64,000 bases of DNA, from contig NC_018020.1 in the NCBI RefSeq assembly GCF_000266885.1, positions 248,001 to 312,000 of the forward strand, written 5' to 3'. Within the stretch, counting starts at the first letter, position 1. Every line of letters starts with the position of its first letter. The position numbers and the translations under genes were made by a program. This stretch comes from Turneriella parva DSM 21527 (GTDB lineage: Bacteria; Spirochaetota; Leptospiria; Turneriellales; Turneriellaceae). The notes beneath the pieces are model-generated. The model worked only from the letters and a program-made list of their open reading frames with translations. It had not been told where the DNA came from and did no database searches. Of the stretch, positions 1 to 64,000 are shown piece by piece.

Positions 1-97
1 CGAACGCCTGACCCCACCTAAACCCGGCCGGTTCCCGACCAGAATGTTTAATGTCGAAACAAATTTGGCGTAGTTTGCCCGGCTTTTTGGTGCAGCC

Positions 98-2371
98 ATG
101 TCTGTTATTTTGTATATTGCCAGATCAAAGATGGGCTTTAGCGGATCTGCACTACTCGAAGAGCTGAAGAAGCTTTATATACTTGAGCGTCGCGAATTTT
201 TTCGCATTATCGGCTTTGGCATTATCCAGGGCCTGCTCGGCCTTATCGTACCGATCGCAGTGGGTAATCTCATTAACGCGGTGTCGTTTGGTGGTCTGCT
301 GCAGCCCGTCGTCATTCTCACGATTATTCTCATCAGCTTTTTGCTCGCCGGCGCCAGTATACGCATTCTGCAGGTGTGGTTTATCGAAATTCTGCAGCGT
401 CGTCTGTTTACCCGCACGGTGATGGCTGCCAGCCAGTCGGCGTTGGCGGCCACGACGCCCGGCGAACGCGACAAAATGAACTACTTTGTGGAGCTCTTCG
501 CCCTGCAAAAGGATATCGTTTCACTGCTCACCGACGGCGTCACATCGCTCATCGCGGTCGTCATCGGCATGTTCGTGATCGCCCTCTATCACCCCTACTT
601 CATTTATTTCAATATTTTTCTGGTGCTCACCGCCGGCTATGTAGTCGGTTACTTTCTGTTTAAAAGAGGGTTTGCACCAAGTTATGCCGAGTCGGACAGC
701 AAATACCGCATTTTGCAATGGCTGCAAGAGAGCGCGACCAAAAAAGCGGGCAACAATCGAAAATTGGACAGCAACCAATTCGAAGAGCTGAGCCGCGACT
801 ACCTGCAGAAACGAGCGAGCATATTTACCATCGTCTTTCGGCAGCACGTGGGCATGGTGGCGATATATGTGCTCGGCAACGGTATCGTTCTGATTCTCGG
901 TGGCTATCTGGTACTGAAGAAAGAAATGAGCCTGGGGCAGCTGGTTGCGGCAGAAATCATCGTCTCGCGCATGCTCGATATTCTCTCAAAGTTCGGCAAA
1001 TATTTTGAGAACTTTTTCAGCATCAGCGATGCATTGCTGAAGCTGCGGCAACTCAATTCGCTTTCGCCCGCACCGACAGAGCAGACGATTGCCGCTCAGA
1101 ACGAAAGGTATGAGGCATACCTGCACCCGCGCTGGCAGCTCATGAACCTGCGCTGGTATTTCTTCTCGGCGATCGGTCTGATGCTTTTCGTGCTGTTTCT
1201 GCCCTGGCAGCAGACGTCGTACGGTGAGGGCAGGGTCGTGGCATTTTCGCCGACTGACAGGCAGCAGACCATTGAAGCACCCGTCGCCGGTCGAATCGTG
1301 CATTGGCACGTGCACGAAGGCTCGTTGGTAAAAAAGGGTGATCTGCTCGTGACGATCTCTGACCTCGATCCGCAGATTACCGAGAGGCTTGAGCAAGAGC
1401 GATTTGCCCTCACCGATCGCATGCGCGCGGCCCGCAGCAGGGTCGATTCAATCGAATCGCGTGTGACCTCGCTGCAACTGGCGCGCAGCGAAGCGATGAG
1501 CGCAGCTGAGAATCGTGTGGCGATGGCGAGCGAACGCGTGAGGCAGGCGCAGCAGACTGTGGCCGCAAGCGAGGCCGCCCTCGAGACGGCAAAGTTGAAT
1601 TACGAGCGCCAAAAATCGCTCATGGAACAAGGCCTTACCTCTCAGCGTAATGTTGAGCTTGCCGAGTTAGAGCTGAAAAGAACGCGAACTGAAGAGCAGC
1701 GTGCGGTCGCAGGGCTCAAATCTGCCGAAGAAGAAAAAAAAGCGATGAGGCGTGATGCAAAGCGCATCGCGAGCGACGCAGACGCGGCTATCAACGACGC
1801 GCGGGCGACGATGCAAAGCGCACGCTCTGAGCTCGCCCGCAGCAACGAAGATCTGCCGCGCATTGAAATGCGGCTGTCACGCCAGAAGACGCAAGAGGTG
1901 TTGGCGCCTAAAGACGGCATTATCACCCGCCTCTTGGTCTCGCATGAGGCTGAATTTGTTAAAGAGGGCAAAGGCCTGTGTATATTGATTCCCGAATCAG
2001 GGCGACGCGCCGTTGAACTGTGGATCGACGGCAACGATGTGCCGCTTGTACGCGATGGTCGTGAAGCGCGAATCATGTTTCAGGGTTGGCCGGCTCTGCA
2101 GATCTCTGGCTGGCCCGAAGGCGCCTATGGCACTTTTCCCGCCAAGGTGAAATTTGTCGACAATGCCGACGATGGCCATGGCAAGTTTCGCGTGCTGCTG
2201 GTGCCCGATGAAAAACCCGGCGAGGCCTGGCCTGAAACTTCGATACTGCGGCAGGGCATCAGAGCGCGGGGGTGGGTGTTCTTGAACCGGGTATCTGTCG
2301 GTTACGAACTCTGGCGAAAGTTCAATGACTTTCCGCCAGAGATTCCAGAAGACATGCGGGGTAAAAAATAG
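98..2371 (+). CDS. ABC-exporter membrane domain fused to HlyD-like adaptor, no ATPase domain
   Basis: The protein has 757 residues. Residues about 35-320 form a six-helix membrane domain resembling a type I ABC exporter. They include a stretch around residue 275 (MSLGQLVAAE) typical of bacteriocin/type I secretion exporters. There is no Walker A, signature or Walker B motif after it. Instead a further transmembrane helix (354-372) leads into a HlyD-like periplasmic adaptor: a first lipoyl half (about 390-422, with EAPVAGRI), a long coiled coil (425-595), a second lipoyl half (600-632, LAPKDGIITRL) and a beta-barrel region to about 750. A TolC-like gene follows 2 nt later, so the pair probably bridges both membranes. 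The ATPase must come from another gene, perhaps just upstream of the window. The start is ATG; an internal ATG at residue 12 is an alternative. The substrate is unknown. Confidence 0.85.
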   Translation: MSVILYIARSKMGFSGSALLEELKKLYILERREFFRIIGFGIIQGLLGLIVPIAVGNLINAVSFGGLLQPVVILTIILISFLLAGASIRILQVWFIEILQRRLFTRTVMAASQSALAATTPGERDKMNYFVELFALQKDIVSLLTDGVTSLIAVVIGMFVIALYHPYFIYFNIFLVLTAGYVVGYFLFKRGFAPSYAESDSKYRILQWLQESATKKAGNNRKLDSNQFEELSRDYLQKRASIFTIVFRQHVGMVAIYVLGNGIVLILGGYLVLKKEMSLGQLVAAEIIVSRMLDILSKFGKYFENFFSISDALLKLRQLNSLSPAPTEQTIAAQNERYEAYLHPRWQLMNLRWYFFSAIGLMLFVLFLPWQQTSYGEGRVVAFSPTDRQQTIEAPVAGRIVHWHVHEGSLVKKGDLLVTISDLDPQITERLEQERFALTDRMRAARSRVDSIESRVTSLQLARSEAMSAAENRVAMASERVRQAQQTVAASEAALETAKLNYERQKSLMEQGLTSQRNVELAELELKRTRTEEQRAVAGLKSAEEEKKAMRRDAKRIASDADAAINDARATMQSARSELARSNEDLPRIEMRLSRQKTQEVLAPKDGIITRLLVSHEAEFVKEGKGLCILIPESGRRAVELWIDGNDVPLVRDGREARIMFQGWPALQISGWPEGAYGTFPAKVKFVDNADDGHGKFRVLLVPDEKPGEAWPETSILRQGIRARGWVFLNRVSVGYELWRKFNDFPPEIPEDMRGKK

Positions 2372-2373
2372 TA

Positions 2374-3810
2374 ATGCGAAAAGCCGCTGCCGCATTTCTC
2401 ATCGCGACCCAGCTTGCATTGCCCCTGCAGCGGGGTGCTGTCGACGAAAACCTTGCATCTGTCGGCCTCAGCGATGTTTTCACGAATCTCGAAGACACTT
2501 TTCCGGTTATTCTGCTCGCCACACGGGAAATCAGAAAAGCAGAATTTGATATTCTCTCCGCGCAGGGCGCCTTTGACCTTGCGCTCAGGGGTTCGGTCAA
2601 CAACACAACCGGATATTACAATACAAATCGCGGCGAAATGAATATTGTGAAGCCGACACCGATCTGGGGTACATCTTTCTTTGCTGGTTATCGGCTCAGT
2701 CAGGGTGATTTTCCCGATTATTATACGCCGCGGCGCACAAACCCCGGTGGTGAAATTCGTTTCGGCGGACGTATACCGATATGGCGCGATCGCGCAACCG
2801 ACAGCGACAGGCTTGAGCTCAAACAGAGTGAGATCAATAAGACGATTGCGCAAAATGTACTCGATGAGCAGAAGCTCAGCGTGTACCGCGACGCCGCCGC
2901 AAGTTATTGGAACTGGGTGTCTGCAGGCAAAAGGCGGCGCATCGTCGGCGATCTGCTGAAAATTGCCGAACTGAGGCAAGACCAGATCAAACGGCGTGTG
3001 GCACTCGGCGATATACCGGCGATTGAGTTGCAAGAGAACGAACGCGCAATTCTGGCGCGCAGAGAGCAGATTGCAGCTGCCGAGCGCTTGCTGCAAAAAT
3101 CGGCGCTCTACCTTTCGCTCTATTACCGAAAAAGCGACGGTACCATGATCTCACCGCGCGACGGTCAATTGCCCGCGGGGTTTCCGCCTGAGGTGGCAAT
3201 CGACAACAGCACTTTCGACGCAGACAAGCAGCGTGCGCTCAAGAATCGCCCCGAAATCAGGCGGATTGAGAACGAAATAGAACTCGAACGCAACGCGCTG
3301 GCTTTTCACGAGAACCAAAGAGGCCCGCAGATCGACCTGATCATTGCCGGCTCGCGCGACATTCAGCAAGGCACTCTGCGGCGCGACCCATGGGAAGCTG
3401 AATTCGGCGTCGTTTTTAATGTTCCCCTGCAGACGAGAAAACAAGACGGAAAGATCGGTGGCACGCAAACAAAGATAGAAATTTTGCAGCAAAAGCTCGG
3501 CTACCAGCGCGACAAGATTCACCTTGAAGCGAACGACGCATTGATTGCGCTCGAAAATGCGCTGAAGCGCCTCGAGATTATCAAAGAAGAAATTCAGGTC
3601 GCTGATAAACTGGCCCGCGCTGAAAAATCACGCTTCGACCTCGGTGACTCGACGCTGCTCATTGTGAACCTGCGCGAACAGGCCGCGGCCGAAGTCGCGT
3701 TGCGCCTCGTGGGCGCCGAAGTCGATTACTGGATAGCGCGCGCCGAATATGACGCGGTACTGGTGAAATTTCTGACGGCGCCCAAGAAGCCGGCAACGAC
3801 CACGAATTAG
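2374..3810 (+). CDS. TolC-family outer membrane efflux protein
   Basis: The protein has 478 residues, a usual length for TolC/OEP proteins. A hydrophobic N-terminal signal-like stretch is followed by two repeats of long amphipathic helices (about 120-235 and 320-460) separated by beta-rich segments, the typical TolC layout. Helical runs such as RQDQIKRRVALGDIPAIEL and EKSRFDLGDSTLLIVN match the conserved region where a helix turns after a GD motif. The ATG lies 2 nt after the stop of the exporter-adaptor gene, so the two are very likely co-transcribed and form one trans-envelope export system. The cargo cannot be read from the sequence. Confidence 0.9.
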   Translation: MRKAAAAFLIATQLALPLQRGAVDENLASVGLSDVFTNLEDTFPVILLATREIRKAEFDILSAQGAFDLALRGSVNNTTGYYNTNRGEMNIVKPTPIWGTSFFAGYRLSQGDFPDYYTPRRTNPGGEIRFGGRIPIWRDRATDSDRLELKQSEINKTIAQNVLDEQKLSVYRDAAASYWNWVSAGKRRRIVGDLLKIAELRQDQIKRRVALGDIPAIELQENERAILARREQIAAAERLLQKSALYLSLYYRKSDGTMISPRDGQLPAGFPPEVAIDNSTFDADKQRALKNRPEIRRIENEIELERNALAFHENQRGPQIDLIIAGSRDIQQGTLRRDPWEAEFGVVFNVPLQTRKQDGKIGGTQTKIEILQQKLGYQRDKIHLEANDALIALENALKRLEIIKEEIQVADKLARAEKSRFDLGDSTLLIVNLREQAAAEVALRLVGAEVDYWIARAEYDAVLVKFLTAPKKPATTTN

Positions 3811-3847
3811 ACTTGCGGCGCCCGCTCATGTACAGAAGATCGTGCGC

Positions 3848-4246
3848 ATGAGAAAAACTCTGATCTCTGCGACGCTGGCTGTTCTTGCCGTCTGCGGTAT
3901 TTCTGCCAAAAAAAGCGAGACTCTGTGTTTTGCCAATGAAGGATTAAAAGAAAAGCAGACAATACGCTTCGAAGTCAGCAACAACATAATCTCCAAAGGG
4001 AGATTTATCCGCGAGAACTACGAAGAAGACGCGCCAAGAACTTCGGCATTTACAGGTTCAAAAACGGGCACGGTTCTGGTCATTGAATTCAAGGGCAAGA
4101 CACCCTACCCCACGCCCCCCAAATCAGACACAATTGTCTGGAAGCTCGGCAAGCAAGGCCTTGTGGTTTCGATGTACGGTAAGAACTACGAAACCAACAA
4201 GTGGTCTGCGTACGATGCGGTCTTCACCGCCTGCAAAACAGAATAA
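3848..4246 (+). CDS. Small secreted protein of unknown function
   Basis: The product has about 132 residues. The N-terminus (MRKTLISATLAVLAVCGISA) looks like a Sec signal peptide cut after ISA. The mature part is polar and probably beta-rich, with two cysteines (CFANEG near the start and TACKTE at the end) that could form a disulfide. An in-frame GTG six bases upstream is possible. The ATG is preferred because AGAAG lies about 9 nt before it. The gene follows the TolC gene by 37 nt in the same direction and may be a third member of that operon. I do not recognise the family. Confidence 0.6.
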   Translation: MRKTLISATLAVLAVCGISAKKSETLCFANEGLKEKQTIRFEVSNNIISKGRFIRENYEEDAPRTSAFTGSKTGTVLVIEFKGKTPYPTPPKSDTIVWKLGKQGLVVSMYGKNYETNKWSAYDAVFTACKTE

Positions 4247-4267
4247 AAATGTGCGCCCGAATGGAGT

Positions 4268-4407
4268 CGGTCAACGGCGCCGCCTGAAAAATCCGAGGCC
4301 TCGCACTTTGCTCTTCGCAAAGTGCTGCTAAAGCGGCCAAGAGGCCTGCCTCGGATTTTTCAATCTCGTTAAGAGCAGAATCTTGCGCGTCGGCGCTTCG
4401 TTGACCT
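4268..4407. repeat. MITE-like insertion with terminal inverted repeats
   Basis: The segment inside the T arm of the broken tRNA-Arg copy begins with GGTCAACGGCGCCG and ends with CGGCGCTTCGTTGACC, an inverted pair with a 2-nt bulge. Inside are a second inverted pair (GAAAAATCCGAGGCCTC against GAGGCCTGCCTCGGATTTTTC) and a small hairpin (GCACTTTG-CTCTTCG-CAAAGTGC). It has no coding capacity. Nested palindromes and small size fit a miniature inverted-repeat element, but no second copy is seen in the window. Confidence 0.5.
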
Positions 4408-4456
4408 GCAAGAACTATTGACCTTCAGATTCGTAGTCTGACAATCTATCCAGCTG

Positions 4457-4503
4457 TGACCGAGGCAGTTCGTCCGCGAACTGCGGAGGTCTCCGTCTTC
4501 GGT
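4457..4503 (-). repeat. D-arm insert of tRNA-Arg copy, carries shared 18-nt core
   Basis: On the minus strand the segment starts ACCGAAGACGGAGA and contains the hairpin GCAGTTCG-CGGA-CGAACTGC. It separates TAGC from TCACAGCTGG in the broken tRNA-Arg copy. The 18-mer TAGCACCGAAGACGGAGA (4507 to 4490) occurs again at 13104-13121, in the broken copy beside tRNA-Met, at the equivalent tRNA position. Confidence 0.6.
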
Positions 4504-4536
4504 GCTAGGGCGCCTGGGAAAAGCCTTGGAAAATTG

Positions 4537-4610
4537 TGCGCCCGAATGGAGTCGAACCATTGACCTTCAGATTCGTAGTCTGACACTCTATCCAGCTGAG
4601 CTACGGGCGC
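4537..4610 (-). tRNA. tRNA-Arg (anticodon ACG)
   Basis: The 74-nt minus-strand sequence folds as a cloverleaf. The acceptor stem is GCGCCCG/CGGGCGC with discriminator A, and the D arm contains AGCTCAGCTGGATAGAG. The anticodon loop is CTACGAA, giving anticodon ACG, and the T arm contains GGTTCGACTCC. CCA is not encoded. A degenerate copy lies directly downstream on the same strand. Confidence 0.95.
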
Positions 4611-4659
4611 GTTAGGTAAGTAGTCCGAAAAGGCGTCGGCGACACTCCGTCAATCTAAA

Positions 4660-5940
4660 TCATGTATTGCGCCAGAAACTCACCACATTCCAGTGCGGGG
4701 TGAACGGAAAACAATCGACCAAATGCAGCTTCGTGGGTCTGAATTGGGCCGCGAGAAGCCGGCGGGCGTCGGTCGTGAATGCCTGCATTCGGTTTGAAAC
4801 GAGCGCGACGGCGCGCGGATGAAGCCGCTGCAGTAGAGCCGGAACTTCAGGGCCGATGCCAAAACGTGCAGGGTCGAGAATGACGAGATCGGGAGAAGGT
4901 GAATCGGGCTCATTGAGCATCTGCCGCAGCGCAGAGGCAGTGTCGGCGCATGTGTATTGAGCATTGGTAATGTTGTTTTGTTGCAGATTGTGCTGCGCCA
5001 CCCCGATACCAACCTGATTTTCATCAAAGCCTCGTATCAAAGCGACGAGTCGCGCGAAGGGAAGCGAATAGTTGCCGCTGCCAGAGTAAAGGTCGAGCAG
5101 AGTGCGAGAGTTTGTCTCGGTGAGATAAATCCTCAGAATTTCGCGAATGGTGTCGCTCTGCGCGCGGTTGACTTGTTGAAAGCAGCCTGCGCGTGTGTAC
5201 ATCTGCACGTCGCCGATGCGTTGCCAGCGAAAGAGCGTCGCGTCGTCGACATGCGCCAGCGCAACGATTGCATTTCGGTCAGCCGCCGCGAGCACGGGCT
5301 GCACGGTGCGAAGCAGGTCTCTGCGTTCAGGCGTTGAATAGAGCGTCATGAGCACCTTGCCCTCTTCGACAAGATCGATGAGCTCGATGCCGAAACCGAA
5401 GTCTTGCACGACCTCGAAATTCTGTGAACGCAGCGCTGTGAGGCCAGTCACGGTCTGCTGCAACGCAGGGCTTGCGACCGCGCATTGGGTTACGGGCAAG
5501 GGCGTGCGTGTGCCTTTCGCGTAAAAACCAAACTCGAATTTTTGCTGAAAGAAGTTCGCATGCAGGTGCAGGCGGCTGCGGTAGCCGGTCGCCTGCGGCG
5601 CTGCGTGAATGTTGATCGGCAGGTTCGCGATGGCGGGCATGCGGGCGATGCCGCGCCTGAAAAGCTGCTCTTTTTCTCTGAGCTGGGCTGCGTATTCAAC
5701 TGCCGGCCACAGGCAACCGCCGCAGCGCCCGGCAAGACTGCAGTGATGAAAGGGCTTATCGACAAGCTCGCCCTGCCATTGGCCACTTCGAACTTCTTTT
5801 ATGTGAGTTACGGTGACCTGCTGACCGGGAAAAGCAAACGGCACATAGAGATGCCCTAGTCCCGGTACGTGTGCAACACCAAAACCATTTGCATGCAGGC
5901 CTGAAATCTGCACGTCGAGGATTTCAGGCGGCGCCGTCAT
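4660..5940 (-). CDS. RlmD/TrmA-like RNA m5U methyltransferase lacking catalytic Cys and Glu
   Basis: The product has 426 residues. An N-terminal TRAM-like beta domain (about 5-60) is followed by an Fe-S motif, Cys67-x5-Cys73-x2-Cys76 with Cys153 after 76 residues, exactly the spacing of RlmD (RumA). A Rossmann methyltransferase domain follows, with the SAM loop DLYSGSGNYSLP near 284-293 and the DPARFG motif at 356-361. Family members then have a VSCNP nucleophile motif and a catalytic Glu near the C-terminus. Here the equivalents read VSNRMQ (Asn383 in place of Cys) and HWNVV (Asn418 in place of Glu). It may be inactive for m5U formation or have changed function. The ATG at 5940 overlaps the lipase stop (ATGA), which favours it over the in-frame TTG at 5970. 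Confidence 0.85.
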   Translation of the reverse strand: MTAPPEILDVQISGLHANGFGVAHVPGLGHLYVPFAFPGQQVTVTHIKEVRSGQWQGELVDKPFHHCSLAGRCGGCLWPAVEYAAQLREKEQLFRRGIARMPAIANLPINIHAAPQATGYRSRLHLHANFFQQKFEFGFYAKGTRTPLPVTQCAVASPALQQTVTGLTALRSQNFEVVQDFGFGIELIDLVEEGKVLMTLYSTPERRDLLRTVQPVLAAADRNAIVALAHVDDATLFRWQRIGDVQMYTRAGCFQQVNRAQSDTIREILRIYLTETNSRTLLDLYSGSGNYSLPFARLVALIRGFDENQVGIGVAQHNLQQNNITNAQYTCADTASALRQMLNEPDSPSPDLVILDPARFGIGPEVPALLQRLHPRAVALVSNRMQAFTTDARRLLAAQFRPTKLHLVDCFPFTPHWNVVSFWRNT

Positions 5941-7001
5941 GTTCTCTGAGACGCGCCGACCGCGCCACAAACCGCGAGTGCCTGAAAAATTTTGGCCGGC
6001 CGCTTGGTTAACCTGGTGTGGCTGGCATAAACCGGCAAGACAGCCTTTAACAAAGGTGGATCTCTAAAGTGCCCGATGATCTGGCTGAGCACCGGCACCG
6101 CGCCATCGAAATCAGTTAAATGCGCCAAAGTGTATTCGGTCGCATCGGGCAGATACCGGGCGAGATAGCTGCGAAACTCTTCGTAAGGGCCGAATAAATA
6201 ACGGTTCGAAATTTTCTGAACTGTGTTTGCGGCGAGTCTTTTCCACATGCTGTTGAGTTTTCTGTAGCGGGCAATCCACACCGGGTCGGGAAACGCCGCA
6301 AAGTCAGTGAGACTGCCGGTGATGAACACATACCTGATAGCGGTCGGCAATGGAGCACGGTTGAGTTCTTCGAGCGCGATGCTGCCGGGGGCAAGTTCGA
6401 TGAATGCCTCACTCGAAAAGAAGCCGTCGAGCTCTTGCTGCGCTTCGGTCGTGACGCGAAAGAGCCGGCGCGCAAGCCGGCGAAAAAAACCCGGGTTCGC
6501 CTCACCGGGTGCGTCGGCACGCGCGAGAACCTGGGTGAGTTTGGTGAAAAGATTGCGCGCTTCGCGCTGCGTCGATTCTCTGAGCAAGGCAAGCGGGCTG
6601 CCGTAATGCGGAGTGCCGATGGTGATGAGCGCATAGACCCGGTCGGCGCTGTAAAGCTGCACCAGGGCGCGTGCAGCAAGCCCACCCATGCTGTGACCGA
6701 TGAGGACAACCTTGTCTGCCGCGTTGAGCGCGCAGATCGCCTCGATGCCGGCTGCGAGTTCTTCGGCCTGCTGCCGGTAGGTCAGATGGTGGTTACTCGA
6801 GAAGTTCCAGGTATAAAAATCACCGGCAGTCGGCGGAGGTATTTTGGCCGAAGGCTGGGCCGAGACCGTGCCGCCATAGCGCAGGTCATAATCTTCGACG
6901 AAGGCCGTGACAGTTTTATGCCAGGTGCGGCTGCTCGAGAACAGGCCATGCACAAGCAAAACCGGATACCGGAGATTCTGTTCGGCGCTGCGTTTGAGCA
7001 T
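5937..7001 (-). CDS. Alpha/beta-hydrolase lipase/esterase
   Basis: The product has 354 residues with no obvious signal peptide. The oxyanion-hole motif LLVHGLFSSS (about 15-24) and the nucleophile elbow GHSMGG (Ser104) are typical of triacylglycerol lipase/PGAP1-like hydrolases. ITIGTPHYGS follows near residue 130, and a likely acid/His pair lies further on (HLTDFDGAVP near 296-305). The middle (about 145-235) is a variable lid region. The stop overlaps the start of the methyltransferase-like gene by 4 nt, so the two are co-transcribed. The natural ester substrate cannot be inferred. Confidence 0.85.
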   Translation of the reverse strand: MLKRSAEQNLRYPVLLVHGLFSSSRTWHKTVTAFVEDYDLRYGGTVSAQPSAKIPPPTAGDFYTWNFSSNHHLTYRQQAEELAAGIEAICALNAADKVVLIGHSMGGLAARALVQLYSADRVYALITIGTPHYGSPLALLRESTQREARNLFTKLTQVLARADAPGEANPGFFRRLARRLFRVTTEAQQELDGFFSSEAFIELAPGSIALEELNRAPLPTAIRYVFITGSLTDFAAFPDPVWIARYRKLNSMWKRLAANTVQKISNRYLFGPYEEFRSYLARYLPDATEYTLAHLTDFDGAVPVLSQIIGHFRDPPLLKAVLPVYASHTRLTKRPAKIFQALAVCGAVGASQRT

Positions 7002-7112
7002 TAAGTCCTCAACCCCTGTGCCCGATACGCGGCCAACTGAATTGCCCGCTCTTGCACTGCCGTCTGGCAGAAAAATGGCTTACGGCATGTCTAAATACCC
7101 CGCCATGCATAT

Positions 7113-7355
7113 ATGGCAGAAGCACACCACGACATTCACCACGAATTTCCCGAACACCGCGACCTGATTATTCGCCTCAAGACATCTGATGCGCATTTTC
7201 ATAAACTCAGCGAAGAATATGCTGAACTGACGCACAAGATTGAAACGCTTGAGCGCAACGGCAGCCCCGAGTCTGATGCGTTCATGGAAGAGCAGAAGAA
7301 GAAGCGTCTGGGCCTGAAGGACCAGCTTTTTCACATACTGTCGGCAAACAAGTAA
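7113..7355 (+). CDS. YdcH/DUF465-family small helical protein
   Basis: The product has 80 residues and is wholly helical and charged. The N-terminal HHEFPEHRDLI and the middle DAHFHKLSEEYAELTHKIE match the YdcH (DUF465) pattern, in which a conserved His pair precedes a short antiparallel coiled coil. The C-terminal KKKRLGLKDQLFHIL also fits. The family's function is unknown. The gene stands alone, followed at once by an intrinsic terminator. Confidence 0.85.
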   Translation: MAEAHHDIHHEFPEHRDLIIRLKTSDAHFHKLSEEYAELTHKIETLERNGSPESDAFMEEQKKKRLGLKDQLFHILSANK

Positions 7356-7374
7356 GCCGACCTGTCTCAGGTAT

Positions 7375-7416
7375 GCCCGGCCCCGGTAAGGCGTCTTACC
7401 GCGTCGGGCTTTTTTT
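7375..7416 (+). terminator. Intrinsic terminator after ydcH-like gene
   Basis: A GC-rich stem (GCCCGG...GGTAAG-GCGT-CTTACC...CGGGC) is followed by a run of seven T. It lies 20 nt after the DUF465 stop and just before the sdhC start. Confidence 0.8.
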
Positions 7417-7450
7417 GTTTTCGCAGCATTTGAATCACCCGCGCTGGCGT

Positions 7451-8137
7451 ATGTCACAGGCAACCGCAGCATCTCCGTTTTTACTCGCCACCTCGCTGGG
7501 CAAAAAATACCTTATGGCCCTGTCGGGTCTCTTTCTCGTGAGCTTTCTTCCCGTGCACCTGGCGGGCAACTTCTTGCTCTTTAAGAACGACGGCGGGGCG
7601 GCCTTTGATGCCTATTCAGTGTTCATGAGCACGTCACCGATTATCCGTGTGCTCGAAGTCACGCTGGTTCTGGGGTTTGCCGTTCACATTATCGATGCAC
7701 TGCTCTTGACCTTGCGCAACAGGTCGGCCCGCCCTGTCGGCTACAAAGGCGGCAAAGGCGGCCGCTCTGCCCTGTTCTCAACCTATATGGGCGTAACCGG
7801 CTCCATCATTCTGATCTATCTGATTATCCATATCAATTCTTTCACACTCAAGCACCGCATCTACGAACCCGACAACCTCGCGTTTTATCACACTGTAAAA
7901 TCGGCATTCGAAACGCAGTGGGGTGGCTTCTACGCCTGGTTCTATGTTGCGGCGATGCTGCTGATGGGCTTTCACCTGAACCACGGTTTTTCGAGCGCGT
8001 TCCAGTCGCTCGGTCTCAACCACCGCAAGTACACACCGCTGATCAAGAAAATCGGCCTGCTCTATTCTATCGCGATTCCGGTCGGTTTTGCCTCGATACC
8101 CGTCTTTTTTCAACTGCGTTATCTGAACCTGTTCTGA
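7451..8137 (+). CDS. sdhC: Succinate dehydrogenase/fumarate reductase cytochrome b subunit
   Basis: The product has 228 residues and five predicted transmembrane helices, as in the di-haem cytochrome b subunit of Bacteroidetes/epsilonproteobacterial type enzymes. Histidines placed to bind haem are seen in FLPVHLAGN (about 36), GFAVHIIDA (about 79), IIHINS and HLNHGF. The opening TSLGKKYLMALSGL is characteristic of this family. It anchors the flavoprotein/iron-sulfur head to the membrane and passes electrons to quinone. The upstream in-frame ATG at 7373 lies inside the terminator and is rejected. sdhA follows in the same direction after about 100 nt. Confidence 0.93.
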   Translation: MSQATAASPFLLATSLGKKYLMALSGLFLVSFLPVHLAGNFLLFKNDGGAAFDAYSVFMSTSPIIRVLEVTLVLGFAVHIIDALLLTLRNRSARPVGYKGGKGGRSALFSTYMGVTGSIILIYLIIHINSFTLKHRIYEPDNLAFYHTVKSAFETQWGGFYAWFYVAAMLLMGFHLNHGFSSAFQSLGLNHRKYTPLIKKIGLLYSIAIPVGFASIPVFFQLRYLNLF

Positions 8138-8150
8138 GTTCCCAACACAT

Positions 8151-8170
8151 TCGCGGTCTTGCAGACCGCG
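8151..8170 (+). other. Intercistronic hairpin between sdhC and sdhA
   Basis: CGCGGTCT-TGC-AGACCGCG forms a perfect 8-bp stem 15 nt after the sdhC stop. No T-run follows on the plus strand, so it more likely acts as an mRNA-stability or attenuation element than a full terminator. Confidence 0.5.
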
Positions 8171-8239
8171 AAAAATTGTCTGCCTTTGTGAGTGATTCCT
8201 AGTTTACTCCCTAACGAGACGATGAGTTGCGTCTATTCA

Positions 8240-10174
8240 ATGAAACTCGACGCGAAAATACCTCAGGGCCCTCTCGAAACCAAGTGGCGCGACTATAAAT
8301 CAAAACTCAAACTCGTCAACCCGGCCAACAAGCGAAAGCTCGACGTAATCGTCGTCGGCACCGGCCTCGCGGGGGCTGCAGCCGCAGCTTCAATGGGCGA
8401 ACTGGGCTACAATGTGCACGCTTTCTCGTTTCATGACAGCCCGCGCCGCGCGCACTCGATTGCGGCACAGGGGGGGATCAACGCCGCCAAGAACTATCAC
8501 AACGACGGCGATTCTGTTTACCGGCTTTTTTACGATACTGTGAAGGGTGGTGACTACCGTGCACGCGAGGGCAATGTTTACCGCCTCGCAGAACTTTCGG
8601 TCAACATCATCGACCAGGCCGTGGCGCAGGGCGTACCCTTCGCACGCGAATACGGCGGCATGCTCGATAACCGCTCATTCGGCGGAGCTCAGGTTTCACG
8701 AACCTTTTACGCCAAAGGCCAGACCGGCCAGCAACTACTGCTCGGCGCCTACAGCGCGCTCAACCGCCAGATTCATGAAGGCACAGTCAAGATGTACAAC
8801 CGTCATGAAATGCTCGACGTGGTTGTCGTTAACGGCCACGCAAAAGGTATCATCACGCGCAATCTGCTGACCGGCGAGATTAAGCGCTTTGCTGCACACG
8901 CAGTTGTACTCGCGACCGGCGGTTATGGCAACGTCTACTTTCTTTCAACGAACGCAATGCTGTCGAACGTGACCGCCTCGTGGCGCGCGCACAAGCGCGG
9001 TGCATTCTTCGCAAACCCGTGCTACACTCAGATTCACCCGACGTGTATTCCCACGAGCGGTGACTACCAGTCAAAACTAACGCTGATGAGCGAATCGCTC
9101 AGAAACGACGGCCGCGTCTGGGTACCGAAAGACAAGGCAACGGCTGAACGCGTACAGCGCGGCGAAATTACTGCAAACGACATCGCCGAAGCAGACCGCG
9201 ACTACTTTCTCGAACGCCGCTACCCTGCATTCGGTAACCTGGTGCCCCGCGACGTTGCCTCACGCGCTGCCAAAGAACGCTGCGACGCCGGCTTCGGCGT
9301 CAACGCTACGGGGCTCTCGGTCTTTCTTGATTTCAAGGCGTCGATCGATCGCCTCGGCGAGCACACCATCGCTGAACGTTATGGCAACCTCTTCGAAATG
9401 TACGAAAAGATCTCGGGCGAAAACCCTTACAAGATGCCGATGAAAATTTACCCTGCCGTTCACTACACGATGGGCGGGCTCTGGGTTGACTACAACCTGA
9501 TGTCGACGATTCCGGGGCTTTACGTCGGTGGCGAAGCGAACTTCTCAGACCACGGCGCGAACCGTCTTGGCGCATCGGCGCTGATGCAGGGCCTCGCCGA
9601 CGGTTATTTTGTTCTGCCGGCAACGATCGGCGATTATCTCGCAGGCGTCGGTTTTGACCGCCCATCGACTGTCGGCAAAGAATTTGACGAAGCCGAAGAT
9701 AATGTGAAGACCCAGACATCCTCAATGCTTGCGACCAAAGGCAAAAAGACAGTCGATGAACTGCACAAACGCCTTGGCCACATCATGTGGGAATACGTCG
9801 GCATGGCACGTACCGAAGCCGGGCTGAAAAAAGCGATCGGCGAAATTCAGCAGGTTAAAGAAGACTTCAAGAAAGATGTGAACGTGCCCGGCAGCGGTGA
9901 CTCGCTCAACGACTCGCTCGAAAAAGCGGGTCGTGTGAAAGACTTCATCGAACTCGGTGAACTGATGGCACGCGATGCATTAAACCGAAACGAATCGTGC
10001 GGCGGTCACTTTCGTGAAGAATACCAGACCGAAGACGGCGAAGCAAAACGCGACGACACAAACTACTCGTACGTTGCTGCGTGGGAATACAAAGGCGACA
10101 ACACGCCGCAAGAGCTGCACAAAGAAGAGCTCAAGTTCGACGTGGTTCACCCGAGCCAGCGCAGCTACAAGTAA
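8240..10174 (+). CDS. sdhA: Succinate dehydrogenase/fumarate reductase flavoprotein subunit
   Basis: The product has 644 residues, the length of the Bacteroidetes-type enzyme. The N-terminus [16 protein letters not shown] resembles that family closely. The FAD-binding dinucleotide motif [12 protein letters not shown] is at about 37-48, and [13 protein letters not shown] carries the His expected to bind FAD covalently. HPTCIP near 270 and [10 protein letters not shown] near 410 belong to the substrate site and capping domain. The protein oxidises succinate or reduces fumarate together with sdhC. ATGs at 8192 and 8222 are in frame; 8240 is chosen from the family N-terminus. Remarkably no sdhB follows; a hairpin ends the unit. 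Confidence 0.93.
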
Positions 10175-10181
10175 AGCACAG

Positions 10182-10207
10182 GCAGCGTGACCTTCAGGTC
10201 ACGCTGC
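10182..10207. terminator. Terminator-like hairpin after sdhA
   Basis: GCAGCGTGACC-TTCA-GGTCACGCTGC is a perfect 11-bp stem with a tetraloop, 7 nt after the sdhA stop. It lies between convergent genes and may serve both. The T-run is weak on either side. Confidence 0.65.
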
Positions 10208-10214
10208 AATGCGC

Positions 10215-10757
10215 TTAAAATCCGTATTCGCCGAATTTTATGCTTTTCACCCGGCCATTTTCGAACCGCACAAACGTCATAAACTTGCCGCTGCCGAAGT
10301 TATACGTGTATTCGTCGACAAATACCGATTGTTTCTGGCATTCCCAATACGAAGACAGCAGCGTATAAGAACTCTGGCTGACCACGGTCGTGTCTGTCAC
10401 AATACGGCGCTCGTCGTGTTGGTGCGCGGGTACCTGCTGCGGCTGCTGCCCTGCTAGCACCGGCTCCTTATCGCGCGGGTTGGTTTCTGTGCTGACGGCA
10501 CTGCGTGACGTATCGACGTACGTGCCGGTCTGCCGGGTCTCTCTGAATGACCCCACAAGCACATTCGAAAAGCGCCTGTGTATCACCCGTTCGTCGAGAA
10601 AGGCGACTTTGTCCTGCGGTTCGCCGCAATAGCGCAGCACCTCAAGACGCGATCGGCCCGCTCCGAGAAGTTTACCGTCGCAGCGAATCTGTTCGTCGTT
10701 GTTGGCGCTTAGCGTTGCAAGCACGGTCGCGGCAAGAAATAGCATACGGGTCTTCAT
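10215..10757 (-). CDS. DUF2845-family secreted protein
   Basis: The product has 180 residues. A signal peptide (MKTRMLFLAATVLATLSA) is followed by IRCDGKLLGAGRSRLEVLRYCGEP (split here only to name the pattern: a Cys, then G-x-S/R-x-x-E-V-L, then C-G-E-P). That pattern is the hallmark of DUF2845, a periplasmic small domain related to SmpA/OmlA folds. The segment around 85-125 is Gln/Pro-rich and looks disordered. The C-terminus is beta-rich. An upstream GTG or ATG extension to 10793 would place residues before the signal peptide and is rejected. Function is unknown. Confidence 0.75.
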   Translation of the reverse strand: MKTRMLFLAATVLATLSANNDEQIRCDGKLLGAGRSRLEVLRYCGEPQDKVAFLDERVIHRRFSNVLVGSFRETRQTGTYVDTSRSAVSTETNPRDKEPVLAGQQPQQVPAHQHDERRIVTDTTVVSQSSYTLLSSYWECQKQSVFVDEYTYNFGSGKFMTFVRFENGRVKSIKFGEYGF

Positions 10758-10887
10758 AGGGTACCGTGCAGACCCCGGTTCATGCCCGGGCAATCCATTT
10801 TTTCTAACAGGTTACTGAAAAAGCATCCTGTTCGCAGGCATCCGGAGCCTGCTAAACGGTCGCAAAGGTGGCGATAGGTATGGTCTT

Positions 10888-13011
10888 TCAAACCAGCCTA
10901 AAGACGCGGCTGACGCCCTCGAAGCGGGTCTTTCGGCCGAACCAGAAGGCTTTGGCGACACCACGGTGCACCAAACGGTATTCGCCCGGCTCGGCGCCGC
11001 GCGCGCCCTTGGCTGTCATGGACTGCGTTTTCCAACGCAGTATTGCTTTCGATTCGGCCCCCCTGAGGCGCTGCCAGGTGAAGGTCAGCTGCGGGTCGCG
11101 GTCGCCGCAGACGTCTACCCAATCGCCTCCGTCGGTCTTGCGCTGAACCAGCGCGAAATCTTGCATCGTCATCAGGTCATTGCGCGGGTGTGCGGATTGA
11201 AATTCGACAACAACCTCGCTGCCGATCTGGTATTCGGGCGCAGCGTCTACAAGCACGTCACCGAATTTTCGGCCCTTTGAAGGGGCATCGTAGACAACAC
11301 CTGGCTGCAGCGTCAACTGTGTCAGACGATAATCTTTTGGGTAAACGCCTTGCGGCACACCGCTGCCTTCGGCGATTGCCGCGCCCAACCGGGCGAATTC
11401 TTGCTGAAAGCCTTCGAGTGTATAGGGCCCGAAGTGCGTCGACGCACCTTCGTACTCTTGTCCCGCGTATTCTTCGCGGGTCGTCACGTACGACGAATAG
11501 GCGTTCGAGTGAGAGGCGACCACGGCATGCGTAATACCGGCTTTCGCCATAACGTCTTGCAGCGTCTGTACAATGCGCCGGCCGGCCATGGTCGTGATTT
11601 CTGTGGGCTGCGCCGCGATCGCAAGTTGCCCCAGGCGCACGACCTGCACCGGCAGAATCTGCGGTGTCCAGGGGTTGCCGTCAAAGGTTGCAAGGCCTGT
11701 CGGCACCAGAATTTTCTTGGGCGCATGCCCCTTGATAAAATCTTCTGAAAGGGTTTTTGGCCACACAGCACCGAATGCAGAATCGATAGCCGACGAAATA
11801 ATGCGTTCATTGCCCTGCAGTGAATCAACGGTGACCCCCTCGTGAAACACCTTCACCTGCGACTCGTTGTCTTCGGTTGAACCGGCGAGAAAGCTCGCCC
11901 CCATCGCAGCGGGTACCGTATCGACGTTCAGCGCGTCGATGTGCAGCCGCGAAAAGTCAACGTACCGGTGGCGCGCGTCGACCGGCCCCTGAATTACCTC
12001 GGTTGCTGTCTCATAAAGTTCAACCGCTTTTTCATATTGCTTGCGCGCAATGATCTCCATGTGTTCGTAGTCGTGAATACCATCGGCGACGCCCCATAGA
12101 TTGGGGGAAACATCGCCGGCGGGTGCCAACGCAAACGCGGCGACAAAAGGCTTGTCGCTTTTGAAATCCGCATTTTTGCTTTTTTCAAACCAATATTCAG
12201 CGAGACCCTTGTGGTCGCCGCCGATGAGGCGATTGGCAGGCCCGACTGAAGTTGGGTGCACGCCGAGCCAGTTGATCATGCCGAGTTCGCGCCCCGAGGC
12301 ACCTCGTGTGCCGCGCGAACCTCGGGCATCCATGCCCACTGGATCGCGCCCCGAGGCACCTCGTGTGCCGCGCGAACCTCGGGCATCCATGCCCTCTGTT
12401 TCGCCCTTTACTTCTAACGCAACAAATTTGAGCAGCGTCATCTCGTTATCGAGATCAGAGCCATAACGCTCGCGCTCTTCTGCGGGGTTCATCGCATAGG
12501 GTCTCGTCGCGCGGTTGAAGCCATAACCATCGAGCCGCCCGCGTGCCATGTAGATTTGTGCGGGTTCAAGATTTGCATGTGCGCGCCTGATCGACTGGTA
12601 AATGCCCTCGACGATCGCGTCGAAATTCTGCGGAATAAAACCTTTTGTCGTCAGATTATAGAGAAAGTGGTGAGAATATCCGCCGGGCCCGCTGTGCGTG
12701 TGCGTTGCGCTGATCAGAATATTTTTGTCGTTGTAGTGGTCTTTGAGCACGGCATCTTTGCTGACCTTTTCAGCAACTGCCTGCTTCACCGCCTGGTAGA
12801 TCATGCAAAGATCGGCGCAGACATAGACAATGCGGCGCTGCCCGTCGCCTATGATAAACGCACGCGACCACAGGCGCATATAAATGCCCTGCGTTGTCTG
12901 CGCCACTTCGGCAAAACCCATCATACCGACCTCTGCCGCCGGGCCAGTCACGTCATAAATTCCGCAGCCAACCTCATAGCGACCTTCGCCTGCGGCTATT
13001 CTCTCTGACAT
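10888..13011 (-). CDS. Neutral/alkaline ceramidase-like hydrolase with in-frame repeat
   Basis: The product has 707 residues. It begins with GCGIYDVTGPAAEVGMMG, the family opening. Zinc-ligand candidates are in SATHTHSGPGG (His104, His106) and GVHPTS (about 252). The nucleophile motif GDVSPN contains Ser302. The enzyme family splits ceramide into sphingosine and fatty acid. Unlike the Pseudomonas enzyme there is no visible signal peptide, so it may be cytoplasmic or exported another way. Residues about 207-243 are a 19-residue tandem repeat (GMDARGSRGTRGASGR twice) just before the GMINWLGVHPTS core, encoded by a palindromic DNA repeat. The insert is in frame and the rest of the protein looks intact. 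Confidence 0.88.
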   Translation of the reverse strand: MSERIAAGEGRYEVGCGIYDVTGPAAEVGMMGFAEVAQTTQGIYMRLWSRAFIIGDGQRRIVYVCADLCMIYQAVKQAVAEKVSKDAVLKDHYNDKNILISATHTHSGPGGYSHHFLYNLTTKGFIPQNFDAIVEGIYQSIRRAHANLEPAQIYMARGRLDGYGFNRATRPYAMNPAEERERYGSDLDNEMTLLKFVALEVKGETEGMDARGSRGTRGASGRDPVGMDARGSRGTRGASGRELGMINWLGVHPTSVGPANRLIGGDHKGLAEYWFEKSKNADFKSDKPFVAAFALAPAGDVSPNLWGVADGIHDYEHMEIIARKQYEKAVELYETATEVIQGPVDARHRYVDFSRLHIDALNVDTVPAAMGASFLAGSTEDNESQVKVFHEGVTVDSLQGNERIISSAIDSAFGAVWPKTLSEDFIKGHAPKKILVPTGLATFDGNPWTPQILPVQVVRLGQLAIAAQPTEITTMAGRRIVQTLQDVMAKAGITHAVVASHSNAYSSYVTTREEYAGQEYEGASTHFGPYTLEGFQQEFARLGAAIAEGSGVPQGVYPKDYRLTQLTLQPGVVYDAPSKGRKFGDVLVDAAPEYQIGSEVVVEFQSAHPRNDLMTMQDFALVQRKTDGGDWVDVCGDRDPQLTFTWQRLRGAESKAILRWKTQSMTAKGARGAEPGEYRLVHRGVAKAFWFGRKTRFEGVSRVFRLV
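12287..12394. repeat. Tandem palindromic repeat inside the ceramidase gene
   Basis: Two 51-nt units (12287-12337 and 12344-12394) are practically identical and separated by 6 nt, a period of 57 nt or 19 codons. Each contains CCCCGAGG...CCTCGGG and GGCAC-CTCGT-GTGCC inverted pairs and ends with the palindrome GGGCATCCATGCCC. The reverse complement of that end shares the core GGCATGGATGCC with the intergenic repeats at 13258-13419. Confidence 0.85.
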
Positions 13012-13096
13012 AGGATATTTAATACCCGCTTGACGGTGTGTCTTTTTCTAAAAATGAAAATTACCAAAGCACTTGGCGGCAAGGCCCAGTGCCAAA

Positions 13097-13180
13097 GGGC
13101 ACATAGCACCGAAGACGGAGAGCTACAGCGTTTTGGGAAAAACGCTTTCGCTCACAGTTGGTTAGAGGATGCTATGTGCC
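13097..13180 (+). pseudogene. tRNA-Met-like remnant interrupted at the D arm
   Basis: GGGCACATAGC (13097-13107) repeats the 5' end of the adjacent tRNA-Met. It is followed by an insert beginning ACCGAAGACGGAGA with an 8-bp hairpin (AGCGTTTT-GGGA-AAAACGCT). Then CTCACAGTTGGTTAGAG resumes the tRNA D arm, with an extra CA relative to the intact gene. The copy then ends with TGCTATGTGCC (13170-13180), which is the reverse complement of 13098-13108, so the whole remnant can fold into a long stem-loop. The anticodon and T arms are missing. The insert matches the one beside tRNA-Arg in sequence and position. Confidence 0.65.
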
Positions 13181-13184
13181 GCAA

Positions 13185-13258
13185 GGGCACATAGCTCAGT
13201 TGGTTAGAGCGGCGGACTCATAATCCGTTGGTCCCAGGTTCAAGTCCTGGTGTGCCCA
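13185..13258 (+). tRNA. tRNA-Met (CAT anticodon; Ile2 not excluded)
   Basis: The 74-nt cloverleaf has acceptor stem GGGCACA/TGTGCCC with discriminator A. The D arm contains AGCTCAGTTGGTTAGAGC and the anticodon loop is CTCATAA, giving CAT. The T arm contains GGTTCAAGTCC. The first acceptor pair is matched G-C, so it is not the typical initiator. A CAT anticodon can also be lysidine-modified tRNA-Ile2, which sequence alone does not settle. Confidence 0.92.
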
Positions 13259-13419
13259 AAGGCCAGGGAGGGCCGAAGGCTGCGCGAGGCATGGACGCCG
13301 GTAGCAGCCAAAGGCCACGGAGGGCTGAGGTCAGCGACTGGCAAGGATGCCATCCGAGTCGCGGACCAAAGGCCATGGAGGGCCGAAGGCTGCGTGAGGC
13401 ATGGATGCCGGTAGCAGCC
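13258..13419. repeat. Cluster of GGCATGGATGCC-type repeats after tRNA-Met
   Basis: Unit A (13258-13309) and unit C (13368-13419) are 52 nt each and differ at about four bases. Both run AAAGGCCA-GGAGGGCCGAAGGCT, then GAGGCATGGAYGCCGGTAGCAGCC. A diverged unit B (13310-13367) lies between them and starts the same way. Unit A begins on the last base of the tRNA. The shared core GGCATGGATGCC links these to the repeat inside the ceramidase gene. The units carry no gene. Confidence 0.75.
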
Positions 13420-13487
13420 AGAGCTTTCGAGCCCACCATGCGCACCCCCTTTGTTTTCGCCCTGTCTGCGTCTTGAACAACTGCCCT

Positions 13488-14141
13488 ATGCCCGCAGGTG
13501 CCAAAGCCGAAATAATTTATGTCTTTGACGGTTATTGCGGGTGGTGCTGGGGCATCGCCAATGTCGTGGCGCGGCTGGCAGAAGATTTTTCAGACCGGTT
13601 CGATTTTTCTGCGCTTTCGGGCGGGCTTGTACTGGGCCCGCGCATCGGCCCGCTCGGCGATTTCGCCGATTATATCGAACGCGCGATGCCGCGCGTTGAA
13701 CAGATGACCGGCGCGATTTTTTCAGAGGCACACCGCAAACTCATTCGGCAGCGCGAAACAATACAAGACTCGACGATGCCCGCAATGGCGTTTGCGCTCG
13801 TGGTCGAGACAAAGCCCCAAACCGACACGATGAAACTCGCGCACGCGATTCTGCGTCTGAATTTCGAAGAGGGCAAGGTGCTGTCAGACCCTGAAAGTTA
13901 TGGCGACCTGTTCGCTGCTTTTGGGGTACCCGCCTCAGCGATCGCCGATCTTAAGAACCGCACTGCGCTCGCGGGCGCCGAAGCGCAATTCGCGCGTGCG
14001 CGTGAAATGGGAGCGGAGTCTTTTCCCACAATCGTTTATGGCCGCGAAGGGCAATACTTTCCGCTTTGCCAAGGTTTTCAGTCTTATGAAAATCTCTCGC
14101 ATGCGTTAACGGTGTTGCATAAAGAACCCCCGCCGCTATGA
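13488..14141 (+). CDS. DsbA-family thioredoxin-fold protein
   Basis: The product has 217 residues. The active-site motif YCGWCWG (Cys17, Cys20) sits after the first beta strand IIYVFDG. A helical insertion follows, and the C-terminal part contains the cis-Pro loop ESFPTIVYG. This arrangement is that of the cytoplasmic DsbA/FrnE-like oxidoreductases. No signal peptide is present. The longer ORF starting at 13401 begins inside the intergenic repeat and is rejected; ATG 13488 gives a clean domain start. The stop overlaps the epmA-like start by 4 nt, so the two are translationally coupled. Confidence 0.85.
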   Translation: MPAGAKAEIIYVFDGYCGWCWGIANVVARLAEDFSDRFDFSALSGGLVLGPRIGPLGDFADYIERAMPRVEQMTGAIFSEAHRKLIRQRETIQDSTMPAMAFALVVETKPQTDTMKLAHAILRLNFEEGKVLSDPESYGDLFAAFGVPASAIADLKNRTALAGAEAQFARAREMGAESFPTIVYGREGQYFPLCQGFQSYENLSHALTVLHKEPPPL

Positions 14142-15085
14142 ATCCCGCTGTTTTGCGCAGCGAGGCCATACGCGCTGCGCGCGGTTTTTTCGCCGCTGAA
14201 CATCTGCTTGAGGTGCGAACGAATCGTCTCGTGTCTTCTGCCGCAATGGAACCCTATATCGACGGCTTTGCAATTACCGGTGCAGACGGCAATCACCTCG
14301 GCTACCTCGCAACTTCGCCTGAATTCGCGCTGAAAAAACTCTTCAGTGCAGAACTGGGCGCCTCACCGGCGGCGCAGGGCATCTATGAAATCGCGCCGGT
14401 TTTTCGCGACGACAGGCCAGGCAAAAACCACAGCAGCGAGTTCACCATGCTTGAATGGTACCGCCGCGACTACACGCTCGCTGAAATAATTTCACAGGCA
14501 TTGCGCCTCATTAACCACCTTGCAGCGACTATGAGGATTTCTGAATTTCATGCAGGCGTTACCGAATTTCAGATAACGGCTGAATTTGAGAAGATTTTGC
14601 AGCGCCCGCTGCCCGCAGATAAATTTCGCTACACACAGGTCTATAAAGAGCATTTTGGTGCGCTGCCCCACCACGTGAACCCGCTGGATGCCGAAATCGC
14701 GTGCTTTAACCTGTTGTTCGATGCCTGGCTCTTGCCAGTCATCAAGAATCAAGCCGGGCTGGTTTGCGTCTCAGGGTACCCTGAATGCCTTGCGGCGATG
14801 GCGCGTGTCACGCATGGCATAGCTGAACGCACAGAAATATTTTATGCCGGACTTGAACTGGCAAATGCATACTGTGAAGAATACGACGCCGGCACAATCA
14901 GGGAAAGGTGGGCAGCAAACAATGAGATCCGCAGATTGCGTGGTGTTGCAGAGCACCCTCTCGACGAAAGACTGCTTGAAACCTTGAGCTGCATGAAGGG
15001 CGTCAGCGGCATCGCCGTCGGCCTCGAAAGGTTATTGATAGCTTTTTTTCCGCAGCTCAGCGCCAGAAGCTTTTCAGAGAGTTAA
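14138..15085 (+). CDS. epmA: EpmA-like lysyl-tRNA-synthetase paralog (EF-P lysine ligase type)
   Basis: The product has 315 residues and consists only of a class II LysRS catalytic domain, without the anticodon-binding domain, as in EpmA/PoxA/GenX. Class II motif 2 appears as YEIAPVFRDDR with FTMLEWYR following. Motif 3 appears as GIAVGLERLL near the C-terminus. TSPEFALKKLF near residue 65 is also typical. EpmA attaches (R)-beta-lysine to a conserved Lys of elongation factor P. No epmB or efp lies in this window. The stop overlaps the convergent phosphatase gene by 4 nt. Confidence 0.9.
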   Translation: MNPAVLRSEAIRAARGFFAAEHLLEVRTNRLVSSAAMEPYIDGFAITGADGNHLGYLATSPEFALKKLFSAELGASPAAQGIYEIAPVFRDDRPGKNHSSEFTMLEWYRRDYTLAEIISQALRLINHLAATMRISEFHAGVTEFQITAEFEKILQRPLPADKFRYTQVYKEHFGALPHHVNPLDAEIACFNLLFDAWLLPVIKNQAGLVCVSGYPECLAAMARVTHGIAERTEIFYAGLELANAYCEEYDAGTIRERWAANNEIRRLRGVAEHPLDERLLETLSCMKGVSGIAVGLERLLIAFFPQLSARSFSES

Positions 15086-17385
15086 CCCAGATTGAAATTG
15101 CTCAGCAGTTTTTTTGCATATTCATGACCCGGTTCGAGCTCATTTAAGAGTAACCCAGCCTCGCGCATACCTGGTTCGTCTTGTCTCGACTCATGAATTT
15201 TACCCAGAAGCACCAAATAGCGTTCGACATGCCAGTTTCTGAGCGTAAGCCGATCGGCAAAATTCAGCGCCTTCTCAGAATTGCCCAATCTGAAATAGAG
15301 CAAGGCCGCGCTATACATGAGAAAGTCGCGTTCGGGCCTGATGCGCACCATACATTCGGCGATGAAAGCCGCATCGACGAGATTTTCGTTACGCAGATGC
15401 ACGCGTAGCAGCGACCGCCACGCCGCCATGTTGTCGGCGTCGACCTGAAGAATTTTGCGCAACGCGTCGAGTCTTGCCACTGGTTCTTCGGCCGCGCCAT
15501 GCTCTCGCCAGAGTCTCTGCAGTGTTTGGGCGTCGGGTTTTTGCGCGCGCGAAGTATATTCAAGCCGCAGCAGCGAAATATCGTCGACAATTTCACCCGT
15601 GTTGCGAATACCCATGTAGATGCGTGGCAGATCACCCTCTGCTGCTTCGACGATTTCAAGAATGCGCCGCTCGTCTTCGTTCATAACAGGCTGGCTCTCG
15701 GCGTCGTAGGCGACGACGAGATCGTCCCGCCCGTCAGAGCCCAGAATGACAACGTCGCCGGGGTGCAGAACGAAGGTGTCAACCCAGAGCCTGCCCTTAA
15801 CGGCATTATTGCCGAGCTTGCGCAGACCTTCATGGTTTGAAATAAATTCCGCTTCGCCTCGCCGCAGAATTATGCCCTTCGGGTGCTCTGCATTGATCAT
15901 GACGGTATAGCCCGACTTATCGTGCACCAGCAGACAGATCATCGAGGCCATCATGCTGCCGTTAAAGCTCGAAAAAAGGTGGTGCAGTTCGAGAAAAGAG
16001 TTCTTGAGCCAGCGCTCGGGCGAAAGATTGCGCAGACCTTCGGTAATGTGAGTGCGCTCGATCAGCGAACGAATCGCCGAGCCGAGCACCAGCACACCGC
16101 CGGCGCCCTGCAGCGACTTGCCCATGGCATCGGCATTGATCACGAGCGTGTATTTTTCACCCTGCAGGCGCAACGCATAGCCCGCATTCATGTCGCCGCC
16201 GATCTCTTTCGTATTGCCCATGAATTCGAATGTTTTGAACTGCTTCAGCAGCGAATCGAGCACGACCGTTTCGCTTTCAGGTCGAAGTTCGGTCAAAGAT
16301 TCGATCAGGTTCGAGGTGAGATAATAGTCACCATCTTGTCTCGACTTCAGCGCTTTGAGCTCGTTGTAGGCTTCTGAGAGCGTTCTGGTCTTTTCGTCGA
16401 CGAGTTCGGTCAGGTAATTGCGGATTGTATTAATCTCATAGGTTGCCGCATCGAAATTGACTGCCACTTCGACCAGTTCGCGGTCATTCGACATCATCGG
16501 CAGGTGGCCGCGCCCACCCATCGCAACGGCGTACGTCGCCTCACTGAGTTGCTTCAGAGAATATGTCCAGGTATAGAAATAGATGAAGGCCAGCGTGCCG
16601 CAAATCACGAAGGTGAGAGCCGCAAACTGAATCGCCTCAGAGAGTGCGTTGTTATTCTTGGCAAAAAGAAAGGCAACCAGCGCAACAATCGAAGTCGCGG
16701 CGACAAAACCAAGATACAAGAAGCGCAGAATTCCCGATCGGCCCGAGATCAGATCGTTCGAGGCTTCATCGAGCGCAGAGAGCTGGCGCTTGACCTGAAC
16801 TCTTAGGTAACTGCAGCCGAATTCAGCCAGCGAATAGACGAGCCCCGCCAGCATCATGACAACCACTGCATCGATCAGCGCCAATAGTCCGATTCTGACT
16901 ATATCCCCACGAATGCGGTAGCTTTCGAAATAGATGAAGAGCGCCTGCGCAATGTAAATCAACGAAGCGACTTGTGCAAGCCCCAACGGCACTTTGGCAA
17001 GAAGGCGCAACAGATCGCGCAACCGCTCTGGCTCAGATTCTGCAATCGACTTTGCCAGCACAGGTTCTGCGCGGCGCAGCGAACCGATAGCCGAGGGAAT
17101 TCCGATACGGCAAAGCGCACCCGAAAAAACGCCGTAGAGCGGCAGAGTTACCCAGAAGCCGAGCCAGAACGCCGACCACTCTGCCGAATATGCCTGCATC
17201 GCGTCTCGCGGTTCAGTGCCTGCGAGAAACAAGAACGCGTAATAATTCAGCACGGGAAAAACCGGCAACGTCACGAGCCACAAAACGGCCCCGAGCGAAA
17301 AATGCCGTACGAGCTTAATGAAAAAACTGAACGCCGCGCGGTAAACAAAGCGCTCGGCTACACCTACGACCGGCGACGGGGCCAT
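15082..17385 (-). CDS. Membrane-bound SpoIIE-type protein phosphatase with TPR tail
   Basis: The product has 767 residues. About six transmembrane helices lie between residues 30 and 272. A HAMP-like and coiled segment follows (about 272-350). A PP2C/SpoIIE phosphatase domain (about 360-620) has EIGGDMNAGY and NADAMGKSLQGAGG as likely metal-binding segments, and LGSDGRDD near its end. The C-terminal 120 residues are helical TPR-like repeats. Such phosphatases often act on anti-anti-sigma factors in partner-switching systems, and spirochaetes carry many. The partner is not visible here. It lies 9 nt after the mutase gene and probably shares its transcript. Confidence 0.85.
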   Translation of the reverse strand: MAPSPVVGVAERFVYRAAFSFFIKLVRHFSLGAVLWLVTLPVFPVLNYYAFLFLAGTEPRDAMQAYSAEWSAFWLGFWVTLPLYGVFSGALCRIGIPSAIGSLRRAEPVLAKSIAESEPERLRDLLRLLAKVPLGLAQVASLIYIAQALFIYFESYRIRGDIVRIGLLALIDAVVVMMLAGLVYSLAEFGCSYLRVQVKRQLSALDEASNDLISGRSGILRFLYLGFVAATSIVALVAFLFAKNNNALSEAIQFAALTFVICGTLAFIYFYTWTYSLKQLSEATYAVAMGGRGHLPMMSNDRELVEVAVNFDAATYEINTIRNYLTELVDEKTRTLSEAYNELKALKSRQDGDYYLTSNLIESLTELRPESETVVLDSLLKQFKTFEFMGNTKEIGGDMNAGYALRLQGEKYTLVINADAMGKSLQGAGGVLVLGSAIRSLIERTHITEGLRNLSPERWLKNSFLELHHLFSSFNGSMMASMICLLVHDKSGYTVMINAEHPKGIILRRGEAEFISNHEGLRKLGNNAVKGRLWVDTFVLHPGDVVILGSDGRDDLVVAYDAESQPVMNEDERRILEIVEAAEGDLPRIYMGIRNTGEIVDDISLLRLEYTSRAQKPDAQTLQRLWREHGAAEEPVARLDALRKILQVDADNMAAWRSLLRVHLRNENLVDAAFIAECMVRIRPERDFLMYSAALLYFRLGNSEKALNFADRLTLRNWHVERYLVLLGKIHESRQDEPGMREAGLLLNELEPGHEYAKKLLSNFNLG

Positions 17386-17394
17386 CGACGGCGT

Positions 17395-19404
17395 TTAGGC
17401 GAACGCCTCCGCGATTTCAAGGTTCTTTTCCATAATCGCGATCAGATCATAATCTTTTGGAGTAAAGATGTGCTGAACGCCGAGCGACTTTAAGGTGCCA
17501 AAATCAGACTCTGGAATTATGCCACCAACCACGAGCGGAATTTCTTTTTCGGCTTTGTACTTCACCAGGGTTTTCATCAGCTGGTCGACGAGCTCGACAT
17601 GCGATCCCGAGAGAATCGACATGGCGATCAGGTCTGCATTCTCTTCGACGGCGGCTCGCGCAATCTCTTCTGGCGTGAGGCGAATGCCTGAATAGATGAC
17701 GTCGAAACCGACGTGGCGGGCCGCAACAGCGACCATTTCAGCGCCGTTTGAATGCCCGTCGAGGCCTGGTTTACCGAGCACGAACCGCGGACGGTGGCCG
17801 TGTTTTTCTTTGAATACTTCGATATTTTTTCGCACCGCGACGACGCGGTCTTCACTCAAGGTGAGTTTTTGCCCTTCGACGCCGGTCAATGGCCGGTACT
17901 CGCCGAACACCTTGCGCAGCGTGTTTGCCCACTCACCAGTGGTGACCAGAGCCTTTGCACAGGCGATCGACGCAGGCATCAGATTCACATTTGCCTTCGC
18001 GTCGGCTTCAAGCTTTTGCAGCGCCTTTTCAGCAACCGCGTTGTCACGCGTTTCACGGGCCTGCTTCAGCGTCGCGAGAGTTTCGTCGGCGGCAGAATGG
18101 TCGACTTTGAAGATTCCCGAGTCGGCCCCACCGAGCAGCGGAGACGGCAGACCCTCGCTGTAAATGTTTCGGCCGACGATCTTCAGGTCGCCTGTCATGA
18201 TGCGGCTCATGCGTTCGGCCTGGCTCTTGACGAGCTGAGATTTCATATAGCCCGACTTGATCGCTTCAACGGCACCACCCTGTGCGAGCACCTTTTCAAT
18301 TTCTGCCTTCGCTTCAGTCATGAGCGAGAGTACTTTTGACTGTATCACGGGCGAACCGTCGAAGATATCAGGGTATTCGAGCAGGTCGGTTTCATACGCC
18401 ATTACCTGCTGCATTCTGAGCGACCACTGCTGGTCCCAGGGGCGCGGCAATGACAGCGCCTCATTCCAGGCAGGCAGCTGCAATGCGCGGCAGCGCGCCT
18501 TCTGCGATATGGTGACGCCGAGCGCTTCGATCAGAATGCGCCAGGCATTGTTTTCAGGTTGCTCTTCGGTGAGACCGAGAGAATTCACCTGCACACCATA
18601 ACGAAACCGGCGGTATTTCTCGGTCTTCACGCCATAACGGTTTTTGGTGATGTCGTCCCACATTTCACCGAATGCGCGCATCTTGCACATCTCTTCGATG
18701 AAGCGCATACCCGAGTTTACAAAGAATGAAATGCGACCGACTGCCTGCTCAAACTCGGCTTCTGAGAAGCAGTTGCGCTCCTTAATCGCGTCGAGAATGG
18801 CAATGGCTGTCACCAGAGCAAAAGACAGCTCTTGTACCGGGGTAGCTCCCGCTTCTTGCAGGTGGTAAGAGCAGATGTTCGACGGGTTCCATTTCGGTAT
18901 GTGCCGCACGCAATACTCATACATGTCGACGATCAGGCGAATCGACGATTCGGGGGGAAAGATATAGGTGCCGCGCGCGAGATATTCTTTGATGATGTCG
19001 TTCTGCGTCGTACCCTGTAGAAGCGACGGGTCGATGCCGCGCTCTTCGGCAAGGGCAATGTAGAGCGACAGAAGCCACATCGCAGTGCCGTTGATCGTCA
19101 TCGAAGTATTCATCTTCTCGAGCGGTATCTGGTCGAACATCATGCGAAAGTCGAGCAGTGAATTGATCGGCACACCCACCTTACCGACTTCAGGCCGGGC
19201 CATCGGATGGTCCGAATCGTAGCCGCATTGGGTAGCAAGGTCAAACGCAATCGAAAGGCCGGTCTGCCCCCGCGCGAGGCCGGTGCGGTAAAGTTCGTTG
19301 GTTGCCCGCGCGTTCGAGTGCCCACCGTAGGTGCGAAAGATCCACGGTTCTTCGCGCGTGGCCACGCCCTCTTTGTTGTAGATTTTGTGCGCTTCTTGTG
19401 CCAT
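17395..19404 (-). CDS. Coenzyme B12-dependent acyl-CoA mutase, MeaA/ethylmalonyl-CoA mutase type
   Basis: The product has 669 residues. The TIM-barrel half opens with PWIFRTYGGHSNARATNELY and contains GQTGLSIAFDLATQCGYDSD, NTSMTINGTAMWLLSLYIA and CSYHLQEAGATPVQELSFAL. These are typical of methylmalonyl-CoA mutase relatives and nearest to MeaA. The C-terminal B12-binding domain has DGHSNG (D-x-H-x-x-G), SILSGSH and VVGGIIP. It may convert ethylmalonyl-CoA to methylsuccinyl-CoA. No crotonyl-CoA carboxylase/reductase or MeaB-like chaperone lies in the window, so the pathway is unconfirmed. Plain methylmalonyl-CoA mutase is an alternative. Confidence 0.85.
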   Translation of the reverse strand: MAQEAHKIYNKEGVATREEPWIFRTYGGHSNARATNELYRTGLARGQTGLSIAFDLATQCGYDSDHPMARPEVGKVGVPINSLLDFRMMFDQIPLEKMNTSMTINGTAMWLLSLYIALAEERGIDPSLLQGTTQNDIIKEYLARGTYIFPPESSIRLIVDMYEYCVRHIPKWNPSNICSYHLQEAGATPVQELSFALVTAIAILDAIKERNCFSEAEFEQAVGRISFFVNSGMRFIEEMCKMRAFGEMWDDITKNRYGVKTEKYRRFRYGVQVNSLGLTEEQPENNAWRILIEALGVTISQKARCRALQLPAWNEALSLPRPWDQQWSLRMQQVMAYETDLLEYPDIFDGSPVIQSKVLSLMTEAKAEIEKVLAQGGAVEAIKSGYMKSQLVKSQAERMSRIMTGDLKIVGRNIYSEGLPSPLLGGADSGIFKVDHSAADETLATLKQARETRDNAVAEKALQKLEADAKANVNLMPASIACAKALVTTGEWANTLRKVFGEYRPLTGVEGQKLTLSEDRVVAVRKNIEVFKEKHGHRPRFVLGKPGLDGHSNGAEMVAVAARHVGFDVIYSGIRLTPEEIARAAVEENADLIAMSILSGSHVELVDQLMKTLVKYKAEKEIPLVVGGIIPESDFGTLKSLGVQHIFTPKDYDLIAIMEKNLEIAEAFA

Positions 19405-19606
19405 TAGCTACGGAGCTTATGGAGGTCGAAACGCGGCGTCAAATACAGGTTGTCGAGCGGCCGCACGCCGATTCAAGGTTTTTCGAGCAAAAAGCTGCGG
19501 CAGCGCAGCGCTTTAGTCGTCGACCAAGAGGTCACCGACCTATTGGCAGGCGTTTGCTCGCAAACGCCGAGGCCGCAGATTTTTGAGCCTCTGGACAACC
19601 AGGGCG
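19405..19606. other. Intergenic stretch with one hairpin
   Basis: No credible ORF is seen. The only structure found is GGCGTTTG-CTCG-CAAACGCC (19549-19568), downstream of the dienelactone-hydrolase-like gene. It lacks a T-run and is at best a weak terminator. The promoter for the mutase gene should lie near 19410-19480, but no convincing -35/-10 pair stands out. Confidence 0.4.
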
Positions 19607-20290
19607 TCAGATAGCTAATTGCATTTTCAGAAACCGCACCATGTTGATGTAGGCCCGCCGGCCCTCGTCGGTGCGGCGAAAGAAGTGGGGTATACCGTGC
19701 GGCAGCCAATCGTAATAGTTGACCTCAAGGTATGTGCCGAGTTGGTCGCGCAGCTGCTCAACCCGCGATTTCGGGCACATGGGGTCGATCTGCACGAAAT
19801 GACCCTGCACGGGTTTACAGATCGCGCGGCCGCTGAGCTCGGGTATACCGCTGCCGGTGAGACCAAAACTGTGGTGAAAAACGACGGGTGCCTTGATGTC
19901 ATCACGCAGCGCTGCATGCAGCGCAAAACCGCCAGTGAGGCACTGACCAATTAGACCGATACGGCCGGCATCGATACCGGGCATGCGCTTCACGTGTTCA
20001 ATCAGTTCAAAAACTTCGGTAACACCCTGGTTACCCGGCTGGTTCGTGAGAAACGCCGCATCGAAAAACATGCGCAGGCAATACCGTGCGGCACCCTGTT
20101 CGCTAAAAAGGTCGGGCACGACCACGGTAAAACCTTCACCTGAGAGCAGCGCGGCCGTTTCGAGCTGCGTTTCGCCGACCCCAGTCAGGTCGGGCAAGAA
20201 TATGACGGCCGGCGCTTCTTTAACTGCTGCCCGAAATATATGTGCTGTGATGGTGCGATTGCTGAGTGCAATCTGTTCGCCTGTGTGCAT
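19607..20290 (-). CDS. Dienelactone-hydrolase-family alpha/beta hydrolase
   Basis: The product has 227 residues with no signal peptide. The first strand VIFLPDLTGVGE carries the region typical of DLH proteins. The nucleophile elbow reads GLIGQCLTGGFAL, with a Cys in the nucleophile position as in dienelactone hydrolase. The expected Asp and His fall in QIDPMCPK and WLPHGIPHFF. The substrate is unknown. It lies between trpA and the mutase gene on the same strand, with moderate gaps. Confidence 0.85.
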   Translation of the reverse strand: MHTGEQIALSNRTITAHIFRAAVKEAPAVIFLPDLTGVGETQLETAALLSGEGFTVVVPDLFSEQGAARYCLRMFFDAAFLTNQPGNQGVTEVFELIEHVKRMPGIDAGRIGLIGQCLTGGFALHAALRDDIKAPVVFHHSFGLTGSGIPELSGRAICKPVQGHFVQIDPMCPKSRVEQLRDQLGTYLEVNYYDWLPHGIPHFFRRTDEGRRAYINMVRFLKMQLAI

Positions 20291-20329
20291 GGGTAAACCA
20301 AACGAGAGCAGCCGATACGGCGTCGATTG

Positions 20330-21133
20330 CTAAGGTAACATGCCGGGCAGAGCCCAGCCGATTTCATGCGGTATCGCAGGCGCGCGCTCGATATTGTGCT
20401 CGATCATTTCGTGAAACACGGTGCCCATGATGAAACCATCGGTGAGCCTAGCCGCTTCGCTGGCATGTACTTTGTCTTTAATACCGAAGCCGACAACGAG
20501 CGGCACGCGCGTTGCGCGGCGAATCGCCTTGATCACAGGTTTCAGCGGCTTCAGCGTGAAATTCTTCTGACCCGTAACACCTTTATAAGAGACAAGATAA
20601 ATGAACCCCTGAGCATCCCGCGCAATCTCTTGAATTTTTTTAGCGGGAGTCGTCGGCGTTACGAAATCGATCCACGCGATGCGGGTCAGAATGTCACCGA
20701 GACCTTCGCGCTCGATGATATATTTTTTCTCATCGTGCGGAATATCGGGTATGATAATCCCCTGGACATTGCATTCATAAAGTTTTTCAAGCAGATTTTT
20801 GAAGCCCGCCTGGTAGAAAATATTCGCATAACTCATGATCGTAAAGGGAAAGCCGGGAAACTTCTTGTGTAGTTTCTGCAGCATGGCCAATACGTCGGCC
20901 ACCCTGAATTCGTTTTTGAGCGAGCGCTTGAATGCGCGCTCGAGCGCCGGGCCATCGGCAACGGGGTCGGTGAACGGCAGGCCAATCTCAACCGTCGCCG
21001 CGCCACCCTCGATCATCTTGGTGATTATTTCTGCAGTGATCTTTGCATCGGGATCACCATAGGCTATATAGGGGATAAAGAGATATCCTTTCTGCTTCTT
21101 GCGCTCGTTTAAAGCACGCGTGAACGGATGCAT
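20330..21133 (-). CDS. trpA: Tryptophan synthase alpha subunit
   Basis: The product has 267 residues. It cleaves indole-3-glycerol phosphate to indole. The catalytic pair falls at Glu49 (VEIGLPFTDP) and Asp60 (PVADGPALERAF), matching the known enterobacterial numbering. The phosphate-binding GFGIKD and the loop VSYKGVTGQ are present. An in-frame TTG at 21157 is possible, but ATG 21133 gives this exact match. No trpB or other trp gene is adjacent, so the tryptophan genes are dispersed here. Confidence 0.93.
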   Translation of the reverse strand: MHPFTRALNERKKQKGYLFIPYIAYGDPDAKITAEIITKMIEGGAATVEIGLPFTDPVADGPALERAFKRSLKNEFRVADVLAMLQKLHKKFPGFPFTIMSYANIFYQAGFKNLLEKLYECNVQGIIIPDIPHDEKKYIIEREGLGDILTRIAWIDFVTPTTPAKKIQEIARDAQGFIYLVSYKGVTGQKNFTLKPLKPVIKAIRRATRVPLVVGFGIKDKVHASEAARLTDGFIMGTVFHEMIEHNIERAPAIPHEIGWALPGMLP

Positions 21134-21215
21134 TGCGTATTCATGCGCCAGAGGCAAGCGGCGGCAAGCAAAAAATCTTACACGCCAGCCATCGTTGTGC
21201 AGGGCACAATTTCAG

Positions 21216-21953
21216 TCATGAGGATTTCTCAAGATACGCGTCAAACACCCAGCCCGATTCCATGCCGCTGTCAATCGCATGTACCCAGCGCCCTTTTTTG
21301 CCTGACACCGTCGTCGCTTCACCGACGAGACGAAGCAGCAGCGTCTCGCCGTCTTTCAGGCGCCGCAACACGGCGCCTTCGGTACCCGGCGAGGCGCGAA
21401 ATTGCAGCTCGCGGGCCTTGACCCTGCGTACCGATTCGGGAAAAAGTTCTGCGAGTCGGGTAAAATCGATATCTGCCCCCGCGAGCGAATGCGATGTTCT
21501 GAAAAGCTGCTGCACCACCTGCTTTGTTTCCTGTGTCAGCGGGTTCTCGAGCAGCAGCGCCTGCTGCAAAACTTCGCCGGCGCGCGCATTGTTCGAGGGT
21601 ATTTGCCCAATGCGCACCAGCGCTTCGCGGCGAAAAATAACGCGCTCATCGGCGGCAGCGATATTGCTCAAGAGCGACTGCAGATTGCTTTTCGGGTTTG
21701 TGGTAAATTCGGCGACCGCATAATGGCCAACGAGCATGGGGCTAGCCTCGCCTGCTGCCAGACGCTTCTGCGAAAAATTTCGCAGCTCGGCAAATCGCCC
21801 TTCAGCAAAGAGCCTGTCAGCCTTTTCAGCGGTTGTCTCGCCGAAACGGTAACACACGAACCAGATTGCCCCCGCGCCGAGCAACACCACCATGATCAGA
21901 TTTCTGAGCTGTGCGAGCAGCCCTTGTCGATGTGGGGGAGAGATAACCGGCAT
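21216..21953 (-). CDS. Membrane-anchored SH3b-domain protein
   Basis: The product has 245 residues. A single N-terminal transmembrane helix (about 18-36, LIMVVLLGAGAIWFVCY) is followed by a helical TPR-like region with DRLFAEGRFAELRNFSQKRL (about 45-160). A C-terminal bacterial SH3 domain (about 180-243) contains LQFRASPGTEGAVLRRLKDG and GRWVHAI...GWVFDAYL. SH3b domains often bind cell-wall glycans or peptides, so a periplasmic binding or scaffolding role is likely. It lies 34 nt after phaR on the same strand. Confidence 0.75.
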   Translation of the reverse strand: MPVISPPHRQGLLAQLRNLIMVVLLGAGAIWFVCYRFGETTAEKADRLFAEGRFAELRNFSQKRLAAGEASPMLVGHYAVAEFTTNPKSNLQSLLSNIAAADERVIFRREALVRIGQIPSNNARAGEVLQQALLLENPLTQETKQVVQQLFRTSHSLAGADIDFTRLAELFPESVRRVKARELQFRASPGTEGAVLRRLKDGETLLLRLVGEATTVSGKKGRWVHAIDSGMESGWVFDAYLEKSS

Positions 21954-21987
21954 GCGCCTTTACGCCAGCTGAAAGCGGCTTCGCTTC

Positions 21988-22620
21988 TCAGCCCGCTTTG
22001 GCGTTCGACTTAGAAGATTCTTCGGGCGAACCGTTCTTGCTGAACTTGCTGATCGATTTCTGAATGGTCTCAATCTGCCCGAGCAACTTGTCGAGCTTGC
22101 GCGCCCGCTCGTTGGGGTCGAGCACAGTCACCATGTTGTCTTGAATCGACTGTGAGATATTCGAGACGAGGCCAGAGATGCTCTGCAGCACACGGTCGGC
22201 CTCTTGCTGGCCTTTGTCGGCTAGGCCCTTTAAGAATGCGCGCTGCTCTTGTTCATGCGCCTCTGATGGGTTAATGAGCATTTCAAGCAGCGTCTTGCGC
22301 TCATCAGGCGTACTCTGTGTCATGCCGACACCCGCCAGTACCAATTTTTTGAGTACTTCGAGAACTCCCCCTTTGCTTTCGCGAATGAGCAATTTCAGCA
22401 TCTGGTTTTGCAGAACGGGGTTGCCGATATGGTCTGATTCATTGAGTTTCAAGAAAGTCTGGCCGAGCACCTTACGCGTGATGTCTTCGCCGTTGGTATT
22501 ATCGATGACTTTAATGTCGACACCGTCACGCACGTACTGCGCTACTTCGTCGAGAGTGATGGTGCGCGACGTTTCGGGGTCGTATAGGCGCCGGTTTGCA
22601 TAGCGTTTGATTATCTTCAT
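21988..22620 (-). CDS. phaR: PhaR-type polyhydroxyalkanoate synthesis regulator
   Basis: The product has 210 residues. The N-terminal 60 residues (KIIKRYANRRLYDPETSRTI, then TLDEVAQYVRDG and IKVIDNTNGEDIT) match the PHB/PHA accumulation regulator DNA-binding domain. A second conserved segment follows (VLGQTFLKLNE to LIRESKGG), and the C-terminus is a charged coiled coil. Such proteins bind PHA granules and TGC-rich DNA and control phasin genes and their own gene. No PHA synthase or phasin gene is in this window. The upstream region carries TGC/GCA-rich palindromes. Confidence 0.88.
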   Translation of the reverse strand: MKIIKRYANRRLYDPETSRTITLDEVAQYVRDGVDIKVIDNTNGEDITRKVLGQTFLKLNESDHIGNPVLQNQMLKLLIRESKGGVLEVLKKLVLAGVGMTQSTPDERKTLLEMLINPSEAHEQEQRAFLKGLADKGQQEADRVLQSISGLVSNISQSIQDNMVTVLDPNERARKLDKLLGQIETIQKSISKFSKNGSPEESSKSNAKAG

Positions 22621-22634
22621 TATGTTATTTCCTT

Positions 22635-22708
22635 GGTGCGTCGCACATCAATCTGCGACTTTCTATCGCGGCGCACGGGTAAATCCCCCTACGACTTGTG
22701 CGATGCAC
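22635..22708. promoter_or_regulatory. TGC/GCA palindromes upstream of phaR
   Basis: GGTGCGTCGCAC (22635-22646) and GTGCGATGCAC (22698-22708) are short TGC/GCA palindromes within 90 nt upstream of phaR. A third half-like ACGGTGCGTC follows at about 22720. PhaR proteins are known to bind TGC-rich sites, so autoregulation is a reasonable inference. Confidence 0.4.
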
Positions 22709-22779
22709 GAAAAATGAGACGGTGCGTCAATTAAATTGGCATTCCACCGAGCTGATGATAGCTGGCTGCCGGCAGCTAC

Positions 22780-23745
22780 TTACATTCCAAAACGAAGTGC
22801 AATCGACCTCCGAAAGTAGACCTCGGCTGGCGTCCGAAAATTCAGTCGCTTGCGTGGCCGATTATTCAGTAATTCGAGCGCCGCGTCAACCTGTTCCTGG
22901 TCGATTTCCCGAAAGTCCGTTCCCTTCGGAAATGGCTCGCGCAGCAGGCCGTTGGTGTTTTCGTTCGTTCCCCGCTGCCAGGGCGATCCTGGGTCGCAGA
23001 AATACACTCCGCAATTCAGCACCTGTTGCAGGTCCCGGTATCCGCTCATTTCTGTGCCGCGATCATAAATCACACCCCGTAACAGAGAATTATCGACGTC
23101 TGCGAACAGGTCGCGTGCAGCCGCGTTGAACTGCTCAACGAGTTTGCGCTCGATTTTTGCCGCCTTGGTGTAGCGCGAATGTCTTTCGACAAAGGTTGCG
23201 ATTTGTCCTGTGCCGATTTTTCCCTCCACCAAATCACCCTCCCAATAGCCAGGTTTTCGCCGCGTCAAAGCCTCGGCTGGCAGGTCGTGAATGCGTAAAA
23301 ACCCTTTGTTTTCAGCCTCAATCCGCACTGTGCGCTTGTATGGTTTTCCCTTGCGGCGCAGGCAAAGGCGATAGAAATTCGATGTGGCGGATTTCTTACG
23401 GATATGATTATAGATCGTCTGCATGCAAACCCCGCCGAAGCGTTCAAGCCGCATACGCCCCGCGATCTGCTCCGGTGACAGCGTCGATTTGAGCGATGCG
23501 CCGATCTGTGACCAGAGTTCCGGGGTCACCTTTGCGGCGTTGGTATTCGTCTGGCGCCTGCGCGCTGCATCTTTTGCGCAGCGGGCGCTGTAATGCCGCG
23601 GCATTGAATTGCGGCGGATTTCACGATAAATGGTGCTCGGGTGGCGCTTCAGGTCTCTGGCAATACGTCCGGCATGGCGGCCCTGCCTGAGGCTTTCTTC
23701 TATACACAGTCTTTCTTCATTGGATAGTTGAACGTAAGGTCGCAT
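22780..23745 (-). CDS. IS30-family transposase
   Basis: The product has 321 residues. The N-terminal helix-turn-helix region has LSNEERLCIEESLRQGRHAG and HPSTIYREIRRNS, as in IS30 transposases. The DDE catalytic residues are visible as Asp in GYWEGDLVEG, Asp in YDRGTEMSG and Glu in NENTNGLLR. The reading frame is complete, and its stop overlaps the left inverted repeat. ATG 23745 is preferred over the TTG at 23778. It may still be active. Confidence 0.93.
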   Translation of the reverse strand: MRPYVQLSNEERLCIEESLRQGRHAGRIARDLKRHPSTIYREIRRNSMPRHYSARCAKDAARRRQTNTNAAKVTPELWSQIGASLKSTLSPEQIAGRMRLERFGGVCMQTIYNHIRKKSATSNFYRLCLRRKGKPYKRTVRIEAENKGFLRIHDLPAEALTRRKPGYWEGDLVEGKIGTGQIATFVERHSRYTKAAKIERKLVEQFNAAARDLFADVDNSLLRGVIYDRGTEMSGYRDLQQVLNCGVYFCDPGSPWQRGTNENTNGLLREPFPKGTDFREIDQEQVDAALELLNNRPRKRLNFRTPAEVYFRRSIALRFGM

Positions 23746-23839
23746 CCGGGGTCTCCGTGGTCGTATTTCGCAAATCAACCTCGAAACCCCGGCGCGGCCT
23801 TACACTACTTTATCCTATCGCACTTCGTTTTGGAATCTA
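22781..23839 (-). mobile_element. IS30-family insertion sequence
   Basis: The terminal inverted repeats are TACATTCCAAAACGAAGTGCAAT (left, 22781) and TAGATTCCAAAACGAAGTGCGAT (right, read inward from 23839), about 20 of 22 identical. They bracket one transposase gene. The element of about 1.06 kb has normal IS30 size. No clear direct target duplication was found. It lies between phaR and rpmI. Confidence 0.88.
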
Positions 23840-23906
23840 CACTATCATCAGCTCAGTGTTTTCTCATTCGGTTTGACGCTCTGTCTGATTTTACGATTCT
23901 GGACAA

Positions 23907-24104
23907 ATGCACGGCAAAAAGACGAACAAGGCTGCCAAAAAGCGCTTTCGCGTTACAGCGACAGGTAAAATTAAACGTACCAAAGCGGGCAAGAACCACA
24001 TTCTGACCAAAAAGACTGCGAAGCGTAAAAACGACCTCGCGAAGGCAGGCTACGTGCACGAAGCTGACGAGGGGCGTGTGCAGCGCCTGCTCGGCATAAA
24101 GTAA
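23907..24104 (+). CDS. rpmI: 50S ribosomal protein L35
   Basis: The product has 65 residues and is strongly basic. KKRFRVTATGKIKRTKAGKN and HILTKKTAKRK are the L35 hallmarks. It precedes rplT by 10 nt, the usual order. infC, normally just upstream, is absent; the IS30 element lies there instead. A TTGACG at 23872 could be part of a new promoter, but no good -10 follows. Confidence 0.97.
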   Translation: MHGKKTNKAAKKRFRVTATGKIKRTKAGKNHILTKKTAKRKNDLAKAGYVHEADEGRVQRLLGIK

Positions 24105-24114
24105 GGGAACCGAA

Positions 24115-24462
24115 ATGCGCGCTACAAACGGAACAATACACAAGAACCGCAGAAAAAAAATACTCAAACGCACGAAAGGCTTTCGCGCTGGTCGTCGCCG
24201 TCTCTACAGAACGGCGAAAGACGCCGCGCTCAAGGCCGACATGTGGGCGTTTCGTGACCGCAAACAGAGGAAACGCCACTTTCGCGTTCTCTGGATCGCG
24301 CGAATTAACGCTGCCTGCCGCGAAGAGGGCATGAGCTACAGCCGCTTTATTGCCGGTGTGGTGAAGGCGAAAATCGGCCTCAACCGCAAGAGCCTCAGCG
24401 AAATGGCAGTGCTCGACCCGGCTGCTTTCAAAGAAGTGGTCAGAATGGCCAAAGCGGCCTGA
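24115..24462 (+). CDS. rplT: 50S ribosomal protein L20
   Basis: The product has 115 residues. RKKILKRTKGFRAGRRRLYR, then WIARINAACREEGMSYSRFI and GLNRKSLSEMAVLDP, are diagnostic of L20. It binds 23S rRNA early in assembly and often represses its own operon. It is co-transcribed with rpmI and ends before a strong terminator. Confidence 0.98.
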   Translation: MRATNGTIHKNRRKKILKRTKGFRAGRRRLYRTAKDAALKADMWAFRDRKQRKRHFRVLWIARINAACREEGMSYSRFIAGVVKAKIGLNRKSLSEMAVLDPAAFKEVVRMAKAA

Positions 24463-24486
24463 TTTTTTCCAAAAGCTGCAAATAAG

Positions 24487-24508
24487 AAGGGCCTTCGGGC
24501 CCTTTTTT
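24487..24508. terminator. Bidirectional intrinsic terminator after rplT
   Basis: AAGGGCC-TTCG-GGCCCTT is followed by a T-run. It lies 24 nt after rplT and immediately before the convergent TetR gene end, so it can serve both directions. Confidence 0.9.
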
Positions 24509-24510
24509 AT

Positions 24511-25188
24511 TTACAGCCTCTTAAACAGGCTTTCGAGTTCGGGAAACATCGTTCGCATGCGCTCTTCCATCGCTTCGAACGAAAAATCGGGTTTGCTGAC
24601 AATGCTGCGTACCTGAATGCGAAACGTCGCCATAAAGGCTTCGGCGAGCGTCATGTTAAGGCTCTGCAGGTATTCAGGGCGCATCAGCTCGCGAAAAAAC
24701 AGAATAATCATATGCGCGAGAATCGAGGGGTTTACCTTGTGCACGTATCCGCTGTCGATTCCCTCTTGAAAAAAGGCGTGCAGCTCTTCTTCGTAGACCG
24801 CATAGGTCGCACGAATTTTCTCCCACAGGTGGGGTAAGTTGGTGCGCAGGTCTGCGAGTAACAGAAAGCCAATGCCACCGATTTCGTGCAGAATCGCCGC
24901 GAACGTCAGCAAATAACGCTCTTCGTAGGGCAAAGCTTTATTATGCAAAAAAAACCGGGATGAAAGAATTTTATCCACAAGATGATCGATGAAAATTTCG
25001 AAGAGTTCGTCACGCGAGCGAAAGTGACGGTAAAAGGTCGCCTTGCTGATCTGCAGATGCTGCACTATCGAATCCATGCTGTGCACGCTCATGCCATGCT
25101 CGATAAAGTGGGGCATCAGCTGCGCGAGGTATTCGCTGCGAACTTTCGGGTCGAGCTCGCGCTCTTTATCGAGGGGTTGCCGGCCCAT
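24511..25188 (-). CDS. TetR-family transcriptional regulator
   Basis: The product has 225 residues. The N-terminal HTH contains MDSIVQHLQISKATFYRHFRS (21 residues in the protein; the recognition part is ISKATFYRHF at about 45-54), then RDELFEIFID. The C-terminal ligand domain is helical. The ATG overlaps the last base of the ABC permease stop (TAATG), so this regulator is the last gene of the ABC operon and probably senses its substrate or controls it. Upstream in-frame codons to 25293 lie within the permease and are not used. Confidence 0.88.
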   Translation of the reverse strand: MGRQPLDKERELDPKVRSEYLAQLMPHFIEHGMSVHSMDSIVQHLQISKATFYRHFRSRDELFEIFIDHLVDKILSSRFFLHNKALPYEERYLLTFAAILHEIGGIGFLLLADLRTNLPHLWEKIRATYAVYEEELHAFFQEGIDSGYVHKVNPSILAHMIILFFRELMRPEYLQSLNMTLAEAFMATFRIQVRSIVSKPDFSFEAMEERMRTMFPELESLFKRL

Positions 25189-26456
25189 TATTGCCTGACC
25201 TGCAGCCCTTCGCCCAGCGCGCGCCGGTACAAGAGCAGCGCGGGCACGAGTGCCACCACGAGCCCTACGAAAAGTAATACGCCCACAAACCAAAATTCGC
25301 CCTGCGTCAGCGGAAATACACCGACACCGACCGAAAAAGCGCGCAGCAGCAGATTCTTGAACACGAGCGACACGACCGCGATCAGCGCATACCCTGCCAC
25401 AATACCTGAAACGGTGAGAATGAGGCTCTCGGCGACGAGCAGCGAGGCGATGCGGCGCGGCGATGCCCCCAGAGCCCGCAGTATCGCCATTTCACGGTAA
25501 CGTTCGGCGAGCGATGCATAGAGTGCGATAAAAAGTCCGCAGAGCGCGGTCAGCATCACCATCAGCGAAACTAGCTTGAGAATGTTTTCGGCATAACCCA
25601 TGATGTTCCAGATTTCGCTGAGCACCACGCCGGGCAAAATCGCGGTCAGAGGTTCGGCTTCGTCTTCGTTGATTTGCCTCATGAGGGGCAGAATGTCTAT
25701 CGGCTGCTTTACACCGATGAGAAAACTGGTGATCTTATCGATTTTGATGGCCCTGGCAGGTTTCGCAGTATCTTCATCTCTGTGCGCGGCGCTTTCAGCG
25801 CCACCCTCTTCGCCATGTTCTTCTGCCTCATGCATCTGTTCAATGCTCGCCAGAGAAACATAGATGCCCTTATCGATGGGAGTTCCCGTGGCTTCGAGAA
25901 CGCCCTCGACGACAAAAGGGCTCGCGTCATGGTCATGAATGCCCTGCACATCGCTTATGCCATGCGTCAGCACGAGTTTGGCGCCGGTCTTGTAGCCGAG
26001 TTCACGCGCGGCGGTGCTGCCCAGAACTGCCTTGAGACGCGCGAGGCTGAAAGTACCTTCGGCCAGGCGCAGTTGTTGCTGGTTGCGGTAGCGAAAATGT
26101 TTCATGAAGTCGGCAGATGTGCCCACGACCCGAAAACCCTTATGGCTGTCGCCGATCGACAGCGGCAGTGCCCAGGCCACAGATGCATTCTTCTTGTACT
26201 TCAAATAGCTTGAATAAGAAACATTACTCGTCGGCGAGCCAATATGAAACAACGAGAAGAGCAACAGCGGAATCTGGCCTGACCTGGCACCTGCCACGAT
26301 GTGCGTGCCGCTCACGGTTTGCGAAAACCCCGCGCGCGCGCCTTCACGCAGCTTTTCGACCGACGCAAACAAAAAGACGCTGAGCGCAACACTGAGGGCC
26401 GTCAGAGACGCAATCGCCAGGCGGCTTCTGAGTGATTTGAAGACAAGGGCTATCAT
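25188..26456 (-). CDS. FtsX/MacB-type ABC permease with His-rich segment
   Basis: The product has 422 residues. One N-terminal helix (about 13-32) is followed by a large extracytoplasmic domain (about 40-300), then three C-terminal helices. YREMAILRALGASPRRI is the typical FtsX-domain coupling segment. A His/Glu-rich stretch near residues 208-230 (MHEAEEHGEEGG, AHRDED) could bind metal. It partners the ATPase gene upstream, which overlaps it by 4 nt. The nearby DUF3299 gene suggests similarity to the zinc-linked Zrg systems of Vibrio, but the substrate is not proven. Confidence 0.85.
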   Translation of the reverse strand: MIALVFKSLRSRLAIASLTALSVALSVFLFASVEKLREGARAGFSQTVSGTHIVAGARSGQIPLLLFSLFHIGSPTSNVSYSSYLKYKKNASVAWALPLSIGDSHKGFRVVGTSADFMKHFRYRNQQQLRLAEGTFSLARLKAVLGSTAARELGYKTGAKLVLTHGISDVQGIHDHDASPFVVEGVLEATGTPIDKGIYVSLASIEQMHEAEEHGEEGGAESAAHRDEDTAKPARAIKIDKITSFLIGVKQPIDILPLMRQINEDEAEPLTAILPGVVLSEIWNIMGYAENILKLVSLMVMLTALCGLFIALYASLAERYREMAILRALGASPRRIASLLVAESLILTVSGIVAGYALIAVVSLVFKNLLLRAFSVGVGVFPLTQGEFWFVGVLLFVGLVVALVPALLLYRRALGEGLQVRQ

Positions 26457-27163
26457 GATTTTCGCCCTGCCGTTTTTTTGCCATGCCCACTTTCGATCGC
26501 ACGGTTGAGGCCCGCCAGGTCAATAAACTGATCGAAGCGCTTGCGGTACCGAAGGTCGTGCGAGACAACCACTATCGTCGTTTTGTTCACCTCTGCCTCT
26601 TTGAAAAGCAGATCAAGAAACAGCCGCGCGTTGTGGTCGTCGAGTGCCGAAGTTGGCTCATCGGCGAGCACAATCTCGGCACCCGCAGCAAGCGCCCTCG
26701 CCGCCGCAACCCGCTGCTGCTGGCCGTGGCTGAGTTTCGCAGCCGGCATTGCAGCGAGTTCGGCGATTTGCAGATGCTGCATCATGGCCTGAATACGCGC
26801 GGGCTCGACGGGCTTTTTCGCAAGTTTGGGCGCGAGTTCAATATTTTCGGTGACACTCAGGTACGGTATCAGGTTAAACTGCTGAAAGATAACACCGAGG
26901 TGCGCCGCGCGAAATCGGTCGCGCGCCGCCGCTGTCAGATTAGCGAGCTCGGTGCCCGAGACTTCTATTTTACCTGAGTAGCCTGTCAGCACCCCCCCGA
27001 TGAGATTCATCAGAGTGCTCTTGCCGCAACCGCTGTCGCCCGAAATCAGCGTATGGCTGCCCCGCGCAATCTTGAGGCGGGCAATCTCGAGCACCGGCTT
27101 TTGCGCGTACGCAAAGCGCAGATTCTCGATTTGTATCGCAGAGACGGCTGCAGCTGCTTTCAT
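26453..27163 (-). CDS. LolD/MacB-type ABC transporter ATPase
   Basis: The product has 236 residues. Walker A is GDSGCGKST, the Q-loop is in VIFQQFNLIPYLSV, the signature is LSHGQQQR (a variant of LSGGQ), and Walker B is IVLADEPTSALD with the H-loop VVSHD. It belongs to the LolD/MacB-like subfamily that drives FtsX-type permeases. It overlaps both neighbouring genes by 4 nt (ATGA), so the three are tightly coupled. Confidence 0.92.
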   Translation of the reverse strand: MKAAAAVSAIQIENLRFAYAQKPVLEIARLKIARGSHTLISGDSGCGKSTLMNLIGGVLTGYSGKIEVSGTELANLTAAARDRFRAAHLGVIFQQFNLIPYLSVTENIELAPKLAKKPVEPARIQAMMQHLQIAELAAMPAAKLSHGQQQRVAAARALAAGAEIVLADEPTSALDDHNARLFLDLLFKEAEVNKTTIVVVSHDLRYRKRFDQFIDLAGLNRAIESGHGKKTAGRKS

Positions 27164-27651
27164 TTTCCCGTGTATGGCTTCACCATTTCACCCGCAACCT
27201 GAAACGAAACAACGCCGAACTGTGAGCGTATCGATTTTACCTTGAGCTCACCCGACAGCACGACGGGCACTCCCCATGTGACGGGCGCTTTCTTTTTGCC
27301 TTTCATCACCACATAGATCATTTGGTTCGCCGGCGGTGGCGGCACGTGAATGCAGGCCTGCGGGTCGGGCACGAGCAAAAAACGCCCGACCGATTCATAA
27401 TCCATATCATCGAGCGGCACCATAAAACCCGGTATACGTATCGGTTTGCCGTTGAGCTTCGTCAGCATTTCTGACATTTTGCCCGTCTTGAGGTTATAGC
27501 CTCGCAGGGTTTTCCAGCTGATTTCGGTGTTTTCGTCGGGGGCATTACCCGTCAGCGTGGCAGGCAGAAAAAAAATGAGGATGTATAACAGGTAGCGCGG
27601 GCGAACAAGCAGCACGGGGGAGTCTGACCAAACAAACAACCCTTGCGTCAA
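27160..27651 (-). CDS. DUF3299-family exported protein
   Basis: The product has up to 163 residues. An N-terminal hydrophobic stretch (YLLYILIFFLPATLTG) acts as a signal peptide. The core has IPGFMVPLDDMDYESVGRFL and the hallmark ACIHVPPPPANQMIYV. DUF3299 proteins commonly sit beside ABC permease/ATPase pairs of this type. The only far-upstream start is TTG at 27651, with GGTGA about 7 nt before it. GTG 27615, nearer the signal peptide, is an alternative. Its stop overlaps the ATPase ATG. Confidence 0.8.
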   Translation of the reverse strand: MTQGLFVWSDSPVLLVRPRYLLYILIFFLPATLTGNAPDENTEISWKTLRGYNLKTGKMSEMLTKLNGKPIRIPGFMVPLDDMDYESVGRFLLVPDPQACIHVPPPPANQMIYVVMKGKKKAPVTWGVPVVLSGELKVKSIRSQFGVVSFQVAGEMVKPYTGK

Positions 27652-27683
27652 GCGTTTTCACCGCTTTGCAGCGGCACTGTGGG

Positions 27684-28490
27684 CTATTTCTTGGCGACTG
27701 GTTTCTTTTCGTCTTTTTCGCTTTCGATGCGCGCCTTGTAAGATTCGATTCCCGTCTTGGCCTTCGCGGCCATCGCGTCGTCTTTGACGACCGTCGCCAC
27801 GCGTCGCAGACCGTCGAGCAGCTTAATCGCCATAATGAGGTCGCCGGTCGCCTTGGTCGAAATCTCGTATTTGTCACGGTAGCGGTTCGAGGCGTCGAGC
27901 AGGTCATCTTTCACGAGCTGCACGAGTTCTTTGCGATCATAGAAAAACTCTTCACGCGGGTCGCGCTTCGACTGTACCTCGCGAAAATCGATCAAGTTCT
28001 TGCCTAGCACCGCACTCTTCGAATAGAGTTCGGGAAACGACCACAACCATTTGGTGTTCTGGCCATAGGCCTGAATCAGCTTATCGATCGCGCGGCGAAT
28101 GTGGCGGTAAAGGTTCAGCCGTTGCTTCGGGTTGAAAGGGGCAATTTTGTCGAGCTCATCGCGGTTAAAATCGATCGATTCATCGACATCGCCCTTGACC
28201 ACCGCGTCGAGGTCTGCAAAGATCTTGTAAAGGTTCTTGCGCGCGTTATCTAAGAATGAGTTGTTCTTTACCTGCATCATCTGCTCAGAGATTTCGTTCA
28301 TCTCCATCTGCAGGTTAACGATCTGCAACAGCTGGCTGATATTCCCCAGATGAAAAAAGGGCTTCAGCTTTTTGTTGGTCGTCATCGCCTTCTTGTAGGC
28401 GGCGAGTTCTTTCTCGTATTCTGCAATCTGCAGCTTCTGCTGCCCGATGCGTTCGTTATATAACTTCTTGGTTGCCTGGTCTACGGCCAT
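27684..28490 (-). CDS. Coiled-coil protein of unknown function
   Basis: The product has 268 residues, is highly charged, and is predicted to be almost wholly helical. A coiled coil spans about 8-40. The rest is a helical repeat with no cysteine pair or known motif. The C-terminus is Lys/Glu-rich (SEKDEKKPVAKK). It has no signal peptide, so it is cytoplasmic. It lies just upstream of the DUF3299 operon with a 32-nt gap. I do not recognise the family, though it resembles lineage-specific spirochaetal proteins in composition. Confidence 0.7.
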   Translation of the reverse strand: MAVDQATKKLYNERIGQQKLQIAEYEKELAAYKKAMTTNKKLKPFFHLGNISQLLQIVNLQMEMNEISEQMMQVKNNSFLDNARKNLYKIFADLDAVVKGDVDESIDFNRDELDKIAPFNPKQRLNLYRHIRRAIDKLIQAYGQNTKWLWSFPELYSKSAVLGKNLIDFREVQSKRDPREEFFYDRKELVQLVKDDLLDASNRYRDKYEISTKATGDLIMAIKLLDGLRRVATVVKDDAMAAKAKTGIESYKARIESEKDEKKPVAKK

Positions 28491-28537
28491 ATCTTATTTT
28501 CGGTTGTTTTGCGCCCCAGGCGCTCAAAATAACCGAA

Positions 28538-28696
28538 TTATGCGTAGGTGTCGATGGTAGCAGCAGTGCCCGTTGCCTGCGCGGGCTGGTCTTTTTGCAC
28601 AGGTTCTACCTTGTTCAAGGCCTCTTGCTGCGCGGCCTGTTGGGCCTGATAAATGGCCTGCGAGGTCGACGAACTTTGGCTTTCTTCAACTCTCAT
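28538..28696 (-). CDS. Small Gln/Ala-rich protein
   Basis: An ORF of 52 codons encodes MRVEESQSSSTSQAIYQAQQ, then AAQQEALNKVEP, and ends with TAATIDTYA. Composition and clean start and stop suggest a real small protein, perhaps an unstructured or helical partner of the coiled-coil gene 47 nt downstream on the same strand. The in-frame ATG at 28711 would add five residues. No strong ribosome-binding site is seen, so the call is tentative. Confidence 0.5.
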   Translation of the reverse strand: MRVEESQSSSTSQAIYQAQQAAQQEALNKVEPVQKDQPAQATGTAATIDTYA

Positions 28697-28734
28697 ACGT
28701 TGAGTATACATGCCCGCCGGCCAAACCGGCCAAT

Positions 28735-29319
28735 TTAAGTGGCCAATTCGAGCCCTTGAATGCCGTGCTCTTCAAGAAACGCCGGCGTCACACCCTGCGC
28801 AAAAAGCATCTGCGGCGTGACACTCAGACGGGCCAGCACTGTGTGCAGCGGGTCAGCCCTGCCTGCTTCGGCAATCCTCTTTATACCCTCTTGAATATGC
28901 TCCAGATTTGACTGCACGATGCCCTGCGTCGCCTTATTGACCATCGCCGCCATCAGGCGGTTACCAGCGAACGAATACCGCACTTCTGACTCGATTGCCG
29001 AGCGCCCTGCCCCAAGGCTCGCCAGCCGGCGGTAGCCTTCGAACCGGCCAAAGTTGCCCTTCGTTTCCCGAAAGTGAAAAACCGTGTTGGCGATATCGTA
29101 GTGCACTTCTTGCTCTGACACTGCGGTCGTGTTAATCACCGGTATTGAGGATTCATAACGTATCAGGTATTTGCGGCTTTCGACATCATGCCACAAAAGT
29201 TCCGTGGATTTTATCGACGGCGCAAATTCGGGGTAACGCTCTGCATCGAGCGTGAGGCTCAACACCGCTTGAAGCGGTGCGTTGACCTCAACCCGGCGAC
29301 CTACGGTTTGCAACCTCAC
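28735..29319 (-). CDS. SRPBCC/COQ10-like polyketide-cyclase-fold protein
   Basis: The product has about 194 residues. It starts by inference at GTG 29319, whose last two bases plus the next A form the desaturase stop (GTGA). VEVNAPLQAVLSLTLDAERY and PEFAPSIKSTELLWHD match the START/COQ10-like lipid-binding fold. A long C-terminal amphipathic helix (about 135-155, with NLEHIQEGIKRIAE) follows. It likely binds a hydrophobic ligand such as a quinone, sterol or acyl group. The ORF extends to 29598, but upstream residues read through the desaturase and a repeat, so they are not coding in this frame. Confidence 0.7.
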   Translation of the reverse strand: MRLQTVGRRVEVNAPLQAVLSLTLDAERYPEFAPSIKSTELLWHDVESRKYLIRYESSIPVINTTAVSEQEVHYDIANTVFHFRETKGNFGRFEGYRRLASLGAGRSAIESEVRYSFAGNRLMAAMVNKATQGIVQSNLEHIQEGIKRIAEAGRADPLHTVLARLSVTPQMLFAQGVTPAFLEEHGIQGLELAT

Positions 29320-30419
29320 CCCCCAACCCCCTCTCCTAAAGGAGAGGGGGAGCGAAGAGAAGAGTGACCTGTGGTGAGCGCAGTCGAACCATACCTGTTT
29401 GCCCGTGCGAAGCTGCCGTGGTCGTCGAAGCGCACGCCGTATTTCTTCATCGCGGCGTGCGAATAGCCAGCGGCAATCTGGCGCAGGTAGAATGGCTGGT
29501 TGACGATGAAGTGGTGAATGCCGTGCGTGCTGCCGAAGTTGAAGCAGAACAGCTGAAACGGCAACATATACCATGAGCGTGTCGTCATCACCTGACACTG
29601 CTCGAGCAGGCCGACGCTTGCGTCGGGGTTCACGTCGCCAAAATAGTGCATGCTCGACGACACGATCTGCAACGCGCCCTGCCGAATAAAGTTGGGCAAG
29701 CCGATCACAACGGCCATGAAATTGACGAGCGCCATGAGCTGAACGAAGTCTGCATTGGCGACGAATGCCGGGTCGACGTGCGGCATCGCAAGCAGATATG
29801 CGTTGCCGAACAGAAACACGAGCGACGTGCCCTGATAGAGATACGTAAACGGAAACGCCGCCCGTGCCATCTCTTTCATGTCGAGCCGGGGCGCAGTCTT
29901 ACCCACGCGGCGCGCGTTGATCAGAAACGCCAGGCCCTGGTCGAGCATGGTGATAATGCGTTTGATGCCCCATTTCATGCCGTTGCCGATCATCTGCTCT
30001 TCGATGTCAGAAAACTGGCCAGATTCTTTGTGGTGCAACAGATGAATCTTCTTGCGGTAAAAAGGGCTCGGGGTGTTGAGCCGAAACGCCCACACGCCCC
30101 ACATCATGAGCTTTTCAATCCACGTCTCTTTGAAATACAGAGAATGAATGAGGTCGTGTTCAAGCTCATGCAAGAACGACGCCAGTATCGCATTCACAAG
30201 AATCACTGACCAGGCGGGTGCCATATCGAAATAATACAGCGCCGCCATGCCGATCATGCCGGCGATTGATCCGAGCCAGATCGAAAAGCCGATCAGGTTC
30301 TGGTGGTTCAAAAAAGTGAAGTGCCTGCGCAGATAGCGGTCGGCCATGCGAATCGAGCGGCTGATGCGATTGACTCTGTCGGCCGCGGTCAAACTCAATG
30401 GTGGTATTTTCGTTGGCAT
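29316..30419 (-). CDS. Membrane fatty-acid desaturase family protein
   Basis: The product has 367 residues. Three His clusters are seen: HELEHDLIH (about 83), HLLHHKE (about 127) and HGIHHF (about 303). They would hold a di-iron centre. Four or so transmembrane helices lie at about 42-62, 66-82, 190-215 and 232-252. It probably introduces a double bond or hydroxyl in an acyl chain or lipid. AAAGGAG lies 7 nt before ATG 30419, which settles the start. The C-terminal tail (about 345-367, with STALTTGHSS and SPLGEGVGG) is encoded by a repeat, so the original end has been replaced. It follows the PF10118 gene by 40 nt. Confidence 0.88.
   Translation of the reverse strand: MPTKIPPLSLTAADRVNRISRSIRMADRYLRRHFTFLNHQNLIGFSIWLGSIAGMIGMAALYYFDMAPAWSVILVNAILASFLHELEHDLIHSLYFKETWIEKLMMWGVWAFRLNTPSPFYRKKIHLLHHKESGQFSDIEEQMIGNGMKWGIKRIITMLDQGLAFLINARRVGKTAPRLDMKEMARAAFPFTYLYQGTSLVFLFGNAYLLAMPHVDPAFVANADFVQLMALVNFMAVVIGLPNFIRQGALQIVSSSMHYFGDVNPDASVGLLEQCQVMTTRSWYMLPFQLFCFNFGSTHGIHHFIVNQPFYLRQIAAGYSHAAMKKYGVRFDDHGSFARANRYGSTALTTGHSSLRSPSPLGEGVGG
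29327..29350. repeat. Perfect palindrome of a dispersed-type repeat
   Basis: CCCCCTCTCC-TAAA-GGAGAGGGGG is a perfect 10-bp stem. It is flanked by GGTTCGACTGCGCTCACCAC (minus strand, about 29390), another sequence of dispersed-repeat character. Both lie in the 3' end of the desaturase gene and form its last 25 or so codons. Confidence 0.75.
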
Positions 30420-30459
30420 ACTCAACTCCTTTTCTGGTCGCATATGGCCGCTTACGCCG

Positions 30460-31326
30460 TTATGCGACCTTCTCCATTCTTTGTTCGATTCTCTCGGCGA
30501 CAGCTCTCGCCATCGCGTAGTCGTCGTGATCTGAAGGGTGAAAACCTGGCTTCATGTATTCAACAATGGCCGGCAAGAATGACGACATGATGCCGCCGTT
30601 CTTGCCTTCAGACATTGCATCGCGAAAGAAAGCGAAGATATCCAGATTCTTGGCTTGCCTGATCAGCGACAAGAAGGCTACGGTGATCACAAAGGGCAAG
30701 AGTGTTGCACAGAACAGCATACCGGCGACGCGCAGCGGATACGAATCGTCGACCTCTTGCAGAACATCGAAGGCAACGTGCTTGTGCTCAATTTCTTCGA
30801 CGGCATGCCACTGCATGAAATCGAGCAGAGTCTGGTTGGTAATGTGCTCTTCGAGATAACCAGAACTTAAGCCGTGTGCGGCCCAGGTCGCGGTAAAATG
30901 TTCAGCTGCTGCGGTGATCGAAAGCGCGAGTTTCGGCCCCAGAATCTTCGTCGCCTGTGTTTCGACAAAATCAAACATTGTGGATTTATACCATTTGAGA
31001 AACGACTCGATATCGTACTCATGGCCGAGCACGGCCTTATTGAACGTCTCATGCAGCTTGCCATGCTGCGCCTCTTGACCGATGAAGTTTTTGACATCTT
31101 GCGTGAGGCCTTCGTCATGAATCTGCGAAGCAAAATGCTTCACACTGCGAATAAAGAAGCGTTCGCCCTCGGGAAAAACCAGGCTCATCGCGCCGAACAT
31201 CATGCGCCCGAAATCAGACCGGGGCTTTTGCCCGACTAACTCACTAAAGGTCCACTGCGGTTTGCGTACCGGTATCTGCTCAGACCTTTTGGTCGGCGTG
31301 GTGCGCATCTGCTTTTCGTTTAACAT
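30460..31326 (-). CDS. PF10118-type predicted metal-dependent hydrolase
   Basis: The product has 288 residues. Ferritin-like helices carry the likely metal ligands: GQEAQHGKLHE (about 81-91), AAAEHFTATWA (about 134-144) and HAVEEIEHKHVAFDV (about 173-187). These are the family hallmarks. A hydrophobic segment lies at about 203-223. The biochemical role is not established; association with desaturases suggests lipid metabolism. GGAGG four bases before ATG 31326 fixes the start. It heads an operon with the desaturase and SRPBCC genes. Confidence 0.85.
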   Translation of the reverse strand: MLNEKQMRTTPTKRSEQIPVRKPQWTFSELVGQKPRSDFGRMMFGAMSLVFPEGERFFIRSVKHFASQIHDEGLTQDVKNFIGQEAQHGKLHETFNKAVLGHEYDIESFLKWYKSTMFDFVETQATKILGPKLALSITAAAEHFTATWAAHGLSSGYLEEHITNQTLLDFMQWHAVEEIEHKHVAFDVLQEVDDSYPLRVAGMLFCATLLPFVITVAFLSLIRQAKNLDIFAFFRDAMSEGKNGGIMSSFLPAIVEYMKPGFHPSDHDDYAMARAVAERIEQRMEKVA

Positions 31327-31376
31327 GTTTCCTCCGTGAGAATGGTGAATGCGGCATCTGCGCCAACCCACACATT

Positions 31377-31430
31377 CTTGAACAATCCGTCAACTTTGTA
31401 AGCACCATCAAAGTTGAACAAGTCGTCAAC
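31377..31430. promoter_or_regulatory. Pair of operator-like repeats in a divergent promoter
   Basis: CTTGAACAATCCGTCAAC (31377-31394) and GTTGAACAAGTCGTCAAC (31413-31430) share 15 of 18 bases. The second is an inverted repeat with arms GTTGA/TCAAC. Their centres are 36 nt apart, and both lie 50-105 nt upstream of the PF10118/desaturase operon. The acyl-CoA dehydrogenase starts 157 nt to the other side. The form suits a dimeric regulator such as TetR, which is an inference. Confidence 0.5.
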
Positions 31431-31586
31431 TATTTTTGGTGCTTTACGATGTTGGGCCACTGCGCCCAAGATAGGGAATCGTCTTGTCCGACTGTTCAGA
31501 AAATTTGCTCTGTCTTTAAGCTAGCAAAGCGATGCGGAGTGCCTCAGGCGCTCTGCATTGCTACGCGTACCCCCAAGGAGAAATAA

Positions 31587-32768
31587 ATGTCACAATATGA
31601 AGGGCTGTTAGATTTTACCATCACCGACGAAATGCAAGAGATGCTCGAGATGGCGCACGACCTGTGCCGCAACGAGATTGTTCCGCGCCGCGCCGAAATG
31701 GACGAACACGAGAAGTTTCCCCATGAAATATTCAAGAAATTTGGCGAAGCCGGCCTTTTCGGCATCATGTTCGAAGAGAAATACGGTGGCCTCGGCCTTT
31801 CACCCTTTCTGACTGTTCTCGCGATCGAAGTCATGAGCGAATATTGCCTCGGTGTTGCGACGAGCGCAGGCGCGGTAAAACTCGGCGCTCTGCCGATTGA
31901 ACACGGCGGCACCGAAGAGCAGAAGATCAAATACCTGACTCCGCTTGCAAAGGGTGAAAAGATCGCTGCATTTGCCCTTACAGAACCCGGCGCGGGCTCA
32001 GACGTACCAGCGCTCAAAACACATGCCGTAAAAAAAGGCGATCGCTATGTTCTGAACGGCACCAAGCAGTGGATCACCAACGCAGGCCAGGCAGACATCT
32101 ACACCGTGTTTGCGATCACCGACAAGGCAAAGGGCCCACGCGGTATCTCATGCTTTATTGTTGAAAAAGACACCAAGGGTCTCTCATTCGGCAAGCTCGA
32201 GCAGAAAATGGGTATTCGCTGCTCGCACACGCGCCAGGTCATCATGGAAGACATGGAAGTGCCAGAAGAAAACCTCGTGGGTCTGAAGCCAAACGTCGGT
32301 TTTATTCACGCGATTAAGACGCTGATTTCTTCGCGTCCGTTTATCGCGACCATGGGCACAGGCCTCTCACAGGGTGCCTATAAAGAAGCAGTGAAATATG
32401 CACGCCAGCGCGAGCAGTTCGGCAAGAAGATCATCAACTTTCAGGCAGTGCAGCACATGCTCGCCGACATGACAACGAAGATCGAAGCGGCACGCCTTCT
32501 GGCCTACCGCGCGGCAAAATATTCGCTGAACAATCACCCTGAATCGGCTCGCTACTCAGCGATGGCGAAACTGATGTCGTCTGAAGCAGCGGTTTCAATC
32601 TGCAATGACGCGCTGCAGCTGCACGGCGGCTACGGCTTCACGAAAGACTATCCGATCGAAAAAATGTACCGTGACGCGAAGATTCTGACAATCTACGAAG
32701 GCACGAGCCAGATTCAGAAAAACGAAATCGGTTCGTACGTGATCAAAGATTCCGCGACCATGAAATAA
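31587..32768 (+). CDS. Acyl-CoA dehydrogenase
   Basis: The product has 393 residues, the usual length. FAD and substrate segments FALTEPGAGSDVPALKT and WITNAGQADIYTVFA are present. RQREQFGKKIINFQAVQ and LQLHGGYGFTKDYPIEKMYRD (split by a helix turn; the key part is GGYGFTKD) follow. The catalytic base is the Glu in IYEGTSQIQ. It oxidises acyl-CoA to enoyl-CoA and needs ETF. Chain specificity is not visible. AAGGAG stands 7 nt before ATG. Confidence 0.95.
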   Translation: MSQYEGLLDFTITDEMQEMLEMAHDLCRNEIVPRRAEMDEHEKFPHEIFKKFGEAGLFGIMFEEKYGGLGLSPFLTVLAIEVMSEYCLGVATSAGAVKLGALPIEHGGTEEQKIKYLTPLAKGEKIAAFALTEPGAGSDVPALKTHAVKKGDRYVLNGTKQWITNAGQADIYTVFAITDKAKGPRGISCFIVEKDTKGLSFGKLEQKMGIRCSHTRQVIMEDMEVPEENLVGLKPNVGFIHAIKTLISSRPFIATMGTGLSQGAYKEAVKYARQREQFGKKIINFQAVQHMLADMTTKIEAARLLAYRAAKYSLNNHPESARYSAMAKLMSSEAAVSICNDALQLHGGYGFTKDYPIEKMYRDAKILTIYEGTSQIQKNEIGSYVIKDSATMK

Positions 32769-32791
32769 GACTGATATGAAGTCGGGGATTC

Positions 32792-32836
32792 TTAAAGGGG
32801 GTAAAGCATTTCGCAGAAATGCCGCAATCCCTTTAA
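32792..32836 (+). other. Nested hairpin after acyl-CoA dehydrogenase
   Basis: The outer arms are TTAAAGGG (32792-32799) and CCCTTTAA (32829-32836). The inner stem is GCATTTC-GCA-GAAATGC (32806-32822). A further CCCCG...CGGGG pair follows at about 32846-32864, right before the next ATG. There is no T-run; it may be a terminator variant or a leader structure for the next gene. Confidence 0.4.
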
Positions 32837-32868
32837 ATGCAAAAACCCCGCCTCGGGATCGGGGCTAG

Positions 32869-33411
32869 ATGAATTTCTTCAAGAAATTCATCGCCTCGAT
32901 CGCGGGTTATCTTGTGCTTTACGCACAGGTAGCCGCAACCATCGGCCGCATCGCGGCCGATTTTTTTAAAGACCGTTGGGCGCGTTTTCGCCAGATGCCG
33001 TATTCAGAACAGGCATTCGCCCTGCTCACAGTCTTGCTTGCATTTTTTACCTTCGTGCCGTGGCGTGCGTACAAGATTCGCTTTGGCGACGACGAACGCC
33101 GGCATGGCATCTACAGCGACGACTTCGCCATTATTTTATTGGGATGTATAGTCGCCGCGATAGCGCTCGTGTGGTATCTTTTGCCGCACCAACCAAAAGT
33201 ACTGCAAAAGGCGCATGTGTTTCGCTTCAGCGGCCTCATCATCGTCACGGTCTTTGCTCTCTGGAACCTGATCAATCCCCAACGGATTGCCGCAACCGGT
33301 GAAGCGGCGTTCACCTGGGCATTTTATGCGTTCTTGCTGATTACAGGGTTATGGGTCGTATCAGGGGTACTGGGTAGCCGAAGCTACGCCCAGTACCCTG
33401 ACAAGACTTGA
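32869..33411 (+). CDS. Multi-pass membrane protein of unknown function
   Basis: The product has 180 residues. Hydrophobic segments at about 8-28, 48-64, 85-103, 118-136 and 145-165 suggest four to five transmembrane helices. The loop VPWRAYKIRFGDDERRHGIY is polar and conserved-looking. I do not recognise the family. The ATG directly follows a hairpin and no clear ribosome-binding site is seen. The end overlaps the convergent small gene by 28 nt. Confidence 0.6.
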   Translation: MNFFKKFIASIAGYLVLYAQVAATIGRIAADFFKDRWARFRQMPYSEQAFALLTVLLAFFTFVPWRAYKIRFGDDERRHGIYSDDFAIILLGCIVAAIALVWYLLPHQPKVLQKAHVFRFSGLIIVTVFALWNLINPQRIAATGEAAFTWAFYAFLLITGLWVVSGVLGSRSYAQYPDKT

Positions 33412-33632
33412 GTCGTTTCGGCATCGGCTGAACTCGCACTGAGCCCACCCGAAGTGCCTAATTCTCTTTCGAGAATGTCGCGAAAGCTTTGCCCCCGAGG
33501 AGGCGTAGCCTTCTCAGCCCGTGCTGGCACGAGATAGAAGGCCGGCTTTCGTTGGTATTCGCGGGCGCCCCTCTGCGAGCTGCCTGCAATTGCATTTGCA
33601 ATCAAACGGGTGGTTACTGTTGTTGTTTTCAT
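33384..33632 (-). CDS. Small hypothetical protein
   Basis: An ORF of 82 residues starts MKTTTVTTRLIANAIAGSSQ and contains QSFRDILERELG, a helix-like segment seen in some small proteins with export or motility links. GGAG lies close to the ATG (3-nt gap). Its 3' end overlaps the convergent membrane-protein gene. The surrounding 354-nt gap would otherwise be empty. The call is tentative. Confidence 0.45.
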   Translation of the reverse strand: MKTTTVTTRLIANAIAGSSQRGAREYQRKPAFYLVPARAEKATPPRGQSFRDILERELGTSGGLSASSADAETTQVLSGYWA

Positions 33633-33765
33633 AGTCTCCGCAGAGACACCCGTCTGAAAACCCCCGGCCAGACCTCTCGGCCCAGCCTTCGTTATTTGTC
33701 GACGCCGATTCGAAAAACCTGAAGTTTTTCTCACCAATCTATGTGACATAATATAGTTAGACGTT

Positions 33766-35724
33766 ATGGGCGGCAATAAAAAAACGATTTTTTATGTTTC
33801 GCCAAGGATAGAAAAATTTAATCTGACGCGGATGATTGACCGAATGAGAATACTTGCCTCAGTAAATTGGCTGCAACATGCCTGCGTCGCCTTGGTAACA
33901 GCTCTCATTGTCTTGCCACCTGGACCATCTGAAAGCATCTCGGCCGGCTTAGACAACTCCTGGGTCCTGACGATGAACTATGCAGTCCAACATGACTGGA
34001 TTTTTGGCAGGGATATTATCTTCACTTTCGGTCCATTGGCGTTTCTATCGACGCGCTTCGCACATGGTATACCGCAACCATGGTTCTGGATGGGTGACTT
34101 GCTTCTCCTGCTGACATCCGCAGTGGGCTCATTGCAGTTATTGCGCAGTTTTGGCTGGAGAATGGTCGCAGCCTGGCTTCTAGCGCTGTACATACTGCGC
34201 TGTTCGGTTTACCAATTCGAAACAGCTTTGTTCTTGTCTTTTCTCCTGCTAGTTCTCTTGGGCATCAGAAAACCATCGCTTATAATTTCTCTATCTATTG
34301 TTCTAACGGGCACCACTCTGCTCTTCATAAAAGTCAATTATGGCATCATTTCCCTCGCAATTCTCTTCGGTTATTTGCTGGTTAAGCCCAAACCCGAAGG
34401 CACATGGAGCTCTAAGAATATTGCTGTCTATGCATGCGCCTTAATTCTTCCAATCGTTTTCGCGAGATTCTTGAATACAGACTTGCTTGCATACCTGCGG
34501 TCATCTATTGACATAATCGCTGGTTATAACGAGGCAATGAACAAATTTCAACCAGAACCTATCGTGCTAAAGACTTTCATTTTTGCCGCAGGCCTGTTGC
34601 TAATTGTTGGCCTGATCGTAGCTGCGAATATTCGCAAATTTATCGGTTCTGCCGCTCGACTATTTTCACTGGGAATAATTGCCGTCGCTCTTTTTATACT
34701 TTTCAAACAATCTTTTACGCGTGCTGATTTGCATGTTCTGGCATTTCCAGCATCCGTCACTACACTCTTATTCTTGCTATACCTCTTCTCAATCGAGACT
34801 TTTGACAAAAAATCCAAAGTTCTGATTGTGCTCTCAGCCATCACTTCGTTAGCGCTACTTTGGCCGTACGCGAACCCACTTGCGCCATTTCACGCAATAG
34901 CCTCGCGCCTGGCCAAACCCAATCTAGCTCCTATTACCAATACATTACCCAAGAGGATGCGCGATAACATCGGCAACGAGACGGTCGATGTCATAACCTG
35001 GGAAAGTTCTCTCGTCTATTTGGAAAGATTAAACTATGATCCCCGGCCCATTTTTCAGTCATATTCGGCCTATACCGAGTACCTTGGCACCAAGAATCTG
35101 GAAAAATATCTGCATAATGGTGCACCCAGGTACATAATTTTCAAGCTGGATATTATTGATTCTCGCTTTCCTATGGGCGATGAACCGCAGCTTTACTTGT
35201 ATCTACTTTCTCACTACGAATTGGCCGATTCAACCGAAGATTATTTGCTATTGAGAAAACGCAACATTCCTCTACAATCTCAGCTAACAGAGATCCGCTC
35301 TGGTAGCATACACCCTGGGGAGACAATCTCATTGCCGCAGGATAAGAGTCTATACCTGATCACGGCAAATGTCGACCTATCTCTTGTAGGCCGCGTCATG
35401 AAAACTCTATTCCAGGCACCTATGCTCTTCATAACTTCTGAAGATCTGAGAGGAAGCAAAAAAACTTTTCGAATCATACGTGACCTATGGCGCAAACCCG
35501 TATTGGTGAGCCCGGCGATTCATTCCACAACCGATTTTGCTGATTTAATGCGTTACAGGAACGCGGCAGATCGCACGGTAAGTTCGCTATCCATTCATCA
35601 TCAGGTTTCAAAGACCGAAAAAGGCCAAAAGCTCAAGGCTGCAGGAGCATGGATCGACAGACTTAATGGCTTCGGCTTCAATACCGAAGTACGCTACAGA
35701 CTTTTCAGGCTAAACATTAACTAA
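33766..35724 (+). CDS. GT-C-like polytopic membrane protein at the edge of the polysaccharide locus
   Basis: The product has 652 residues. About ten transmembrane helices span residues 35-385, and a soluble domain of about 260 residues follows. The segment LDNSWVLTMNYAVQHDWIFG, then RDIIFTFGPLAFL, near 62-95 recalls large membrane glycosyltransferase-like proteins, where an early acidic residue in the first loop is catalytic. The C-terminal part (TWESSLVYLERLNYDPRPIF) is like the periplasmic tails of GT-C proteins. The gene is visibly richer in A and T than its left neighbours, suggesting transfer with the locus. Exact activity is unknown. Confidence 0.65.
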   Translation: MGGNKKTIFYVSPRIEKFNLTRMIDRMRILASVNWLQHACVALVTALIVLPPGPSESISAGLDNSWVLTMNYAVQHDWIFGRDIIFTFGPLAFLSTRFAHGIPQPWFWMGDLLLLLTSAVGSLQLLRSFGWRMVAAWLLALYILRCSVYQFETALFLSFLLLVLLGIRKPSLIISLSIVLTGTTLLFIKVNYGIISLAILFGYLLVKPKPEGTWSSKNIAVYACALILPIVFARFLNTDLLAYLRSSIDIIAGYNEAMNKFQPEPIVLKTFIFAAGLLLIVGLIVAANIRKFIGSAARLFSLGIIAVALFILFKQSFTRADLHVLAFPASVTTLLFLLYLFSIETFDKKSKVLIVLSAITSLALLWPYANPLAPFHAIASRLAKPNLAPITNTLPKRMRDNIGNETVDVITWESSLVYLERLNYDPRPIFQSYSAYTEYLGTKNLEKYLHNGAPRYIIFKLDIIDSRFPMGDEPQLYLYLLSHYELADSTEDYLLLRKRNIPLQSQLTEIRSGSIHPGETISLPQDKSLYLITANVDLSLVGRVMKTLFQAPMLFITSEDLRGSKKTFRIIRDLWRKPVLVSPAIHSTTDFADLMRYRNAADRTVSSLSIHHQVSKTEKGQKLKAAGAWIDRLNGFGFNTEVRYRLFRLNIN

Positions 35725-35759
35725 GCTACGATCGAGTCTGAGCAGGTATTAAGAGGCCG

Positions 35760-36833
35760 TTACAAAATTCCCGAAAGGATGGCCTTATTGTCAATAATCC
35801 AGCGAGCGATTTCGTTGACGATTTGTGCTGGACTGATTTCTGGCTTCCACCCGGTCGCTGCGGTGACCTTGCTGTTGTCGGTCAGATAAATGCGGATATC
35901 GGCGACCCGGTCTTCAAGCACCGGCCCAACGGTTATCTTTTGCCCTGTTGCCTGTTGACATAACGTGGTGAGCTCCGCCAACGAAACGCTGATCTCACGG
36001 CCCCCGCCGACATTAAAGAGCGAACCATTCAGTTGCTCGAACTGCTGCAGCTGGCGATCGACCAGGTTAAAGAGGTCACGCACATGCAATATGTCCCGCA
36101 CCTGTTTACCGGTACCGCCATAGCCAAAATATTTGAGGGATTTTCCAAAGACATGCGAGGCGATCCAGTGGACAATCACACCCTGGTCAACCTTGCCCAT
36201 CTGCCAGGGACCGGTCAGAACCCCGCAGCGGTTGATGATGGTTTTCAGACCAAAGGCAGACCGGTACTCTTCGATCAGGAGTTCTGAGGCGAGCTTGGTG
36301 GCACCATAGAGCGAGCGCACACCCGCAAGCGGGAACTCTTCAGTGAAGCCGCGTGCCGAGGCGCCGGGCACTTTTTGCGCGTCAGCCAACTCGAAACGAG
36401 TCGCCGCCTCGGTAAAGGCAAGGCTGTTGATGGTCTCAATCGGATACACCCGGCTAGTGGACAAGAAGAGAAAATCAGCGCGGCGCACGCGCGCGAGCTC
36501 GAGGCAGTTGATCGTGCCCATCAGGTTAGTCTGTATGAGGTAATCAGGAGAGCCGTCGAGACCCGCAAGCACCGAAGGTTCTGCCGAGCATTCGAGAATG
36601 AGATCAACCTCGCGCACGGCGAGCAGATCGTCACGGCTGCGGATATCGCCGTGCAAAAATTCGATACCCGCGGCCTTCAGGCGCGGCAGGTTGAGCTCTG
36701 AGCCGCGCCGCTTCAGGTTATCGAGCGCAGTAATTTTGAGTTGTGGATAGCGCTCTTTGAGCAGTAAAGCGAGGTGCGAGCCGGCAAAGCCTGCGCCACC
36801 GGTGATGAGAACGTTGGAGTATTTAAATGCCAT
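35760..36833 (-). CDS. NAD-dependent sugar epimerase/dehydratase (extended SDR, CDP-paratose-epimerase-like)
   Basis: The product has 357 residues. The cofactor loop is ITGGAGFAGSHLA. The catalytic YGATK (Tyr/Lys) is near 176-180, with STSRVYP supplying the Ser/Thr. GYGGTGKQVRDILHVRDLF near 239-257 resembles CDP-paratose 2-epimerase and UDP-glucose 4-epimerase relatives. It alters the sugar part of a nucleotide sugar. It is the last gene of the minus-strand module, 2 nt after a micro-ORF. The substrate is not determined. Confidence 0.85.
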   Translation of the reverse strand: MAFKYSNVLITGGAGFAGSHLALLLKERYPQLKITALDNLKRRGSELNLPRLKAAGIEFLHGDIRSRDDLLAVREVDLILECSAEPSVLAGLDGSPDYLIQTNLMGTINCLELARVRRADFLFLSTSRVYPIETINSLAFTEAATRFELADAQKVPGASARGFTEEFPLAGVRSLYGATKLASELLIEEYRSAFGLKTIINRCGVLTGPWQMGKVDQGVIVHWIASHVFGKSLKYFGYGGTGKQVRDILHVRDLFNLVDRQLQQFEQLNGSLFNVGGGREISVSLAELTTLCQQATGQKITVGPVLEDRVADIRIYLTDNSKVTAATGWKPEISPAQIVNEIARWIIDNKAILSGIL

Positions 36834-36835
36834 GA

Positions 36836-37000
36836 TTATCTCTCTCGCCAGAATGCGTAGAGAGCGAGCAGCAGACTTACCATAGCGCCAAAATTAGCCA
36901 CTGCGTCGGTCATACCCCGGTATTCCGGGTATGTCGCCAGAAGGGCAAATGAAGTCCCCATTATGGAGACTCCGAGAAAAATGAGCAGTTTGTGGTTCAC
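36836..37000 (-). CDS. Tiny two-helix membrane protein
   Basis: The ORF starts with GTG 37000, which overlaps the stop of the preceding 39-residue ORF (GTGA). It encodes 54 residues with hydrophobic segments LLIFLGVSIMGTSFALLA (about 4-21) and FGAMVSLLLALYAFW (about 36-50), joined by a short polar loop with YPEYRGMTD. The product ends RER. It lies 2 nt before the SDR gene. No family recognised. The overlap pattern and hydrophobicity support translation. The longer 104-residue frame through this region reads against the first micro-ORF and is rejected. Confidence 0.6.
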   Translation of the reverse strand: MNHKLLIFLGVSIMGTSFALLATYPEYRGMTDAVANFGAMVSLLLALYAFWRER

Positions 37001-37116
37001 TTCTGCTGCAAGTGTCTTACAACTTGCTGCCCGACTAATTTTCCAATCCCCAAGGCCACAAGGTACAGACCACAAATGAACATGATCGTGACCGAGATTA
37101 AAAAGCTGGCACTCAT
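36997..37116 (-). CDS. Tiny single-helix membrane protein
   Basis: An ATG at 37116 opens a 39-codon ORF encoding MSASFLISVTIMFICGLYLV, then ALGIGKLVGQQ and a basic tail VVRHLQQK. One transmembrane helix covers about residues 4-27. It begins 37 nt after the GT2 gene and its TGA overlaps the GTG of the next micro-ORF. The pair may assist the neighbouring glycosyltransferase or an undecaprenyl-linked step. That is an inference from position only. Confidence 0.55.
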   Translation of the reverse strand: MSASFLISVTIMFICGLYLVALGIGKLVGQQVVRHLQQK

Positions 37117-37153
37117 GGGCAAAAGATACTAAAGCCACCGGATGCGACAAGTT

Positions 37154-37939
37154 TTATTCAGGTTTAACCTCTGATTTCTCAGCCATGATGTCATCGAGAA
37201 TCAGCAGGCGCTCGAACCAGATCTTGATAAGAGTCGCCAGATAGCGTCTGCCCATCGCGCGCAGTTTCAGGTTCGATTGTCCCCATTTGCGTCCATACCA
37301 GCGAATCGGGCAGGCGGCGATCTTGTAACGGCGTATCAGTACCGAGAGCGAAAGCTCGATGGTGACATTAAAATGCGCGCCTTTGAGCGGCATGCACGAA
37401 CGCACGACATCGGCGCGGTAGGCTTTAAAGGCATTGGTCAGGTCATTGTGCCGCGTCCAGAACATGAGCTGCAGCATCTTGTTGACGATACGGTTGACGT
37501 AGAGCTTGGTCTTAGGGTATTCAACCACTTTGCCGCCCTTGACAAACCGGGAACCAAACGCCGCGTCAAAGCCGTGGTTGGCTATCAGATCATAGTACCG
37601 CACAATATCGTCAGGATCATCGGAGAGATCGGCCATTACGATCGTGACGATGTCACCGGTGAAGTTCTCCAGGCCGCTGCGGATCGCGCGGCCAAACCCA
37701 CCCGGCGGGTTGCGGTTCACCAGTTTGATGCCGCGGTCTTTTTTTTGCAGCGCCCTTACAATTTCAGGAGTTTTATCTTTGCTGTTGTCATTCACGACAA
37801 CGATTTCGTAGGGAATTTGCGCCGCACGCAGCTTCGCGGTAATTTCTGTCAGCGTGGGCGCAATATTCTGCTCTTCGTTGTAAGCGGGAATCACCACCGA
37901 AAGAACCGGTTTCTTGGCGGCTTTTGACGGCTTTTTCAT
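37154..37939 (-). CDS. GT2 glycosyltransferase, dolichol-phosphate-mannose-synthase-like
   Basis: The product has 261 residues. The GT-A fold is shown by [30 protein letters not shown] and the metal-binding [10 protein letters not shown] (a DxSD/DxD-like site near 103-112). [14 protein letters not shown] is typical of DPM1-like enzymes. There is no C-terminal membrane domain of GtrB type. It probably moves a sugar from a nucleotide donor to a polyprenyl phosphate. The ATG overlaps the SDR stop upstream by 4 nt. Confidence 0.9.
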
Positions 37940-38997
37940 ACCCGTTTCACCAAGGCGTCGTGAATCTGCTGCATCATCTCATCCAGAGTGTAGCGGTACT
38001 TCCAGTCGGGAAAGTGCGTCTGGAATTTGCGCACATCGCTGACATACCAGATATGATCGCCGATACGGTTATTCTCGTCGTATTTGATCAGCATCTTGTT
38101 GCCTGAGATGCGCTCACAGATTTCAATTGCTTCTTGCATCGAGCAGTTGCTGTGCCGGCTGCCTCCGGCGTTATAGACTTCGCCCTTCCGGGGTTTTTGC
38201 GAAAAATGCCAGAACATATTCACCAGGTCAAAGCTGTGGATGTTGTCGCGCACCTGCTTGCCCTTGTAACCGAAGATGGTGTATGGCTGTTTCGTCACAG
38301 CACATTTCATCAGGTATGCCAGGAAGCCGTGCAGCTGCGTGCCCGAATGCCCCGGCCCGGTGAGGCAGCCGCCACGAAACACGCCGGTATTCATATTGAA
38401 GTACTTACCGTACTCCTGCACCAGCACGTCGGCGGCGACCTTCGACGCACCAAACAGCGAATGTTTGGTATTGTCGATGCTCATGGTCTCATCGATACCG
38501 TGTTCAAAGAACGTATGTTCTTTCGAGATTTCCCAGCGCTTGTCGAGCTCGACCAGCGGCAGGTAATTCGGAGTGTCGCCGTAAACTTTGTTGGTTGAGG
38601 TGAAGATGAATACCGCCTTGGGAGCGAACTTGCGGGTAGCTTCGAGCAAGGTCAGAGTACCGTTCGCGTTGACGGTAAAGTCTTTGTGAGGGTCTTTCGC
38701 CGCCCAGTCATGCGAAGGTTGCGCTGCAGTGTGTATCACAATTTCTATATCAGATGAATAATCAGAAAACAGTTTTTCGATGCCGGCGATATCGCGGATA
38801 TCGAGCGCATAGTGCTTATAGTTTTTCAGCTGCGTTTCGAGCTCTTGGCGCTGCCAGTCGGTAGAGGCTTCGGCCCCGAAAAACTCTTTGCGCATGTCGT
38901 TGTCGACGCCGATGATACGGTAACCTTTTTCGGAAAAAAACCTGCAGGCTTCTGCGCCGATAAGGCCGGCCGAGCCGGTAATGATTGCTGTTTTCAT
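37936..38997 (-). CDS. NAD-dependent epimerase, CDP-paratose 2-epimerase-like
   Basis: The product has 353 residues. The cofactor loop is [12 protein letters not shown], with [11 protein letters not shown] near 90. The catalytic Tyr is replaced in position by FGASKVAAD (Phe before G-A-S-K), or lies elsewhere in the loop. [20 protein letters not shown] and [18 protein letters not shown] match the CDP-paratose/tyvelose epimerase group closely. It probably epimerises a nucleotide-activated sugar. It overlaps genes on both sides by 4 nt, so the minus-strand module is one operon. Confidence 0.85.
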
Positions 38998-40328
38998 TTA
39001 TTTACTGAACTCCCTAACCAAAGGTGGCGACCGCGTAATTCCGGAGAATTTATCTGCTCCCAGATACGCTCCGCATGAAAATACCCCACTTTGCCATCGC
39101 TGTCCTGCGCTTTGAGCATGGCAAAGTCACTTTTCTGCATTGCTTCAAGAATAGCCTTACGAGCAAAATGCGAATTCTCAAGAGTCCGTTGCAGGTACGG
39201 CAGCTCTTTGTTCGACCGTATTAAGAGGCCGACCACCAGAATTGCGTATGCCCATCGAACCAATTTCTTGCGCTCAAGATGGTACCCAAAAACTCCCATC
39301 GTGATGAATGCTATGGGTATGACAAGGGCAAAATTCTGCTGGTAACGGGTACTCATGAGATCGGAATGTGTGCGGGAATAGGCAGTCGCCGCTGCCTGAA
39401 AGACATACCAGGCGAGTAATCCTAACGCGAAGCGTTTTGGCCCGGATAGTAAGGTCAGGCCTTTCAGAAAGCCACCCGCGCTGCGCAGCCAGCTGAATAC
39501 AGCCAGGACAATTGCACTCCAGGCTAGAAGACCAATCGGTATGTCTGGCCAGCCCAGTATCTTCAGAAAAGAGACTATGAACTCTTTGAGATTCTGTGCA
39601 TGCAGGCTATCGTGACCTGGCACATGCACGAGTAGTCGTACATGAAGAACTAAACCAACAGAAAGAATTAACAGGAAGAGAGCATAGCGAATGCGGTGCT
39701 TGCTGGGTTCAAACAGTCGCAGAAGAAACAGTCCCCAAAGCACCATAATCGTGCCTATACCACCTGCAACCGTAAAGGGCGATACAAGGGACAAGAATAC
39801 AGCCAGAATTAAGGCAGTCGTATTTTCTGCCGTCGCGGCCAGGTACATGGCGATCAGGGCAAAGAGCAGCATGAAATAGAACTGGTTTTGAAAACCGTTC
39901 AATATGTTGCCCCAGGAAAACGGTAAAGAGAAAGCGAGTAAGGTGAGAGCGATGGCGACAAACCTGCGATCTTCTGCAAATTTCACCAGCCAGGCACAGA
40001 GTAGCGCCACTGCGAGACCGATCAAAGGAATCTGAGCGTATACGCCCAGAACCGGACTCCAACCACCGGCGAGGGTGAACAGCGCCCCGTTGAAAAGCCG
40101 GGTGAACGCGATTCTGTGCTCATTGTGCGGAGCGATCAGGCTTTGGATATCAATATTGCCTGCAACCAGTCTTTTATACCACTCTGCTTCAGAATCCCAT
40201 TGGTCCCACATGGGGACATCGACCGCCAGAAAAAAGGCGTATGCGGCATGCACCAGAGAAATAAACGCGAAGGCAAATACCCCTGCCTTTAGCGGACTGA
40301 GTGACTCTACAAACTTTCGCAAGATCAT
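38994..40328 (-). CDS. GT-C-like polytopic membrane protein
   Basis: The product has 444 residues with about ten transmembrane helices. The first extracytoplasmic loop has [17 protein letters not shown] and [12 protein letters not shown], a D-x-x-D plus H-N-E-H pattern. This pattern is found in a group of GT-C-like proteins of surface-polysaccharide loci. Such enzymes use polyprenyl-linked sugars on the periplasmic side, which would suit the DPM-like gene two genes downstream. The exact activity is unknown. It overlaps both neighbours by 4 nt. Confidence 0.65.
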
Positions 40329-41704
40329 GCAAAATGATTTAACGGCGCAATGCCGATCTGCATAACGTTATAGCCGATCTTGTAAAGAGCCTGCGCGTCG
40401 ACAATCGAACGTCCATCGAACACGAACGCTGGTTTTTTCATTTTGGCGTAAATGGCCGTGTAGTCGAGCTCGCTGTACTGCTTCCACTGCGTCAGTATGA
40501 CAATCGCATGAGCTCCCTCAACCGCTTCGTCGATGCTCTCGGTGTAGGTGACGGTACTATCGATACCTTTGAGATCCTGTTTCGCGTGGTCGAGCGCCTG
40601 CGGGTCGTGGATGAACAGCTTCGCCTTTTCTTCGATCAGGCGCTTGCAGACGTAGATTGCGGGTGACTCACGCGTGTCGTTGGTGTCGGGTTTGAAGGCG
40701 AACCCGAGAATCGCAATTTTTTTGCCCGAGACGCTGTTGAACTGCGTTTCAATGACCTGCGAGACGAAGCGCCGCATCTGGTAGTCGTTCATGTCGATGA
40801 CCGCCTGCCAGTAGTTGGCCACTTCAGCGAGGCCGTTCTGCCGGCAGATGTAAACCAGGTTTAGAATATCTTTCTTGAAGCACGACCCACCAAAGCCGAC
40901 GCTCGCCTCGATAAAGCGCGAGCCGATACGCGCATCGGTGCCGATCGCACGGCTGATCTGTTTCACCGAGGCATTGGTTTTCTCACAGAGTGCAGAAATG
41001 CTGTTAATTGAGGAAACGCGCTGTGCGAGAAAGGCATTCGCCACCAGTTTCGAGAGCTCGCTCGACCACACATTGGTGAGCAGTACACGCTCGGGTTTAA
41101 CCCAGGCGGTGTAGAGCGCCTTCACTGTTTCGGCCGCTGCCCTGCCCCCCTCGGTTTCGGCGTGGCCGATCAGCACGCGGTCGGGGTTCTGCAGATCTTT
41201 GATAGCTGTGCCTTCGGCGAGAAATTCAGGGTTCGAGAGTACTTCAAAGCGCTTGTTGTTATCCTGCGTGTTGACGATGTTCAGAATCGCTTCGGCAGTC
41301 TTCACCGGCACGGTGCTCTTTTCGACGATGATCGTGCCACTCTTACAGTGCTTCTCAATGTCGCGCACCGCGAGCTCGGTAAACTGCAGGTCTGCGGCCA
41401 TGCCCTTGCCTTCGCCGTATTCCTTGGTGGGAGTTCCCACGCAGACGAATACGATATCGGCCTCTGCCAGCAGTTGCGGAGTGATAACTTTGAAGTGCAG
41501 GTTCTTGCCGCGAATCTGCCTGACCACCTCGTCGAGACCGGGTTCAAACACAGGGAGTTTGTCAGTATTCCACGCCGCAATGCGCGCTTCGTTCTGGTCG
41601 GTCACGAAGAACTGGATGTCGGGGTTGTGCGACGCCATCACGGCCATGGTTGGGCCGCCGACGTAACCTGCACCGAGGCAGACGATCTTGCGGGGGGTGG
41701 GCAT
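40325..41704 (-). CDS. ugd: UDP-glucose 6-dehydrogenase, eukaryote-like type
   Basis: The product has 459 residues. The NAD loop is CLGAGYVGGPTMAVMA, VCVGTPT and EKSTVPVKTAEAI follow, and the catalytic Cys is in GFGGSCFKKDILNLVY. NPEFLAEGTAI and the C-terminal FAFKPDTNDTRESPAI are also diagnostic. Length and features such as the GEGKGMAADL loop are like animal-type Ugd, which some bacteria carry. It makes UDP-glucuronic acid from UDP-glucose. It overlaps the GT-C-like gene by 4 nt. Confidence 0.93.
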   Translation of the reverse strand: MPTPRKIVCLGAGYVGGPTMAVMASHNPDIQFFVTDQNEARIAAWNTDKLPVFEPGLDEVVRQIRGKNLHFKVITPQLLAEADIVFVCVGTPTKEYGEGKGMAADLQFTELAVRDIEKHCKSGTIIVEKSTVPVKTAEAILNIVNTQDNNKRFEVLSNPEFLAEGTAIKDLQNPDRVLIGHAETEGGRAAAETVKALYTAWVKPERVLLTNVWSSELSKLVANAFLAQRVSSINSISALCEKTNASVKQISRAIGTDARIGSRFIEASVGFGGSCFKKDILNLVYICRQNGLAEVANYWQAVIDMNDYQMRRFVSQVIETQFNSVSGKKIAILGFAFKPDTNDTRESPAIYVCKRLIEEKAKLFIHDPQALDHAKQDLKGIDSTVTYTESIDEAVEGAHAIVILTQWKQYSELDYTAIYAKMKKPAFVFDGRSIVDAQALYKIGYNVMQIGIAPLNHFA

Positions 41705-41752
41705 GGGATTTCAGTTCAAATTTGGGATAACCGGTAAATCTCTATTCAATCT

Positions 41753-42838
41753 TCAGATATCGGTGAAATTGATATAGAAACCACCCATGCCCGAGGTGAG
41801 CTGTTGACCATGCGCCGATTTATGTTTGCGACCGGCGCGGGTGAGTACGTTCCAGATAGTACTGAGCGTCGCAACAAAGCCATACCTCAAAAGCTCCCGG
41901 TACTTGTCTAACCCGCGAAAGCGGTTGAATCCCGCACGCGTGGCACGCTCATGGTATTCGCGGTATGAACCCGCCAATTGCGCGATCACATAGCGCTCGT
42001 CAGAGGCAAAGCGCCGGGTCGTATATTTTGTCGTGATCGGCGCAATGCGCGGGCTACCCTTCGAAAACTTGCTGCCCGAAGCATAAAGCTCTGATATATT
42101 TTTCACATCGAGGTGCATCCAGCCCGATTGGGCGATCTCGTCAAAACCACGGTTGCTGGCGATGATGCCGAAGTTGATGTTTTTCCAGACCAGCTTACCA
42201 AAGGTCGGCGCCGGAAAATGCGCGAGCTTCACACCGGGTACCAGATTTACCTGCGGAATACTGCGCCTGCCGGCATATTTGAGAAAGTGATTTCCTTTGG
42301 TGATGCGGCAGTAGTGCGAAGAATACAGCTTACTGTGAAAGAGGCACTTGCCGAACATGCTGTCGCCATAGATATCGAAGCGTTTAAAGAAGTTCTTATC
42401 TTTCAGCTTCGCTTCACTGCTGAAAAAATAATTGCGCCAGGCGTACCGCCATTCGACCGCCGGGTCAAGCGACAGTATGGCGTCGCGTAGCGAACCCGTT
42501 TCGCTGACGGGAAACTCGTCGGCATCGAGGGGGAGTATCCACTCGGCCCCCTCGGCGATTGCGTGCGTGATCAGGCCATGCGTGATTTGCTCCTGTGGAT
42601 AACCCGCGGCTGTGCTGTGCGTCAGGCGTATGTCAAACCCTTCGCCCGCGAGTGCATGGATGATTTCTACGGTACGATCAGCTGAGTTGTGGTTACAAAT
42701 GTAGAGGCGATCGCAAAACGAGAGCGTGTGCCGAATGAACAACTCGATAATGTCTTCTTCATTCTTTACCATCGCAACCGCCGCGATGCGGCATTGCTGG
42801 CCGGCGCTGGGGCTCTTTCGTTTACTCACTTCAGTCAT
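41753..42838 (-). CDS. GT2-family glycosyltransferase
   Basis: The product has 361 residues. AVAMVKNEEDIIELFIRHTL and LYICNHNSADRTVEII open the fold, and LPLDADEFPV holds the D-x-D metal motif (about 107-112). This is the Glyco_tranf_2_4 subgroup. The C-terminal part is helical and basic. It is the first gene of the minus-strand module, divergent from the UpxY-like gene with 77 nt between. Donor and acceptor are unknown. Confidence 0.85.
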   Translation of the reverse strand: MTEVSKRKSPSAGQQCRIAAVAMVKNEEDIIELFIRHTLSFCDRLYICNHNSADRTVEIIHALAGEGFDIRLTHSTAAGYPQEQITHGLITHAIAEGAEWILPLDADEFPVSETGSLRDAILSLDPAVEWRYAWRNYFFSSEAKLKDKNFFKRFDIYGDSMFGKCLFHSKLYSSHYCRITKGNHFLKYAGRRSIPQVNLVPGVKLAHFPAPTFGKLVWKNINFGIIASNRGFDEIAQSGWMHLDVKNISELYASGSKFSKGSPRIAPITTKYTTRRFASDERYVIAQLAGSYREYHERATRAGFNRFRGLDKYRELLRYGFVATLSTIWNVLTRAGRKHKSAHGQQLTSGMGGFYINFTDI

Positions 42839-42915
42839 GCGATAATCCTGCGGTGCGGCGAATTAAGCAAAACTTGTCAGCCTGTCAGTTGAAAAGCTTC
42901 GTGGCACCCGCAGTT

Positions 42916-43422
42916 ATGGCAACACTCGCCTGGTATGCCGTCTACACCCGCCCCCGCTCAGAGAAGAAGCTTGCTGAGGGACTGCAAAAACTCGGCATCG
43001 AACACTACCTGCCGCTCTTGCGCACCCGCAAGAAATGGTCTGACCGCTACAAGTGGGTCGAAGAGCCTGTGTTCGCTTCGTACCTGTTTGTGCATATCGA
43101 ATTCGAACACGATGCATTACGGGTGTTGAAACTGCCGCAGGCCGTGTATTTTGTCAGCACCGAGGGAGCTCCCACTGTTATCGAGGCGGGGGCTCTGGAG
43201 CTGCTGCGTCTCGCAGTCGACAATTACGCCGAATCGCTCGTGATTCGCGATACTTCGGCTTTGGCCGCAGGCGAAACCGTGCGCATCAAAGACGGCCCGT
43301 TTGCCGGCAAAGAAGCGGTCATCGAACGCATTCAGGGCAAAACGCTGGTCGTGGTGGCGTTTCCCGCGCTCAACAAATCGGTGCAGGTTGAGGTTGCCGT
43401 CGGGCAGATTTGTAAATCGTGA
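42916..43422 (+). CDS. UpxY/RfaH-like NusG paralog
   Basis: The product has 168 residues. An NGN domain starts with LAWYAVYTRPRSEKKLAEGL and contains VFASYLFVHIEF. A KOW motif follows (GETVRIKDGPFAGKEAVIER, about 116-135). Such NusG-like proteins act as locus-specific antiterminators at capsule and O-antigen operons. It stands at the head of the plus-strand module, which supports that role. GTG 42853 is in frame, but ATG 42916 gives the normal domain start. Confidence 0.9.
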   Translation: MATLAWYAVYTRPRSEKKLAEGLQKLGIEHYLPLLRTRKKWSDRYKWVEEPVFASYLFVHIEFEHDALRVLKLPQAVYFVSTEGAPTVIEAGALELLRLAVDNYAESLVIRDTSALAAGETVRIKDGPFAGKEAVIERIQGKTLVVVAFPALNKSVQVEVAVGQICKS

Positions 43423-43474
43423 TGTTCCGCCGACGGCGGCCTAAAAATTGTTGCCAGAACGTCTGAAATCCCCC

Positions 43475-43497
43475 ATGTGTTCAATTGTTGAACACAT
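43475..43497. promoter_or_regulatory. 23-nt palindrome upstream of the MarR-EPS gene
   Basis: The sequence ATGTGTTCAA, TTG, TTGAACACAT forms a perfect inverted repeat with 10-bp arms. It lies 98 nt before the MarR-like gene. A partial repeat GGTGTTCACC follows at about 43500. The low GC of the stem makes a terminator unlikely and suits an operator. A separate short GC hairpin, CCGCC-GAC-GGCGG, near 43427 may end the UpxY transcript. Confidence 0.5.
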
Positions 43498-43594
43498 CGG
43501 TGTTCACCTCCGATTTGTCAATTTGTCAGCTGTGACTGACCCGGCGAAGCTAGGTTTTCGTTTTTACTACATTGCTGAGCAATGAAGCAAAAAT

Positions 43595-43927
43595 ATGATT
43601 TCGGACGAACTGCAGCATAAACTCTTCAAGACGATCTCGGAGCACCCGCAGATCAACCAGCGCGAGCTGTCGAAAATTTTGGGTATTAGCCTCGGTAAGG
43701 CCAACTACTGCCTCAAGGCACTCATAGAAAAAGGCTGGGTCAAGGCGCAGAATTTTAAGAATAATAAGAATAAGCTGTCATACGCGTACCTGCTCACCCC
43801 CAGCGGCATTGAGCAGAAAGCGAGCGTCACGATTCGCTACCTCAAGCGCAAGATGGAAGAGTATGACCAGCTGAAAGCGGCGGTGAAAGAACTGAAGAAA
43901 GAAGTGGCCACGGAGGAGATAGCTTGA
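43595..43927 (+). CDS. MarR-family EPS-associated transcriptional regulator
   Basis: The product has 110 residues. The winged-helix part contains [20 protein letters not shown] and [19 protein letters not shown], followed by [16 protein letters not shown]. This matches the EPS-associated MarR group found at the start of exopolysaccharide loci. A C-terminal coiled coil (about 80-105) supports dimerisation. It precedes the epimerase gene by 22 nt and probably controls the plus-strand operon. Confidence 0.92.
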
Positions 43928-43949
43928 GTTCAATCCAGGCTTGAGAGTC

Positions 43950-45053
43950 ATGAAAAAGATCCTAACAGTAGTCGGTGCGCGTCCCCAATTTATCAAGGCC
44001 GCTGTGGTATCGCGTGCGCTCCGGGGCGCAAGCTGGGCCAATGAGGTTATTGTACACACCGGGCAGCACTACGACCCGGATATGTCAGATGTCTTTTTTT
44101 CCGAAATGGACATCCCGAAACCTGCGCATAACCTGGAAATCGGCTCTGGAAATCATGGTGCGCAGACAGGTCGAATGATGCAGGCCATTGAAGAAGTTTG
44201 CCTGACCGAAAAGCCTGAATGCGTTCTGGTCTATGGAGATACCAATTCGACGCTGGCAGGTGCGCTGGTTGCAGCTAAACTCCACATCCCGGTTGCCCAT
44301 GTCGAAGCGGGATTGCGGTCTTTCAACAAGCAGATGCCTGAAGAAATCAACCGCATATGCACTGACCATGTGTCAGATCTCCTTTTTGCCCCGACCGAGA
44401 CGGCACGAAAAAATCTGCTTCGAGAGGGCTTCAGCGATGCGAAAATTGCATTGAGCGGTGACGTCATGCTCGACGCAGCCCTTTTCTACGGCGAGCGAAT
44501 CACGTCTGATTACCTGAAGACAATCGGAGTTGAACCGCAGGGATACGTGCTCGCCACCATCCACAGAGCAGAAAACACTGACTCACCAGAGCGATTGGCG
44601 ACTATTCTCGATGCGCTCGCGGAAATATCAAAGAGAATACCCGTCATTCTTCCGCTGCACCCGCGCACGCGGAAGCTTCTGGAACAGCGCAGCTGGAGCA
44701 ACCCGAGGCCCCAGGACCTGAGAATCATTAATCCAATTGGTTATTTGCAGATGGTGTGTCTCGAGAAAAACTGCCATATGATTGCCACGGACTCCGGCGG
44801 AGTTCAAAAAGAGGCCTATTTCTTTCAGAAACCCTGCATTACCCTCAGAGATGAAACGGAATGGGTTGAGCTGGTTGATGCTGGTTATAACCGGCTAGTC
44901 GGAGCGAACAGCGATGCAATTCTAGCCGCACACCATGCTTTTACGAGTCAGCGGCCTGTGTTCAGTGGAAACCTCTACGGAACCGGATCGGCGGGCAAAT
45001 TTATCACTGACAAGCTCAGGCTTTTTTTGCAGGAGAATTTGGGCCACGGATGA
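43950..45053 (+). CDS. wbpI: UDP-sugar 2-epimerase, WecB/WbpI family
   Basis: The product has 367 residues. KKILTVVGARPQFIKAAVVS opens the protein. VHTGQHYDPDMSDVFF, YGDTNSTLAGALVAAKL and HVEAGLRSFNKQMPEEINR follow, and TDSGGVQKEAYFF is the UDP-binding end. These are diagnostic of non-hydrolysing 2-epimerases. Beside wbpA-B-D-E homologues the likely step is C2 epimerisation of UDP-GlcNAc3NAcA to the manno form (WbpI). UDP-GlcNAc itself (WecB) is the alternative. TTG 43941 is in frame, but ATG 43950 matches the family. The last three codons lie in a dispersed repeat. Confidence 0.88.
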   Translation: MKKILTVVGARPQFIKAAVVSRALRGASWANEVIVHTGQHYDPDMSDVFFSEMDIPKPAHNLEIGSGNHGAQTGRMMQAIEEVCLTEKPECVLVYGDTNSTLAGALVAAKLHIPVAHVEAGLRSFNKQMPEEINRICTDHVSDLLFAPTETARKNLLREGFSDAKIALSGDVMLDAALFYGERITSDYLKTIGVEPQGYVLATIHRAENTDSPERLATILDALAEISKRIPVILPLHPRTRKLLEQRSWSNPRPQDLRIINPIGYLQMVCLEKNCHMIATDSGGVQKEAYFFQKPCITLRDETEWVELVDAGYNRLVGANSDAILAAHHAFTSQRPVFSGNLYGTGSAGKFITDKLRLFLQENLGHG

Positions 45054-45070
45054 CACGGATATTCACGGAT
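45043..45070. repeat. CCACGGAT-type dispersed repeat, copy 1
   Basis: GCCACGGATGACACGGAT, then ATTCACGGAT, lies over the 3' end of the 2-epimerase gene and supplies its stop codon. It is clearly related to 46456-46483 and 49343-49360, each between genes of the same operon. Confidence 0.65.
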
Positions 45071-45138
45071 AAACCAGAGGGCAAGAAGATACGTACAATC
45101 GTGCCTACTAAATCTACTGCAGCCAATTAGGGGAAAAC

Positions 45139-46443
45139 ATGAAAGAAGCGTTACTGGAAAGAATCAAGAAGAAAGAAGCGATCGTGGGCATTGTGGGCAT
45201 GGGCTATGTCGGCCTGCCACTGATGCTGCGCTTCATGGAAGAAGACATCAAGGTCGTGGGTTTTGACATTGACCAGGAAAAAATCGACAAGCTGAATGCA
45301 GGCAAAAGCTATATCGAGCATATACCGGCCGAAGCTATTGCAAAGGCTGTGCAATCGGGCTTTCGGGCAACGGCCGATTTCGCCGAAGCGGGCAAAGTAG
45401 ATGCGCTGATTCTTTGCGTACCTACCCCATTAAACAAGTATAGAGAACCCGATCTCAGCTATGTGATCAATACTGTCGACAGCCTGGTGCCACATATTCG
45501 CGCAGGACAGGTCATGTCGCTTGAAAGTACGACTTATCCGGGAACTTCTGACGAAGAGCTCCTGCCTCGCATAGAAAAAAGAGGTTTCAAGGTTGGCTCA
45601 GACTATTTTCTCGTCTATTCGCCTGAGCGCGAAGACCCTGGCAACAAGAACTTTAATACACGTTCCATACCCAAGGTTTGTGGCGGAACAACCCCAGCTT
45701 GTCAGGAAATTGGCGTGGCCTTATACTCAGGGGTTATTGACAAAGTCGTTCCGGTATCTTCGACCCGTACGGCCGAGATGACCAAACTACTAGAGAATAT
45801 CCATCGCGCAGTCAATATTGGACTGGCCAACGAGATGAAAGTTGTCGCTGATCGTATGGGCATCGACATTCACGAGGTAATTCGCGCTGCAGCGACAAAA
45901 CCCTTCGGATTTGTTCCTTATTATCCCGGTCCTGGGCTTGGCGGGCATTGCATTCCTATTGATCCATTCTACCTTACCTGGAAGGCAAGGGAGTTTGGCC
46001 TGCATACCCGCTTTATTGAACTTGCAGGAGAGATCAATAACAGCATGCCGCACTATGTGGTCGACAAAGTTGCTGATGCGCTCAACAGACTTAACAAATC
46101 AATCAAGGGTAGCAGGATTCTTGTCTTGGGTATCGCGTACAAGAAGAACGTTGATGACATGCGCGAAAGTCCATCGACGGAAATCATGGAGTTGCTGACA
46201 CACAAGGGCGCGATCGTTGAATATACTGACCCCCATGTACCTGTGTTTCCCCGAATGAGAGCGCACCATTTTGATCTCAAGAGTGTGCCGCTAACTGCCG
46301 AGAACCTGAAATCTTACGATGTAGTGGTTCTTACAACAGACCATGATAAGTTCGATTATGACCTGGTACTCAAGAATTCTAAGCTGATTGTGGACTCCCG
46401 GGGCAAGTTTCTGGGTAATCACGCGCATGTCGTCAAGGCGTGA
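45139..46443 (+). CDS. wbpA: UDP-N-acetylglucosamine 6-dehydrogenase (WbpA/WlbA-locus type)
   Basis: The product has 434 residues. The NAD loop is [35 protein letters not shown] and [15 protein letters not shown] are typical of WbpA-like enzymes. The catalytic Cys is in [16 protein letters not shown]. The C-terminal domain has [16 protein letters not shown]. It would oxidise UDP-GlcNAc to UDP-GlcNAcA, the first step of the diacetamido-uronate pathway. GGGG is found 7-10 nt before the ATG. It is distinct from the eukaryote-like Ugd at 40325. Confidence 0.9.
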
Positions 46444-46453
46444 GAAAAAAGGC

Positions 46454-46531
46454 TAGCCACAGATTGCACGGATGTTCACAGATTTTATGCTAAACTCACA
46501 CATACCTGATAATCCGTGTCATCAGTGGCTA
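46454..46531. repeat. CCACGGAT-type repeat, copy 2, with terminal inversion
   Basis: TAGCCACAGATTGCACGGAT (46454-46473) and ATCCGTGTCATCAGTGGCTA (46512-46531) are inverted copies matching at about 16 of 20 bases. They bound a 78-nt unit that fills most of the gap between wbpA and wbpB. Such CCACGGAT/CACAGAT units occur widely as non-coding repeats in bacteria. Confidence 0.65.
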
Positions 46532-46552
46532 AGAAAGGGTTAAAGAGGAAAA

Positions 46553-47617
46553 ATGAGCAAAAAGTCAGAAAAAATCGTCGGGCGCAAAATACGCTTTGCG
46601 CTGGTTGGCTGCGGTCGCATCAGTAAGAATCATATAGATTCGCTCAATGTGCACAAAGACCATGCTGAACTTGTCGCCGTCTGCGATATCGATCCCGTTG
46701 CCCTCGCCAAGGCAGAAAAAGAAACCGGGGCCCGCGGTTACCGAAGCCTCACCGAAATGCTGGCCGAGGAAAAAGACCTCGACGTCGTAACTGTGGCTAC
46801 ACCGAGCGGCGTGCATCCGGCGCAAGCAATCGAGATTGCCAAGGCAGGCATTCATGTGCTTTCGGAAAAGCCCATGGCTACGCGCTGGCAAGATGGCCTC
46901 GACATGGTCAAGGCATGCGATGCAGCAGGTGTCTACCTGTTTGTCGTAAAACAAAATCGCCGTAATGCCACTCTGCAGCTTCTCAAAAAAGCAGTGGAAG
47001 AGAAACGATTTGGCCGCATCTACATGGTGAACCTGAATGTGTTCTGGACCAGGCCGCAGGATTATTATGACGCTGGCGACTGGCGCGGCACATGGGAATT
47101 CGATGGTGGAGCCATGATGAACCAGGCAAGTCACTATGTCGACCTGATCGATTGGCTGATTGGACCTGTGGAAAGCCTGCACGCCTACACGGCAACACTA
47201 GCTCGCGATATTGAGGCAGAAGACACAGCAGTTGTCAACATACGCTGGCGTTCCGGTGCGCTCGGCTCGATGAACGTTACAATGCTCACCTTCCCAAAAA
47301 ACCTCGAAGGTTCAATTACAATACTCGGCGAAAAAGGCACCGTGCGCGTGGGCGGCGTTGCTGTGAACGAAATACAACACTGGGAATTCTCAGAGAAACG
47401 CCCTGAAGACGAAGAAGTCAAGAAGGCCAGCTACGAGACCACTTCAGTCTACGGCTTTGGCCATCCACTGTATTACGACAACGTCATCAAGGTGCTGCGC
47501 GGCGAGGCAGAACCTGAGACCGACGGGCGCTCGGGCTTAAAATCCCTCGAAATCCTGATCGCGACCTATTTGTCAGCGCGTGATGGCAAGCGGGTGGCTC
47601 TGCCACTGCAGTACTAG
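46553..47617 (+). CDS. wbpB: Gfo/Idh/MocA oxidoreductase, UDP-GlcNAcA 3-dehydrogenase type
   Basis: The product has 354 residues. [19 protein letters not shown] is the NAD loop. [10 protein letters not shown] in the form [10 protein letters not shown] holds the conserved Lys. [20 protein letters not shown] carries the catalytic His region. These match WbpB/WlbA, which oxidises C3 of UDP-GlcNAcA to the 3-keto form used by the aminotransferase. AAAGAGG lies 7 nt before ATG. It is followed 7 nt later by the acetyltransferase gene. Confidence 0.92.
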
Positions 47618-47624
47618 AGGGAAC

Positions 47625-48209
47625 ATGACAGTACATCCCACAGCAATAGTCGACGAAGGAGCGCAAATCGGTGAAGGCACGCGTGTCTGGCACTGGGTAC
47701 ACATTTGTGCAGGTGCAAGAATAGGTAAAGGATGCTCGTTTGGACAGAATGTCTTCGTCGGCAACAAGGTTGTCATCGGCAACAATGTGAAAGTGCAGAA
47801 CAATGTCTCAGTATACGACAACGTGACTCTTGAAGACGATGTCTTCTGTGGGCCGAGCATGGTCTTCACCAATGTCTATAACCCGCGTTCGGCGGTCGTG
47901 CGAAAAGATGAGTATCGTAATACGCTGGTGAAGCGCGGAGCCACGATTGGCGCAAATGCAACGATTGTCTGTGGGGTGACTATTGGCGAGTATGCCTTCA
48001 TCGGAGCTGGGGCAGTCGTTAACCGCGATGTAAAGCCGTACGCACTGATGGCCGGTGTACCGGCAAAGCAGATCGGCTGGATGAGCCAGTTTGGTGAGAA
48101 ACTTGAACTGCCACTCGTGGGCAACGGTGAGGCGGTTTGCCCTGGCTCACAGAAGCACTACCGTCTTGCGGATGGTGTTGTCGAGCTTGTCGGTGAGAAT
48201 TCGAAATAG
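47625..48209 (+). CDS. wbpD: UDP-2-acetamido-3-amino-uronate N-acetyltransferase
   Basis: The product has 194 residues. A left-handed beta-helix is shown by hexapeptide repeats, for example [20 protein letters not shown] and [28 protein letters not shown] and [19 protein letters not shown] match WbpD/WlbB. It would acetylate the 3-amino group with acetyl-CoA. ATG 47625 follows GAGGG at proper distance and lies 7 nt after the wbpB stop. The in-frame upstream ATG at 47580 lies inside wbpB. Confidence 0.92.
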
Positions 48210-48238
48210 CCTTTGAGCAAAAGAAAGGGAGTATGAAA

Positions 48239-49333
48239 ATGGAATTTATTGATCTCAAATCACAACAGGCGCGCATCAAAAAGGAAATTGATGCGAACAT
48301 AGCCAAAGTACTCGCCCATGGCCAGTATATCATGGGGCCAGAAATTAAAGAGCTGGAGACACAACTGGCCCAGTACACGGGGTCAAAGCACTGCCTGACA
48401 GTGGCAAACGGTACGGACGCACTGCTTATTGCCCTTATGGCGCTCGGGGTTAAGGCAGGTGACGAGGTGATTACGACGCCCTTTACCTTCATCGCAACAG
48501 GCGAGATGATTGCATTGATCGGAGCAAAACCAGTGTTCGTCGATATCGACGAAAAAACCTACAATATGGACCCGAGCAAGATTGAGGCCGCGATAACCAA
48601 GAAGACCAAGGCAATCATGCCGGTGAGTCTCTATGGCCAGTGCGCTGATTTTGATGCGATCAATGCAATTGCAGCGAAGCACAATCTGCCGGTCATTGAA
48701 GACGCCGCGCAAAGCTTCGGCGCGACTTACAAAGGGAAAAAATCCTGTAATCTCAGCACTATTGGCAGCACCAGCTTCTTTCCCTCTAAACCACTCGGTT
48801 GCTATGGCGATGGCGGCGCTGTTTTCACCAACGACGACGAACTCGCGAAGGTAATGGGCTACATTCGCCTGCACGGCCAGGACCGTCGCTACCACCACCC
48901 GATCATAGGACTCAACGGCAGAATGGACACACTGCAAGCCGCCATCATGTTACCCAAGCTGGCGATATTTCCAGAAGAGGTTGAGCTGCGGGCCAAAATC
49001 GGCAAGCGCTACTCAGAACTCCTGGCCGCCAAGGGTATTAAGACCCCATTCATCGAGGCTCACAACACGAGTGTCTACGCACAGTACACAGTCCTCGTGA
49101 ACGATCGCGAATCAGTTGCGAAAAAACTGCAGGATAAGGGAGTCCCTACCGCTGTTCACTACCCTATTCCGCTCAACTTGCAACCAGTCTTCGGTTATCT
49201 GAACCAACCCAAGGGTAGCTTTCCTATTGCAGAGCGCATTGCGGAACAGGTCATTAGCCTGCCAATGCATCCATACTTGAGCGAAAAAGATCAGGACACG
49301 ATTGTGACTGCGGTCGCTGCCGCTGTTAGCTAA
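48239..49333 (+). CDS. wbpE: DegT/DnrJ/EryC1-family aminotransferase (WbpE type)
   Basis: The product has 364 residues. EFIDLKSQQARIKKEIDANI is the WbpE-like opening. VANGTDALLIALMALGVKAG is the cofactor region. EDAAQSFGATYKGKK and SFFPSKPLGCYGDGGAVF contain the PLP-binding Lys. It would transfer an amino group to the 3-keto-uronate formed by WbpB. AAAGGGAG is 7 nt before ATG 48239 but only 1 nt before the alternative ATG 48233, so 48239 is chosen. Confidence 0.92.
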   Translation: MEFIDLKSQQARIKKEIDANIAKVLAHGQYIMGPEIKELETQLAQYTGSKHCLTVANGTDALLIALMALGVKAGDEVITTPFTFIATGEMIALIGAKPVFVDIDEKTYNMDPSKIEAAITKKTKAIMPVSLYGQCADFDAINAIAAKHNLPVIEDAAQSFGATYKGKKSCNLSTIGSTSFFPSKPLGCYGDGGAVFTNDDELAKVMGYIRLHGQDRRYHHPIIGLNGRMDTLQAAIMLPKLAIFPEEVELRAKIGKRYSELLAAKGIKTPFIEAHNTSVYAQYTVLVNDRESVAKKLQDKGVPTAVHYPIPLNLQPVFGYLNQPKGSFPIAERIAEQVISLPMHPYLSEKDQDTIVTAVAAAVS

Positions 49334-49342
49334 GAAGATTGA

Positions 49343-49360
49343 GCCACGAATTTCACAGAT
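49343..49360. repeat. CCACGAAT-type dispersed repeat, copy 3
   Basis: GCCACGAATTTCACAGAT lies in the 35-nt gap between wbpE and the exporter permease gene. It matches the other two copies in outline. Confidence 0.5.
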
Positions 49361-49368
49361 AGGCACCG

Positions 49369-50241
49369 ATGTCTGAAACCAACGAGCAGTGGGATACCGT
49401 AATTCGCGCCGAAAGGTCGTGGTTCAGCATAAACTGGCGTGAGTTGTGGAAATACCGCGACCTAATCTACCTCTTTGTCCGGCGTGATTTTGTTGCCTTT
49501 TATAAGCAGACGATTTTGGGGCCACTATGGTACCTAATACAGCCATTATTCACCACTCTCATCTTCACCGTGGTTTTTAGCCGTCTGGCGTCGATACCCA
49601 CCGACGGAGTGCCACCACTGCTATTCTACCTGGCTGGACTGGTGCTATGGAACTATTTCTCTGAGTGTCTTACCTCAACCTCGAGCACGTTTCTCGATAA
49701 CCAGGGAATTTTCGGCAAAGTGTATTTTCCGCGTCTTTCGATACCCATCTCGGTCGTGCTGTCTAAGCTGATTAAGCTCGCGATTCAGCTAATGCTGCTT
49801 TCGGGGATTTATGTCTATTTTTGGTTTAGTGGCCAGTTGATTCGGCCATCTCCTTGGCTCTTGGTGGTCTTGCCACTGCTCGTGCTGCAAATAGCGCTAC
49901 TGGGGCTGGGGACCGGTATTTTCATTTCGTCGCTGACAACTAAGTACCGCGACCTCAACTACCTGGTCGGCTTCGGAGTGCAACTTTGGATGTACGCAAC
50001 ACCTATCATCTACCCGATTTCGCAGGTGCCGGAAAAATATCGAATATTTGTGCATCTGAACCCAGTGGCTCAAGTGGTGACGAATTTCCGTTTCGTGCTT
50101 TTTGGCGGCGCTGATGGCACGAATCTTCAACCCGCGCTGGGCAATAATTTGCTGGTCAGTCTTTCGACAACGATGGTGATCCTATTGCTTGGACTTTTCT
50201 TGTTCAGCAGAACAGAAAAGAGCTTTATTGATACAATTTAG
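49369..50241 (+). CDS. wzm: O-antigen/polysaccharide ABC exporter permease (Wzm)
   Basis: The product has 290 residues with six transmembrane helices. WKYRDLIYLFVRRDFVAFYK and QTILGPLWYLIQPLFTTLIF form the typical ABC2 membrane N-terminus. SLTTKYRDLNYLVGFGVQLW and ATPIIYPISQVPEKYR are the C-terminal signature of Wzm/TagG proteins. It exports a finished polyprenyl-linked glycan across the inner membrane with the next gene's ATPase. Confidence 0.93.
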   Translation: MSETNEQWDTVIRAERSWFSINWRELWKYRDLIYLFVRRDFVAFYKQTILGPLWYLIQPLFTTLIFTVVFSRLASIPTDGVPPLLFYLAGLVLWNYFSECLTSTSSTFLDNQGIFGKVYFPRLSIPISVVLSKLIKLAIQLMLLSGIYVYFWFSGQLIRPSPWLLVVLPLLVLQIALLGLGTGIFISSLTTKYRDLNYLVGFGVQLWMYATPIIYPISQVPEKYRIFVHLNPVAQVVTNFRFVLFGGADGTNLQPALGNNLLVSLSTTMVILLLGLFLFSRTEKSFIDTI

Positions 50242-50248
50242 ATTCTCC

Positions 50249-51553
50249 ATGAGCACAGTCATCAAAGTCGAAAATCTTTCCAAATCTTACCGTCTGGGCA
50301 ACATCTCAACTGGCTCGTTACACAAAGACCTGCAGAGTTTTTGGGCACGTCTGAGAAGCAAAGAGGATCCCAACCGCCGCATCGGTGAAAAAGTTCACCA
50401 CACCAAAGATGAGCTCTTCTGGGCGTTAAAAGACGTTTCTTTTGAAGTACGGCAGGGTGACATCGTCGGGATTATCGGCCGGAATGGCGCTGGAAAATCA
50501 ACCCTGCTCAAGATCTTGTCACGTATTACTGCACCAACCACAGGTTCGCTCAAAGTTCGGGGACGCATTGCGAGTCTGCTCGAAGTCGGCACAGGTTTTC
50601 ACCCCGAACTGACCGGCCGTGAAAATGTATACCTGAATGGCGCAATACTCGGCATGACCCGGCGTGAAATCGACCGTAAGTTTGACGAAATCGTCGATTT
50701 TGCGGAAGTTGAGCAGTTCATTGACACACCGGTCAAGCGCTATTCCAGTGGAATGTATGTGCGTCTGGCCTTTGCTGTTGCGGCTCATCTTGAGTCAGAG
50801 ATACTAATAGTAGATGAGGTACTGGCTGTAGGGGATGTACAATTCCAAAAGAAATGCCTGGGAAAAATGCAGGAAGTGGGGCGGAAAGGCCGGACAGTGT
50901 TGTTTGTTAGTCATAATATTGGTGCTCTCAAGCAAATGTGCACTGTAGGTCTGCATATCCATGCCGGTCGCACCCAGAAATTTGGCACTCTACCAGAGGC
51001 ATTGAGTGAATATTTCCAGTATAACGACACATCTGCCGGCCCGTCATCTTCAGTACAGTGGGATGAAGACAAAGCTCCGGGTGACGGATGCATACGGATT
51101 CGAAAAATGCACGTATCAGGATCATTCCAAATAGCGGATACCTTCTCGATAAATAGTGACTTGGTTGTCCGATTGGAGCTGGACATTCTTAGGAATAAGA
51201 CCCGCCCGCTTATTGCATTATTGCTCCTGACAAATGACGAGCAAGAGATATTTTCAACCCTGAGTCAGAATTATGAGGATTATGAGGATGCTTTCTTGGA
51301 ACCCGGTCGGTACTCTATATTGGTAACGATACCGGCCGGCATCTTGAACAGTACCGAATATCGAATCAGGATAAATGTATTCAATTCTTTTTGGCAAAAT
51401 TTTGCGTTTCGTGTCCCCATTGACCTGCGTTTCACAACATACGATGATGGGCGACGGCGAAGAGATTACAATGGCAATTATGGTGGCGTTATTCGCCCAA
51501 CGCTACAATGGGACCTGCAACGCCAAAAGAGCTTCACCGAGGGCCGACCGTAG
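50249..51553 (+). CDS. wzt: O-antigen ABC exporter ATPase with carbohydrate-binding C-domain (Wzt)
   Basis: The product has 434 residues. Walker A is GRNGAGKST (77-85). ASLLEVGTGFHPELTGRENV, the signature-region YSSGMYVRLAFAVAAHLE and the Walker B ILIVDEVLAVGD follow. The C-terminal half (about 265-434) is beta-rich and resembles the Wzt domain that recognises the terminal residue of the polymer. This half is poorer in G and C than the ATPase half. The start ATG 50249 lies 7 nt after wzm. The earlier in-frame ATG (50189) lies inside wzm. Confidence 0.92.
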   Translation: MSTVIKVENLSKSYRLGNISTGSLHKDLQSFWARLRSKEDPNRRIGEKVHHTKDELFWALKDVSFEVRQGDIVGIIGRNGAGKSTLLKILSRITAPTTGSLKVRGRIASLLEVGTGFHPELTGRENVYLNGAILGMTRREIDRKFDEIVDFAEVEQFIDTPVKRYSSGMYVRLAFAVAAHLESEILIVDEVLAVGDVQFQKKCLGKMQEVGRKGRTVLFVSHNIGALKQMCTVGLHIHAGRTQKFGTLPEALSEYFQYNDTSAGPSSSVQWDEDKAPGDGCIRIRKMHVSGSFQIADTFSINSDLVVRLELDILRNKTRPLIALLLLTNDEQEIFSTLSQNYEDYEDAFLEPGRYSILVTIPAGILNSTEYRIRINVFNSFWQNFAFRVPIDLRFTTYDDGRRRRDYNGNYGGVIRPTLQWDLQRQKSFTEGRP

Positions 51554-51572
51554 TGGCGTCAAGCACACGCAT

Positions 51573-52811
51573 ATGCCAAAAACAGTTATCAGCATAACAC
51601 CATTACCGCTATACAAGGATAGCCGGACGCTGAAAATCGCACGATCGATTCATGAGCTTGGTTACCAATCTCTTGTCTGGGATACCCAAAACGTTCGCGC
51701 CTATCCAATTTCCGAATTGCCCACACTGCCCGCTGCCACGAAAGCTCTTGCAAACAATACCCGAAAATCAACCCTTTTAGAGTTCACTTGGAGAACTGCG
51801 AAACGGATACTGACTTGGCTGGGGGTGAAGCAAATGCTGAGGGTTATCGGTGTTGTGGTTTGGTTTCGTACTTTAGTCGATTTGTTCCGCAATGCACGTA
51901 CTATCCGGCGAACCCTGCCGCCAGCCGATTTATACTATCTCCATTCGCTCGAATTCGGCATCATAATCCTCTGGCGCCGAATGACTGCCAATATACCTTA
52001 TGTGTATGATGCGCATGATTTCTATATCGCTTTACATCAACAGAAATGGTGGCAACCATTGCATATCCTAGAGCGCCTGTTAATAAAGTACTCAGCGGGT
52101 TTCGTAACAGTTAGCGATGGTGTCGGCGAACTTTACACAAAGACTTTTCAACGCACCCCGGTCGTTATTCCTAATACACAATACTTGCCTAAGCGCAATC
52201 GCGTGACGATTCGCAAATTGCTACGGCTAAAGAAGCATGATTTTCTTATAGTTAGCATCTGCCGACCAGTAGAAGGCAGAGCCGTTTGGCCGATTATGGA
52301 AGCCATGATGGCCATTGATAGGTCGAATCTTCATTTGGCGTTTATTGGAGACGGCTACCAAGAGCATGCCAGAACTATTCAGGCAAGAGGGGCTACTTCA
52401 CGCATCCATTTCTTGCCCCCGCTTGCGCCAGAAATGGTGACTGACTTCATAGCTGATGCTAATTTGGGCTTTATGCCATATTACGTAGTCCACGAAAATC
52501 TACGCCAGGCCTTGCCTAATGGCTTTTTTCAGTGCGTTGCCGCAGGCTTGCCCGTGCTTTACGATCCTAAACTTGTCGAAATAGGCCGAATATGTAGCGA
52601 ATATATGAACGGCATCGAAATTGATCCCCTTGATTCAGACAATCTTGCAAAGCTGATTCGACATCTCTCGCAATCCGTCGTGGAATGCCAAAGACTAAAG
52701 AAAAATGCACAAAAAGCTGCCCGCCACTTTAACTGGAGGCTTGAAACCCCCAAAATCAAAGCATTACTTGAGAATGCGATAAAAAAATCCGCAGTAAAAC
52801 AAAAAGGCTAA
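51573..52811 (+). CDS. GT-B (GT4-like) glycosyltransferase
   Basis: The product has 412 residues. ISITPLPLYKDSRTLKIARS is an N-terminal Rossmann start. VYDAHDFYIALHQQ near 147 and the UDP-sugar-binding end PYYVVHENLRQALPNGFFQC, then VAAGLPVLY, are like GT4 enzymes. The catalytic E-x7-E motif is not clear. GC content is low. It adds one sugar to the growing polymer or its adaptor. ATG 51573 comes after the wzt stop. An upstream frame start lies within wzt. Confidence 0.78.
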   Translation: MPKTVISITPLPLYKDSRTLKIARSIHELGYQSLVWDTQNVRAYPISELPTLPAATKALANNTRKSTLLEFTWRTAKRILTWLGVKQMLRVIGVVVWFRTLVDLFRNARTIRRTLPPADLYYLHSLEFGIIILWRRMTANIPYVYDAHDFYIALHQQKWWQPLHILERLLIKYSAGFVTVSDGVGELYTKTFQRTPVVIPNTQYLPKRNRVTIRKLLRLKKHDFLIVSICRPVEGRAVWPIMEAMMAIDRSNLHLAFIGDGYQEHARTIQARGATSRIHFLPPLAPEMVTDFIADANLGFMPYYVVHENLRQALPNGFFQCVAAGLPVLYDPKLVEIGRICSEYMNGIEIDPLDSDNLAKLIRHLSQSVVECQRLKKNAQKAARHFNWRLETPKIKALLENAIKKSAVKQKG

Positions 52812-52829
52812 ACCCAAGCATTCTCAATC

Positions 52830-54131
52830 ATGGCAACTAACGTATCTTTAATTTTGTACTACCAGGCGGATGGCAAGCCGCTGCGAGACACGATCGAAAA
52901 ACACCTGCATTGTTTTCGACAATTTGCCTTAGTGCAGCCCGTATACATAAATCTCTACTTCCCTTTCCCAACAAAATTAGTGCAGAAGCTTCATATTCAA
53001 TACGTTATCTTTCATACAACTCTCTTGAGCGCCATTCGCTGGTCTACGGATGATTCGATACTCGTAAATTGCCTGAACAAGCTCGAAACTCTGAAATTGT
53101 TTAATTGCCCAAAAGCCATTTTGCCACAAGACGAGTTCATAAATAATACGCGAATTAATCGATTAATTTCAGAACTTCATATCTCACATATTTTTACCGT
53201 TGCGCCCGACCCGAATGACTGGCCTCGTATTTATGGTGAGTTACTAACTAAACGATCCATCGCCATCGCCACGGTCTTGACCGGATATATAGATGAACAT
53301 TCAACGGCGCATTGGCAAAACAAGGCACGCCAAAGCAACAATCGCCCTCTTGATTTCGGATATAGAGCATATCGTGCGGATTTCAATTTTGGACTGCACG
53401 GTTTGCATAAAACTGGTGTGGGCGAACATGTCTTAGCCATAAGCGCGCAGCTAGGCTTAAAAGTCGATATTTCATTTGCACCAGAGGCTACCTTTTTGGG
53501 CAAGGCTTGGTTTGAGTTTCTCTTACAATGCAAAGGCACCCTTGGCTGTGAAAGCGGGGTTAGCATGCTTGATCATGATGGCAGCATTAGGGCGCGAGTT
53601 CAAAGTTATCTGGGTTGTGCACCAAATGCCACCTTCACAGAGGTTGAAGCAGCCTGCTTTCCTGGTTTAGACAATTCACTTAACCTGCTCACCATTTCGC
53701 CCCGACATTTTGAAGCTATGATGACCAACACGACTCAATTTTTGGTTGAAGGCCGATATAATGAATTATTAAGGCCATGGCGGCACTATATCCCCATCAA
53801 GAAAGATTATTCAGATGTATTAACTCAAGTTTCGCTCGTCAGAGACGCAAAAATGATTAAAGACATAAACGAAAAATGTGCGCATGAAATCCTGAATAAT
53901 CCACAGCTGACCTACGCGTATTTCGTGCAATTCATTGAAAAAACGCTGCAGATACACTCATCGCTGAAGCAGAGAGTCTTAAGATTGCCAGCGACACGAT
54001 TGGCAGGCAGGAATCAAGGGCATTGGCTCAAGCTTCGTATTAAAGAAAAACTGCCGAAGCTGGTTCTGCTGGTACGCCTCCTGAAAAATACTATGTTGAA
54101 GTGTAGATTACTTGGCATGATCAAAAAATAG
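52830..54131 (+). CDS. Glycosyltransferase-like protein of unrecognised family, paralog of 58151-59419
   Basis: The product has 433 residues with no membrane segment. Motifs are ILPQDEFINN (about 96), FGYRAYRADF (about 176), LGCESGVSMLDHDG (about 239) and ISPRHFEAMMTN, then FLVEGRYNELLRPWRHYIPI (about 305-325). The last block recalls the acidic donor-binding C-half of exostosin-like or CgeB-like GT-B enzymes (E-A...E-G-x-Y...L-x-P-x-x-H-Y-I-P). The same blocks recur in the gene at 58151. The gene is AT-rich. A glycosyltransferase role is likely but inferred. Confidence 0.6.
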   Translation: MATNVSLILYYQADGKPLRDTIEKHLHCFRQFALVQPVYINLYFPFPTKLVQKLHIQYVIFHTTLLSAIRWSTDDSILVNCLNKLETLKLFNCPKAILPQDEFINNTRINRLISELHISHIFTVAPDPNDWPRIYGELLTKRSIAIATVLTGYIDEHSTAHWQNKARQSNNRPLDFGYRAYRADFNFGLHGLHKTGVGEHVLAISAQLGLKVDISFAPEATFLGKAWFEFLLQCKGTLGCESGVSMLDHDGSIRARVQSYLGCAPNATFTEVEAACFPGLDNSLNLLTISPRHFEAMMTNTTQFLVEGRYNELLRPWRHYIPIKKDYSDVLTQVSLVRDAKMIKDINEKCAHEILNNPQLTYAYFVQFIEKTLQIHSSLKQRVLRLPATRLAGRNQGHWLKLRIKEKLPKLVLLVRLLKNTMLKCRLLGMIKK

Positions 54132-54138
54132 CGACAAT

Positions 54139-56064
54139 ATGTGCAGCATAGCCGGCATCGTTAGCATCGATCCATCAATCCGTATCCCTGCGCTGGAGCG
54201 GCGTCTTTCTGTGATAAATGACCTGCTCCGCCACCGTGGCCCTGACGGACAGGGTATCTGGGTTAATCCACGTGAGAATGTCGGTCTCGCCCACACGCGG
54301 TTGAGCATTATCGATCTCGAAACAGGCCAGCAGCCCATGCATACCGAGAACGGCTTCTCTATCACCTTCAACGGCGAAATTTATAATTTTCCCGAACTGC
54401 GCCAAGAACTCGGTGCCGACAAGTTTCGCACACATTCAGACACTGAAGTGTTGCTGCGCGCGTATGAAAAGTGGGGTGCCGGTTGCCTTGACCGACTGCG
54501 CGGAATGTTCGCCTTTGCCATTTGGGATCACAACAGGCAGGAACTTTTTTGCGCGCGGGATCGCTTCGGAATTAAGCCTTTCTACTATACGATCGTCGAA
54601 GGTAAAATGTACTTTGCCTCAGAGGCAAAGGCACTACTGCCCTTTTTACCATCGCTTGAGGCAGATGCGCACGGCCTCAAGGATTACCTCACCTTTCAGT
54701 TTTGTCTCGACTCAAAAACCCTTTTCAAAGACGTACAGATCTTACAGCCCGCCCATTCATTGACAGTCAGAAACGGGCAGTTATTGATCCACAAGTACTG
54801 GGAAGTATACTACCATATTGACTTTGACCATACGGCTCACTACTTTGCTGAACGCACAAAGGAACTATTGCATGAGTCCATTAAGCTGCATTGCCGTAGC
54901 GATGTGCCCGTGGGCGCATATGTCAGCGGTGGTGTGGACTCAACCTCAATCGCAGCCATTGCTGTAGGCCTCGGCGGAGTTTCGCCAGATTTCAAGGGGT
55001 TTACCGGCAAGTTTGCCGGCTATGGCGCAGAGTTCGACGAATCGCAGTACGCGCGCGATGCCTGCAACCAATTCGGGATCGAATTGCATGAGATCGATAT
55101 CGACTATATGGATTTTTCTGACAATTTCAGAAACATCATTTATCATCTCGACTCCCCCGTCGCCGGTCCTGGCTCTTTTCCGCAGTATATGGTTTCCGCA
55201 CTCGCAGCGAAACACCGGAAGGTCGTGCTCGGTGGCCAAGGCGGAGACGAAATTTTTGGAGGTTATGTCCGCTACCTGATAGGTTACTTCGAGCAATGTA
55301 TTAAAGGGGCAATTGACGGCACCCTCAGCCAGGGCAATTTCGTCGTCACCTATGAATCAATCATACCAAACCTGGTCAATCTGCGAAACTACAAGCCCAT
55401 GCTGAAAGAATTTTTCAGCCAAGGCATGTTTGACTCACTGGATAAACGCTACTACCATCTTATCAATCGGGCACCGACTCTCAAAGACGAGATCCAATGG
55501 TCAGAACTAGGGGAATATTCACCATTTGAGAGCTTTCAGAGAGTATTCTTAAGTTCCAATGTCCAGAAAGAGGCGTATTTTGACAGCATGACCCATTTCG
55601 ACTTCAAGACGCTTTTACCTGCCCTGCTACAGGTTGAAGACAGAATGAGCATGGCCCATGGCCTCGAATCGCGTGTGCCATTGTTGGATCACAAGCTGGT
55701 TGAACTGGCAGCAACGATTCCAGCGGACATCAAGTTCAAGGACGGAACGCTAAAGCGCATCTATAGCATGGCGGTTGACGAGTACCTGCCGCCATCCATC
55801 AAGAATCGTAAGAATAAAATGGGTTTTCCGGTACCTATTAACCGGTGGTTTGCCAACGAGCTCAATTCGTACGTGAAAGATATATTTAGTGAACAAAAGG
55901 CCCGCCAGCGTTCTTTGTTCAACAGCGACCTGATACTGCAAAACCTGCAGAATGAATCGCAATTCAGTCGCAAACTCTGGGGCCTGCTGTCCTTGGAAGT
56001 CTGGCACCAGGAGTTTATCGACAAGGCACCCGAATACCGCAAGCTGGTTTCTGGTTTATCATAG
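54139..56064 (+). CDS. asnB: Asparagine-synthase-type glutamine amidotransferase
   Basis: The product has 641 residues. The N-terminal Ntn glutaminase starts MCSIAG with the Cys nucleophile at position 2. RHRGPDGQG, TFNGEIYNFPELR and DRFGIKPFYY follow. The C-terminal synthetase domain has YVSGGVDSTS (ATP-pyrophosphatase loop) and LESRVPLLDHKLVELA. In a polysaccharide locus, such a protein may amidate a uronic acid, as proposed for a Bordetella O-antigen enzyme, rather than make asparagine. That is an inference from context. It starts 7 nt after the previous gene. Confidence 0.92.
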   Translation: MCSIAGIVSIDPSIRIPALERRLSVINDLLRHRGPDGQGIWVNPRENVGLAHTRLSIIDLETGQQPMHTENGFSITFNGEIYNFPELRQELGADKFRTHSDTEVLLRAYEKWGAGCLDRLRGMFAFAIWDHNRQELFCARDRFGIKPFYYTIVEGKMYFASEAKALLPFLPSLEADAHGLKDYLTFQFCLDSKTLFKDVQILQPAHSLTVRNGQLLIHKYWEVYYHIDFDHTAHYFAERTKELLHESIKLHCRSDVPVGAYVSGGVDSTSIAAIAVGLGGVSPDFKGFTGKFAGYGAEFDESQYARDACNQFGIELHEIDIDYMDFSDNFRNIIYHLDSPVAGPGSFPQYMVSALAAKHRKVVLGGQGGDEIFGGYVRYLIGYFEQCIKGAIDGTLSQGNFVVTYESIIPNLVNLRNYKPMLKEFFSQGMFDSLDKRYYHLINRAPTLKDEIQWSELGEYSPFESFQRVFLSSNVQKEAYFDSMTHFDFKTLLPALLQVEDRMSMAHGLESRVPLLDHKLVELAATIPADIKFKDGTLKRIYSMAVDEYLPPSIKNRKNKMGFPVPINRWFANELNSYVKDIFSEQKARQRSLFNSDLILQNLQNESQFSRKLWGLLSLEVWHQEFIDKAPEYRKLVSGLS

Positions 56065-56109
56065 GTCTCATAATTAGAGAATGTCAAAAAGCAAGGGAAG
56101 GAGCTAACT

Positions 56110-57066
56110 ATGAAAGTACTAATTACAGGTGGTTCGGGACATATCGGGTCTCACATCGCTGAAAGATTACTCGCGCGCAAGGACCAGGTCCTGGTGATTG
56201 ACAACTATGCCACGGGCCGCCGCGATAACCTTACCGCACAGGTTGGGCTACAAATTACCGAAGGCACCATTGCCGACAAGGTCCTGGTTGATAGGCTGTT
56301 CGACGATTTCAAACCAGACATAGTGGTTCATGCAGCAGCTGCATATAAGGACCCGGAAAATTGGGAAGAGGATGTGCTGACTAACGAGCTTGGCACTGTT
56401 AATGTTGTGAAGGCTGCGAAGCGCACGGGTGTGAAGCGGGTTATTTATTTTCAAACTTCTCTGTGCTATGGTCTGCATCCTATTGAGCAACCAATTACGC
56501 TTAATCATCCGCTATTTTCAGGCAAGTCACCAGGCGGCAGTAGTTATGCTATCAGCAAGACTGGCGGCGAACAATATATCGAGCTTAGTGGACTTGACTT
56601 CATTTCCTTCCGCCTCGCGAATTCATATGGCCCGCGCAATCTCAGCGGCCCGCTGCCGACGTTCTATCACCGGCTCACGAGCAACAAGGGCTGCTTTGTC
56701 ATGGATACGCGTCGCGATTTCATCTTCGTTGACGATCTCGTAGATTGCGTAATCAAGGCAGTGGACGGTGCGGGCACCCGCGGCTACTACCACATCTCCA
56801 CCGGCAAAGACTATTCAGTAAAGGAACTCTTTGACGCGACTCTGAAGGCATTAGGCATGAGTCCAGAGACACCCGTTGAATTGCGTGCCCGCGGTGAAGA
56901 TGATGTCTTCACGATTCTAATCGACCCGAGTAAAACAAATAAGGACTTTGACTGGACGCCAAAGACATCACTAGAAACGGGCATCCAAAAAGCTATTGAC
57001 TGGTACAAGACACATGGAATCACCCAAACGTTCACACATTTGAAAGTGGAAGATAAAAAGCACTGA
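56110..57066 (+). CDS. NAD-dependent sugar epimerase (extended SDR)
   Basis: The product has 318 residues. The cofactor loop is ITGGSGHIGSHIAERLL, and the catalytic segment is GGSSYAISKTGGE (Tyr-x3-Lys). FRLANSYGPRNLSGPLPTFY and TRRDFIFVDDLVD are like the WbmF/WbmG/WbmH SDRs of Bordetella O-antigen loci. It probably epimerises a UDP-diacetamido-uronate or similar sugar. AAGGAG is 7 nt before ATG. It pairs with the next SDR, 6 nt downstream. Confidence 0.88.
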   Translation: MKVLITGGSGHIGSHIAERLLARKDQVLVIDNYATGRRDNLTAQVGLQITEGTIADKVLVDRLFDDFKPDIVVHAAAAYKDPENWEEDVLTNELGTVNVVKAAKRTGVKRVIYFQTSLCYGLHPIEQPITLNHPLFSGKSPGGSSYAISKTGGEQYIELSGLDFISFRLANSYGPRNLSGPLPTFYHRLTSNKGCFVMDTRRDFIFVDDLVDCVIKAVDGAGTRGYYHISTGKDYSVKELFDATLKALGMSPETPVELRARGEDDVFTILIDPSKTNKDFDWTPKTSLETGIQKAIDWYKTHGITQTFTHLKVEDKKH

Positions 57067-57072
57067 TATACA

Positions 57073-58125
57073 ATGGCAGACCTCAAGGACAAGAAGATAT
57101 TGATCGTCGGAGGCGCCGGTTTCGTTGGCTCGAACCTATGCCTCAGGCTATTGCGCGAAGAGCCCCGGTCGGTGATAATCGTCGATAACCTGTTGTCATC
57201 CCATATCGACAATGTCCCAGATAACGAGAACGTGCAGTTTGTTTTTGGCTCCATTGCGGATGACAGAATCTTGGCCAAGATTCCGCACGATATAGAATAC
57301 GTTTTCCACCTCGCTTGCTACCACGGCAACCAATCGTCAATCGCCGACCCGATCGCCGACCACCACAACAACACGCTGACATCGCTCAAACTCTTTGACC
57401 ATCTCAAGGATTTTCCCAATCTCCAGAAAGTGGTCTATGCGGCTGCGGGCTGCGCAGTCGCGGAAAAGACCTACGACGATGCAAAACCCACGGAAGAAAA
57501 CGCGCCAATATCCCTTTTTCACGACAGTCCATACTCGATCTCAAAAATAATCGGCGAATTCTATGGAAACTACTACTACCTTCGATACAAACTTCCATTC
57601 GTCAAAGCACGGTTTCAGAATGTTTACGGACCACGAGAAATTCTAGGTGCCGGTAGATGGCGTGGTACCCTCCACACTGTATGGCGAAACGTGATACCCA
57701 CATTCGTCTGGCGCGCTCTCCAGAAAATGCCCCTGACGCTTGATAATGGGGGGGAAACAAGCCGCGACTTTATTTTCGTTGAAGACATGGCCGAAGGTTT
57801 GTTTCGCTGCGCGGTCTACGGCAGTGCCGGTGAAGTCTACAACCTAGGATCTGGTCGCGAAACCAAAATCCGAGATTTGGCGAACCTAATCAACGAACTC
57901 ACTGACAATCCGACACCTGTAACGCTGCTCCCGCCAAGAGACTGGGACCGATCAGGGAGGCGGTTTGCGTCCACTGAAAAGGCCGACAGGTTGCTTGGTT
58001 TTTCTGCCCAGACAGAAATACGTGAAGGCATACAGAAAACCATCGACTGGACGGTGCAAAACCGTTCAAGAATAGAATCCTCAATTGCCCAGCACGCGTA
58101 CTTCATGTCGCATCTACTCAAATAG
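57073..58125 (+). CDS. NAD-dependent sugar epimerase/dehydratase (extended SDR)
   Basis: The product has 350 residues. The cofactor loop is IVGGAGFVGSNLCLRLL. YHGNQSSIADP near 95 is characteristic of the WbmF/G-like SDR group. The catalytic Tyr-Lys is in DSPYSISKIIGEFY. FQNVYGPREILGAGRWRG and SRDFIFVEDMAEG follow. With the SDR upstream and the AsnB-like gene, this trio looks like the Bordetella wbm set acting on diacetamido-uronic sugars. The exact position epimerised is not visible. Confidence 0.87.
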   Translation: MADLKDKKILIVGGAGFVGSNLCLRLLREEPRSVIIVDNLLSSHIDNVPDNENVQFVFGSIADDRILAKIPHDIEYVFHLACYHGNQSSIADPIADHHNNTLTSLKLFDHLKDFPNLQKVVYAAAGCAVAEKTYDDAKPTEENAPISLFHDSPYSISKIIGEFYGNYYYLRYKLPFVKARFQNVYGPREILGAGRWRGTLHTVWRNVIPTFVWRALQKMPLTLDNGGETSRDFIFVEDMAEGLFRCAVYGSAGEVYNLGSGRETKIRDLANLINELTDNPTPVTLLPPRDWDRSGRRFASTEKADRLLGFSAQTEIREGIQKTIDWTVQNRSRIESSIAQHAYFMSHLLK

Positions 58126-58150
58126 CCACGCCTGAATCGGTGTTTGAATA

Positions 58151-59419
58151 GTGAGCTTCCGTCCGCTAAGAGTCCTCGTCCTTTACCATTTGGGAGTTGG
58201 AAAGAATGTGCCCGCGTTCCTCCGACAGCATATTTTTGCGCTGAGGAAAAAAGCACCTGAAAACAGATATTTGTTTCACAACGTATTGTTGCACAAACCA
58301 AATATTCTAATGAAGATACAATTTGATGCAATAGTGCTTGATGTTACGGTTTTAGGATTGCGTTGGGGTGAGCCAAGCGTTTTCGAGAAATTTCTCCGAG
58401 ATTACCGCTTTTTGGCAAAACGAAATGCTGTGAAGATAGCACTACCGCAGGATGAATATGATTGCAGCGCTCTGTTGGATCGATGGCTTTGTGATTGGCA
58501 AGTGAATATCGTATATTCTGTTTTGCCAGATCATGCGAGAGTGCTGTATCCACAATATTCCCAAAAAGGCAAAATCTTTCCCGCTTTCACAGGCTACATC
58601 AGCGATGCTCTTCTGAAACGAAAGCCCAAGCCGTTTGATTCTAGAGAAATCGATATCGGCTATAGAGCAAAGAAATTACCTCCTTATTTCGGTTGGATTG
58701 GCGAAAACAAATGGCGAATAGGGCAACTGGTGCAGGATCATGCTAGGCGATTTAATCTTAATGCAGACATTGTCGTCGGTGATCACGGCACTTTCCACAA
58801 TAATGAATGGTATGAATTTATTGAGAACTGCAAATTCACTCTGGGCGCGAACAGCGGCAGTAGCATATTGGATTCAACCGGCGATTTGCAGCGGCAGATA
58901 CGCGCATACATCTCCGTTCGCCCCGAGGCGCAATATCCTGAAATTGAAGCCCTCTTTCTACAGGACCAAATTGGCAAGTATAGTTTTACGGCGCTGTCGC
59001 CGCGAAATATTGAAGCGGCCATTTTGGAAAGCTGCCAAATTCTGGTTGAAGGAGATTATTCCGGAGTTCTAAAACCCTGGATCCATTATATTCCGCTCAA
59101 AGCAGATGCCTCAAACTTCCAAGAAGTCCATGACTTCATGTGTCAAAAGGACCGCGTTCTTAAAATGATCACAGATTGTAAGACTGCGATTTTGAACGAA
59201 CCTCAGCTTTACTACAAGCATCACGCACAGCGAATTATCGCTGATATCAGGAGCGTGAACAATAACCAAAACGCGCCTGCACGCACAACCATCCAGAATA
59301 GTATGCGGGTTGGCGTGGCTAAGATCCAGTATTTTCTGATACCAGTATACGTGCGGGCAAAAGCAAGATTAGGGCAACTACTGAGAAAACTTACATCTTT
59401 GCTTCCGAGCAGCGTTTAA
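58151..59419 (+). CDS. Glycosyltransferase-like protein of unrecognised family, paralog of 52830-54131
   Basis: The product has 422 residues and starts at GTG. VRVLVLYHLGVG-type opening (RVLVLYHLGVG at about 7-17) is followed by IALPQDEYDC (about 97), IGYRAKKLPPYF (about 170), LGANSGSSILDSTG (about 234) and LSPRNIEAAILES, then LVEGDYSGVLKPWIHYIPLK (about 295-315). All blocks align with the protein at 52830. The glycine-rich and acidic blocks suit nucleotide-sugar binding. A C-terminal basic helix region may touch the membrane. It lies 25 nt after the SDR pair. Confidence 0.6.
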   Translation: MSFRPLRVLVLYHLGVGKNVPAFLRQHIFALRKKAPENRYLFHNVLLHKPNILMKIQFDAIVLDVTVLGLRWGEPSVFEKFLRDYRFLAKRNAVKIALPQDEYDCSALLDRWLCDWQVNIVYSVLPDHARVLYPQYSQKGKIFPAFTGYISDALLKRKPKPFDSREIDIGYRAKKLPPYFGWIGENKWRIGQLVQDHARRFNLNADIVVGDHGTFHNNEWYEFIENCKFTLGANSGSSILDSTGDLQRQIRAYISVRPEAQYPEIEALFLQDQIGKYSFTALSPRNIEAAILESCQILVEGDYSGVLKPWIHYIPLKADASNFQEVHDFMCQKDRVLKMITDCKTAILNEPQLYYKHHAQRIIADIRSVNNNQNAPARTTIQNSMRVGVAKIQYFLIPVYVRAKARLGQLLRKLTSLLPSSV

Positions 59420-59449
59420 TTGCTGGGCGACAATTTCTTGTACAGACCC

Positions 59450-60775
59450 GTGCGTATACTCATAGGCTTCATAGAAATCGCTGGCTACCACGGCGCCCTG
59501 GAGAGAGGTTTCAGACAACTGGGCCACACCTGCAACTTCTATGAATTTCGCGCACATCCATTTGGTTACGCAAATCGGAAAAGGCCGCTTCTTTCACGCA
59601 CCATAATCCAGCTGCTGGAACTGCGCAAACGGTATGACAGCGGGTTCGTGGGTGTCCCCATAACCATCGCCCGGCTGCTTGTGCAGCTGCTATTCTTCTT
59701 GTATGCTTCTATGCGCTATGAAGTATTCATTTTCGGCTTTGGCTCTACGTTTTTCACTCCCATTACTCCATCGCTGGAAAGATTGCGGTACTTCGGGGCC
59801 CGGTTTCTCGTTCGCATCGGCAAGAGGGTCATTTTCCTGATGCAAGGGTCAGATGCGCGTCCCCCATTTATGGATGGAACATACCAGAATCTGCCTGTCG
59901 AGGAAATTGTCGCCCTCAACCGCGCAAAGAAACGGGATATTCAGACACTGGAGGCCACGGGAGCAACTGTAGTCTGTGATCGCGCGATATCTGCGTATTT
60001 CACGCGCCCTGTCGTGGACCGGTCCTTTATTTTGTGCCCGGTTAACACCGCAAACGCGCACAGAAGCACTCCTCCCGCGAAGCAAAAGAAAGCAAAGGGC
60101 AGGCGCACCATCACGATACTTCATGCCCCATCCGCGCCGGAACTCAAGGGGAGCGACCGCATTCGGGAGGTAATTCAACGCATCAGAATACCGGGCATCA
60201 GGCTAGAATTCACAGAGATCCGTAACAAGACGAATCAGGAAGTGATGGCTGCCATAAGCGATTGTGACATCGTCATCGACCAGCTGTACAGCGATATCGT
60301 ACTCCCGGTTTTTCCCACCGAGGCAGGATGGCTGGGAAAACCAGCTGTCATTGGTATTTACGACAAACGCTTCGTTTTCGCGGGAATTCCGGCGGAGGAA
60401 ATACCTCCTGCCTGGTATATAGACCCCGAAAATCTCGAAACTGAGTTAAAGCGGATCTTGCGTCTCTCCGCAGGCGCTATAGCCAAACGCGGAGAAGCAA
60501 TGCAGCGTTTTGTAGCCAGGAAAGCCACAGATGTACATGTTGCGCAAAAATTCACCAAAATAATTAATAAGGCTACACCCCCCGAATGGTACTATAACCC
60601 TGAGCAGTACAGTTATATTAATGGCTGCGTGATTCGAGAGCAGAAACTATATTCCATAATTGGGTCTATCGCGCACAAATACTCGCTCGCCGCGCTGTTC
60701 ATGAATGATAAAAAGGATTATATTGCCCGGTTGAAGGCTGCTGGCATATACAGCGATATACATGAAACAAGGTAA
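59450..60775 (+). CDS. GT-B-type glycosyltransferase
   Basis: The product has about 441 residues. RILIGFIEIAGYHGALERGF is the N-terminal Rossmann start. A hydrophobic segment (LLVQLLFFLYASMRYEVFIF) near 78-97 suggests membrane contact. VIFLMQGSDARPPF and ITILHAPSAPELKGSDRIRE are typical of GT4-like proteins. DQLYSDIVLPVFPTEAGWLG holds the acidic donor-binding region. The frame opens at TTG 59420 directly after the preceding stop. GTG 59450 matches the domain start better but lacks a clear ribosome-binding site. It overlaps the next gene by 14 nt. Confidence 0.75.
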   Translation: MRILIGFIEIAGYHGALERGFRQLGHTCNFYEFRAHPFGYANRKRPLLSRTIIQLLELRKRYDSGFVGVPITIARLLVQLLFFLYASMRYEVFIFGFGSTFFTPITPSLERLRYFGARFLVRIGKRVIFLMQGSDARPPFMDGTYQNLPVEEIVALNRAKKRDIQTLEATGATVVCDRAISAYFTRPVVDRSFILCPVNTANAHRSTPPAKQKKAKGRRTITILHAPSAPELKGSDRIREVIQRIRIPGIRLEFTEIRNKTNQEVMAAISDCDIVIDQLYSDIVLPVFPTEAGWLGKPAVIGIYDKRFVFAGIPAEEIPPAWYIDPENLETELKRILRLSAGAIAKRGEAMQRFVARKATDVHVAQKFTKIINKATPPEWYYNPEQYSYINGCVIREQKLYSIIGSIAHKYSLAALFMNDKKDYIARLKAAGIYSDIHETR

Positions 60776-62138
60776 CCTCCAGAAAAAGCGAGACCGACGT
60801 CCCAGGGTGATGATCCTGGCCAGTTCAGATCTTTACAAAGATCCACGTGTCTATCGACAGGTTATTGCGCTGCAGGATACATTTGACCTTGTTACGGTGA
60901 CAAATCTCAGTGCCCGGCACAAGGATTTCAGCTCCAGAATCCAGCACATCGTCATAGACAGCCAACACCAGACTTACAACTCAGACAACATCTTCAACTC
61001 CGGCACGGCTGCGAGCCCGCGAGGGATGCGCCAGCGGATAGTCGCCCTCAAGAACTCCCGGAATATTCTGCTGCGAACACTTTTCGCGGTTCTGCGCACG
61101 GTTTACCGTATCTTTATGGCTGCCAAAGTCAGGTTTCTGATAAGAAGTCCGGAACGGTTCAGGAAATTTTATTTCTCCAACAAGCTGCCGTTGCGCCTGA
61201 AAGAGATTCTGCAACAGACACCGGTGGACGTTATTCTTGTCAATGAAATCGATTGCCTCCCCAGTGCGGTGGAATTCGGGCTTGCTGGCAAGATCATCTA
61301 TGACGCCCATGAATTTTCACTGGGTGAGGCAGAAGAAAGCCTTACGTGGCGCCTGGTCAACAAGGCGATGATCCAGCATATCTGCAACACCTACATCCCC
61401 AAGGTCTACAAGATGATCACGGTTTGCGATGGCATACTGGCTGAATACAAGAGGTTGTACCCCTCCGTTTCCATTGATCTCATTACAAATGCATCGCCGT
61501 ATTATGCCATACGGCGCCGTAGAACAGCAAGACCCGTAAAGATCATCCATCACGGCCTTGCCGACAGATCGCGAAATATTGAAGGTATGATCGCGACTAT
61601 GGGTGCATTGCAGGACAAGGACCGCTATACGCTGGATTTGATGTTGGTATTCAATGACACTCACTACGTGAACCAACTAAAGGCCCTGGCCGCAGAAGTG
61701 AACCGTAACGCAGGATTCGAGCAAATTCGCTTCGTCAAGCCCGTACCCCTGAAAGAAATCGTACCTACGATCAGTAAGTATGATATTCAGATAATCATGA
61801 CGCCGCCGGTAAACTTCAACAATCGCTTTTCACTGCCGAACAAGTTCTTTGAGGCAATCCAGGCGCGCAACGCCCTGGCGATTGGCCCCATCACTGAGAT
61901 GGCAAAAATTGTCCGGCAGTATCAACTGGGCGTCGTCAGTGATTCTTTTGAGGCACGGGATATGGCCAGCTGCCTTAACGCCTTAACCACGGCAGATATC
62001 GAAAAATTCAGACTCAATGCCGAGAAGACGGCACGGGCTCTCAATGCCGAGGCCAATGCAAAAGAATTGATACGCATCGTGCGGGAGACCCTTGGCAACA
62101 AATCCCTACTGCCTGTGCGCAGGAGCAAGAAGAAATGA
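60762..62138 (+). CDS. GT4-like glycosyltransferase
   Basis: The product has 458 residues. RVMILASSDLYKDPRVYRQV is the N-terminal start seen in many GT4 enzymes of such loci. IIYDAHEFSLGEAEESL near 185 and IIHHGLADRSRNIEGMIATM near 265 follow. The C-terminal NNRFSLPNKFFEAIQARNAL contains the E at the end of the donor-binding motif. There is no signal peptide. It resembles enzymes of the Wlb/Wbp loci that add acetamido-uronates, but the donor is not proven. It overlaps the acetyltransferase gene by 4 nt. Confidence 0.82.
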   Translation: MKQGNLQKKRDRRPRVMILASSDLYKDPRVYRQVIALQDTFDLVTVTNLSARHKDFSSRIQHIVIDSQHQTYNSDNIFNSGTAASPRGMRQRIVALKNSRNILLRTLFAVLRTVYRIFMAAKVRFLIRSPERFRKFYFSNKLPLRLKEILQQTPVDVILVNEIDCLPSAVEFGLAGKIIYDAHEFSLGEAEESLTWRLVNKAMIQHICNTYIPKVYKMITVCDGILAEYKRLYPSVSIDLITNASPYYAIRRRRTARPVKIIHHGLADRSRNIEGMIATMGALQDKDRYTLDLMLVFNDTHYVNQLKALAAEVNRNAGFEQIRFVKPVPLKEIVPTISKYDIQIIMTPPVNFNNRFSLPNKFFEAIQARNALAIGPITEMAKIVRQYQLGVVSDSFEARDMASCLNALTTADIEKFRLNAEKTARALNAEANAKELIRIVRETLGNKSLLPVRRSKKK

Positions 62139-62764
62139 CCAACCAAGGAATAATTGAAGATCCTCCTTTTGTCCATCCAACTGCTATTGTTGAGGATGGT
62201 GCCAAACTCGACGCGGCCGTAAAGGTCTGGCATTTCTGTCACGTTCGCAAAGGCGCACACCTTAAACCAGGTGTATCCATTGCAAGGGATGTCTACGTTG
62301 ATGTCGACACTACTATAGGCGAAAATACTCGCATACAGAATGGTGTTAGTATCTACAAGGGTGTAAGTATTGCCGATTGGTGTTTTGTTGGCCCCCACGT
62401 GATATTCACAAATGATCAACGCCCAAGGGCAGGCAATCGCAATTGGGAAATCACACCGACGATCCTCGATACCGGGGCCTCGCTTGGGGCCGGGGCGATT
62501 GTGCGCTGCGGAGTGACGATCGGAATGTTCGCTATGGCAGGGGCAGGCGCTGTTATCACCAAGTCAATTGAAGAGTTTACGCTGGTCACAGGCTTTCCAG
62601 CAAAGCCTATCAGCAAGATTTGCGCCTGTGGCCAATCTATGCTCGACCTTTCGACCGGCCCGGAGTCATATCTACAGCCTTGTTGCAGCCAAAACCTTGA
62701 TCCCCGACTGCTGAGAATTGCGCAAATCAGGCTGAGGGAACTCCAAAACCGCGCGGAAGAATAG
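62135..62764 (+). CDS. Left-handed beta-helix acyltransferase with Cys-containing C-terminus
   Basis: The product has 209 residues. Hexapeptide repeats run from HPTAIVEDGAKLDAAVKVWH through IGENTRIQNGVSIYKGVSIA to LGAGAIVRCGVTIGMFA. It is related to WbpD-like N-acetyltransferases but carries the loop FTNDQRPRAGN, as in QdtC/WbpD relatives. After the helix come ISKICACGQSML and LQPCCSQ, four cysteines that could bind a metal. A second acyl modification of the glycan is likely. ATGA overlap couples it to the GT4 gene. Confidence 0.85.
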   Translation: MTNQGIIEDPPFVHPTAIVEDGAKLDAAVKVWHFCHVRKGAHLKPGVSIARDVYVDVDTTIGENTRIQNGVSIYKGVSIADWCFVGPHVIFTNDQRPRAGNRNWEITPTILDTGASLGAGAIVRCGVTIGMFAMAGAGAVITKSIEEFTLVTGFPAKPISKICACGQSMLDLSTGPESYLQPCCSQNLDPRLLRIAQIRLRELQNRAEE

Positions 62765-62794
62765 GACAATTATTTAAGAGACAACGAAATACAC

Positions 62795-64000
62795 ATGTGT
62801 GGCATATCCGCGATCTTCTCCAAGAACAATTTCCGGAGCGATGAGTTCATCGCCATGACAGACGTCATCCGCCACCGCGGACCTGACGACGAAGGTTATG
62901 CGACTGTCTCAGCAACCGGTAAGATTTCTTTTTTCGCGGGCAAAGATACTCCGGCCGCGTGCCGCTCAGCGAGCCAGAAGAAAAAATATCCCTACTTGCC
63001 TGATGCACGGCTAACCGCAAATAGCCTTTCGACGGCGAAGAAAGGCGAAGGCCAGATAATCGCTGCGTTGGGGCACCGCCGCTTATCGATCGTCGACACC
63101 TCCCCGGCGGGTCACCAGCCGATGACATTTGATAACCGCCTGGCAATTGTCTACAACGGCGAAGTCTATAACCACATTGAACTGCGCAACGAGCTAGAAG
63201 CGCGCGGCCGCCGATTCGTCTCGCACAGTGACACTGAAGTCATACTTCAAGCATACGATGAATGGGGAATCGCCTGTCTCTCAAAATTCAATGGTATGTT
63301 CGCCTTTGTGATCTATGACCTGCGCAACGATCATGTTTTCGCGGCGCGTGACCGTTTTGGCGTAAAGCCACTCTACTACTACAGCTCTGGCGATGCCCTC
63401 GCATTCGCGAGCGAGATCAAACAGTTTACGGTGCTCGAGGGCTGGCAGAGCAAACTGAACAGGCGGCGCGGCTATGATTTTCTGGTCTATGGCATTCATG
63501 AACATACTGACGAAACTTTTTTTGAGAACGTGTTTCAGTTTAGCCCAGGCAGCTTTTTCTACGGAAAGCGGGAGGCTTTACTCGGCAACAACCCCAGAAT
63601 TGACACCTCTAAATGGTATATTTTCCCTGCAGAGAAGAAATTCCGAGGTAGCTTTAATGATGCAGCCGCACAGTTTCACGAACTGCTAAAAGATTCGGTA
63701 CGTTTGCGACTAAGAGCCGATGTGCCGGTAGGTTCATGCCTTTCTGGTGGCATGGATTCTTCGGCAATAGTCTGTGTCATGAATGAATTGCTGAAAGAAC
63801 AAGGGGCACATGCCCTGCAGAAAACATTCTCGGCCTGCGCCAAAGAAAAGGCATTTGACGAACGCGAATTCATTGAAGTCGTCGTAAAGCATACCGGGGT
63901 CAAAGGGCACTATATTTATCCACAACTGAAGGATCTATTTCGAATCTCTGACAAAATTCTTTGGCACCAGGATCAACCGTACGGTTCGACGAGTATTTTC
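62795..64000 (+). CDS. Second asparagine-synthase-type amidotransferase, cut by window end
   Basis: An open frame from ATG 62795 runs past the window end with 402 codons visible. MCGISAIF begins with the Cys2 nucleophile. RHRGPDDEG, VYNGEVYNHIELR and ARDRFGVKPLYYY are glutaminase motifs. CLSGGMDSSAIV is the ATP-pyrophosphatase loop. A poorly matching insert of about 35 residues (about 48-82, with Lys/Ser-rich text) precedes LGHRRLSIVD and looks like a loop extension. It is the second such gene in the locus and may amidate a different uronic acid. The C-terminal end is not visible. Confidence 0.92.
   Translation, partial: MCGISAIFSKNNFRSDEFIAMTDVIRHRGPDDEGYATVSATGKISFFAGKDTPAACRSASQKKKYPYLPDARLTANSLSTAKKGEGQIIAALGHRRLSIVDTSPAGHQPMTFDNRLAIVYNGEVYNHIELRNELEARGRRFVSHSDTEVILQAYDEWGIACLSKFNGMFAFVIYDLRNDHVFAARDRFGVKPLYYYSSGDALAFASEIKQFTVLEGWQSKLNRRRGYDFLVYGIHEHTDETFFENVFQFSPGSFFYGKREALLGNNPRIDTSKWYIFPAEKKFRGSFNDAAAQFHELLKDSVRLRLRADVPVGSCLSGGMDSSAIVCVMNELLKEQGAHALQKTFSACAKEKAFDEREFIEVVVKHTGVKGHYIYPQLKDLFRISDKILWHQDQPYGSTSIF

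Follow-up and report, generated by a model that had tools for sequence, protein, structure and literature searches.

Directly 3' of the intact tRNA-Arg(ACG) gene of Turneriella parva lies a second, split copy of the same tRNA, which is read here, with a probability of about 0.6, as a dead extra copy hit by two different palindromic insertion elements, one of them R1; such elements would be non-autonomous, would prefer GCTC sites where DNA can form hairpins and would survive only in spare tRNA copies. Small palindromic repeats fill many bacterial genomes and, to our knowledge, the way of moving is not known for several of their classes. The insertion site of R1 can be read exactly, a single finished genome contains occupied as well as unoccupied versions of its targets, and in tRNA D arms it enters at one fixed point; how a ~30-nt hairpin inserts itself thus becomes directly testable in a cultured, free-living spirochaete. 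By its layout, R1 may be the bacterial equivalent of the double-hairpin elements known from mitochondria.

The tRNA-Arg(ACG) locus and its split copy

The window is the whole stretch of DNA analysed, 64,000 nucleotides of a T. parva genome of 4,409,302 bases in two contigs; coordinates prefixed C1 are those of a contig. The locus comprises the following features:

4536-4610, minus strand: intact tRNA-Arg(ACG) (ARAGORN; Rfam tRNA model, 68.4 bits)
4251-4514, minus strand: second, split tRNA-Arg copy as a whole (repeat blocks in common with the gene; fold z -5.7)
4504-4513, minus strand: 5' acceptor strand and start of the D arm of the copy, GCGCCCTAGC, one G lost (sequence compared with 4600-4610)
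4457-4503, minus strand: D-arm insert, the R1 double hairpin, in place of T12 of GCTCAG (R1 model, 63.6 bits, C1:252456-252505; fold z -2.9)
4412-4456, minus strand: D loop, anticodon arm and T-stem 5' strand of the copy, two mismatches (repeat alignment with the gene)
4270-4411, minus strand: T-loop insert between nt 56 and 57, closed by GGTCAACG/CGTTGACC (sequence; fold)
4286-4361, plus strand: R2 three-way-junction repeat within the T-loop insert (R2 model, 89.7 bits; fold z -7.2)
4251-4269, minus strand: T-stem 3' strand and acceptor 3' strand of the copy (repeat alignment with the gene)

Read along the tRNA strand, the copy runs from GCGCCC-TAGC (4513-4504) through a first insert (4503-4457), a central part (4456-4412) and a second insert (4411-4270) to its 3' end (4269-4251). 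Repeat comparison aligns it with the intact gene in two blocks of the same order, 45 nt at 96% identity (4412-4456 against 4554-4598) and 25 nt at 96% (4245-4269 against 4530-4554), a similarity far above chance. The original prediction of a second tRNA-Arg(ACG) lying directly 3' of the gene, with all parts in order, two splits (47 nt at the D arm, 142 nt at the T arm) and two mismatches over its 45-nt central part, is borne out by these collinear blocks, their identity and both inserts. The shorter insert lies in the D stem at tRNA position 12, the longer one in the T loop between positions 56 and 57. The duplication had also been called fairly recent, which is unproven, as the identity could also have been kept high by tandem re-duplication or by gene conversion with the adjacent gene as donor.

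One of the two mismatches lies in the D stem and the other in the T stem, and one acceptor G is gone; because of these changes, the split tRNA-Arg is not a working tRNA. It fails the cloverleaf test for a functional tRNA gene, and both ARAGORN and the Rfam tRNA model call only 4536-4610 (minus strand), the sole tRNA-Arg(ACG) met in the T. parva searches made. The whole split copy nonetheless folds far better than shuffled sequence. At E<=1, Rfam yields on this locus only the tRNA model and a sub-threshold match to plastid ycf2, antisense to the tRNA, so a known RNA family is rejected as the identity of the inserts. The two inserts belong to different repeat families. A plain tRNA pseudogene that picked up inserts by chance, from no family in particular, is scarcely credible: damage to the copy and its absence from the ARAGORN and Rfam calls would fit, but both inserts hold dispersed structured families and the D-arm position is identical in many tRNAs, and this reading is refuted by the R1 family matches and the tRNA enrichment given below.

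Syntenic relatives provide empty sites, as the original prediction had proposed to look for. The neighbouring 436-aa gene is common to T. parva, G002 and G003, the latter two being both of the checkable syntenic relatives, and neither has a second tRNA-Arg(ACG) copy. G004 possesses two half-copies with R1 upstream of its tRNA-Arg(ACG), in a layout unlike that of the window. The relatives G001-G006 are draft metagenome assemblies, in which arrays may be mis-assembled or truncated.

The R1 double hairpin and its insertion site

R1 is 27-60 nt long and consists of two adjacent hairpins: [W]CCG-AAGA-CGG(AG), followed by a GACC..GGTC stem that is often extended by a variable inner hairpin. Its short form reads CCG-AAGA-CGG + GACCC-GAAA-CGGGTC. 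Hairpin 1 swaps CCG/CGG for CTG/CAG or CGG/CCG (CTG-AAGA-CAG, CGG-AAGA-CCG) with pairing kept. Hairpin 2 covaries, with 98.7% of cells paired and 5 double-change cells against 1.7 expected (0/500 shuffles), in an alignment that was not fitted to the structure.

A covariance model built from 11 copies, their tRNA flanks trimmed, identifies 27 R1 copies in T. parva and 103 across the genus, in 7/7 Turneriella genomes; like those of R2, these counts rest on model searches whose E-values are rough. In 54 further genomes, from the same family, order, class or phylum but outside the genus, this model finds no R1, which is thus confined to the genus Turneriella among the 61 genomes searched. Independently of the model, the exact R1 12-mer occurs at 17 sites in T. 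parva, 6 of them inside tRNA copies, versus 1 site for the reversed pattern. An autonomous element with R1 ends was considered and rejected, all 17/17 exact motifs in T. parva being short elements. Searched by term, the T. parva genome paper makes no reference to palindromic repeats (PMC3746428).

In nearly every context examined, insertion converts C-T-C into C-[W CCG ... TC R]-C (W = A/T, R = A/G), the T being replaced; with C-T-C when empty and C-W...R-C when filled, no flank is duplicated. In tRNAs the site is GC-T-CAG, positions 10-15, the T being nt 12, and the preferred target is GCTCA. The T. parva palindrome TTCGACAGGCTCACCATGA illustrates this within one genome: five sites are empty and one is filled, as TTCGACAGGC[R1]CACCATGA, at 2,008,511. 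Further filled sites lie in AGGGTGAC palindromes, in CCCCTCTCC/GGAGAGGGG palindromes, in long palindromes with GCTGCGCTCGCTGCGG and in R2 repeats. An inverted repeat with a stem of at least 8 bp spans 20% of R1 sites, compared with 1.4% of control sites, which are ordinary C-T-C sites of the window. Folding at the site is a preference and not a strict rule, many sites having no spanning inverted repeat.

That inverted repeats arise and stay perfect by replication template switching near tRNAs, with R1 spread by switching and gene conversion and no transposase, is distinctly improbable. Stems that vary freely and remain perfect are consistent with such a process, as are the many units that close with the reverse complement of the tRNA 5' strand and the inverted tRNA-Met 5' end of G003 described below; it leaves unexplained the invariant WCCGAAGACGGAG core, the exact C-T-C replacement and the presence of R1 in unrelated palindromes.

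To note, long (~260-nt) palindromic repeats with R1 flank ORFs at a cassette-like spacing (loci L178, L175 and L202). An integron reading of the long R1-hosting palindromes is rejected: no canonical attC core motifs turn up there, and the integron integrase model stays below its cut-off in 7/7 genomes.

R1 units beside tRNA genes

Across the genus, ARAGORN calls a tRNA no more than 300 bp away from 32/103 R1 copies, against 0.58% expected (p ~1e-45 if independent, a value that is only indicative as tandem copies are of limited independence). In T. parva alone, 4 of ~24 independent R1 loci are near a tRNA (p ~1e-5). The model was seeded mostly with tRNA-side copies and may favour them, whereas the exact 12-mer count (6/17) is unseeded. 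tRNA genes thus look like a favoured landing site of R1. The suggestion that elements target tRNA genes stands in so far as R1 enters one D-arm position in at least eight kinds of tRNA, in copies neighbouring Arg(ACG), Arg(TCT), Met, Asn, Asp, His, Val(TAC) and Val(GAC); it does not extend to the ~2/3 of R1 copies that lie away from tRNAs, in other palindromes with the identical C-T-C target, nor to R2, which is mostly unlinked to tRNAs.

The R1-bearing tRNA copies are extra, often partial, and stand beside an intact gene in two forms. The first is a whole copy 3' of the gene, as for Arg(ACG) in the window, Arg(TCT) in T. parva, G004 and G006, and Val(TAC) in T. parva. The Val(TAC) locus (C1:2327400-2328500) harbors three near-identical split copies in tandem; R1 occupies their D arm, and a palindromic insert interrupts the anticodon arm. 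The second form is a 5' half-copy upstream of the gene, found for Met, His, Val(GAC), Arg(ACG) of G004 and Arg(TCT) of G005; many of these are closed by the tRNA 5' strand in reverse complement. The Met half-copies (in 4 species) and the Asn half-copies (in G002, G004 and G006) are probably transcribed, since they are located between a TTGACG promoter-like box and the gene. The window contains one Met unit:

13097-13180, plus strand: unit immediately upstream of tRNA-Met, assembled from the tRNA-Met 5' end, R1, the D loop and the tRNA 5' end in reverse complement (fold z -4.5)
13108-13154, plus strand: R1 within this unit (65 bits, C1:261106-261155)
13185-13258, plus strand: intact tRNA-Met(CAT) (ARAGORN)

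This locus is syntenic across the genus, with a common upstream 496-aa gene; the G003 contig matches instead in the downstream genes. One R1 unit is present in T. parva and in G001, two in G004 and in G006, while G002, G005 and G003 have no R1 there and supply further empty sites. Three bases upstream of its tRNA-Met gene, G003 has 20 nt that perfectly repeat the tRNA 5' end in inverted orientation, with no R1; this is likely a template-switch scar. In G002, an intrinsic-terminator-like hairpin with a T run separates the promoter-like box from tRNA-Met.

A split form conserved in relatives, which the original prediction had named as pointing to another function, is encountered in part: split Arg(TCT) occurs in three species and R1 units precede tRNA-Met in four. 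As these units recur across species, some function of R1 units is possible. At the orthologous Asn, Met and Arg(TCT) units, compensatory change points to selection acting on the structure, or to correction of the palindromes, and not to decay, and the recurrence of units in orthologous tRNA leaders exceeds a purely neutral load; both count against insertion debris. It nevertheless appears unlikely that R1-bearing tRNA mimics are maintained by selection as functional parts of the pre-tRNA leader or trailer, be it as folding or processing decoys or as protein binding sites. While the Asn and Met units sit between promoter-like box and intact tRNA with R1 stems changed yet paired, and the acceptor and T stems of split Arg(TCT) can still pair in T. 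parva, G004 and G006, units are wholly missing at the same locus in some species, the layout varies among 5' half-copies, 3' full copies and tandem arrays, the anticodon stem is broken in the G004 Arg(TCT) copy, and most R1 copies are distant from tRNAs. That selection maintains decoy units at the tRNA genes of Turneriella is rather improbable. In such units, located in the leader or trailer of the pre-tRNA, a mobile double hairpin would take the place of the D arm, and sometimes of the T loop, of a mimic of the whole tRNA or of its 5' half; together they would amount to a genus-wide tuning of tRNA processing built from a structure-seeking insertion element.

If the split tRNA-Arg is instead a dead extra copy hit by insertion elements, R1 would enter C-T-C, preferably GCTCA, replacing the T, and would go preferentially where DNA folds: tRNA D arms, REP-like and terminator-like palindromes, and repeats such as R2. 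Its substrate might be folded or single-stranded DNA (or RNA), the tRNA D arm presenting GCTCAG within a hairpin, and its mobility would be provided in trans by an enzyme. R1 would be seen only in spare tRNA copies because a hit in a single working tRNA gene would be lethal and lost, lethality acting as a filter; hits in extra copies (often partial or inverted) adjoining the intact gene would persist, and tandem duplication of the tRNA unit could afterwards raise the number of repeats along with it. The comparison covers a single genome of each species, and no transposition between strains was caught.

Known systems, R2 and the other T-loop inserts

The double-hairpin elements (DHE) of Allomyces mitochondria and the repetitive hairpin elements of sponge mtDNA are adjacent hairpin pairs, dispersed, variably present in close relatives and located inside RNA genes; an RNA intermediate has been proposed for the Allomyces DHE because target duplications are lacking (PMC2800124). 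R1 resembles DHE in these respects, the two adjacent hairpins and the missing target-site duplication included; the likeness is one of layout. It differs from them in residing on a bacterial chromosome, not a mitochondrial one, in its strict C-T-C replacement, and in occupying extra tRNA copies where DHE occupy the working gene.

REPs are defined by a 5' GTRG tetranucleotide before the palindrome and by a RAYT transposase (PMC3686654), while CGTC-tagged REPs, which occur in Spirochaetes, are without a known transposase (PMC3733652). Like REP/REPIN sequences, R1 is a short, genus-specific palindromic repeat with variable stems and a conserved tag. However, its consensus (WCCGAAGACGGAG-stem) has no GTRG head, it has two hairpins instead of one, and no cognate Y1 gene flanked by the repeats is found: neither R1 nor R2 shows a convincing motif within 1.5 kb of any Y1 transposase gene (3 in T. 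parva, 7 in relatives). Membership of R1 in the REP/RAYT class is therefore rejected. Some R1-hosting palindromes look like CGTC-type REPs, by resemblance only.

Rickettsia palindromic elements (RPE) are 105-146 bp long with terminal inverted repeats, many in reading frames and others in tmRNA and M1 RNA (PMC2229807). R1 shares with them the presence of bacterial palindromic repeats within RNA genes; at 27-60 nt and in spare tRNA copies it is distinct from RPE, which hit the working RNA gene. Integrative elements that target tRNA genes use tyrosine integrases and have an att core at the tRNA 3' end. The window locus is reminiscent of these in its intact tRNA beside a partial copy, but the R1 site is the D arm and there is no att core at the tRNA 3' end. 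Among the ORFs near 4.2 kb, judged by reading, none is recognised as integrase-like.

The T-loop insert of the window is a composite holding R2, a three-way junction in which the letters at the junction (CTC, TGCTAAAGC and T) are conserved and the stems vary freely; 92% of cells are paired and 15/21 pairs show double changes (0/500 shuffles). The R2 model finds 50 copies in T. parva and R2 in 7/7 Turneriella genomes, as well as six matches in one other genus of the family and two weak ones in another family. A second copy is present in the window:

19489-19585, minus strand: R2 (40.5 bits, C1:267489-267585)

The T-loop 56/57 site also accommodates other inserts. One T. parva Val(TAC) copy has a reversed R1 there, and split Arg(TCT) copies that bear R1 in their D arm have a different double hairpin (GTCTGCGC..GCGCAGAC), which is not R2 and is common to T. 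parva (L179), G006 (L057) and G004 (L198). R2 is also found inside larger nested palindromes, many of them terminator-like, and an R1-like element is nested within one R2 (L042). Many T. parva R2 copies lie at the centre of a longer palindrome with many branches, AGCAGGCTCCGG...CCGGAAGCCTGCT, whose repeats are highly similar (e.g. L256, L257, L268, L269, L272 and L274).
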